This document shows, piece after piece, positions 1-33,054 of a stretch of DNA of 33,054 nucleotides (within the stretch, counting starts at the first letter, position 1; every line of letters starts with the position of its first letter). The position numbers and the translations under genes were made by a program. The notes below the pieces were generated by a model that was not told the origin of the DNA, did not search any database, and saw only the letters and a list, made by a program, of their open reading frames with translations. The stretch comes from a virus: IMG/VR virus record IMGVR_UViG_3300035122_000028, positions 1-33,054 of that record. One strand, written 5' to 3'.

Positions 1-3
1 AAT

Positions 4-14
4 TATGCTATAAT
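4..14 (+). promoter_or_regulatory. Extended -10 promoter element at the left edge
   Basis: A perfect TATAAT hexamer lies at 9-14, preceded by TGC at 6-8, which is the extended -10 arrangement. The -35 region would lie outside the window, so the promoter is only half visible. It points into the packaging and capsid operon starting at 309, leaving a leader of roughly 290 bases. The surrounding 8-mer TATGCTAT recurs in the two other promoters of this window (9490-9497 plus strand, 30501-30508 minus strand). Confidence 0.6.
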
Positions 15-58
15 CAAGTTGACGCGGGTGTAGACAGGCACCGGCGTTTCTGTTTCCT

Positions 59-114
59 GCCCCGTTGCGGCGGGCGGTTAAACTCACACAACCCCCTCCC
101 CTCCTTAACGGGGC
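59..114 (+). repeat. Inverted repeat in the operon leader
   Basis: GCCCCGTT at 59-66 is the exact reverse complement of AACGGGGC at 107-114, with a G-rich then C-rich interval of 40 bases between them. In RNA this could form a long hairpin in the leader of the first operon. It lies upstream of the terminase genes, where cos or pac sites are often found, but nothing in the sequence shows that it is one. Confidence 0.35.
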
Positions 115-152
115 ACCTGCCTCCGCAGTCAGGCGACACCTTCATACGAACA

Positions 153-302
153 ATGATGGTTATTCCAATGACCGGTTCGATTCCGGGCGGGGGCACTGTG
201 TACGACAATCCAACACAAGACCAGCGCCCGGCCTACCGTCGGGCGCGTTATCGTCCAGAGTACCTGAGGCGTGTGGCGCTGGTGGGTGTTGGTTCAGGAT
301 AG
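153..302 (+). CDS. Possible small basic protein, 49 aa
   Basis: An ORF of 49 codons starts with ATG ATG and ends with TAG just before the methyltransferase start at 309. The product is rich in Arg and Tyr in its second half and matches no family I recognise. The same frame is open back to the left edge of the window, so it could also be the end of a longer gene. No clear ribosome binding site precedes 153. The rest of the 308-base stretch before the first certain gene holds only the -10 box and the inverted repeat. Confidence 0.3.
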   Translation: MMVIPMTGSIPGGGTVYDNPTQDQRPAYRRARYRPEYLRRVALVGVGSG

Positions 303-308
303 GATGGG

Positions 309-1025
309 ATGGTTGTAGACACGGTTCTCCCTGACGATAAATGGGCGTTCGATGAAGATGTAACCGCCGCATTTGATGATATGCTGGCACGCAGTATCCC
401 CCAATACACCGTGATGCGTGAGGCGGTCTACCACCTCGCCTGCCGGTACATTCAACCGCATACGGCGGTGGTCGATCTGGGCAGCAGTCGCGGGGAAGCG
501 GTAGCCAAGTTGGTAAGTCGATACGCGATGGTCAACCGCTTTCATTTGACTGACGTGTCGGAACCGATGTTGGTCGCGCTGCAAGAACGCTTTGCCCATG
601 ATATTACCATGAACACGGTGCGCGTCCAGGCGTGCGATTTGCGTAGCGATTTCCCTTTGTGCGAACCGTCGGTCGTCTTGTGTGTGCTGACTCTGCAATT
701 TACCCCGATGGAATACCGGCAGCAGATCGTGCAGACGATCTACGATAAGCTGCTTCCCGGCGGTGCATTGCTTTTGGTGGAAAAGGTATTGGGGGCAACG
801 GCCCCGATCAATCAGGTGATGGTCGATCTCTATTACGGTATGAAACGCGACAATGGGTATAGCGAAGAGCAAATCCAACGCAAGCGGATGTCCCTGGAAG
901 GGGTGCTGGTGCCGGTGACGGCCCGGTGGAACGAAGAGTTATTGCAGTCGGCGGGATTCCGGCAGGTGGATATGTTCTGGCGCTGGATGAATTTCTGCGG
1001 CTGGTTGGCGGTGAAGGATGGCTAA
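309..1025 (+). CDS. CmoA-like class I SAM-dependent methyltransferase or carboxy-SAM synthase
   Basis: The 238-residue protein has a class I SAM fold: VVDLGSSRGEA (54-64) is the SAM-binding loop and LTDVSEPM (80-87) follows. The whole length lines up from memory with E. coli CmoA, which makes carboxy-SAM from SAM and prephenate for wobble uridine modification. Shared blocks are W-x-FDE-x-V (12-18), RSIPQY (28-33), TLQF (128-131), GGAL plus EK (151-159), KRDNGYSEEQI (179-189) and the C-terminal AGF and NF. R193 in QRKRMSLE aligns with E. coli Arg199, which I recall as the carboxylate-binding residue. No CmoB partner is visible in the window. It overlaps the small terminase gene by 8 bases and so belongs to the packaging operon. 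A generic phage methyltransferase is the alternative. Confidence 0.75.
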   Translation: MVVDTVLPDDKWAFDEDVTAAFDDMLARSIPQYTVMREAVYHLACRYIQPHTAVVDLGSSRGEAVAKLVSRYAMVNRFHLTDVSEPMLVALQERFAHDITMNTVRVQACDLRSDFPLCEPSVVLCVLTLQFTPMEYRQQIVQTIYDKLLPGGALLLVEKVLGATAPINQVMVDLYYGMKRDNGYSEEQIQRKRMSLEGVLVPVTARWNEELLQSAGFRQVDMFWRWMNFCGWLAVKDG

Positions 1026-1521
1026 CGGGTTTACCGATAAGCAGCAGGCGTTTATAGATGAATATTGCAAGAATGGGTTCAATGCAACACGCGCTTATAT
1101 TGCCGCTGGCTATTCGCCCAATAACGCGGGGCCTAATGCGGGTAACTTACTAAATACTACTAAAATTCGCGCCGCTATTGACCAAAGGCTGAAAGACCAA
1201 ACCATCAGTGCTAATGAAGCGCTCCAGCGCCTGTCCGATCAGGCCACCGGGGATATCGCCGATTTCATGGATGATACCGGTTATGTGGATATCGCCGCCA
1301 TCAAAGCATCGGGGAAAACCCATCTGATCCGTGAATGGGAACAGTGGGAATACGTCGATAGCGACGGGGAAAAGAAAGAAGGGCGGGTCAAAGTCAAACT
1401 CTACGATGCCCAAAGCGCGTTGAAGGAACTCATCAAACTGCACCGCTTGGATCACGGGAAAGCGACAGAGAATACCACTATTACCATTATCAACACGGGT
1501 ATGAGCGTTGACGATCTATGA
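1018..1521 (+). CDS. terS: Terminase small subunit
   Basis: The small terminase binds phage DNA at the packaging start and hands it to the large subunit. The 167-residue protein begins with the pattern of the Terminase_2 family: FTDKQQAFIDEY (5-16), then FNATRAYIAAGYSP (20-33), a helix-turn-helix DNA-binding region, followed by a helical oligomerisation segment ending near residue 70. The C-terminal half, with a basic stretch and the tail VDDL, is where such proteins contact the large subunit. The ATG at 1018 lies inside the end of the methyltransferase gene, and the gene's own end overlaps the large terminase start by 14 bases. Length is normal for the family. Confidence 0.9.
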   Translation: MANGFTDKQQAFIDEYCKNGFNATRAYIAAGYSPNNAGPNAGNLLNTTKIRAAIDQRLKDQTISANEALQRLSDQATGDIADFMDDTGYVDIAAIKASGKTHLIREWEQWEYVDSDGEKKEGRVKVKLYDAQSALKELIKLHRLDHGKATENTTITIINTGMSVDDL

Positions 1522-2803
1522 AATTCGTCACCGGACTGCCGATGGGGTTAAGCTCTATGGTGGGGCGCGTCAGTTCTGGAAGTACAAAGGGCATGAAGTG
1601 GTGTTGTCCGGCCCGTTCGAGACCGGCAAAACCTTCGCAATCTTACACAAACTCCATGCGCTCTGTTGCAAGTATGCGGGGGCGCAAGCGCTCATGGTCC
1701 GCGATACTTACGAATCGTTGCGAACCAGCGCTGCGGTAACCTATGAGGGCAAAATCCTCCCTGTCCCGGTAGACGCGCCCGATAGCCCGGTGCGCAAGTA
1801 CGGGGGAGAGCGCCCGGAGTTCTTCCTGTATTACAATGGCAGTCGTATTGTCTTAGGTGGATTGGACAAACCCGATAAGTTCCTGTCGTCTGAATGGGAT
1901 TACATTTACGTCAATCAGGTGGAAGAAATCCCCCTGGACCCCTGGGAGAAGTTGACCGCACGTGCCACCGGGCGGGCCGGGCACGTGCCCTACGCGCAAG
2001 TGATGGGCGATTGCAATCCCTCCTATCCATTGCATTGGATTTTACAACGGCGGGATAAAGGGGACTTGAAATTTCTTGAACAATTCCATCGCGATAACCC
2101 GGTGTTGTATGCCCCAGAGACCGGGGCACTCACCGCGCAAGGGAAGCAGACGATGGCGGTGTTGGAACGCATGACCGGCGTCCGGCGTGAGCGGGGATTG
2201 CTCAACCTGTGGGTAGCGGCTGAAGGGGTGGTCTTTGACAATTTCTCGTATACCGAAAATGTCACACCGGATGCTGAATTCAGAGAAGATGACCCTGTTT
2301 ACTGGGGTGTGGACGATGGTTATGCGCACGGTGGAGGAATAGGCACACCTGGGCATCATCCGCGTGTGGTCTTGTTTGCGCAAGTCCGGGGCAACGGGGG
2401 GATTGATATCATCGATGAATACTACCGGACGTTAGAACTCGAAGACGCCAGCATTCAGGCGTGTTTGGATCGCGGCTATCCGGAGCCTGAGATGGCTTTT
2501 GTGGACAGCAGTGCCGCGTCCTTCCGTGCGCATCTGAGCAAATTCGGCATATTCAATGGACCGGCAACACACACCGTTGCCGATGGGATCAAATTCACCC
2601 GGCAATTTATCTGTGATGGGCAGGGGGTACGCTTGTTACGCATTCATCCCCGGTGTATTAATTTGATTCGGGAACTGCAATCCTACCGCTATGACCCGGT
2701 ATCCAAGCAAGCCTATGCCGGGGAACCTAAACCATTAAAATTGGACGATCATACAGTAGATGCCTTGCGGTATCTGCTCTACCAATTCCGCCAGATGGGG
2801 TAA
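1508..2803 (+). CDS. terL: Terminase large subunit (packaging ATPase and nuclease)
   Basis: The motor ATPase pumps DNA into the prohead and the nuclease cuts it. In the 431-residue protein the Walker A is G35-PFETGKT with K41. Walker B is DYIYVNQVEE (131-140) with acidic E139/E140, and a coupling motif MGDCNP lies at 166-171. The RNase H-like nuclease shows GVDDGY (267-272), FVDSSAA (331-337) and LDDHTVDALRY (412-422), giving acidic residues D269/D270, D333 and D413/D418. The start is TTG: a stop lies at 1502-1504 in the same frame, and the first in-frame ATG (codon 63) would remove the Walker A. It overlaps terS by 14 bases, so translation is probably coupled. Confidence 0.95.
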   Translation: MTIYEIRHRTADGVKLYGGARQFWKYKGHEVVLSGPFETGKTFAILHKLHALCCKYAGAQALMVRDTYESLRTSAAVTYEGKILPVPVDAPDSPVRKYGGERPEFFLYYNGSRIVLGGLDKPDKFLSSEWDYIYVNQVEEIPLDPWEKLTARATGRAGHVPYAQVMGDCNPSYPLHWILQRRDKGDLKFLEQFHRDNPVLYAPETGALTAQGKQTMAVLERMTGVRRERGLLNLWVAAEGVVFDNFSYTENVTPDAEFREDDPVYWGVDDGYAHGGGIGTPGHHPRVVLFAQVRGNGGIDIIDEYYRTLELEDASIQACLDRGYPEPEMAFVDSSAASFRAHLSKFGIFNGPATHTVADGIKFTRQFICDGQGVRLLRIHPRCINLIRELQSYRYDPVSKQAYAGEPKPLKLDDHTVDALRYLLYQFRQMG

Positions 2804-2804
2804 C

Positions 2805-4898
2805 ATGGTTCTGCAAACGACGGAAATCAAATTCGTCAATGCCCCCGTACCGGTCGAAAAGGCCAACGGGCAGCGCGAAACAAAATTGATTGAGGTGGAC
2901 CGGCCACAAACCGTTCAGCAACTCCCCGATGTGGCGAAAGAGAAAGCACCCTGGAATCGGATGATTTTGGGCACCAACTACCGGGGGCCGCTGTTGCCCG
3001 AACGGGGCAGCCGGGACCGGGAACGGGCGTTGTATGAGTACTACTGGAACGACTACAACACCGCGTTTCGGAGCGCCATTGCCGGGTTGATTAAACGGGT
3101 CCAATCCACGCCCTGGGAATTGACCGGCCCGGACGATTACGTAGAGTATTTCCAGTTTGTCTTGCAACAGGCGGATTTTGGGCGCGGTTGGGAGACGTTC
3201 ATTGCCAAGCTGGTGACCGATTATTCCCGGTACGATGGCGGCGGCTTTATCGAGCTGATTGGCGGTGGTGAACCGTTGCAGCCGTTGTACGGCCCGGTAA
3301 CCGGGTTGAGCGTGTTGGACAGTCGCCGGTGTCTGCCTACAGGCGATCCGGCGTATCCTGCACTCTATTACGACATTTACGGAGCCATGCACATCCTACA
3401 CCATACCCGTGTGGTGCGGTTTGTGGACATGTTGGATCCGTCGGAATATGCCTATGGTTATGGCGATTGCGCGTTAAGTCGGAGTATCAGCGCCGTCGTG
3501 CGCGACATTTTTATGAACCGCTATATCGAGCAGCGCCTGGACGATAATCCGCCCGCCGGGATTATGCTGTTTCGCAATGTCAACGAAAAGCAATTCATCG
3601 CCGCGCAGGAGCAATTGAAGCAACAGAAGAATACCGATACCGGCGGATGGGGCGATATCCTGCGCTTTTACGGGTTGCAACCCGACTTCCCGGTTGAGGT
3701 AGAGAGCATCCCATTCCAGTTCCCGCCGGAAAAGTTCGACCTGCAAACCTACAAACAGATCAACATGCGCGAACTGGCGCTGGGAATTGGCCTGGACATT
3801 CAAGACATCTGGGAACTGACCAGTGGCAATCTGGGCACGGCCACACAGTCTGAAATCTTGCACCAGAAAAGCAAGGGGAAGGCGTTGGGGCGGATTCTGA
3901 AGGGGTTGGAGCGGGTGATTAACCTGACCCTGCCCCCGTCGGTAGAATTCGAGTTCCAATATCGGGACCCGGACGAAGACGTACAGATCGCCCAAAAGGA
4001 CACGATTGTGATCCAGAATGCGACGATGGCGTTGCAGGCGGGCGGCATTACCAAGGAAGAGTATCGCCAGTACCTCGCCAACAATGTGGAGAGCATTCGG
4101 GAAGTGGCAACGGATCAGAGCGGCGAGATTATCCGCCTGGACGATCAGGATGTGAAAGCGCCGGGGCAGTTGCAACCGGCGAAAGCACCGGAACGGGCCA
4201 CAGGAGAACCGACTGAGGAATCGACGTCCGGCGCAACCCGTATGGATACCGAGACGAAAGAATACAACGCGACGGTCAATTCTTTCAAAGACAGTTTCCG
4301 GCGCATTCTGGACAGTGCCGCTGTGTTCCCGACCGGGCAATTCAGTATCGAGATGGCGTTGCGTGGGCAGTTGCAACAGGCCGGGGAGCAAATCTGGCTG
4401 GATGGATTGCAGGATGGGGGTATCGAAAACCCGCGCATAGACAATGAAGCGACAGTCGCCATCAGCGCGTGGCGTGCCCAACAGAACCAATTTATTACCC
4501 AATTTGCCAAACGGGTAGCAGAAGGCACTTTAACCGCGCAGCAGGGGGAACGGCGGGCGGAATTGTGGGTCAATAAGTCGCTCCGTAATTTGTATCACCT
4601 GGCCTTAGGTGCAGCGGATAACGCCATGATGTACCTGTGGGTGATGAATCCAATAAAGGAGCATTGCGACACCTGCCGTCGGATGAACGGGCAAATTCAC
4701 AGCATGAAAGAATATCTAAAGACGGGGATAGTACCCCAATCCGAATCATTAGACTGTAATGGGTATCAATGCGGGTGTCAGTTGGTGAAAGTGCCAGGGC
4801 AGAAAGCACGCGGGCGCATTCCTACTCAGGGGCGTAGCGGACTGCGGGGGTTGTTTGGTGCGATTGGGCGTTTCTTTGGGCGTTTATTGGGAGGGTAA
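2805..4898 (+). CDS. Portal protein fused to a C-terminal MuF/SPP1 gp7-like head morphogenesis domain
   Basis: The portal dodecamer is the DNA entry pore and the site where the head is built. In this 697-residue protein roughly the first 450 residues look like a portal (Mu gp29/DUF935-like): an N-terminal wing, the Y-DGGGFIEL region, and the GIGLDIQDIWELTSGNLGTA segment. An acidic, Pro- and Thr-rich linker follows. The last 200 residues look like the Mu F/SPP1 gp7 minor head domain, with paired cysteines C621-x2-C624 in EHCDTCRRMNGQ and C651, C656 and C658 in CNGYQCGC. These two are usually separate genes. The ATG at 2805 directly follows the terL stop. An in-frame ATG at 2760 inside terL would add 15 unlikely residues. 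Confidence 0.85.
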   Translation: MVLQTTEIKFVNAPVPVEKANGQRETKLIEVDRPQTVQQLPDVAKEKAPWNRMILGTNYRGPLLPERGSRDRERALYEYYWNDYNTAFRSAIAGLIKRVQSTPWELTGPDDYVEYFQFVLQQADFGRGWETFIAKLVTDYSRYDGGGFIELIGGGEPLQPLYGPVTGLSVLDSRRCLPTGDPAYPALYYDIYGAMHILHHTRVVRFVDMLDPSEYAYGYGDCALSRSISAVVRDIFMNRYIEQRLDDNPPAGIMLFRNVNEKQFIAAQEQLKQQKNTDTGGWGDILRFYGLQPDFPVEVESIPFQFPPEKFDLQTYKQINMRELALGIGLDIQDIWELTSGNLGTATQSEILHQKSKGKALGRILKGLERVINLTLPPSVEFEFQYRDPDEDVQIAQKDTIVIQNATMALQAGGITKEEYRQYLANNVESIREVATDQSGEIIRLDDQDVKAPGQLQPAKAPERATGEPTEESTSGATRMDTETKEYNATVNSFKDSFRRILDSAAVFPTGQFSIEMALRGQLQQAGEQIWLDGLQDGGIENPRIDNEATVAISAWRAQQNQFITQFAKRVAEGTLTAQQGERRAELWVNKSLRNLYHLALGAADNAMMYLWVMNPIKEHCDTCRRMNGQIHSMKEYLKTGIVPQSESLDCNGYQCGCQLVKVPGQKARGRIPTQGRSGLRGLFGAIGRFFGRLLGG

Positions 4899-4901
4899 TC
4901 G

Positions 4902-5498
4902 ATGCCGGTAAAAGTCGTTCGCCGGGGGGACAAATTCTGTGTTGAGGAACCGAATGGCAAGCCCGTCAAATGCCACGCGGTGAAAGCCGACGCTGACGCG
5001 CACGCGCGCGCCATCAACGCCAACATCCACAAATCCATGATCGACATATACAAATCGGACAGCGGCTTGCGCCATGTGCTGTTGATTAGTTCCAATGCCT
5101 ATGAGGACCGGGACGAAGAAATTGTCATGGAAAAGGCGTTGGTTCAGCACGTGAAAGATTTTGAACCGGGGGGAAAGCTGTTGTTCTGGCACGGTGGACA
5201 GGCGATTGGCACGGTCCAGGATGCCTGGATGTCCGGTCCGTTCCTGGTGGAAATTGCCCAGGAACTGGAGAATAAAGTCATCGACATTGCCCGCCAGGGC
5301 GAAGACCCGTTTTTGATTCAACGCGCCAAAGTGTGGGACCATATCGAAGCGCACAAGGGTGACTGGGGTGTATCCCCTGGGTTTGTGGCCTTGCGCAGTG
5401 ATGCCGACGATGGTGTGTTCGAAGATATTCGCATTGTGGAACGCAGTATTTTACCCCGCAAGTATGCCGCCAACTATTTTACCTATGCGGCGTTGTAA
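4902..5498 (+). CDS. Prohead maturation protease, S78/HK97 gp4-like
   Basis: This protease clears the scaffold and trims capsid proteins in the prohead. The 198-residue protein shows the order expected for the herpesvirus/HK97-type serine protease fold: a strand with SSNAYEDRDEEIV (63-75), then FWHGGQAIGTV (95-105) carrying the candidate catalytic H97, then GVSPGF (156-161) carrying S158, and a closing ERSILPRKYAAN (180-191). The third catalytic residue cannot be assigned by eye. The first 44 residues (CVEEPNGKPVKCHAVK and the following Ala-rich helix) form a separate small domain I have seen on other phage head proteins. It sits between portal and capsid genes, as expected. Confidence 0.75.
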   Translation: MPVKVVRRGDKFCVEEPNGKPVKCHAVKADADAHARAINANIHKSMIDIYKSDSGLRHVLLISSNAYEDRDEEIVMEKALVQHVKDFEPGGKLLFWHGGQAIGTVQDAWMSGPFLVEIAQELENKVIDIARQGEDPFLIQRAKVWDHIEAHKGDWGVSPGFVALRSDADDGVFEDIRIVERSILPRKYAANYFTYAAL

Positions 5499-5510
5499 GG
5501 AGACATTCGT

Positions 5511-5990
5511 ATGGCTGCATGTGCTAATGAATACCCGACACGGATCGAGCGATCTGAACCCACCATCACCACTGAGGGGCAGAGTTATGCTGCCGGGGAT
5601 CAGGTGGGGAGTTTGTGTACATTTGACATTGTGACCGAGGCCGGGACCAAAGCCGGGGTGAAGCTGTCTGTAATCGGCGTATTGAATTCGACCGATACCC
5701 CTGCGCTGGACATCTGGTTTTTCGAACGGGAACCGACAACGGTATCGGCTGATGATGACCCGGCGTCGTTTAATGAAAGCGTGCTCTTCGATCATTTTCT
5801 GGGGCACGTTGAAGTGGCGGCTACCGATTGGTCCTCCGATGCCAACCACAGCGTCTTTACCAAATTGCAGGCCATGCCCATTCGCCATTTCCAGGAGGGG
5901 TTACCGGGGCGTATCTGGGCGGCGGTTATCGCCCGGTCTGCGTTTACGCCGGTTCGTATTGGTATTGGCATCGGCGTGACGGTGGATTGA
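5511..5990 (+). CDS. Probable virion structural protein, 159 aa
   Basis: The function is not known. The protein is soluble, beta-rich and without membrane segments. The pattern of a Thr/Gly lead-in (TTEGQSYAAGDQVG, 20-33), a hydrophobic strand, then DIWFFEREPT and a DDDPASFNES turn is familiar from hypothetical virion proteins coded next to phage head genes. A good ribosome binding site (AAGGAG) precedes the ATG. It lies between the protease and a lectin-like protein, in the place where head decoration proteins are often coded. Confidence 0.55.
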   Translation: MAACANEYPTRIERSEPTITTEGQSYAAGDQVGSLCTFDIVTEAGTKAGVKLSVIGVLNSTDTPALDIWFFEREPTTVSADDDPASFNESVLFDHFLGHVEVAATDWSSDANHSVFTKLQAMPIRHFQEGLPGRIWAAVIARSAFTPVRIGIGIGVTVD

Positions 5991-5991
5991 C

Positions 5992-6786
5992 ATGGCACGA
6001 CGATTTGGAACACGACGAGCGTTACTAGAAAGTCAGGCGGTATGGACACCGCGACAACTGAGTGGATTAACCGCCTGGTATGACAGTCAGGAAATCACAA
6101 CATTATTTCAGAACAGTGCCCTGACTACCCCGGCAGGTAATGGGGATGTCATTGGCGGGTGGGTCGATAAGAGTGGTAACGGCTATGCGGTAACACAAGG
6201 GACAACCGCCAACAAACCCACCATGACGGTCAACTCGATCAACGGTATTGCCGCACCCGTGTTCGACGGCGGGGATTACCTGACGAACGGGCCGTTGGGC
6301 GCGTTATTCAGCGGGAGCGATGTGCCGTTTACCGTTGCTGCTGTCTTTAAACAAAATTCCGTAGCAGCGTCCCAATATATGTGGGCGTTTGGAAATTCGG
6401 GAAACGATTTGCCTTTTCATGCTTCCCGGTTGTATCAAACCGGTAGTCTGAAATATATGTCGTACCGGAGCGATAACACCGGGGCCACCGCAACCCCATC
6501 AGGTGGGACGAATGATATCAGTCCTCATGTCGGTTATCTGGTATTTACAGGAACCACAGTGTCCATTGTTATTGATGGTACGGCAGTAGTCTCTGGGGCG
6601 GCGTCTGATGTGGGGGCACTAACTGTCAATCAATTTGCAATGGGTGGACTTTTGAGGACATCATTTAGTCTTGGGTTTAACGGCCCCATCGGCGAACTGG
6701 TGGTGATCAACCGCGCTATCACCAGCGTCGAAGCGGGGCAACTGAACCGCTATATGGGTAGCCAATGGGGGATCAGTGTCTCATGA
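5992..6786 (+). CDS. LamG/concanavalin A-like domain virion protein, probable head or tail appendage
   Basis: The 264-residue protein is one jelly-roll domain of the laminin G/concanavalin A type. The signs are GLTAWYDS at 25-32, GWVDKSGNG near 55, APVFDGGDYL near 88, then alternating beta strands, a VSIVIDG strand and a closing GPIGELVVINRAIT strand with a short C-terminal helix. Such domains bind carbohydrates and occur on phage head fibres and tail tips. The gene lies among head genes rather than tail genes, so a capsid-surface fibre is the more likely role. It begins one base after the previous stop and ends in an ATGA overlap with the next gene. Confidence 0.65.
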   Translation: MARRFGTRRALLESQAVWTPRQLSGLTAWYDSQEITTLFQNSALTTPAGNGDVIGGWVDKSGNGYAVTQGTTANKPTMTVNSINGIAAPVFDGGDYLTNGPLGALFSGSDVPFTVAAVFKQNSVAASQYMWAFGNSGNDLPFHASRLYQTGSLKYMSYRSDNTGATATPSGGTNDISPHVGYLVFTGTTVSIVIDGTAVVSGAASDVGALTVNQFAMGGLLRTSFSLGFNGPIGELVVINRAITSVEAGQLNRYMGSQWGISVS

Positions 6787-7202
6787 CCGAGTGGAAATGG
6801 CGGTTGTTCTTGTTTGTGCGCGCCGCCGATGCCACCGCCGAAAACAAACTGGCGTTCGGGCACATCTTCGCAGACAATACCAGCGGGGAGACGGTGGAGA
6901 ACGAGAGCCGATTGCTGGACGCGGTGGTGCGTTTGAGCACGTCGGGGGAAGCGCCTGCACAGGTGTTCGGAATTAATACGGCGGTGAAGGCAGACATGCG
7001 GACGGCGCTGCAAGCGTTTCTGGATACCCTGAGCCAATCGCGCTATTACGGTGTGGCGAACATAACTCTCCCCAATTATGGGATGGGCGATTTACTCAAG
7101 GCAAACGGGGGAAGTGGTGTCATCGGAGAACCGTTCACCTGGCAGGACGCGCTGGACGATCTGTATAACGAACGGGGCTTGCAAGTGATTGTCACCGAGT
7201 AA
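6783..7202 (+). CDS. Small structural protein of unknown function, 139 aa
   Basis: The product is not recognised. It is a soluble, mixed alpha/beta protein with no membrane segment. The chosen ATG at 6783 forms an ATGA overlap with the lectin-like gene. A start 18 bases upstream exists but lacks support. The ORF is followed directly by an intrinsic terminator (7211-7231), so it closes the first transcription segment. Its position between head accessory genes and scaffold suggests a head role. Confidence 0.6.
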   Translation: MTEWKWRLFLFVRAADATAENKLAFGHIFADNTSGETVENESRLLDAVVRLSTSGEAPAQVFGINTAVKADMRTALQAFLDTLSQSRYYGVANITLPNYGMGDLLKANGGSGVIGEPFTWQDALDDLYNERGLQVIVTE

Positions 7203-7210
7203 GGAAATAC

Positions 7211-7231
7211 CAACGCTCCGGCGTTGTTTTT
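7211..7231 (+). terminator. Intrinsic terminator between head accessory genes and scaffold/capsid genes
   Basis: CAACGC (7211-7216) pairs exactly with GCGTTG (7221-7226) around a TCCG loop, followed by five T residues at 7227-7231. It lies right after the stop at 7202 and before the scaffold start at 7261. No obvious -35/-10 pair was found between it and the scaffold gene, so readthrough is probably partial. Confidence 0.75.
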
Positions 7232-7260
7232 CATTGTACGGACAGAGTAGGAGTAACCCT

Positions 7261-8013
7261 ATGACAGTAGCAGCAAAGGAAGGCCAGCGCCGGAATTGGT
7301 TAGAACGTCATTTCGGTAAGGCCAAAGAAAATGAAGTGGATGAGAAACTGACCGATCTGGGCAAGTTTCTCGATAGCCTGGGGTTGAATCGAAAGGAACA
7401 GAACGCCTTTCAACAGGCCCTCTATACGAAGGGGGTGTTGGAAGACGCCCAACTGAAAATCGCCGCCGATCTGGAGCAATTCATCGAAGACGACGCGGTA
7501 CGAATGCAGGCCGCTGCGGGGGCGATTGCCCATGTGGTAGGCGCGGGATTGGAAGGAATGGACACCGGAGCGGTAGAAGAGCCTGCCGTTGAAGCGCCGA
7601 TGGAAGGCGAAGAAGTGATGGAAGACATCATGCAGGAAGACGGGGCAGGCGATGGCGAAGAAGACGATGAAGAGGAATTCCCGAAAGAACTCATCTTCAC
7701 GATGGCCCGCGAAACCACTGCCGCTGCAAAGGCAATGGGTCAAATGGCACCGTCCATTGTGGAACTTGCCCAATTCGCCAAAGCCGCCGCGCCCCTGATC
7801 GATCAGGCGCAGATGGTCCCTGATCTACAAGTGCGTATCAAAGAACTGGAAACGGCCTTGCAAACCGCAAAAGAGATGACACCGCGTGTCGCCTCGCGAG
7901 ATGTAAGTACCGAGTTGAATCGGGACGATCCCCAAACCAAAACCCTGGCCGATAAAGCCAAAAAGGGTACCGAGGGCACCAAGATCGTTGCCGGTATTCG
8001 AGTGAAAGAATAG
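7261..8013 (+). CDS. Probable capsid scaffolding protein
   Basis: Scaffolds guide capsid assembly and are removed before DNA fills the head. The 250-residue product is highly charged, has no cysteine, and is predicted by eye to be largely helical. An amphipathic N-terminal region comes first, then an extreme acidic patch (116-139), then a coiled-coil-like stretch (165-206, including LQVRIKELETALQTAK) and a basic C-terminal end (225-250), which in other scaffolds binds the capsid protein. It sits directly upstream of the major capsid gene and downstream of the protease. The start at 7261 follows GGAG; an upstream in-frame start at 7189 would run through the terminator hairpin. Confidence 0.7.
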   Translation: MTVAAKEGQRRNWLERHFGKAKENEVDEKLTDLGKFLDSLGLNRKEQNAFQQALYTKGVLEDAQLKIAADLEQFIEDDAVRMQAAAGAIAHVVGAGLEGMDTGAVEEPAVEAPMEGEEVMEDIMQEDGAGDGEEDDEEEFPKELIFTMARETTAAAKAMGQMAPSIVELAQFAKAAAPLIDQAQMVPDLQVRIKELETALQTAKEMTPRVASRDVSTELNRDDPQTKTLADKAKKGTEGTKIVAGIRVKE

Positions 8014-8023
8014 GAGCGATCTC

Positions 8024-9460
8024 ATGACAGCAGAACAAATGGTAGTCACGAAGGATGTCCTTGAAGAAATGATGGGGGCATACATCGAAAAGCATACCCC
8101 GGCAAGTACCACTTTAACTGGACGGCCTTTGCATGGCCCATCCGATACCACCTTTCGCGGTCCCAACAACTACGGGATTTTCAGTTATCCCGGTGTGCGC
8201 CCGCAGCGGTTCACGACGTTGGTGCGACCCAATTCGTTGGCGTCGCTTCTGGCGCAGAACATCCAGAAGTCGAACTACACCGAGGAAATTCTGGAAGTGA
8301 TGACCGGCGTGACGGCGGCGGCGGGCACCAACTCGACCTCCTGGTGTGGCACACCTCCGACGGTAGGCGAAGCGAAAGTCTGCCAGCAGATTTACAAGTT
8401 CGGGAATTATCACGTGCGCTCCCATCTCAATGCCATTCCTGAAAAGGGGCAGTTGCGCAATCGTGCCGAAGTCCCGGCGGAAATCTACAATCTGGGGACG
8501 GAGGCCAACCCGCTAATCCCTGATCTGTTGTTCAGAATGGCCGATCCACTGGATGCAATGGCCTATGAGTTTTTCCTGGTAGGCGTGCAGGCGGAACGGG
8601 TGCTGGATGAAGTGCTAATTCAGGGGCTGGCAAGCAATGCGGCCAATAACATTCACGGTTGGTCGCTGGAATTTGACGGCATTGATCGTCAGATTCGCAC
8701 CGGCTACACCGACCGGTTGACCTCCACCACCTGCCCGGCGATGGATTCCATTGTGGAAACCTTCAGCGCCGCCGTTGGCGGAACCAATGCCCTGAGCGAA
8801 AACATGGTGCATGTGTTGAGTAAGGTGTTCCGAGGGCTGAAGAACCGAGCGCGCAAAATGCAGATGCAAGGGACCTCCTGGGCCATCGTGATGCGTGAAG
8901 AGTTGTTCTTTGCGCTGGTGGATGCCTATAGTTGCCTCTACCATCGGTACAAATGCTCTGGTTCCCAGTACGAAGAAAACAATATCGATCAGGTGACCAC
9001 GAATCAATTGCGTCTGGCGATGTTGGAAGGGGAGTACCTGCTGATTGACGGGATGCAAATTCCGGTTGTTTTCAGTGAAGGTATTGAGCAGAGCACAGTG
9101 GCGTCCAATACCTTCCAAAGTGACCTGTACGTGTTGCCGTTGAGTTGGATGGGCATTCCGCTGTCCCGGCTCGAATACTTCCCGATGGATAACCAGTACA
9201 TCCAGGCGTTTAACGATTACGCAATGGATAGCCCGGTGGCTATCAATAATGGGTTGTGGTTGGTCGGACATGCCAGCACACCGCTGTGCCGTGAATATCA
9301 CTTCGCGTCCAAGATGCGCTTTATCCTGGAGACACCTTTCCTGGCGGCGCGTGTGGACAATATCCAGTACAGCTTCAATGCCGAAATCCGCAACGCCATT
9401 CCGGATGCTTCCTACTACAAAGATGGTGGTGTGAGCCGACGGATTCTACCCGCTGGATAG
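8024..9460 (+). CDS. Major capsid protein
   Basis: This is the shell subunit. The 478-residue product is the largest head gene after the portal and lies in the canonical place behind protease and scaffold, with a good ribosome binding site (TAGGAG). The start is non-repetitive and possibly flexible (1-60), then comes a globular body with long helices and strands and no membrane segment or enzymatic motif. The HK97 fold is inferred from gene order, not from a motif I can point to. The gene is followed by a terminator/promoter region and then by sugar-modifying enzymes, so this protein is one possible glycosylation target. Confidence 0.85.
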   Translation: MTAEQMVVTKDVLEEMMGAYIEKHTPASTTLTGRPLHGPSDTTFRGPNNYGIFSYPGVRPQRFTTLVRPNSLASLLAQNIQKSNYTEEILEVMTGVTAAAGTNSTSWCGTPPTVGEAKVCQQIYKFGNYHVRSHLNAIPEKGQLRNRAEVPAEIYNLGTEANPLIPDLLFRMADPLDAMAYEFFLVGVQAERVLDEVLIQGLASNAANNIHGWSLEFDGIDRQIRTGYTDRLTSTTCPAMDSIVETFSAAVGGTNALSENMVHVLSKVFRGLKNRARKMQMQGTSWAIVMREELFFALVDAYSCLYHRYKCSGSQYEENNIDQVTTNQLRLAMLEGEYLLIDGMQIPVVFSEGIEQSTVASNTFQSDLYVLPLSWMGIPLSRLEYFPMDNQYIQAFNDYAMDSPVAINNGLWLVGHASTPLCREYHFASKMRFILETPFLAARVDNIQYSFNAEIRNAIPDASYYKDGGVSRRILPAG

Positions 9461-9470
9461 TTGAGAAGTA

Positions 9471-9500
9471 TTGACAGCGCATACATAAGTATGCTATCGT
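9471..9500 (+). promoter_or_regulatory. Promoter of the glycan-modification cassette
   Basis: A consensus -35 TTGACA (9471-9476) is followed, after 18 bases, by TATCGT (9495-9500) with the extended -10 triplet TGC (9492-9494). Within the spacer lies a perfect dyad, GCATAC (9479-9484), ATAA, GTATGC (9489-9494), which could be an operator. The start of transcription is expected near 9507, 10 bases after the capsid operon hairpin begins at 9503. It is the first promoter seen after the capsid gene and reads into the 19-codon leader ORF and the glycosyltransferases. Confidence 0.75.
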
Positions 9501-9502
9501 AT

Positions 9503-9531
9503 GGGGGAGGGTTAATAGCCCTTCCCCTTTT
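9503..9531 (+). terminator. Intrinsic terminator of the capsid transcript
   Basis: A nine-pair stem (9503-9511 with 9519-9527, one G-T wobble) is followed by TTTT at 9528-9531. It can end transcripts arriving from the capsid gene. The promoter just upstream should start RNA near 9507, inside the left arm, so its own transcripts would lack a full stem and escape termination. Confidence 0.7.
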
Positions 9532-9555
9532 ATCCAGAGCGTTAAGGAGGCGTGT

Positions 9556-9615
9556 ATGGATGATGACAAGCCCATTGATATGGTAAAAATTGAGAAACGG
9601 GATGTGGATGATTAA
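9556..9615 (+). CDS. Leader peptide, 19 aa, coupled to the first glycosyltransferase
   Basis: A strong ribosome binding site (AAGGAGG) lies five bases before an ATG that opens a 19-codon ORF with an Asp-rich start and end. Its TAA shares an A with the ATG of the glycosyltransferase at 9615 (TAATG). The glycosyltransferase has no other ribosome binding site, so the small ORF probably loads ribosomes for it. The peptide itself need not have a function. Confidence 0.6.
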   Translation: MDDDKPIDMVKIEKRDVDD

Positions 9616-10619
9616 TGCCGGACGTTACCGTCGTCATTCCCTGTGCCCCCTACCATGAGGATGTGGTGCACAGAGCCATACAAAGCGTGGAAGCGCAGAC
9701 GATTCCCTGTCATGTGGTTTGGGCGATAGATAAGCAGGGCGTCGGGCCTGGCGTCATTCGCAACCGGTTAATGGACTATGTGGAAACGCCCTACACTGTG
9801 TTTCTGGACGCCGATGATTGGCTGGACCCGTCGTTTGCGGAGGAGTGTGTACGGGTTATCCGACCAGGGCGGTATGTGTACACGGATTGGTATTACCCGG
9901 AAAACTACCGACACGCGCCCGAATTTCCCTACTGTTACCGGGCGTTTATGGAGCGTACGTGGCACATGATAACGGCGCTACTGTACACTGAAGATGTTCG
10001 ACAGGTGGGCGGATTTGACGAATCGTTAGCGGCATTGGAAGATACCGATTTCTGGCTGAAAATTACTCGCGAGATTGGCACCTGTGGAATCCATATCCGC
10101 AAGGCGTTGGCGTATTACGGCAAGGAAGGCCGCCGAGCACAAAAGGCGATTGACAACAATTACGAACGGGACTTATTAAACGAGATATTGGAAAGGTATA
10201 CCGGACCGATGCCATGTTGTGGGGAGTACCCAGAAGTGAACGATCATATTCCTATCGGTGAGCGGCAACCCAATGATGTGTTGGCGCGCCCACTGTGGCG
10301 GGGCAATAACCGCGTCAGGGGCGTGCATAGCGGGCGGATGTACCCGCGCATCTCCTGGCCCAAAACAACCTGGGTGGACCCGAAAGATATTGAACTGGCC
10401 CCAGCCCATTGGCAATGGGAAGCGGTGGACCAACCTGCTGTTGGCGACAATGGACAGTCCCAGGCATTGGATGTGTTTGACCAGTTCTTTCACAAACCGA
10501 TGGCTCCGACCGAACCGCTATCCGAGACACAGGTGACTATTCCCCCTACCCTACCGCCGGAATTTACCCCGGACGTAGAGACTATTGTGCGTATCGCCAG
10601 GAAGCGATTGAGCAGATGA
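9615..10619 (+). CDS. GT2-type glycosyltransferase with a C-terminal extension
   Basis: The enzyme transfers a sugar from a nucleotide-sugar donor. In 334 residues the first 200 form a GT-A domain: VTVVIPC (4-10), the DxD-type metal and donor site LDADDW (64-69), and the acceptor-side acidic motif LEDTDFW (141-147). The remaining 135 residues do not belong to a GT2 catalytic core. They start with a Cys pair at 201-202, contain GVHSGRMYP (237-244) and WVDPKDIEL (253-261), then a Pro-rich stretch. The middle of this part resembles a short SH3-like segment seen in phage structural proteins, which is only an impression. It opens the cassette and overlaps the next gene by ATGA. Confidence 0.8.
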   Translation: MPDVTVVIPCAPYHEDVVHRAIQSVEAQTIPCHVVWAIDKQGVGPGVIRNRLMDYVETPYTVFLDADDWLDPSFAEECVRVIRPGRYVYTDWYYPENYRHAPEFPYCYRAFMERTWHMITALLYTEDVRQVGGFDESLAALEDTDFWLKITREIGTCGIHIRKALAYYGKEGRRAQKAIDNNYERDLLNEILERYTGPMPCCGEYPEVNDHIPIGERQPNDVLARPLWRGNNRVRGVHSGRMYPRISWPKTTWVDPKDIELAPAHWQWEAVDQPAVGDNGQSQALDVFDQFFHKPMAPTEPLSETQVTIPPTLPPEFTPDVETIVRIARKRLSR

Positions 10620-11392
10620 CTAAGCCCATTTTCGCCCGCCCGCGTCATTGGTATGACAGTTATACCGACTTCTGGACGTTGGTCAATCTGTGCGGATATG
10701 AGTGGTGTTATCTGGACGATATGGATACCAAGAACCCTGACGCACTTTACATCTTTACCGGGCCGGAAGCCAAGCACGAATTCAAAGGGGCTAAAGCGCG
10801 GATCATTTACTGGCTCCTGGAATGGTATGGCGATTATGAGCAACGGGAAGGAATCGCGGAAACCTGGACCTCGAACCGCACCTATGCAGAGATGGTTGGC
10901 GCGAAATTCGTGCCAATGGGCGGCCATCCCGATCTGGGCAATCCCAAGCGCGGTGATGGTCGTTTCCATATTGCCCACATGAGTTATGCAGGCATTCACC
11001 GCCGGTCGTTGCTGCTGGGGAAAATCAAAGAAGCGGCCAACCGATGGGGGGAGTGGGACTTTGCCATCGCTCCCAATGCTTGGGGCGAGGACCGGGACTT
11101 CAATCTTCATAACAGTCGCATGATGATACACATTCACCAGAACGAAGCGTATCCGGCGATTGCACCGTTACGGGCGGTCCTGGCGGCGGCCTATGCATTG
11201 CCGTTGGTTGCAGAGAACGGCTGGAGTGCAGACCCGTACCAGGATCATTGTTATGTGTATGCCTATAAAGACATGCCGGAAGCGATTATGTCCATGTTGC
11301 AGAGTAAAAACTTAGATGCACAGGGACAGGCGTTGCATCAGCATGTGTGTCATGATCTTCGCTTCGATAAGGTTGTGGAGACAAATTTGTGA
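10616..11392 (+). CDS. Probable GT-B-type glycosyltransferase
   Basis: The 258-residue product resembles the Rossmann-like half of GT-B enzymes of the glycosyl-transferase group 1/CgeB kind. The C-terminal donor domain is suggested by a block with NSRMMIHIHQNE (163-174) followed by an Ala-rich APLRAVLAAAYALPLVAENG helix and strand, which is the usual place where the nucleotide sugar binds. The N-terminal part is shorter than in full GT-B proteins, so the protein may be minimal or only one half of the fold. The acceptor cannot be told. It overlaps both neighbours by four bases and starts with ATG within the upstream stop. Confidence 0.6.
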   Translation: MTKPIFARPRHWYDSYTDFWTLVNLCGYEWCYLDDMDTKNPDALYIFTGPEAKHEFKGAKARIIYWLLEWYGDYEQREGIAETWTSNRTYAEMVGAKFVPMGGHPDLGNPKRGDGRFHIAHMSYAGIHRRSLLLGKIKEAANRWGEWDFAIAPNAWGEDRDFNLHNSRMMIHIHQNEAYPAIAPLRAVLAAAYALPLVAENGWSADPYQDHCYVYAYKDMPEAIMSMLQSKNLDAQGQALHQHVCHDLRFDKVVETNL

Positions 11393-12024
11393 GCCAACCC
11401 TTATTCTTTCTCTGGATACCGAAGACGGGGGGCACATCGCTCCACCATGCGTTCCTGCGGTGGGGATTGACGCATTGCCACGTCCGGTATGCCGAGGCGA
11501 TGGACGGTGCTGCAATTGAGGGGTGTGATTACGTGGCCGGGCATTGGAGCGCTAAAGGGTTGGATATATTGGAGGGCTGGTTGTCGGTTACCCTCCTACG
11601 GAATCCTATCGACCGACTGGTCAGTCATTACAATTACTGCCACCAACACGGCGACGATGACCATCCCGACCATGCGGCGTTTGTCAAGCGGGTCGATTTT
11701 ATAGAGTGGGCGGCCAGTCCGTATTGTATCGACAATTTCCATACCCGCTATCTCTGCGACAAGGTGGTTGATAATCTGGATTGGGCGCTGAAGTCCCTGT
11801 CGCGTATCGATGTCGTTGGCATTCTCAATCACGTGCAATGGGGGATGGATTATGTAATGCGCACCGTGTCCAAACGGTTGCAACGGCTCCCGAACATGGT
11901 GGGTCATGATCGCAAATCGACCTATTATATTCTACCGTCTGAAATCAGTCCCAAACTGCACCAGGAGTTATGGGAGCGGAACCGAAAGGATCGCCAGTTG
12001 ATTGTGAAAGCATTGGAGCGATAA
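11389..12024 (+). CDS. PAPS-dependent sulfotransferase 1
   Basis: The enzyme is expected to move sulfate from PAPS to a hydroxyl or amino group, most likely on a sugar. The 211-residue protein has the P-loop-like 5'-phosphosulfate site IPKTGGTSLH (10-19) and the 3'-phosphate site LLRNPIDRLVSHY (69-81), in the order and spacing typical of the Sulfotransfer_2 carbohydrate family, with a GHW motif between them (51-53). No membrane anchor is seen, unlike many cellular Golgi relatives. The start is GTG, forming GTGA with the upstream stop, and the end forms TAATG with the next gene. Confidence 0.85.
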   Translation: MSQPLFFLWIPKTGGTSLHHAFLRWGLTHCHVRYAEAMDGAAIEGCDYVAGHWSAKGLDILEGWLSVTLLRNPIDRLVSHYNYCHQHGDDDHPDHAAFVKRVDFIEWAASPYCIDNFHTRYLCDKVVDNLDWALKSLSRIDVVGILNHVQWGMDYVMRTVSKRLQRLPNMVGHDRKSTYYILPSEISPKLHQELWERNRKDRQLIVKALER

Positions 12025-12326
12025 TGATGAAATCCTTTCCTGCCTTGCGTGGTCTGGTCTGGTTCTTTCGCCTATCGGCTATCCTCAGTGGCATTGGGGC
12101 GTTGCTAACGGCTTTTTCCTACCGCGATATTGTGTCTTATGCCTTTCTGGGGATTGTAGGGGTGCTCAGTTTCCTGACGTTGTGGGCTATGGGAGAGATT
12201 ATCGTCCTGATTCTGGACTGGCACCACCAGCAGGTGTTGAGTACCGAAGCGCAAATCCGTATGTATCAGACCACACGGGACAAGCCGATCATTAAACCCT
12301 TAAAACACGCGAGGAAATCAGGATGA
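12024..12326 (+). CDS. Small membrane protein with two transmembrane segments
   Basis: The 100-residue product has a short basic start, a hydrophobic segment near 11-31, a second from about 37 to 66 ending in the WHHQQ turn, and a charged C-terminal tail of about 35 residues. It is not an enzyme by any motif. Similar small proteins occur in many bacteria without known function. Within a glycan cassette it might anchor or recruit enzymes to the membrane. The ATG at 12024 forms TAATG with the sulfotransferase; the next codon is also ATG. Confidence 0.6.
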   Translation: MMKSFPALRGLVWFFRLSAILSGIGALLTAFSYRDIVSYAFLGIVGVLSFLTLWAMGEIIVLILDWHHQQVLSTEAQIRMYQTTRDKPIIKPLKHARKSG

Positions 12327-12361
12327 AAAATACAGTGGAGTACAAAGAGGAGGCGATATGA
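12323..12361 (+). CDS. Mini-cistron of 12 codons joining two genes
   Basis: ATG at 12323 overlaps the upstream stop (ATGA), and the ORF ends with a TGA that overlaps the ATG of the gene at 12358 (ATGA). The mini-ORF itself carries GAGGAGG, the ribosome binding site of the next gene. It probably keeps ribosomes running across the gap. It may have no product of its own. Confidence 0.4.
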   Translation: MKNTVEYKEEAI

Positions 12362-12654
12362 AAATATGGATTGTATTATGGGATCAAAATTATTGCCCTG
12401 TGAATGACAAATGGTGTCAGGGGGGTTTACTATCTGGTGTGTATCCCACGTGGTCTGATGCTAAAAAAAGCATAAGTGATGATATTGACCACCGATCATC
12501 AAACGGCGCAAAATTCAAACGGATGGAAGCAATCGAATTGGAATATAGTACAAATCCAAACTGGTTTATTTATGAGGTGGACGGCAACAGATATTATTCC
12601 TATGTGATTGTAGAATATACGTTGACATTTATTCCAGAGGCAACTTTCCCGTGA
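12358..12654 (+). CDS. Unknown small protein, 98 aa, AT-rich
   Basis: No family is recognised. The protein is rich in Trp, Tyr, Ile and Asn, has no membrane segment, and begins KIWIVLWDQNYCP, which suggests a small alpha/beta domain. A strong ribosome binding site (GAGGAGG) precedes it. By eye its coding sequence is clearly more AT-rich than both neighbours, so it may be a later insertion. It ends in a GTGA overlap with the following glycosyltransferase. Confidence 0.6.
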   Translation: MKIWIVLWDQNYCPVNDKWCQGGLLSGVYPTWSDAKKSISDDIDHRSSNGAKFKRMEAIELEYSTNPNWFIYEVDGNRYYSYVIVEYTLTFIPEATFP

Positions 12655-13388
12655 TCGCCGCTTACACCGCCCTTCATTATGGGTCCCCCTATCTGCAATC
12701 GGCCATGCGGTCGGTGATGCCCTGGGTCGATAAATACTATGTACTCTATAGCGGGGATGGCTCACACGGAACACGCGCCAATGGCCTCCACCTGCCCGCT
12801 ACCGATAGCCGTGAGAATCTCCAGTGGATTGCTTCGCAAGCGGCGGGGCGTAAACTGGTCTGGATTGATGGGGATTGGCATCAGGAGGGGCAGCAGCGTG
12901 AGAGTATTTACCAGTACGCGCGCAACATGGATATGATTTTAGTCGTCGATTACGATGAAATCTGGCCGGAAGCGACAGTTGAGCAGACCATCAAATGGGT
13001 CGATGGTACATCTAGTAAACAGTACCGGATACCAATGGTTCATTTTTGGCGTAGTTTCCGCCGGGCAGTATTGCACGATCCGGCGTTTCCAGTGCGGATA
13101 TTGAAGCCGTCTGGGACGGGCGAATGCACGTTGCAAACACGCCCGATTGCGCACATGGGGTATGCCATCCCGACATGGTTACTCGATTACAAAATGCACA
13201 TACACGGACACCGGGGGCAATGGCGCACTGATATTGATTGGCGGAAAGAGCGCTGGCTTGCCAATGCCAGTGAGGATTGCCACCCCGTCGGTAGTGACTA
13301 CTGGAATCCCGAACCGGTAGAGCCGTTTGATTACCTGCCTTATTGGATGGCGCAGCACAAATATTATCACGAAGAGGTGATTGAATGA
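12651..13388 (+). CDS. GT-A-type glycosyltransferase, DxD family
   Basis: The 245-residue protein begins with a strand and helix typical of GT-A enzymes of the GT2/GT92-like kind (ALHYGSPYLQSAMRSVM, 7-23; YYVLYSGDGS, 29-38). The metal-binding motif is VVDYDEIWP at 98-106, with D100 and D102. An intact GT-A core of about 200 residues is followed by a His- and Trp-rich C-terminal segment. Donor and acceptor are unknown. The start is GTG in a GTGA overlap; the next sulfotransferase starts at ATGA. It is distinct from the GT2 protein at 9615. Confidence 0.7.
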   Translation: MIAAYTALHYGSPYLQSAMRSVMPWVDKYYVLYSGDGSHGTRANGLHLPATDSRENLQWIASQAAGRKLVWIDGDWHQEGQQRESIYQYARNMDMILVVDYDEIWPEATVEQTIKWVDGTSSKQYRIPMVHFWRSFRRAVLHDPAFPVRILKPSGTGECTLQTRPIAHMGYAIPTWLLDYKMHIHGHRGQWRTDIDWRKERWLANASEDCHPVGSDYWNPEPVEPFDYLPYWMAQHKYYHEEVIE

Positions 13389-14116
13389 CTCAACAGGTGA
13401 TTACCGTCGGACGTGGGCACAGTGGTACACGGGTCATGATGCACACATTGGAGGGGAGCGGATTTTTCGTTGGTAAAACCAACGGAAGCGGCGACCATCT
13501 CCCCCCACACCCGATGTATCGGGCCGTTCGTCGCTTTGGCCGGTTGGTGAAGGGGGAGCCGGGCGCATGGGATTTTACCGAACCGCTCAACACCCCCTAC
13601 CCTATCGAGTATTTAGCAGATGTGCAGGACTATTTAAGCGAATTAGTGGGACATGAGGCCATTGCCTGGAAATTACCGGAAGCGACGTTGGCACTGCCCT
13701 GGTTGGTCCAGGTGTTTCCCGATGCCTATTACATACATTGGGTCCGGGATGGCCGTGATAACATCCTGCGCTGGCACGGCACCGAGAATGACTGGTACGG
13801 TGTAGACGTGGGGGAATTACCCGAAGATCGACGGATGAAGGCGGCCATGAGTTGGGATTATCATGAAGAGTTGATTGCCCAGACTCCTAAACCAGAGCAT
13901 TGGTTGAAAGTACGCTTTGAAGATTTTATTTTGCATCAGGAAGAGGAATTGGAACGTTTGGAAGATTACCTGGATTGTCATTTGTGCCGCGAGTGGGTGA
14001 ATGCTCGCGTCGTGGGGCGTTATCGGTCGTTAGATATGTCCAAGTATCTGCCTGTATTGGAAAGGCATCTGGAGGCGCATGGGTACATCTCTGCAAACGA
14101 AACCCTCCACTCTTGA
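13385..14116 (+). CDS. PAPS-dependent sulfotransferase 2
   Basis: A second, unlike sulfotransferase of 243 residues. The 5'-phosphosulfate site is VGRGHSGTRVM (8-18), the form seen in Sulfotransfer_3-like proteins, and the 3'-phosphate site is HWVRDGRDNILRW (118-130). Between them lies AWKLPEATLALPWL (94-107), a common middle block. It shares no clear sequence with the sulfotransferase at 11389, so the two are not a recent duplication and may sulfate different positions or acceptors. The gene starts in an ATGA overlap. Its last 38 bases overlap the following methyltransferase. Confidence 0.75.
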   Translation: MTQQVITVGRGHSGTRVMMHTLEGSGFFVGKTNGSGDHLPPHPMYRAVRRFGRLVKGEPGAWDFTEPLNTPYPIEYLADVQDYLSELVGHEAIAWKLPEATLALPWLVQVFPDAYYIHWVRDGRDNILRWHGTENDWYGVDVGELPEDRRMKAAMSWDYHEELIAQTPKPEHWLKVRFEDFILHQEEELERLEDYLDCHLCREWVNARVVGRYRSLDMSKYLPVLERHLEAHGYISANETLHS

Positions 14117-14744
14117 CGAGTGTCTAACAACCATAGCCCGATACTTGGGAGTCAGTGAAGGCGAATTGATACGCTATGCCGCCGAAGATACCTTGCTTGG
14201 TGGTATCGAGGGCAATCCTATGGGCACGTCGTATGCAGTGGACGGGCACTTGCTGTATGCATTGGTCCGCTATTGTCGCCCGGAACGGATACTGGAATTC
14301 GGCACCGATCATGGGGGGAGCGCCAAACACATGGCCGCCGCTTGCCAGCGCAATGGCAAAGGACACGTCTGGACGGTGGATATCAACGTCCATGCCGGGG
14401 ACGGGTTAACCATAGCCGACCGGCGCTGGATTACCCAGGTGACGGCAGATGCCGCGTTGTGGGTGCGGGCCTATCGCGGAGAAGTTTTCGATTTCATCTT
14501 CGAGGATGCCAGCCATAGCGAATTCTTGTGTCATGTGATCTACAACCATTTACCGTATCTGCTCAAACCGGGAGGCCTTATTCTCTCGCACGATGTCAAC
14601 ATGGGTGTAGGAAAGGCCATTCTGAAAGGCATTCGTAAAGGCGGCGTACCGATGCACGAAGTAATTTATACTATCCCAGAACCGTCCCCGTTAGGGTTTT
14701 CGATCTACCAATACCAACCCGCCAGTTATGAGAGGCACACATGA
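14079..14744 (+). CDS. SAM-dependent methyltransferase 1 of a tandem pair
   Basis: The 221-residue protein is a class I methyltransferase of the Methyltransf_24 or cephalosporin-hydroxylase-like kind. An N-terminal helical part (11-45) is followed by the SAM loop ILEFGTDHGGS (71-81), the acidic strand end VWTVDIN (97-103), FDFIFEDASHS (137-147) and LKPGGLILSHD. Small-molecule or sugar O-methylation is the likely chemistry. The start lies inside the sulfotransferase gene, three bases after GGAGG. It resembles the next gene across nearly its whole length. Confidence 0.8.
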   Translation: MGTSLQTKPSTLDECLTTIARYLGVSEGELIRYAAEDTLLGGIEGNPMGTSYAVDGHLLYALVRYCRPERILEFGTDHGGSAKHMAAACQRNGKGHVWTVDINVHAGDGLTIADRRWITQVTADAALWVRAYRGEVFDFIFEDASHSEFLCHVIYNHLPYLLKPGGLILSHDVNMGVGKAILKGIRKGGVPMHEVIYTIPEPSPLGFSIYQYQPASYERHT

Positions 14745-15436
14745 GTTATCCCTATCCCACGCGTACACCACGTATCCCCCTGGAGGCCGCCTGTGAGCGC
14801 ATAGCGGCATTTTTTGACCTGGACGACCAAGAATTACACAACTACGCCTTACAGGACGACATTGGCGGCTATCATCATGACCCAGACCAACGGCGAATAA
14901 ACGACAACGGGGAACTTGCTAAAGGCATTTGGGGAGTTGAGGGACAGGTTATTTATGCACTGATCCGGCTACTCAACCCAAAGCACGTCTTGGAAGTGGG
15001 TAACTGTTGGGGGACCAGTAGTGTGCATATTGGTGAGGCAGTCTTACAGAATGGTACGGGAAAAGTGACAACGTTAGATTTGCCCGTTGAAGAGCGGAAG
15101 AGATCAAAGTTCAAAGTCCCCAAGCCGTATCAGGAAATCATGACCCCGGTGTATGAGGATTTGCGCGACTTCAATTACCGCAAGCGCCCACGCCTGGATT
15201 TTGTGTTTGAGGATAGTTCCCATACGGCGGAATTGGTTAGCCATGTCTGGCGTGAATTCCTAAAATGGGGAGCGCCAGGGGGATTTATCGTCTCGCACGA
15301 TAGTGAACATTTCCGCGTGGGTGAAGGGGTGCATGAGGGCATTCAGCAGGTGGTTGAGGTAGGCGATTATCTGTCGCTGGCGATTGCCCCGGCGGATTGT
15401 GGATTGGCAATCTGGAGGAAACCTGATGCTTCTTAG
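14741..15436 (+). CDS. SAM-dependent methyltransferase 2 of a tandem pair
   Basis: This 231-residue paralogue of the previous enzyme keeps the same order: an N-terminal helical part ending LHNYALQDDIGGY (32-44), the SAM loop VLEVGNCWGTSS (83-94), TTLDLP, then LDFVFEDSSHT and APGGFIVSHD. The acidic FEDxSH block is shared with its neighbour. The divergence is large, so the duplication is old or both were acquired. The two could methylate different hydroxyls of one sugar or work as a heterodimer. It starts at ATGA, and a GGAGG near its end serves the next gene. Confidence 0.8.
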   Translation: MSYPYPTRTPRIPLEAACERIAAFFDLDDQELHNYALQDDIGGYHHDPDQRRINDNGELAKGIWGVEGQVIYALIRLLNPKHVLEVGNCWGTSSVHIGEAVLQNGTGKVTTLDLPVEERKRSKFKVPKPYQEIMTPVYEDLRDFNYRKRPRLDFVFEDSSHTAELVSHVWREFLKWGAPGGFIVSHDSEHFRVGEGVHEGIQQVVEVGDYLSLAIAPADCGLAIWRKPDAS

Positions 15437-17150
15437 TATCGTTTCCGGCACGTACAATCGGTTTGAGATTCTCAAAAGCATGATGAATTCGGTTCGTCGC
15501 CAGATGTATCGCGGCATCGACTACGAGTTTGTCATTGTGGACGGGGGCAGTACCGATGGTACGCTCGATTGGTTACGGAACCAACCGGACGTTATCCTGA
15601 TCGAGCATGGGGAATTACGCGGTGCGATTCCGGCCTTTTGTGATGGGGCGCGGGCAGCGTCGGGGCACTATGTGATAATGGCAAACGATGATATTGTCTT
15701 TCACAACAACAGCATTTTAGCAGCCATTGCCCACTTGGAAGACACCCCGTCTTGTGGAGCGGTTGCCTTTGCCGATGATCGTTACCAACACGGAAACCAC
15801 CGGGTTATGGGGCATCCCACGCGCAACGCCGATGGCGAGAAAACCATTACCGCTTACGCACAGGTAGGAATGTTCCGCCGCTGGTTGGGGGAGCTTGCGG
15901 GCTGGTGGGGCGATCACGATGACTATATGAGTCAGGCACGTACTTACGGCGGGGATAATTTCCTGTCTTCGCGGATTTGGGAAATGGGCTACACCATTGA
16001 CGCGGTAAATGGTTGCACGATAGACGACGCCATTACCCTTGATGAAATGCGGCAGATCAACACCACTGGAGGGGATAACGACAGCCGCCTGTTTTATACC
16101 CGTTATCCAGACGGGGCGCTCTTTGGGGCTACACCGCCGGAGAATCCAGTTCCCCCCACCGAACGGTTGCGGATTTTGTACCTGCCGATTTACGAGGACC
16201 GGCATGAAGCGCAACGCGCCCAAAAGCGGGGGCTGCGCAATGCCCTAAGCAAATTGGGTGTGGTATTGGAATACGATTACGTCACCCGCGCCCGCAATCA
16301 GGTGAATGTGAATGCTGAATTGCCTCAGATTAACCGGGCATTTCAACCGCATGTGTTGTTCACTCAATTTCACGGGATTCAGGAAGTCAAGCGCCCGACC
16401 ATTGCCCAGATGCGGATGGACAATCCGGGAATGCTGGTATTGAATTGGAACGGCGATTACTGGCCGGAAGTGTACCAGCAACCGGACATGATTGACATGC
16501 TCCACTGGTACGACCTTGCTTTGTGTGTCAACCATCACATGGTAACCGACTATGAAACACGGGGTATTCCTGCGGCCTATTGGCAGGTGGCCTCGGAAGC
16601 GCCCGACACCTTCCCCGATATGCCCGCCTATGATGTGCTATTTATGGCGAATGCCTATGGTGCAGAACGGCAGCGGTTTGGTCCGGTGGTCAAGGGCTTG
16701 GAGACGTTGGGAATCACGGTAGGCATTTATGGGCGCGGTTGGCCTGCTGATTGGGAGGCGACGGAAACACTTTACGACTTTGCCACCTCCCATGCGCTGA
16801 TGCGGAATGCCAAAATCGTGATTGGCGATAACCAGCACAATGACGGGAGTGCCTTTGTGAGCAATCGGTTCTTTGAGACCTTGCACAGTGGCGCATTCCT
16901 GTTGCACCAGGAGATTGAAAACTTCGATACCCTGACCGGCTATGAAGCGGGCAAGCATTACGCGGTGTATCACGATGATAACGACTTGCGAACGCAGGTC
17001 CAGTATTACCTGAAATATGAGGATGAACGCCGTAAAATTGCCAAAGCGGGCAAATGGTACACGCGGCGCTGGCATTCGTTCGATGCACGGGTCAAACAGT
17101 TGTTTACCCAGATCATCCCTGAGAAAGTAGAGAGGCGAGAATATGCCTGA
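15426..17150 (+). CDS. Bifunctional glycosyltransferase: N-terminal GT-A joined to C-terminal GT-B
   Basis: The 574-residue protein has two different glycosyltransferase folds. Residues 1-230 are a GT2-like GT-A domain: LLSIVSGTYNRFE (2-14), FVIVDGGSTDGT (35-46) and the metal site MANDDI (85-90). From about 248 a GT-B domain begins with LRILYLPIYEDRH. It continues with a Rossmann half (to about 400) and a donor half with VLFMANAYG (404-412), then FVSNRFFETLHSGAFLL (477-493), the typical group-1/CgeB-like donor loop. Such fusions often add two consecutive sugars. The ATG at 15426 has GGAGG seven bases upstream; an earlier in-frame start at 15384 lies deep in the methyltransferase gene. Confidence 0.85.
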   Translation: MLLSIVSGTYNRFEILKSMMNSVRRQMYRGIDYEFVIVDGGSTDGTLDWLRNQPDVILIEHGELRGAIPAFCDGARAASGHYVIMANDDIVFHNNSILAAIAHLEDTPSCGAVAFADDRYQHGNHRVMGHPTRNADGEKTITAYAQVGMFRRWLGELAGWWGDHDDYMSQARTYGGDNFLSSRIWEMGYTIDAVNGCTIDDAITLDEMRQINTTGGDNDSRLFYTRYPDGALFGATPPENPVPPTERLRILYLPIYEDRHEAQRAQKRGLRNALSKLGVVLEYDYVTRARNQVNVNAELPQINRAFQPHVLFTQFHGIQEVKRPTIAQMRMDNPGMLVLNWNGDYWPEVYQQPDMIDMLHWYDLALCVNHHMVTDYETRGIPAAYWQVASEAPDTFPDMPAYDVLFMANAYGAERQRFGPVVKGLETLGITVGIYGRGWPADWEATETLYDFATSHALMRNAKIVIGDNQHNDGSAFVSNRFFETLHSGAFLLHQEIENFDTLTGYEAGKHYAVYHDDNDLRTQVQYYLKYEDERRKIAKAGKWYTRRWHSFDARVKQLFTQIIPEKVERREYA

Positions 17151-17340
17151 GAGATCCCACAAGGAAAAGACACCACTGACGGACCTGACGGATAAGCAAT
17201 TGGTTGATGTGATTCAGGATTTCCCTGCCCACAGCAAGGTGTCACACGAAGCCATGAAGCTGCTCATACGGCGAAGAGAATTGTATTTAACCAAACTAGA
17301 AGCATTGGAGAATAAACCAAGAGAATATGTCCCCGCTTGA
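17143..17340 (+). CDS. Small charged helical protein, 65 aa, unknown
   Basis: The product is rich in Lys, Arg and Glu, with a predicted helix-rich body (LTDKQLVDVIQDFP, then a helix with LLIRRRELYLTKLEALE). It has no recognised family. It overlaps the fused glycosyltransferase by eight bases and the following membrane protein gene by 14 bases, so it belongs to the same transcript. It marks the change from the glycan cassette back to virion structure genes. Confidence 0.55.
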   Translation: MPERSHKEKTPLTDLTDKQLVDVIQDFPAHSKVSHEAMKLLIRRRELYLTKLEALENKPREYVPA

Positions 17341-17608
17341 TTTGCTTCGTATTGCCCTTGCGACATGGTACATCAGTCACGCGGTAACCGCCCTGAGCGG
17401 CCCGTTGCGGCTTTTTACACGCTTGCGGGGGGTATCCCCCCTGTCCGGGCTTTTAAGCTGTATTTACTGCCTTTCCATTTGGGTTGCACTAGGATTGTAT
17501 ATCATCATGCAGCACGATTCCGGGCATTACCTGATCGACCCCTTTGCTGTGGCTGGCGCGGCGCTGATGTTGCGCAGTTATAGCGGTGCGGGGGTGTATG
17601 GCGACTGA
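17327..17608 (+). CDS. Small membrane protein, DUF1360-like
   Basis: The 93-residue product has three hydrophobic stretches, near 6-22, 42-62 and 70-84. The block LLSCIYCLSIWVA (43-55), with C45 and C48 followed by S and W, resembles the C-x2-C signature of DUF1360, a family of small membrane proteins found in phages and bacilli, of unknown function. The fit is by eye. The start is in frame with no overlap conflict, and its TGA forms TGATG with the next gene. Confidence 0.55.
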   Translation: MSPLDLLRIALATWYISHAVTALSGPLRLFTRLRGVSPLSGLLSCIYCLSIWVALGLYIIMQHDSGHYLIDPFAVAGAALMLRSYSGAGVYGD

Positions 17609-18147
17609 TGGTATTTAGCACATCAGTAGAATACAAAGTCAAAAAGGGCAAACGCCCGCCTCACAAACTAAAGCGCGAATTGCAAGCGTGGCAAACCAGA
17701 ACAACCGCTAAACTGCAAGTAGAACCCCCATTACGTCAAGGGGAACGGGTACGGTGGACTTCGCGAAAACAAGAGCGATATGTCAAGGGGTTTGTTCTCA
17801 AAAAGGACGCTGAAGGAAATCTAATTCCCTACCAGCGTACCGGGAAACTGGCGCAAGGTTGGGAAGTGTTTGTAGACTACGACGCTATCGAGGAGATGCG
17901 TCGTTTTACATTCCAGTTACAGGTGTTCTTGGCGTCATTGAATCCGGCAAAAAAGGACACATCACCGGCAACCCCGACCGATAGCATACTGGTGAGCATT
18001 TTCAATAAATCCGATGTGATGCGTTATGTCGAGGGGTTTCAGCAACAGGGGTTCCATAGGGATCAGGGATGGTTGTTTGCGCCAGAAGTAATTGGCGATC
18101 AAGTTCGGGAACTGGACGGCATTATGCAGGATACAGGGATACTATGA
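17608..18147 (+). CDS. Possible head-tail joining (neck) protein
   Basis: The 179-residue protein is basic in its first half and has the block YQRTGKLAQGWEVFVDY (75-91). This resembles the RTG-x-L-x-x-W segment seen in HK97 gp10-like and related neck proteins that close the head-tail interface. There is no membrane segment. It lies at the start of the connector genes, before the larger connector protein at 18144. The sequence match is short, so this is a suggestion. Confidence 0.45.
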   Translation: MVFSTSVEYKVKKGKRPPHKLKRELQAWQTRTTAKLQVEPPLRQGERVRWTSRKQERYVKGFVLKKDAEGNLIPYQRTGKLAQGWEVFVDYDAIEEMRRFTFQLQVFLASLNPAKKDTSPATPTDSILVSIFNKSDVMRYVEGFQQQGFHRDQGWLFAPEVIGDQVRELDGIMQDTGIL

Positions 18148-19010
18148 CCGATTATTGCACGGTGAACGATGTCACAGAAGAAATCAACACCGAAGATACC
18201 ACCGCCGCATTTTACCGGGAGTTACGGCGGCATATCCGGCAGGTCTCCAAACGGATCGATAGCACGATGGGCGCCCCTCGCCGCCCCTTTTTCGCGCCCT
18301 ATACCGAGCAGCGAAAGTACGTCATTACCCCGGACCGGGTGAACAGTTTCTACAATCTCTTTTACCTGTATGATTTCATTCTATCCCTGACTGCCGTCGT
18401 GCGGGGAAGCGAAACCATTACCACCAATACCGAGTTGTATAGCCCCTATAATGAGGTCGCCAATGCCATTCGGATAACCAACTGGGCGACCACATGGTAC
18501 ACCGATGCCAATTGCAGTTCCGATACGCCCCCTGCCTTCGTCACCGTCACGGGTGTTTGGGGGTGGCATGATGACTATGACAATGCCTTCGCGCATGTGG
18601 ATGACGTGCAGGATGGCGCGGGCATCAATGCGACAGTGACTACAATAACGGTGACCGATGCCGATGGCGCAGACCTGGACGGGTTCCAGCCGCGCTTCTC
18701 CGCCGGGAACCTGATCCAGATTGACAGCGAACTAATGGACGTTACTGCTGTCGATACCGATGCCGATACGCTAACGGTTCGCCGGGGGGTGAATGGGACG
18801 ACCGCTGCCGCACACGCAGTCAATGCCGACATCAACGTGTATCAGATTCCCGAAACTATCCGGCGCATTACCGCACGGCAAGCGGCGTTGTTGTATGCTC
18901 GGCGAGGGGCATTCCAGGTAGAGACGTTGGATGGGGTAGGGGCTATCAGTTACCCTCAGGATTTGCTCTCTGAATTGCGCGGCGTATTGCAGGAATTCCA
19001 ATATGTCTGA
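18144..19010 (+). CDS. Head-tail connector protein, gp6-like
   Basis: The 288-residue protein begins like adaptor proteins that ring the portal: DVTEEINTEDTTAAFYRELRRHIRQVSKRIDSTMG (8-42) is a helical pair followed by a beta-rich middle. The middle holds an inserted region (about 155-235) with an Asp- and Thr-rich beta pattern (TTITVTDADGADLDG, LIQIDSELMDV), a form often seen in phage connector and tail genes. The C-terminal 40 residues return to helices. The ATG at 18144 overlaps the upstream stop (ATGA); an in-frame start at 18069 lies within the upstream gene and is unlikely. Confidence 0.65.
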   Translation: MTDYCTVNDVTEEINTEDTTAAFYRELRRHIRQVSKRIDSTMGAPRRPFFAPYTEQRKYVITPDRVNSFYNLFYLYDFILSLTAVVRGSETITTNTELYSPYNEVANAIRITNWATTWYTDANCSSDTPPAFVTVTGVWGWHDDYDNAFAHVDDVQDGAGINATVTTITVTDADGADLDGFQPRFSAGNLIQIDSELMDVTAVDTDADTLTVRRGVNGTTAAAHAVNADINVYQIPETIRRITARQAALLYARRGAFQVETLDGVGAISYPQDLLSELRGVLQEFQYV

Positions 19011-19497
19011 TAACTACATTCAAGAGGCGTTTAAGCGTATCGAGGAAATGTGTCAGGAAGCGCTCAACGCCCAATTGGGGTATGATATCGATGTTATACT
19101 ATGGCCGCATTCCCAGGAGAAAAAACCATATATTACGCTACGGCTTGCCCCGATGACCAACAATCCCTCCGACCTAAGTGAGGATCTGCAAATTTATGAA
19201 CGTATGTGTTTTATGCGACTCGTAACTGGGCATGTTACCGAAGGAAAAGTGGATGAAGTTCAGGACAAGACACATATTTACATCGTTCTACTGGAAGATT
19301 ATTTGCGCGGGTTAAATTCTATGTTATTCACCGATGCCGGAACCTATGCGGATGAGGGACCGGATTGGTTATTCAATCGTCAACCACTATTAGCTGATGA
19401 CACTGGCTTGGTAGTGTTTTTAAATTCTGGTATTGGGCAAAACCAAGTGGGCTGTCAATTCTCACTACGCCTGCACTACCTGCGCAGCGCGTATTAA
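19003..19497 (+). CDS. Probable tail completion or terminator protein
   Basis: The 164-residue product has an N-terminal helix (IQEAFKRIEEMCQEAL), followed by alternating strands and helices, which is the pattern of phage tail completion proteins of the gpU type. Its place, between the connector and the tail tube gene, is the usual one. No motif proves it. It starts inside the last codons of the connector gene (eight-base overlap). Confidence 0.5.
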   Translation: MSDNYIQEAFKRIEEMCQEALNAQLGYDIDVILWPHSQEKKPYITLRLAPMTNNPSDLSEDLQIYERMCFMRLVTGHVTEGKVDEVQDKTHIYIVLLEDYLRGLNSMLFTDAGTYADEGPDWLFNRQPLLADDTGLVVFLNSGIGQNQVGCQFSLRLHYLRSAY

Positions 19498-19530
19498 TTC
19501 CGTAATCGAACAGCAGAATAGGAGCCGATC

Positions 19531-20358
19531 ATGGCCGAGACTATTGGCGCAGGATTTAACCTGTGCTACTACGGATTTAACGATGCAGACGGATACTTTT
19601 TAGGGGGGTCATTGACCGCCCCAACAGCGGGGGATCAGGACGGCAGCCCGTTAACACGCTTGACGGGGGGACGGACGATCCCGGTGGGTATTCCAGAACC
19701 TACAATTGTACCGGCAGATGGCGATGACCAGACCTATGTCAGTTTCCAGTTTGACCCCGCCGATTTGCCATCGGGGGTGCTGGAAACCGTTCAACGCAAC
19801 GACAACTTTGAGGCCAACATCCAGGGTACTGTTGTTGACGTGGATGGTAATATCCGGGTAGGGGTATTGGACCCTCGCGACCGGGCGGATCAGGCGGTGT
19901 GCTGGCTGTTTATGTCGGTGGCAAAAACCACCGCCGGTGCGGTTATCAAAGAGCATCTCTATGTGGACAGCACGACGTGCAAGCCGTTGTACAAAGACAT
20001 CACCCAACGCGAGTTCTCCCCGTACCGGTATTCGATCAACGTATCCCGGTCAGCGCGACTGGCCTGGACTACTGTTAACGATAGTGAACACGGCACTACC
20101 GCTGCATCCCTGGCCCCGATACGCAGCAATTACCCGGTGATGGTATGCCGGTGGACGGGGGACAATGCGGAAACGGTTTTCAATCTGAATAAATCGTTTG
20201 TGGCTGGAACTACCGCAAAGGTCTACGTCAATGATGTCAAACAAGCCGTGACCACCAATTACAACATTGCTGGAACTGCGCTCACGTTCCTGGTTGCGCC
20301 AGCGGACAATGCCCGCATTGTCGCCGTATGGGAATACCCGGCAGCGGAGATTGGCTAA
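19531..20358 (+). CDS. Major tail tube protein with a C-terminal beta domain
   Basis: The 275-residue protein sits directly before the frameshifted tail chaperone and tape measure genes, which is the canonical place of the tube subunit. The first 200 residues are a beta-rich body (PVGIPEPTIVPADGDDQTYVSFQF, then ETVQRNDNFEANIQG). The last 65 residues (from about 210) form a separate small beta domain with TVFNLNKSF, KVYVNDVK, TALTFLVAPADNARIVAVWEY, a pattern common in accessory domains of virion proteins that stick out from the tube. A good ribosome binding site (TAGGAG) precedes it. Confidence 0.75.
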   Translation: MAETIGAGFNLCYYGFNDADGYFLGGSLTAPTAGDQDGSPLTRLTGGRTIPVGIPEPTIVPADGDDQTYVSFQFDPADLPSGVLETVQRNDNFEANIQGTVVDVDGNIRVGVLDPRDRADQAVCWLFMSVAKTTAGAVIKEHLYVDSTTCKPLYKDITQREFSPYRYSINVSRSARLAWTTVNDSEHGTTAASLAPIRSNYPVMVCRWTGDNAETVFNLNKSFVAGTTAKVYVNDVKQAVTTNYNIAGTALTFLVAPADNARIVAVWEYPAAEIG

Positions 20359-20361
20359 CCG

Positions 20362-20727
20362 ATGGACATTACCCCTTACACCGGCATGGTGCGCTTGCAG
20401 TATCGCAGTCTGCTAAAACGATATGCGGAATGGTACGAAGGATGGGCGTCTGAAATGGGCGTCCATCCCGATGCGTTATCCGATGAATTGGAAACCTATC
20501 TAATGATCTCTTGCCGGGTAGTGCCCAACGGCAAAAAAGAACACAAGACGTTTGCCAGTTTTCAGGACGACGAAGACACGGCCAAGAAGAAATTCATGGC
20601 CTATTCGGAATTTACCATTACCCAGACCAATCAATGGGTTCGGGCGATGAATCAACTGGACGAACCGGCGGATACGGCTCTGGCACCGGAACCAGACATC
20701 CCGGAAGACGATGAAAAAAACGTGTAA
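20362..20727 (+). CDS. Tail assembly chaperone, short product (gpG-like)
   Basis: The 121-residue protein ends with an acidic tail and the codons AAA AAC GTG TAA. It is helical and lies between tube and tape measure genes, where the short chaperone of lambda-like phages is coded. In lambda the short and long products are made in a fixed ratio and keep the tape measure soluble until the tube forms. Here the slippery site for the long product falls within its last four codons. Confidence 0.8.
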   Translation: MDITPYTGMVRLQYRSLLKRYAEWYEGWASEMGVHPDALSDELETYLMISCRVVPNGKKEHKTFASFQDDEDTAKKKFMAYSEFTITQTNQWVRAMNQLDEPADTALAPEPDIPEDDEKNV

Positions 20728-21068
20728 AGCGGCGTGCGTTTCAACTGCGCAAGATTGCGCAGTTTATGGACACGTCGCCGCCTTCCGTCAAGGCTGATTT
20801 TGGCTTCCATTATGATGAATATCTGGTGGATTTGTGTACGGTCTGCGCCGATACATGGCACTGGCCGCCACTGGTCACCCTGGCGCAACCGGAAGCGCTA
20901 CTCCTGGATATGATAACCCGTGTAAACCTGAAAGATGCTATCGAACGCGCTACCGAAAAGGGCGGCTGTATTACCGCCGAAGAAGTGCAGGCATGGTTGG
21001 TAACGCATGGGACGGGGGATTCGATACAACCCCACGAATACGACATGACACCGATTGACTTTTCATGA
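20362..21068 (+). CDS. Tail assembly chaperone, -1 frameshift product (gpGT-like, about 235 aa)
   Basis: The zero frame reads 120 codons up to AAC at 20719-20721. A -1 slip on A AAA AAC places ribosomes in the frame that is open from 20721 (CGT GTA AAG ...) through 21068 with no stop. The fused protein would have 120 plus 115 residues. The added part (RVKRRAFQLRKIAQFMDTS, then VKADFGFHYDEYL) is the T-like domain that contacts the tape measure. An ATG at 20766 lies within this frame, but it has no ribosome binding site and would omit 15 basic residues. The stop overlaps the tape measure start. Confidence 0.8.
20715..20764 (+). promoter_or_regulatory. Programmed -1 frameshift signal with downstream hairpin
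   Basis: The heptamer A AAA AAC at 20715-20721 is in the correct phase of the chaperone reading frame and matches the X XXY YYZ rule. Further on, AACTGCGCA (20743-20751) pairs perfectly with TGCGCAGTT (20756-20764) around an AGAT loop. The gap of 21 bases between site and stem is longer than the usual five to nine, so the stem may help weakly or have another role. Confidence 0.8.
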
Positions 21069-22795
21069 GTACCGATACCGAAATTCGCATCCTCTACAAA
21101 ACCGATAAACGGTCCCTTACCGATACCCTCAAGGGGCAGAAATCCCTACAGAACGCGGCGAAGTCTACCGATAAAGAACTGAAGAATATCGGGAAAGGCA
21201 CGGACCTCAAAAGGGCAGCAAGGGGCGCGGACAAACTCGCCGATAACCTGAGTGATGCCAAGAAAGAGGCCAAAGCCCTAACCAAAGAGTTGGGGACTGC
21301 TGAAGAGCGGTTTGATAAGATTTCCAGAGATGTCGCGCTGGCCGGGGATGTCGAGAGCAACCTGCGCACGGTAGGCGGGGCGTTGGGTGCGGTTCCGGGC
21401 TTGGGAGGGGTAGGGACTGGAATTGGCGCGGCGGCGGAATTGCCTGCCGTGATTGAAGCATTGCCCCGGCTAAAAGAGTCTGCCTCTGGATTAGTTCCGG
21501 CGATTGGTGCAGCAGCATCGTCCCTTGGTCCGGTTGGCATTGGGTTGGCGGCTGTTGCTGCGGTGGCTGCGGGGGCATTCGCCGTCCTGGCGCATGGGAT
21601 GCAAGAAGCGGCGAATCAAGCGCGGGCAGTTTCGGCAGCGGTAACGGCTACTTCGGAGACGATAGCAACGGGAAACGAAGAGGCCGCCGCACAGCAAGCC
21701 CAGGCATTACGGGACCGTATCGCCGGGTTAAAACTGGAAATTGAAACCCAGAAAGAGTTGGAAGCGCAGGCGGAAAAGGGCGAAAACGCCCTGGATGATT
21801 TTGTGGGATTGTTTACGACTACCGGCGCGGAAGTTTACCGGGATGCTGCGAAGGAAGCGGAAAAGAATCTCACCCAGGCGGAAGAAGAACTCACCCGGTT
21901 GACCGGGGCGTTTGGGGAAGGCATTCTGGAAACGGAAAAGGATGTTGCCGGGTTAACGGATGAACTGGATAAATTGGGTTCTCAATCGCAACAGACCGCC
22001 AATGATATTCAGCAGGCGCAGGACGAACAGGCACGGACCCGCGAACAGGCCACCCAACGCGCCCAACAAGCCAATCAGCGATATGCCGATAGCCTGAAAA
22101 ATATTCGACAATCCACACAACAGGCACAGGCTGATGCCCGGAAGAATGCCCAGCGGTCGGCGGCGGATCAGGCGCAGGATTTCATCGACAGTTTGCAGGA
22201 TTTCGCTCGTGATATTGAGGAAGAACGCCTGGACGCTTACCGGGACTCGGCACGCGACCAGCAAAAAGCGGAACGGGATAATCAGCGCACGTTGGCAAGT
22301 ATCCGTAAAGAGGCCCACCGGGATGAACGGGATGCCCTACGGGAGAGGGATTTCCTGGCCTTAGACGATATCGAAGAAGCGACGCAGGACCGTTTGGAAG
22401 ACACCAAAGAGGAAATCAAGGCGCAACGGGATGAACGGGCGATAGCCTTTCGATTCGAACTCCAGGACATGAAAATCAACGCCCAACGGCAACGCCGCGA
22501 GATACAACAGAACTACCAGCGGCAGCAGATCGATTTGCGGAACAACCTATCGCGGCAGTTGAAAGACATTCACACCGGGGAACAACGCAAATTGCAAATG
22601 GCGGCGGAAGCGCGGGATAGGGAACTGAAAATTGCCCAACAGGGTGCGGATGGCGTGATAAAAGAAGTCGACCGCATGTTTGACCGGATCGAACAACGCG
22701 CCGGTCGTGTGTCTACTGGCATTGCCGGGGGCACAGGCCGCACCGTAGCGCGGGGTAGTGGCGGGCTGGACCTACTGGAAAGGTTGTACGGATGA
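21065..22795 (+). CDS. Tail tape measure protein
   Basis: The tape measure sets tail length and helps DNA ejection. The 576-residue protein is short for the group, and the usual 1.5 angstrom per residue rule would give about 86 nm of tail. It has an Ala/Gly-rich hydrophobic centre (about 110-180) suited to membrane insertion, and a very long charged coiled coil from about 230 to 540, dense in Gln, Arg and Glu. No lytic domain is visible. It begins at ATGA of the chaperone fusion and ends with ATGA into the next gene. Confidence 0.9.
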   Translation: MSTDTEIRILYKTDKRSLTDTLKGQKSLQNAAKSTDKELKNIGKGTDLKRAARGADKLADNLSDAKKEAKALTKELGTAEERFDKISRDVALAGDVESNLRTVGGALGAVPGLGGVGTGIGAAAELPAVIEALPRLKESASGLVPAIGAAASSLGPVGIGLAAVAAVAAGAFAVLAHGMQEAANQARAVSAAVTATSETIATGNEEAAAQQAQALRDRIAGLKLEIETQKELEAQAEKGENALDDFVGLFTTTGAEVYRDAAKEAEKNLTQAEEELTRLTGAFGEGILETEKDVAGLTDELDKLGSQSQQTANDIQQAQDEQARTREQATQRAQQANQRYADSLKNIRQSTQQAQADARKNAQRSAADQAQDFIDSLQDFARDIEEERLDAYRDSARDQQKAERDNQRTLASIRKEAHRDERDALRERDFLALDDIEEATQDRLEDTKEEIKAQRDERAIAFRFELQDMKINAQRQRREIQQNYQRQQIDLRNNLSRQLKDIHTGEQRKLQMAAEARDRELKIAQQGADGVIKEVDRMFDRIEQRAGRVSTGIAGGTGRTVARGSGGLDLLERLYG

Positions 22796-23229
22796 GTACG
22801 TTAACCAATAACAACCAACTGGCCGATGGTAATAACAACGCGGCAGGGTTAGCTCGATTAGACGAGATACTTGATACTAATTCGGTCCCGTTTGTCATGC
22901 CCCGTTTCAAAGGCAGTCGCAATCGAGGGGTGAAACGTGTCCGGCTGGACGGCACGCAGGGGATTATCGGATATGACCGGGGAGTCTGGTTTTTTACCGC
23001 CCTGACGCTGGCGCAATATGCCCTGCTGAAAGATACCTATGAAGGGTTGGTCACTGTAAAAATCCCCTTGGAAGCATCCACCTATGCCAATTTTAACGCT
23101 ATCCTAATAGTACCGGATGAGAGCGACCTGGAATACGCAAAAGCGGTAAGCTCGCAGGTCTGGGATAATCAGCAATGGCCTGGATACAGTGACGTAGAAA
23201 TCACCTTGCGCAAGTTGGAGGCGTTGTAA
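22792..23229 (+). CDS. Tail tip component of unknown type, 145 aa
   Basis: The product is small, soluble, and mixed alpha/beta, with an Asn-rich start, then VKRVRLDGTQGIIGYDRGVWFFTALTLAQYALL and LVTVKIPLE. It lies between tape measure and the large tail protein, where distal tail proteins are coded, but it is shorter than most of those. The start is at an ATGA overlap and the end forms TAATG. A role as an adaptor at the tube end is inferred from place only. Confidence 0.5.
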   Translation: MSTLTNNNQLADGNNNAAGLARLDEILDTNSVPFVMPRFKGSRNRGVKRVRLDGTQGIIGYDRGVWFFTALTLAQYALLKDTYEGLVTVKIPLEASTYANFNAILIVPDESDLEYAKAVSSQVWDNQQWPGYSDVEITLRKLEAL

Positions 23230-26183
23230 TGCCCTTTCCTACTGCCCTATCTGCCGGGGAGATTACCCAGGTTCGACAACCGGAGCAAGCCTTCGAGCAT
23301 TACCTCCTGGTCAATCCCAACGATATTGTCTGGCAGGCGGAGGTGAACGATACCAAAAGCGCGGTGAATTATGCGCAGTTCGATTGGACCAATACCACAT
23401 CCGGGAATCGTGCCAATGTCATGGTTGGAATGGTCATGATGATTACCGCTGCCTCGGATGATTTCAGCGATCCGGTACGGCGCGGGCGGATACGGGAAAC
23501 GCCCGATGCAACCACCGTCTATTGCAATGAAGACGGCACCGACATTGACGCGACTATGTACGTGACCGTTTTCGATGATTTTGACATTATGGAACGGTTG
23601 CAGCGCGTGGGTCCAGATGGCACGAAATACAAAGATTGGGACGATACCTGGAGCGATCTGCCCCCGATTATTTACGATTTGCAATCGGTGTATGCCGATT
23701 TTTCTGAAGCGGCTACCGTAGACATTGCCTTTGCCCCGTCCGCAACAGCAGTCGCCGATGGTCGCGCCATCAGTACCTGGTCCTGGGATATTGGAGATGG
23801 CAGTTTTCAGGCGGGCAATGCCAACACTCAGAACATTACCGCTCGATTCCCCGGCTATGAAACCAATGAACACCGTTGGGTTCATCTAACTGTTACCGAT
23901 GATAACGGCAACAGTATCACCTTCCATTTTGAGGTATACACGGTCGCCAAACACAGCAGCACGGCGGTTAAGTTGGATAGCGGTAGCCTGCAAATTAACG
24001 GCACGATTGAGGACGGTTGGAACGGGGTGATTACCGCCCGGAATGGGTTGGCAGAAAGTGAAGTCTACGATCAGACGCGGGTAGCGATTGCCGGAATCGA
24101 CAGTTACGACGGAACCAGTACCCCAATTGTTAGCAATATCCTGTTTGTGGGGCGCTTGCGCCAGGAATCGGATTTGGCCACTGCCGATGAAACCAGTGCC
24201 AGTTATTCGGAAACGACTTTTACATTGGAAGGGTTTGCCACCCAATTGGCCGGGTTACCTGCCCCGGCGCTGTCTATCCAGGACGAAGCCAGCCCCGATG
24301 CCTGGGGGGAAATGACCGATCCCAATCCCTTGCGCTCGATTGTTTATTTCCTGGCTTTTCATACCACTTTTTGTACGCTATCCAGCATCAGCCACGATGA
24401 CCTGAGCGGTTACGTATTGGGGGATTTTTCGCTAGGGGAAACCAGCGCCCTCGATAACGTCAATCGCCAGATGGACTCCTGTAACGGCATTGCGGCATTT
24501 GCACCATCGGGGGAAACCACCTTACGGCGTAAAGCCTCCTACCAAGCCGATGCGGACCGGGCCGGGTTAACCACCGTGTTTGACTTTACCACCGCCGACA
24601 TCACCCCAACACTGGCTATGGATTACGAATATGGGGAGCAGGTGGGTGAGATCGAAGCCGGGGCGGTCGTCTACAATACCACCATTGACGACATTCAATA
24701 CCGGTATATCGGGCGCGCCCCGGCCTCGACCTTGGGCAGTGGACACGAACGCGCTCAATTGAACGGGCAGGTGTTAATCGCCGATAGCAGCGACGGTGAG
24801 GCCCGTGGCGAACTGGTGCAGCGCACTGCCGATCATCTGGCCTATATCAATAATAAAGTACGCATGGATGTCGGTTTAATGGACGGGTTCTGGTGGCTTA
24901 TTCCAACCTTGCACCAACGCTATACCTTTACCCTGGCGGCAACCGATACCGCACGGGGGCGCGTGTATTCGAGTAGCCAGTATTGGCAATTGCTCAGTGT
25001 TAGCTACACGGCTGACAACGAGACTAACGAACGGCTGCTCACCGCTACATTTGAAGCGGAAACACAGGGCGAAAATGCCGGAGTTGCGGTAACGCTGGTT
25101 CCTGATGTAAACGGGTTAGATTATTCGTTGCCGCCTTTGTCCGCCTACGACAGTTTTCCCGATGATCCGTTGACCAACTTTCCGGTCGATGACCCAGAAA
25201 CAGACCCGTACATGTCGGGGACATCGCAAGCCAATCAAGCGGATGGCAACAACAGCGATAGCCCGTTAGGGTGTGAGGCGCTAAACATCCCGTTTTTCTC
25301 CGATCTATCCCGTGCCACGACACGCAGTACCGAAAACGCCGAGACGTATGTGATTACAGTGGAGGGCGAGGCGGTTATCGGGATAACATCAGGGTTAAAT
25401 ATCGACTTTTCCGACGCCACAAAATATAGTTTTGTGGATACAACCGGGTCAGCACCACCTTATCTCTGTTGTAATCCCTCCATATTGGAAGGTTCCCCGC
25501 CCGCTGGCAGTTCATCGGGCGGCAATGCGGCTGAAGATGGCGGGATTTATGATAGTACAATTGTGGGCGCAAATCGCTATCGCAATGGTGCCTACTGCAA
25601 ATCCTCCCCATTTAGTGCGGTAAAAACCATCGAATCGGTGAGCATGAATATTTATCGGACCGATGGGACCATAGGCGATGGTGAGGATATTGCAATTTAT
25701 TGTGAATTGTACGACGATGGAGATGTACGAATCGGTTTGATGAAAAAATCCTTTGCATTAACCAACGATGCCTGGACCGCCTGTTCTTTATCTTCGACCG
25801 ATGACCTCATCGAAGGCACGAATGAAGGGGTATCCTATTGTTATATCGGAAGTCAGAATACCAGTGGCAGCACCTTTAACAACGATTACTACACCGACGA
25901 TATTGTGCTTGCCACCAGTTCGGTAACCGCGCATGGAGATGCATTTTACTACGATTACGACAACGAAGAAGCGCAATTGTATCCCGGCGCGCAGGGTTTT
26001 CAACTGGACGGGGACCGCCCGACCGGAATCCCGGCTTACAATCCCGCCCATTATTACCAGTTTACCGCTACCGGGGATGGCAGCACCTTCTCGTTTCATT
26101 TTGAACTGGCCGATTACAGCGAAGTGAATCACAATCAGTTGCTGGTGACCATTTGTGGTCCTAATATGGGAACGACCACATGA
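23229..26183 (+). CDS. Large tail tip/hub protein with a PKD domain
   Basis: The largest product here (984 residues) lies where tail tip or tail-associated lysin genes are coded. An N-terminal 150 residues precede a PKD-like beta sandwich at about 160-240, with WSWDIGDGS (184-192) and WVHLTVTDDNGN (217-228), a domain type that binds proteins or glycans. From 250 to about 630 comes a beta-rich part with VITARNGLAE, ATQLAGLPAPAL and a hub-like rhythm. The last 300 residues are Ser-, Gly- and Asp-rich and include beta repeats, like a receptor-binding or fibre-holding end. No peptidase motif was found. Confidence 0.7.
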   Translation: MPFPTALSAGEITQVRQPEQAFEHYLLVNPNDIVWQAEVNDTKSAVNYAQFDWTNTTSGNRANVMVGMVMMITAASDDFSDPVRRGRIRETPDATTVYCNEDGTDIDATMYVTVFDDFDIMERLQRVGPDGTKYKDWDDTWSDLPPIIYDLQSVYADFSEAATVDIAFAPSATAVADGRAISTWSWDIGDGSFQAGNANTQNITARFPGYETNEHRWVHLTVTDDNGNSITFHFEVYTVAKHSSTAVKLDSGSLQINGTIEDGWNGVITARNGLAESEVYDQTRVAIAGIDSYDGTSTPIVSNILFVGRLRQESDLATADETSASYSETTFTLEGFATQLAGLPAPALSIQDEASPDAWGEMTDPNPLRSIVYFLAFHTTFCTLSSISHDDLSGYVLGDFSLGETSALDNVNRQMDSCNGIAAFAPSGETTLRRKASYQADADRAGLTTVFDFTTADITPTLAMDYEYGEQVGEIEAGAVVYNTTIDDIQYRYIGRAPASTLGSGHERAQLNGQVLIADSSDGEARGELVQRTADHLAYINNKVRMDVGLMDGFWWLIPTLHQRYTFTLAATDTARGRVYSSSQYWQLLSVSYTADNETNERLLTATFEAETQGENAGVAVTLVPDVNGLDYSLPPLSAYDSFPDDPLTNFPVDDPETDPYMSGTSQANQADGNNSDSPLGCEALNIPFFSDLSRATTRSTENAETYVITVEGEAVIGITSGLNIDFSDATKYSFVDTTGSAPPYLCCNPSILEGSPPAGSSSGGNAAEDGGIYDSTIVGANRYRNGAYCKSSPFSAVKTIESVSMNIYRTDGTIGDGEDIAIYCELYDDGDVRIGLMKKSFALTNDAWTACSLSSTDDLIEGTNEGVSYCYIGSQNTSGSTFNNDYYTDDIVLATSSVTAHGDAFYYDYDNEEAQLYPGAQGFQLDGDRPTGIPAYNPAHYYQFTATGDGSTFSFHFELADYSEVNHNQLLVTICGPNMGTTT

Positions 26184-27520
26184 GCTATTACAGTGATCGC
26201 CCACGCATATTGCGACTGCGGCGCAAACTGCAACGCGCCGATTACAATCGTCCGGCGGTAGTGGGGGATGAATCAGGGATTGTGTACGCCGGACCGGGTA
26301 AAATCTGGGTTCGGTTTCGCGGTGGGTTGGATGCTAATGGCGCGGTAACCTTCGCCCCGGCGGTGAAAGTGTATCGTGGCAGCAGCAACTACTGGGACAA
26401 ACCCAATGCTCCGGTGCGTATCGGGTATGATGCCAACGATCATCTGGTGGTGTTGGGCATTGACAACCAGGAGGCGGAAAACGCCGGGCTGGATAGCCAG
26501 ATGCTCAACTATGGCAGCAAATCCAGCCGTTGGTTTCTTCTCAAATACGCCACACGCGCCGCCTGCCGTCCGGTAAGCAACAGCGACGATAGCAGCACCC
26601 TGGTCAGTGTGCGGAGCCTGATATACGACGATAATTACGGCGATCTCAATCGATTGCCCGACACTGCACGTCAGGCGGATAAGATCGATTTGGCGAGTTA
26701 TGTCCCGGCAGCGGGGTATCATCGGATTGTGGTCGTGTTTGCTCGCACGATTGCGAACACCTTCCAGGTGGTGGGTAGCACCGCGCAACTGGAAACGTCC
26801 GACCTGGACCTGACCGATTACAATGAGTGTTTTGCCCAACGAGACGCGGAAACCATCCCCCTGGCCGCCTACAAGTTGTACGGTGGGCAAACGGCAGTGG
26901 TTATCCGCGATATGTCCGAGGACTTGCGGCAATTCGTCAACATGCCGCAACGGGAGGGTTTCCCGAATCCGGTCGCCAAAAAGACGATTCTCCGGGCAGG
27001 GATGTCGCACACGGTCTCCGACAAACTGACCATCACCGGCAAATTGACGGTCAAGGGCAAATTGACCATCCATAAAGCCCGACCATGTACAGTGCCACAG
27101 GTTATTGGACCGGTCTATCTGCCGGTAGAAATCTTACACAACTCCGCCGAGACGACGACGGTGACCACCAGTTCCAGTCAGTGGAACAACTGCGGCATTT
27201 ATCAGGATTCCCCGGCGGACAATCAGGTGGTGTATCGGGTACGCACCTACCTGGATCCTGCCGTGTACCGCTGTCGGATTGTGTACACCAAATCGTCTAA
27301 TACGGCCATCATTCAATTGCGTTTGGTGGGGACGGAAACGGTGACCGGATCGACGATCGACACCTATGCCGCCGTAATCGCCTACAATAATGTGGACGAT
27401 GAGAACCTGACCATCAGCAAATCCGGGGAATATCGGGTCGAACTGATTACCAATGGCAAAAACGGATCATCATCTGATTATTATGCATGGTTGCAATCCA
27501 TATCATTAAGCAAACAATAG
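26180..27520 (+). CDS. Tail fibre or tail tip appendage protein, 446 aa
   Basis: The protein is beta-rich and follows the large tip protein by an ATGA overlap. A first part (1-130) is basic at its N-terminus and strand-rich, a middle part reaches to about 280, and a short repeat LTITGKLTVKGKLTIHK (about 282-298) looks like a step of a beta-helix or fibre shaft. The last 150 residues look like a jelly-roll end domain (VYRVRTYLDPAVYRCRIVYTKSS, then IQLRLVG). This is the layout of a short fibre or tip protein that may bind the host. Confidence 0.6.
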   Translation: MSYYSDRPRILRLRRKLQRADYNRPAVVGDESGIVYAGPGKIWVRFRGGLDANGAVTFAPAVKVYRGSSNYWDKPNAPVRIGYDANDHLVVLGIDNQEAENAGLDSQMLNYGSKSSRWFLLKYATRAACRPVSNSDDSSTLVSVRSLIYDDNYGDLNRLPDTARQADKIDLASYVPAAGYHRIVVVFARTIANTFQVVGSTAQLETSDLDLTDYNECFAQRDAETIPLAAYKLYGGQTAVVIRDMSEDLRQFVNMPQREGFPNPVAKKTILRAGMSHTVSDKLTITGKLTVKGKLTIHKARPCTVPQVIGPVYLPVEILHNSAETTTVTTSSSQWNNCGIYQDSPADNQVVYRVRTYLDPAVYRCRIVYTKSSNTAIIQLRLVGTETVTGSTIDTYAAVIAYNNVDDENLTISKSGEYRVELITNGKNGSSSDYYAWLQSISLSKQ

Positions 27521-27529
27521 GAGGTTCCC

Positions 27530-28021
27530 ATGAGCGGAATGGATTTTGACGGGAGTTTCGCCCCAGCCAATGCTACTTCACTCACAATCGCATCGGGCGT
27601 AATTACTGTATCTCAGGTACGGCATATCGTCGCGGCGGAAACAGGCACAACCGACGACCTGGCGACGATTACGGTGGACAGCACAATAGGCAGTGGCTAT
27701 GGTGGCATTCTGATATTGCAGGCCGATTCCGGCGATACGATTACTGTGAAAGATGGCACAGGCAATATCACTACTGGGAATAACGCCGATATCATTCTGG
27801 AAGGGGACGCACGTCTCTGTCTGGAATATGACACCGCTAACTCTGATTGGAAACCGTTCAATAACACAGCACAGGTGAGCGCATTCACAGTCACCAACTG
27901 GACCGAAGATTTTGCCATGGATTGCGACGGCGCTGCCGATGCCGAAATCTGTGACGTGTTGGGAACCCTTATCAAGGAACTGATTGCCAGTGGGCTGATT
28001 GCTGGGACGGTGAGTGCATGA
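27530..28021 (+). CDS. Small fibre-like or appendage protein, 163 aa
   Basis: The product is rich in Thr, Asp and Gly and has the repeat-like beta pattern of a short spike or shaft (TSLTIASGVITVSQVRHIV, ATITVDS, TITVKDGTGN, ADIILEGDARLCLEYD), then a short helical end (ICDVLGTLIKELIASGLI). It follows a strong ribosome binding site (AGGAGG). Close neighbours are fibre genes, so a role in the same organelle is likely. No enzymatic motif is seen. Confidence 0.5.
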   Translation: MSGMDFDGSFAPANATSLTIASGVITVSQVRHIVAAETGTTDDLATITVDSTIGSGYGGILILQADSGDTITVKDGTGNITTGNNADIILEGDARLCLEYDTANSDWKPFNNTAQVSAFTVTNWTEDFAMDCDGAADAEICDVLGTLIKELIASGLIAGTVSA

Positions 28022-28416
28022 TAGCCTTTGCCGTACTGCTACAAATCCTCGCTTGCCTGAACAATCCTGATCCCCCTACCCTGCGTTCCTGGACGATGCA
28101 TCGCAATGATATTTTGACGGCGACCCAATGGCGGGCATGGCAGGATTTGGAAGGGCGTAATTTATGGTTGGGGTATGCGCATGGTGGATGGGCTACATCT
28201 GGCGATGAGCGTTGGGCTGGCAGACTGATTGGCGATGATTATGTGGTGTGGTTATTCTATAGCCCGTCACGCCAGGAGTACGAACTGTTCCCGTTTGCCG
28301 ATACCCGTATCTATGCCGATGCCAACGGCGATCATTACGGGATGCATCCCTGCGGCGGTTGGGCGGTGGATAAAGAGATAATCGAAGCACTTATCGAAAG
28401 CGATAATGATGGTTGA
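28018..28416 (+). CDS. Small exported or lipid-anchored protein, 132 aa, unknown
   Basis: The product begins with a hydrophobic stretch MIAFAVLLQILAC (1-13), in which ILAC resembles a lipobox with C13 as the lipidation site, but the start has no positive charge. The rest is a compact domain rich in Trp and Tyr (TATQWRAWQDLEGRNLWLGYAHGG, then VVWLFYSPSRQEYELF). It might be a superinfection-exclusion or lysis accessory protein. This is inferred from place only. It overlaps the preceding gene by ATGA and the next by 11 bases. Confidence 0.5.
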   Translation: MIAFAVLLQILACLNNPDPPTLRSWTMHRNDILTATQWRAWQDLEGRNLWLGYAHGGWATSGDERWAGRLIGDDYVVWLFYSPSRQEYELFPFADTRIYADANGDHYGMHPCGGWAVDKEIIEALIESDNDG

Positions 28417-29209
28417 ACCCACCACGATAGAAATCATTGCCCAACTTGGGGCTATTGGCATGTCGGCATTGGCGGTGGTCATTGTGTCGATTGTCGTGTA
28501 CCGGACACGTCCGAATCAGGATGTGCAATTGAGGCTTATCGGTGTACTCCAAACTCAGGGCGAAACGGCGGAGAAACAGAGTGCCAATGCCGAACGGCTA
28601 CGTCAACAGTTGGAATTGCACGATACCAATAGCACCGACCGGGATAACGCCATAGTGGAATTCATGAAGTTGCTCAAAGCCGGGCAGACGACCATCTTGA
28701 CGGCTACCGAAACGATTTCCAAAAACATCCTCGCGACGAACAAATTGATGAGTGAGACGGCAGAAAAGATGACCTCAGATGACATCAGTGGGAAACTGGA
28801 CCGCGCATTGGCGCTGTTGGAAGGTATTGACCAGAAATTGAACAACATCGATCAAGACCTGGAATCAACCAAGAAGGAAGTCGCCGTTGTCAAGCAAGAT
28901 GTCCAGGACATCCAAAAAGCCCAGACCGGGGAGTATCCTTCTGTTGCGAATTACAACAAATCCGAGGGGCAGGCTGAACCCGATACACCAGCACAGCATG
29001 ATGCCGTGAAAACGAATACGCTACACGAAACCTCGACGGAAACAACCGATATCGCGAAACGCACGCACACCGTATCGGATTCCCCTGCCCCTGTTTCAAA
29101 ATCACAGGCCCGTCAAGCCGCTAATAACGGCAATGACAATGGCAAATCGAATGATAACGACGAAGACGACGATAATGGCGCGGCTGATCCCGTGCCACGA
29201 CCAAACTAA
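28406..29209 (+). CDS. Membrane-anchored coiled-coil protein, spanin- or holin-like
   Basis: The 267-residue product has one N-terminal membrane segment (about 9-32), a coiled-coil-rich body (about 45-170, with heptad-like LEGIDQKLNNIDQDLESTKKEVAVVKQDVQDI) and a long, disordered, Asn/Asp-rich tail after residue 170. This shape matches inner-membrane spanins or lysis regulators, but no family is certain. It lies before the holin candidate. If the host has one membrane, spanin is less likely. Confidence 0.5.
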   Translation: MMVEPTTIEIIAQLGAIGMSALAVVIVSIVVYRTRPNQDVQLRLIGVLQTQGETAEKQSANAERLRQQLELHDTNSTDRDNAIVEFMKLLKAGQTTILTATETISKNILATNKLMSETAEKMTSDDISGKLDRALALLEGIDQKLNNIDQDLESTKKEVAVVKQDVQDIQKAQTGEYPSVANYNKSEGQAEPDTPAQHDAVKTNTLHETSTETTDIAKRTHTVSDSPAPVSKSQARQAANNGNDNGKSNDNDEDDDNGAADPVPRPN

Positions 29210-29220
29210 GGAGGATAACG

Positions 29221-29673
29221 ATGATTGAATATAACGAAGTGATGCTGACGGCGATACTCGGACTAAGCGCCAGTGTCTATGCCATCATGGAAGCGGTAGG
29301 GAAGCCGTTCCTGAAGCGGGTAATCGCATGGGTAGAAACGCAAAAGTGGATACCTATTCTGAACGGCATTGATCCAAAAGAGCGTGGGAAAAAGCTAACC
29401 AAAACCGTGTATCCAATCGTCTGGCGCGTGTTGGGCGTACTCTTGGGCATTGGGGCGGTAGCGCTGTCTGGCAATGGCAACGTGAGCTTTCTGAAAATGT
29501 GGAACATCTATCTTGCAGACCTGCCCGACTGGGTGGACATCCTGGTGACTGGCGTTGTGGTTGGGTTGGGAGATCGGGGAATCCACTGGCTGGTAGACTG
29601 GATCGAAGCCAACGGGATTAGCATCGCGAACTGGTTGGAGAAGGCGGGGAAGGTTGTGCCGGGACAAACCTAA
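29221..29673 (+). CDS. Probable holin, multi-pass membrane protein
   Basis: The 150-residue protein has three hydrophobic stretches, about 8-27, 64-83 and 103-120, with a basic link after the first and an amphipathic C-terminal end. It ends the plus-strand structural transcript and follows a strong ribosome binding site (AAGGAGG). Size and topology suit a holin. No endolysin was found beside it, so the lysis call is partial. Confidence 0.5.
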   Translation: MIEYNEVMLTAILGLSASVYAIMEAVGKPFLKRVIAWVETQKWIPILNGIDPKERGKKLTKTVYPIVWRVLGVLLGIGAVALSGNGNVSFLKMWNIYLADLPDWVDILVTGVVVGLGDRGIHWLVDWIEANGISIANWLEKAGKVVPGQT

Positions 29674-29674
29674 A

Positions 29675-29694
29675 GCCCCGACCGAAGCCGGGGC
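29675..29694 (-). terminator. Terminator between convergent operons
   Basis: On the minus strand the sequence reads an eight-pair stem, with one G-T wobble, around a C-TTCG-G tetraloop, then TTTAGGTTT. It ends the minus operon starting at 30461. On the plus strand the same stem has one mismatch and is followed by a G-rich stretch, so it is weaker there. Confidence 0.65.
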
Positions 29695-29700
29695 GGTGGG

Positions 29701-29907
29701 TTAATCTCGGTTGGCTTTGCCGCGATACTTGCCGCGACGGGCTAGGTTGTCAGGGTAGTCGATGCCCTGTGCGGCGCAGCGCCATTTCACGGCCCGGCGG
29801 ATGAATTCGGCCAGCCCGATACCCTCACGAGCCGCAGCCTCTTTCGAGGCCGCGTACTGCTCTTTGGTGCAGGTGGCATTGTGTTGGCTTGGTGTTTTAC
29901 GAGGCAT
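29701..29907 (-). CDS. Small ribbon-helix-helix-like protein, 68 aa
   Basis: The product is basic and its centre (TKEQYAASKEAAAREGIGLAEFIRRAVKW) has the helix-turn-helix spacing of CopG/Arc-type ribbon-helix-helix proteins, which bind DNA as dimers. A control role is possible. The ATG at 29907 shares an A with the upstream stop on the same strand (TAATG), so it is coupled. A start 12 bases earlier exists but has less support. Confidence 0.5.
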   Translation of the reverse strand: MPRKTPSQHNATCTKEQYAASKEAAAREGIGLAEFIRRAVKWRCAAQGIDYPDNLARRGKYRGKANRD

Positions 29908-30170
29908 TAGCCAAACCATTCATCTCGCGATGCATGGATATAGCCCCGGTATGTTCGGGGTTCCATAATGCCACATGATGCGGCACCCAGAGGTTCATCG
30001 GAAAAGGTTTCCCCTTCTCCCACTAATATTTCCTTGTCACCCCTCAGGGGGATAACAAGTTGATTCCCCCGTTTTTCCAGAGGATATTCGTATGGCAATC
30101 GTTCCCGATCACCGAAATATAGCATTACGAAGGGATTGCCCTTCTCGGAGGGGTATCTATTGTCATCCAT
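29907..30170 (-). CDS. Unknown small protein, 87 aa
   Basis: The product is acidic, beta-rich, and without membrane segments or known motifs. A good ribosome binding site (AAGGAG) lies seven bases before the ATG. It is the second of three genes in the minus operon fired from 30498-30526 and is coupled to the ribbon-helix-helix gene. Confidence 0.55.
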   Translation of the reverse strand: MDDNRYPSEKGNPFVMLYFGDRERLPYEYPLEKRGNQLVIPLRGDKEILVGEGETFSDEPLGAASCGIMEPRTYRGYIHASRDEWFG

Positions 30171-30191
30171 TGCATTGCTCCTTATGACTAT

Positions 30192-30237
30192 CGGGGAGTG
30201 AGTTCCCCGTCTACCCCAAAATCCCGGATCGACCGGG
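30192..30237 (-). terminator. Two hairpins in the minus operon gap
   Basis: CGGGGA and TCCCCG (30192-30209) and CCCGG and CCGGG (30223-30237) are short perfect hairpins. On the minus strand the second is followed by ATTTT, so it may be a weak terminator between the genes at 30276 and 29907. The first has no T run. Confidence 0.35.
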
Positions 30238-30243
30238 CTTGGG

Positions 30244-30276
30244 GGGTGTGGTGAGGGTGTGGTGAGGGTGAGGTGT
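30244..30276 (+). repeat. Three copies of an 11-bp direct repeat
   Basis: GGGTGTGGTGA at 30244-30254 is repeated exactly at 30255-30265 and, with two changes, at 30266-30276. The array lies between two minus-strand genes and overlaps the last base of the stop codon at 30276. It could be a protein-binding array or simple replication slippage. No gene lies within it. Confidence 0.6.
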
Positions 30277-30461
30277 TACGAGATTTCGTCTCCGTTTAAC
30301 TCCTCACGATATACTTTCCAGTAGGTACGGAAAGCATGGTAATCAAGTTCTTGGCGAATTTCGTCATCGAGTTGCTGGTACATTTCCAGCCCTGTGCAAT
30401 CCTTGTTCTCATCAGTGATATTTTCTGAGACAAAGTTCCGGGTCCGTTCACGCTTGTTCAT
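30276..30461 (-). CDS. Unknown small helical protein, 61 aa
   Basis: The product begins MNKRERTRNFVSENITDENK and looks fully helical, with an acidic centre (LDDEIRQELDYHAFRTYW). No family is recognised. It is the first gene after the strong minus promoter, with AAGGAG before the start, so it is likely to be made early or at high level. Small phage proteins in such places often act on host or phage regulators. Confidence 0.55.
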   Translation of the reverse strand: MNKRERTRNFVSENITDENKDCTGLEMYQQLDDEIRQELDYHAFRTYWKVYREELNGDEIS

Positions 30462-30486
30462 TTCATCGCTCCTTGTTGATTACCTG

Positions 30487-30510
30487 ACTATGCTTACAGT
30501 ATAGCATAGT
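30487..30510. promoter_or_regulatory. Operator-like dyad
   Basis: ACTATGCT (30487-30494) and AGCATAGT (30503-30510) are exact reverse complements with an eight-base spacer. The right arm covers the extended -10 element of the minus promoter, so a bound protein would block it. A weak plus-strand promoter toward the lipoprotein gene (TTGATT at 30476, TATAGC at 30500) would fall under the same site. Confidence 0.6.
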
Positions 30511-30526
30511 ACTAGTACCTTGTCAA
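30498..30526 (-). promoter_or_regulatory. Strong minus-strand promoter
   Basis: Read on the minus strand: TTGACA (30526-30521), a 17-base spacer, and TATACT (30503-30498) with the extended triplet TGC. The match to the sigma-70 pattern is close to ideal. It drives 30461 to 29701. The same TATGCTAT core is found in the promoters at 4-14 and 9471-9500. Confidence 0.85.
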
Positions 30527-30543
30527 GCAAACCAGGAGGTATT

Positions 30544-31269
30544 ATGCCTATTTCTCATAAATCTCTCATGTTTCTATTGGGCTTTGTCCTGTTGCTCACC
30601 GCCTGCGATTCGGGCGTCATTATCGTCACCCCAACACCCGCCCCCGACGCCACGCCCACACGGGAAGGACCGCACTGGTCGGTAGAGTGTGTACCGGACG
30701 AATGGCAGGGCCAGATCATCAACCCCAACCCCTGCCCGGTAAATTACGTACAGCATACACAAGACGATGGCACCATTCAGGAAATACCCGCCGGAATGGG
30801 ATTGCATCTGAATCCCAATGCCGATGGAATCCTGGAACGCCCTGACGCAGTGTATGAAGCAGGGGCAACCCATCTCTATACTTATGGCATGGTGGGTGAG
30901 TTTGGCATCTCTGAGACGGTGGAGATGTTTGCCAATCACTGCTACACGTTCAATGTGCCGGTAACCGTCAACTTCTTGGGATCGTCGGAGTGGGATAACT
31001 TCATCTTCTATTCCATCTTGCACCGTACCGATACCGGCCAACCCTACCCGCTTAACGAACACCCGGCAGTCCTAGTAGACGGCCAAACGGCGAAATTGTA
31101 CGCCCATTATCCACACCGTATCTTTTGGACATTTCAGCCCAATGTGGATGTCACGGTAGAATGGGAAGTGGGGTTCCGATCCGTCTGGGCTACGTCGTCA
31201 GCGGGGAATTATGTGGGCTTCGAGGCATTCGTGATTCAGGATCAGTTCAATACCAATATCTGTAAATGA
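30544..31269 (+). CDS. Phage-encoded lipoprotein with a Thr-Pro linker
   Basis: The 241-residue protein has a clear lipoprotein signal: basic start, hydrophobic core FLLGFVLLL (9-17) and lipobox LTAC with C21. A short linker VTPTPAPDATPTRE follows, then a beta-rich domain of about 200 residues with few cysteines and no catalytic motif. It is the only plus-strand gene between two minus operons, with AGGAGG before the ATG, so it is likely an independent expression unit (moron), perhaps changing the host surface. Linkers of this kind are common in Chloroflexota, a weak host clue. An in-frame TTG at 30520 gives a worse start. Confidence 0.75.
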   Translation: MPISHKSLMFLLGFVLLLTACDSGVIIVTPTPAPDATPTREGPHWSVECVPDEWQGQIINPNPCPVNYVQHTQDDGTIQEIPAGMGLHLNPNADGILERPDAVYEAGATHLYTYGMVGEFGISETVEMFANHCYTFNVPVTVNFLGSSEWDNFIFYSILHRTDTGQPYPLNEHPAVLVDGQTAKLYAHYPHRIFWTFQPNVDVTVEWEVGFRSVWATSSAGNYVGFEAFVIQDQFNTNICK

Positions 31270-31270
31270 C

Positions 31271-31296
31271 AATATCCATTGCCGTCAATGGGTATT
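31271..31296. terminator. Hairpin between convergent genes
   Basis: AATATCCATTG (31271-31281) pairs with CAATGGGTATT (31286-31296) with one G-T wobble around a CCGT loop. It lies just after the lipoprotein stop and overlaps the stop of the minus gene at 31295. No long T run follows on either strand, so termination is inferred from place and stem. Confidence 0.45.
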
Positions 31297-31498
31297 ATTC
31301 ATATAAATACAGAGGTCTGCGCCAGTCTCTATATCTCGACCATTTCCAAAACAGAGTCCATACACCATTTGGTTCTTCTCGATATAGACATTTGCGGCAA
31401 TCGTATATCCCATTACCTATATCTGTTTCGGTATCTAATCCGAGGCTCTTATAGTCACATATCCCCCCACATAATGGACATTCTCGATTCTCATTCAT
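31295..31498 (-). CDS. Small zinc-ribbon-like protein, 67 aa
   Basis: The product carries CPLCGGIC near its start and CRKC further on (DCRKCLYREE), a four-cysteine pattern likely to hold one zinc. The C-terminal part is rich in Trp, Arg and Tyr. Such small proteins are common in early phage regions and may bind nucleic acid. It overlaps its upstream neighbour by eight bases. Confidence 0.6.
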   Translation of the reverse strand: MNENRECPLCGGICDYKSLGLDTETDIGNGIYDCRKCLYREEPNGVWTLFWKWSRYRDWRRPLYLYE

Positions 31499-31685
31499 GG
31501 TGCTTATCCCGACTAATTTCTTGATACTTTTCTAGAGCTTCCTCGAATGCTTCAAGCTCGTATCGCATTGCTTGTGGCGCTGCCCAGTACTTGTTGGGAT
31601 ACCCGATTTTTGCTGCTTCATCCATACATAAATCTTTCTGATCCGCAATGCGTTGCATTAACCACTGCTCGTATTTATCAGGCAT
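31491..31685 (-). CDS. Unknown small helical protein, 64 aa
   Basis: The product begins MPDKYEQWLMQRIADQKD and is helical, acidic and without motif. The chosen ATG at 31685 has GAGGAAGGAAA before it. A GTG start at 31712 would turn that ribosome binding site into coding sequence and is less likely. The end overlaps the zinc-ribbon gene. Confidence 0.55.
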   Translation of the reverse strand: MPDKYEQWLMQRIADQKDLCMDEAAKIGYPNKYWAAPQAMRYELEAFEEALEKYQEISRDKHHE

Positions 31686-31752
31686 CGAAATTAGTTTCCT
31701 TCCTCGTTTCACTCGTCAGCGCGATAAGCACCATTACCCCGTAGTGATGGCA

Positions 31753-31881
31753 TCAATCCGCCAGATAGCGGTCGATCTTCCGCTCCAGCCGCGTGACCCA
31801 GGAGACGCCCCAGCGCACACGCAACCAGTGCAACAGATCGCTAATACGGGCCAGGAGGATATGTGCGATGAGGATGTGCAT
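31753..31881 (-). CDS. Very small protein, 42 aa, possible membrane-associated helix
   Basis: An ORF of 43 codons starts with an ATG that shares its A with the stop of the upstream gene (TGATG) and ends with TGA. It begins with a hydrophobic stretch MHILIAHILLARI, followed by a Trp- and Arg-rich helix (LLHWLRVRWGVSWVTRLERK). The overlap with a real upstream gene, as at its neighbours, argues that it is translated. Confidence 0.55.
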   Translation of the reverse strand: MHILIAHILLARISDLLHWLRVRWGVSWVTRLERKIDRYLAD

Positions 31882-32135
31882 CAGTCGGTCGCCTCGCTAT
31901 CGGAATCACCGGGACTATATTTATAGGTGATGACAGTATCTTCTCTGGGGTTGCTTAGATGTACTGTGTCAGTAGAGTCCAAGAATGCCCCTTCCTCAGT
32001 ACGAGCAAGCAACTCATAAAACCGGTCTTGCCAGTAATCTCGCCCGGCCCTTGCGCCGTCGATGTGTCCCTGCATATTGATGATTTGCTGCTGTAGATCG
32101 CATATGCGTTTCTTGAGTTTCTTCTTGCTTGCCAT
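31881..32135 (-). CDS. Small coiled-coil protein, 84 aa
   Basis: The product starts with a Lys-rich helix MASKKKLKKRICDLQQQIINMQ, which looks like a short coiled coil, followed by a loop and an acidic tail. Proteins of this size and pattern are frequent in phage early regions without known role. The start shares an A with the stop of the upstream gene (TGATG). Confidence 0.55.
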   Translation of the reverse strand: MASKKKLKKRICDLQQQIINMQGHIDGARAGRDYWQDRFYELLARTEEGAFLDSTDTVHLSNPREDTVITYKYSPGDSDSEATD

Positions 32136-32434
32136 CAGTCGGTCTCCTCGTTTTCATCGTCCGGGGTGGGGGCAAACCATAGCAGCCCGATCAATTTCTC
32201 ATCACATTTCGATGGGGTGTTCAATGCGAGTCTTGCTTTCATTCGGCGGGCTGGTCCACCATTTTCAATCACCACTGCATATCCCCTATTGATCTGAATA
32301 GCAATCAATGACCAATCGGGGATACCATCCACTCCGATTTTACAATGGGTGTATTCAGCTAACAGTGCTAACAACCCCTCCGCCCCGTAGTGTTCCGCGA
32401 TCCAAATAGAATCAACTTCTTGGCTTTTTCTCAT
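32135..32434 (-). CDS. Unknown small protein, 99 aa
   Basis: The product is mixed alpha/beta with a helical start (WIAEHYGAEGLLALLAEYTHCKI) and an Arg-rich middle. No motif. A strong ribosome binding site (GGGAGGT) lies before the ATG, so this is probably an entry point of the run down to 31753. Confidence 0.55.
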   Translation of the reverse strand: MRKSQEVDSIWIAEHYGAEGLLALLAEYTHCKIGVDGIPDWSLIAIQINRGYAVVIENGGPARRMKARLALNTPSKCDEKLIGLLWFAPTPDDENEETD

Positions 32435-32472
32435 ATTCTACCTCCCAGCATATAAGCGCCGCTAAACGATGG

Positions 32473-32652
32473 TTATTTCTCTTCGTCTGGTTTTACTATC
32501 CGTCGCTGGCACCGGCACATCTCGCATTCCCACACTTCGAGAATTCCAGTCTCTTTGCCATTCAGGGTATGATAGTGTTTCCATCCTATGCGGTGTTGGG
32601 TATGCCAGGGAGCTTTACATCTTGGACACTTCCCAATACGCTGCTCATTCAT
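32473..32652 (-). CDS. Small zinc-ribbon-like protein, 59 aa
   Basis: The product carries CPRC (near 9-12) and later CEMCRC, with a His- and Trp-rich middle, so it probably holds a zinc ion. The start at 32652 is chosen because it follows a purine-rich run and overlaps the next upstream gene by eight bases. A start at 32712 would add 20 residues translated over that gene. Confidence 0.55.
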   Translation of the reverse strand: MNEQRIGKCPRCKAPWHTQHRIGWKHYHTLNGKETGILEVWECEMCRCQRRIVKPDEEK

Positions 32653-32878
32653 CCTGCTGCTCTCCTTCCTGGTCGTCCATGACTTGCCGGGTAATCTCTT
32701 CGATATTCCCACCCGATTCTCCGTACTCTATCGCCCGCTCTGCAAGATCACAAATGGTTTGTATGAGTAGCGGATAGGGATGTGTGGAGCGTGTAGGCAG
32801 ATCGCGAATGGTACGTAAATCGGCTAATACCCATGAGAGCCGATGTGCAAGTAGGGCATTCTGTATTTTATCTTTCAT
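32645..32878 (-). CDS. Unknown helical protein, 77 aa
   Basis: The product begins MKDKIQNALLAHRLSWVLADLR and is helical, with an acidic end (DDQEGEQQDE). No family is recognised. The ATG at 32878 has GAGAGGCGTAGG before it; an in-frame ATG at 32938 lies in the coding part of the upstream nuclease and is unlikely. Confidence 0.55.
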   Translation of the reverse strand: MKDKIQNALLAHRLSWVLADLRTIRDLPTRSTHPYPLLIQTICDLAERAIEYGESGGNIEEITRQVMDDQEGEQQDE

Positions 32879-32894
32879 CCTACGCCTCTCTTCC

Positions 32895-33054
32895 CTATGC
32901 CTGTACCAGCCGCAACTCCAGACCATACCGGGATTCAAACAATTTGCGCTTGATCCGAAAGACCGGCGTTTGATAGCCTTTCACATCCTCAACAATGGTT
33001 TCCCCGGTGGCCTGATCCACATATGCGAAGTCAGCAATGTAATAAATCGGACGT
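32895..33054 (-). CDS. DUF1064-type phage nuclease, C-terminal fragment (cut by the window edge)
   Basis: Only the last 52 codons are seen. They read IYYIADFAYVD, then IVEDVKGYQTPVFRIKRKLFES and a short end. This matches from memory the core of DUF1064 (PF06356), phage nucleases of the PD-(D/E)xK fold. In the fragment D8 and the pair D23-x-K25 are the likely catalytic residues. These enzymes are usually coded in phage DNA-processing regions. The start lies beyond 33054. The gap of 16 bases to the next gene contains its ribosome binding site. Confidence 0.75.
   Translation of the reverse strand, partial: RPIYYIADFAYVDQATGETIVEDVKGYQTPVFRIKRKLFESRYGLELRLVQA

Follow-up and report, generated by a model that had tools for sequence, protein, structure and literature searches.

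A putative glycan-modifying gene cassette with two sulfotransferase-family genes behind the presumed capsid gene of an uncultured phage

The window analyzed here, 33,054 nucleotides comprising positions 1 to 33,054 of the IMG/VR record IMGVR_UViG_3300035122_000028, contains at 9615-17150 a one-strand cassette (+) of glycosyltransferase, methyltransferase and sulfotransferase-family genes located directly behind the presumed capsid gene. We lean towards the interpretation that this is a virion-glycosylation cassette, arranged similarly to that of phage Corndog, to which PAPS-dependent sulfation has been added. The enzyme classes proposed in the initial annotation, including two unlike sulfotransferase-family proteins, are borne out by Pfam, PHROG and profile matches, with the grades of certainty given below. 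Every gene it named is an open frame where it had been placed, and the one-strand layout with overlapping starts and stops behind the capsid gene holds (overlaps of at least 4 bp); the cassette precedes the connector and tail genes, which lie on the same strand. The features considered are the following.

309..1025, +, CmoA-like carboxy-SAM synthase (TIGR00740, 161 bits, below the equivalog cut-off of 193)
8024..9460, +, presumed major capsid protein, 478 aa; gene preceding the cassette (synteny)
9471..9500, +, promoter-like TTGACA-18-TATCGT with TGC ahead of the second hexamer (10 of 12 consensus bases)
9503..9527, +, hairpin GGGGGAGGG...CCCTTCCCC, then TTTT; 5' leader stem or terminator (-19.8 kcal/mol, z -3.0)
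9556..9615, +, putative 19-codon leader ORF, its stop overlapping the first cassette start (TAATG; from sequence)
9615..10619, +, GT2 (GT-A) glycosyltransferase (Glycos_transf_2, PF00535, 28.5 bits, cut-off 23.3)
10616..11392, +, GT-B-like glycosyltransferase (family match only)
11389..12024, +, sulfotransferase of the Sulfotransfer_2 kind (PF03567, E 9e-4, below cut-off; PHROG 3347; bacterial profile)
11970..12326, +, small hydrophobic ORF, putative gene, probably a membrane protein (hydropathy peak 2.16)
12358..12654, +, AT-rich ORF, GC 38%, probable recent import (weak PHROG 3002 match)
12651..13388, +, probable GT-A glycosyltransferase with invariant DYDEI (family alignment over 6 phages)
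13385..14116, +, sulfotransferase of the Sulfotransfer_3 kind, with GRGHSGTR and WVRDGRDNILR (PF13469, 49.2 bits, cut-off 27)
14079..14744, +, class I O-methyltransferase (Methyltransf_24, 45 bits, cut-off 26.3; L001 ortholog 50%)
14741..15436, +, class I O-methyltransferase (Methyltransf_24, 49 bits, cut-off 26.3; L001 ortholog 49%)
15426..17150, +, two-domain glycosyltransferase, GT2 then Glyco_trans_1_2, 588 aa (PF00535, 1e-18; PF13524, 8e-19)
17327..17608, +, DUF1360 small membrane protein (PF07098, 22.6 bits, cut-off 21)

The protein encoded immediately upstream of the cassette gave no match in Pfam and PHROG searches; its place after the terminase, portal and scaffold-like genes leads us to infer that it is the major capsid protein. 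Its orthologs (54% identity in contig L001, 41% in L006 and 32% in L007) are always encoded upstream of the cassette. Twelve other IMG/VR contigs (L001, L006, L007, L009-L012, L160, L161, L163, L165 and L166) carry the backbone of the cassette downstream of a homolog of this capsid gene. They were reached from two directions: a capsid query led to L001, where the cassette is present, and glycosyltransferase queries led to the other 11, where a capsid homolog lies upstream. A portal query yielded a thirteenth relative, L013, a MAG contig filed as Desulfuromonadales (portal 28% identical, the sole match in 84,980 genomes), in which the capsid gene is followed by a sugar-nucleotide epimerase gene and an unclassified ORF before the contig ends. 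Capsid identity among the relatives falls to about 21%, and thus, the place of the cassette has been kept for long, while its gene content differs from one relative to another. The comparison of related contigs suggested in the initial annotation therefore recovered the backbone at the same place, partly so in L013, but not the full gene set: sulfotransferase genes were found in none of the searched parts of the 13 relatives. Sulfation looks like an add-on of the window's lineage, with both sulfotransferase genes inserted into the backbone; two separate insertions would explain their absence from the relatives.

The glycosyltransferases were assigned with differing certainty. The GT2 protein encoded at 9615 has orthologs behind the capsid gene in L001, L006 and L007. 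In the 588-aa fusion, Glycos_transf_2 and Glyco_trans_1_2 score 68 bits each (Pfam), and orthologs are about 57% identical in L001, 46% in L006 and 38% in L007; its frame opens at TTG 15384, with the ATG at 15426 being the start initially annotated. The proteins encoded at 10616 and 12651 themselves have no Pfam match, and their identification as glycosyltransferases, made through family members, is weaker. In the 10616 family, three of the five aligned members match Glyco_trans_1_2 (best E 3e-4); a PDB match of this family to protein A, covering about 38 positions, was taken as chance. In the 12651 family, which has relatives in 18 viral contigs, one member of six matches Glycos_transf_2 (PF00535, E 0.005). 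The family profile of the two methyltransferases matches O-methyltransferase structures (E 5e-12).

The sulfotransferase encoded at 11389 scores 19.8 bits with Sulfotransfer_2 (PF03567), below the Pfam cut-off of 22, and matches PHROG 3347, galactose-3-O-sulfotransferase (E 3e-5). With a purpose-built profile of bacterial Sulfotransfer_2 proteins, it scores 38 bits and aligns along its length (best of 2000 shuffles, 8 bits; 4184 unrelated phage ORFs, at most 5). Its motifs are complete in the profile alignment, namely, the 5'-PSB PKTGGTS (residues 11-17) and the 3'-PB RNPIDRLVS with the Arg...Ser pair. The protein encoded at 13385 scores 39.5 bits with a bacterial profile, but its Pfam and profile matches span the C-terminal half only; its P-loop, GRGHSGTR, is degenerate, with His before SGT where relatives have Arg, and its 3'-PB retains the Arg but has Arg in place of the usual Ser. 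Because of these three features, its sulfotransferase activity is uncertain. Sequence searches of PDB returned nothing useful for 11389 and, for 13385, only weak matches to protein-tyrosine sulfotransferases (E 0.6-0.8) amid antibody matches. No near copies of either were found in IMG/VR, by insensitive scans with exact short peptides, or in GenBank phages.

The initial annotation named structure models revealing kinases as one finding that would overturn its reading. Single-sequence models of the two proteins, built without relatives, gave no usable fold (pLDDT 38-39), which, together with the degenerate P-loop and missing 3'-PB Ser of 13385, leaves some room for both being kinases or other P-loop enzymes and for a glycan that is methylated but not sulfated. 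We consider this improbable, given the complete PAPS motifs of 11389, its alignment with bacterial sulfotransferases along its length, and the score of 13385 above the Sulfotransfer_3 cut-off; the kinase reading appears unlikely for 11389 and is harder to dismiss for 13385 with its deviating motifs. The cassette could also be a moron, that is, horizontally acquired exopolysaccharide genes with no role in the virion, as the variable gene content among relatives and the AT-rich inserted ORF might suggest. However, the backbone glycosyltransferases have stayed with the phage lineage, at the same place, across deep capsid divergence, and the GC content of the cassette is the phage's own 53%, making this origin very unlikely.

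Modification of a host-surface glycan during infection, resulting in a superinfection block or a receptor change, would be in line with the weak match of the large glycosyltransferase to PHROG 841 (GtrB-like, O-antigen conversion; E 1e-6), with the hydrophobic DUF1360 protein and ORF 11970 in the neighborhood, and with cyanophage S-SRM01, in which glycan genes, including those for fucosyltransferases, form a large set with no virion gene in the inspected stretch. This possibility seems rather unlikely, though, because the cassette lies inside the head-tail block in every relative in which the capsid gene was seen, and because its enzymes lack membrane anchors: the glycosyltransferases, methyltransferases and sulfotransferases have no strongly hydrophobic segments by hydropathy, and the Pfam scan detected no flippase or polymerase among the cassette proteins. 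Gtr-type serotype conversion cassettes, in contrast, encode a GtrA flippase, for which Pfam found no counterpart here, and a membrane-anchored GtrB. The glycan might instead be attached to a modified base of the phage DNA and confer resistance to restriction. DNA is a known target of phage glycosyltransferases (Pyle et al. 2024, as cited in PMC12619734). CmoA, which is encoded in the window and, inside the cassette, in L001, feeds 5-carboxymethylcytosine in other phages, such as Synechococcus phage S-B43 with its CmoA-CmoX-CmoY DNA carboxymethylation system (PMC12783734). Unlike S-B43, neither the window, a partial genome, nor the relative G001, a complete circle with a 77-bp terminal overlap, encodes CmoX or another C5 cytosine methyltransferase (PF00145), and no base-making enzyme was detected among ten G001 early genes scanned with Pfam. 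A late structural position is, moreover, unusual for DNA modification genes, and we regard DNA hypermodification as improbable too.

Under the virion-glycosylation reading, we infer that the cassette is expressed late, along with the head genes, and that sulfation occurs. Soluble glycosyltransferases would use nucleotide sugars of the host to assemble a short glycan, carried by a virion protein that is most likely a capsid or tail subunit; the two methyltransferases would cap glycan hydroxyls using SAM; and the two sulfotransferases would attach sulfate from host PAPS, presumably in this order. The particle would thereby acquire a capped sugar coat with negative charge, changing how it adsorbs, how stable it is or how it is recognized. 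Unanchored enzymes unaccompanied by a flippase or polymerase agree with an acceptor in the cytoplasm, for instance a virion protein.

Corndog encodes an O-methyltransferase, two glycosyltransferases and a putative N-acetylglucosaminyltransferase (gp35-gp38) between portal and protease, and a capsid glycan with methyl modification has been proposed for the cluster O mycobacteriophages, Corndog included (PMC4351075). As in the window, glycosyltransferase and O-methyltransferase genes are part of the virion structural operon and adjoin head genes, whereas the Corndog set consists of four genes, occupies the portal-protease interval instead of the position behind the capsid gene, and includes no sulfotransferase. 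No homology between the two sets of glycosyltransferases is shown, and tblastn searches of 50,697 phage records returned no match for 12651 (E 1e-3) and five records, none from a mycobacteriophage, for the large glycosyltransferase (E 1e-5); therefore, the parallel is one of arrangement, not descent. Mycobacteriophage capsids and tail tubes carry glycans (Freeman et al. 2023, as cited in PMC12619734 and PMC11256854), demonstrated by experiment, whereas the glycan of the window phage is predicted; the citing texts do not mention sulfate. Genes of the Sulfotransfer_3 family, to which 13385 belongs, are present in OM43 phages and Synechococcus phage S-SRM01, with the function described as unclear (PMC10580990); the inspected S-SRM01 glycan gene cluster includes no annotated sulfotransferase, and six ORFs scanned in it gave no Sulfotransfer_3 match. 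The earlier statement that no described phage has this set thus stands only for the combination of glycosyltransferases, methyltransferases and sulfotransferases, which is unreported in the literature searched, its components and virion glycans as such being known from the phages above. The same literature yielded no sulfated or carboxymethylated phage virion glycans.

In the window CmoA, R193 aligns with Arg199 of E. coli CmoA, which binds the carboxylate (PMC3663124), and this residue is kept in L001 too. Other related contigs show the order CmoX-like gene, CmoA, terminase, and the window CmoA likewise precedes the terminase genes; given this order and the location at the left edge of the contig, it was not adopted as a cassette member. 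The first 300 bases of the window, considered as a CmoX end, gave no match to CmoX-like ORFs. In G001, CmoA is located among the methyltransferases of the cassette, in a genome without a cytosine C5-methyltransferase, so glycan carboxymethylation is possible there. That the lineage produces anionic virion glycans by exchanging charge-adding enzymes within a constant backbone, with sulfate added here by the two PAPS sulfotransferases and carboxymethyl in G001 through its carboxy-SAM synthase, is a tentative and, in our judgment, unlikely extension.

The phage virion tends to be regarded as protein without a sugar coat. The conserved cassette behind the capsid gene in deeply diverged uncultured phages suggests that virion glycosylation extends beyond mycobacteriophages, and sulfation, if true, would bring a new chemistry to phage coats, probably influencing charge, adsorption, matrix binding and recognition, and would offer a possible role for the phage sulfotransferases of unclear function. 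A recurring backbone with exchangeable modifying enzymes offers a testable comparison.

The promoter initially proposed at 9471 is real as a pattern and has a counterpart at the equivalent place in L001 (TTGACA-17-TATTGT at 11451, followed by a hairpin). The TTTT after the window hairpin makes a terminator equally possible; therefore, transcription of the cassette from 9471 is only plausible. The L001 hairpin is unrelated and stronger (-30.5, z -7.9), without a T run. The ORFs at 11970-12326, which has no Pfam family match, and 12358-12654 were not mentioned in the initial annotation. The DUF1360 protein accompanies most such cassettes and is present in 10 related contigs.

The 33,054-base IMG/VR virus record that forms the window is arranged, from left to right, as a CmoA-like gene, the small and large terminase genes, the portal and head genes, a presumed capsid gene and the cassette, with DUF1360 and then the connector, tail tube, tape measure and tail genes 3' of it. 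Roles without a family match were assigned by gene order.

8024-9460, presumed capsid gene, role inferred from gene order
9615-17150, + strand, cassette; all genes on the same strand, with mostly 4-bp stop/start overlaps

The initial annotation, which had noted such a cassette behind the capsid gene, is confirmed. The GC content of the cassette equals that of the genome (53%), with the exception of one ORF at 12358 (38%). The GT2 protein at 9615, two Methyltransf_24 proteins and a GT2 and Glyco_trans_1_2 fusion exceed the curated Pfam cut-offs; for 10616 and 12651, the likeness to glycosyltransferases is seen only in members of their families in other phages. The closest PDB matches of the cassette methyltransferase family are O-methyltransferases.

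Of the two sulfotransferases previously proposed, 11389 stands with good confidence. It falls slightly short of the Pfam Sulfotransfer_2 cut-off. A custom profile of bacterial Sulfotransfer_2 proteins matches it with 38 bits, in an alignment that spans residues 5-199 and includes both PAPS motifs (controls: at most 8 bits for 2000 shuffled sequences and at most 5 for 4184 unrelated phage ORFs). The product of 13385, which passes the curated Sulfotransfer_3 cut-off, is only probably a sulfotransferase: in the same test, the Sulfotransfer_3 profile matches its C-terminal half only (39.5 bits), its loop GRGHSGTR has His before SGT where relatives have Arg, and the 3'-PB serine position is occupied by Arg.

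A capsid search retrieved L001 (IMGVR 3300009285_000011), in which the capsid is 54% identical and a cassette follows the capsid gene. Searches with 12651 and the large two-domain glycosyltransferase retrieved L006, L007, L009-L012 and, later, L160, L161, L163, L165 and L166, in all of which the cassette lies downstream of a capsid homolog (identity down to 21-24%); in some loci CRISPR-like arrays, a DNA methylase-like ORF or further ORFs intervene. In L013, a contig from a Desulfuromonadales MAG found through the portal, the capsid gene is followed by a sugar-nucleotide epimerase, an unclassified ORF and the contig end. This convergence of capsid/portal and glycosyltransferase searches from both directions argues that the place behind the capsid gene is a property of the lineage. 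The recurring backbone comprises GT2 or other GT-A, 10616-like, 12651-like, methyltransferase and DUF1360 genes, often with the large glycosyltransferase, and more distant contigs add an RmlD-like or epimerase gene. The small membrane protein DUF1360 (window 17327-17608 and 10 related contigs) lies beside most capsid-linked glycan cassettes and may be part of them. Two short CRISPR-like arrays (L012 5573-7525; repeat CGGTCCACCCCCACGCTTGTGGGGAAAAC, period about 61 bases) sit between capsid and cassette of a 103-kb phage contig. By sequence reading, GIY-YIG-like homing endonuclease ORFs lie directly 3' of the capsid gene in L009 (7850-9989) and L012 (2024-2971).

Neither sulfotransferase family was matched by Pfam models in the whole contigs of L001, L006, L007 and L009-L012, nor was any sulfotransferase detected by our own profiles in the searched stretches of L158-L170. 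Compared with L001, the 11389-12654 block is an insertion between the orthologs 10616 and 12651, and 13385 is one between 12651 and 14079; the L001 cassette contains three Methyltransf_24 genes, one more than the window, as well as a gene for CmoA. Gain of the sulfotransferases in the window lineage is simpler than repeated loss.

Virion-operon glycan cassettes and phage sulfotransferases are already known. The likeness to cluster O mycobacteriophages lies in the glycosyltransferase and O-methyltransferase genes of their virion operon (PMC4351075); mycobacteriophage capsid and tail tube glycans have been demonstrated (Freeman 2023, as cited in PMC12619734), and phage sulfotransferases were reported without known function (PMC10580990). 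Searches of the open-licence literature gave no report of a capsid-linked glycan cassette that includes two sulfotransferases.

We propose that the cassette would be transcribed late, along with the head genes, that soluble glycosyltransferases would assemble an oligosaccharide on a cytoplasmic acceptor, and that this glycan, capped by methyl and sulfate groups, would be carried on assembled virions. The position of the cassette, its conservation and the absence of membrane-glycan machinery make a virion protein the likeliest acceptor; the host surface appears an unlikely one and DNA more unlikely still. The sulfated, methylated glycan originally suggested is supported in part: the cassette place is kept in relatives, while the acceptor and the occurrence of sulfation are inferred.

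Carboxymethylation may be part of the glycan chemistry in the relative L001.

309-1025 of the window, CmoA-like carboxy-SAM synthase
16507-17238 of L001, CmoA, inside the glycan cassette

The contig carrying L001 (G001) is a complete circle, its end overlapping its start by 77 bp. Its single CmoA gene overlaps methyltransferase genes on both sides, and no cytosine C5-methyltransferase was found in the complete genome. The carboxylate-binding Arg of CmoA (Arg199 in E. coli; PMC3663124) is kept. Phage CmoA together with CmoX, its C5-methyltransferase partner, has a role in DNA carboxymethylation (PMC12783734); since G001 lacks this partner, carboxymethyl transfer onto the glycan is a fair hypothesis. 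A motif scan placed a CmoX-like protein upstream of CmoA in 18 of 80 IMG/VR loci (L014-L093, some stretches partial), and several such pairs lie directly before a large terminase gene. The window CmoA likewise precedes the terminase, as in some CmoX phages, and because of this place and the incomplete genome, we left it out of the cassette.

Between capsid and cassette, the window contains TTGACA-18-TATCGT at 9471, with a hairpin beginning 3 bases further on (9471-9527 together). L001 has TTGACA-17-TATTGT and a stronger, unrelated hairpin in the same geometry (11451-11515). That unlike hairpins occupy this place in both phages points to an attenuator or to a stem in the leader where the transcript begins; for the window hairpin, a terminator fits too.
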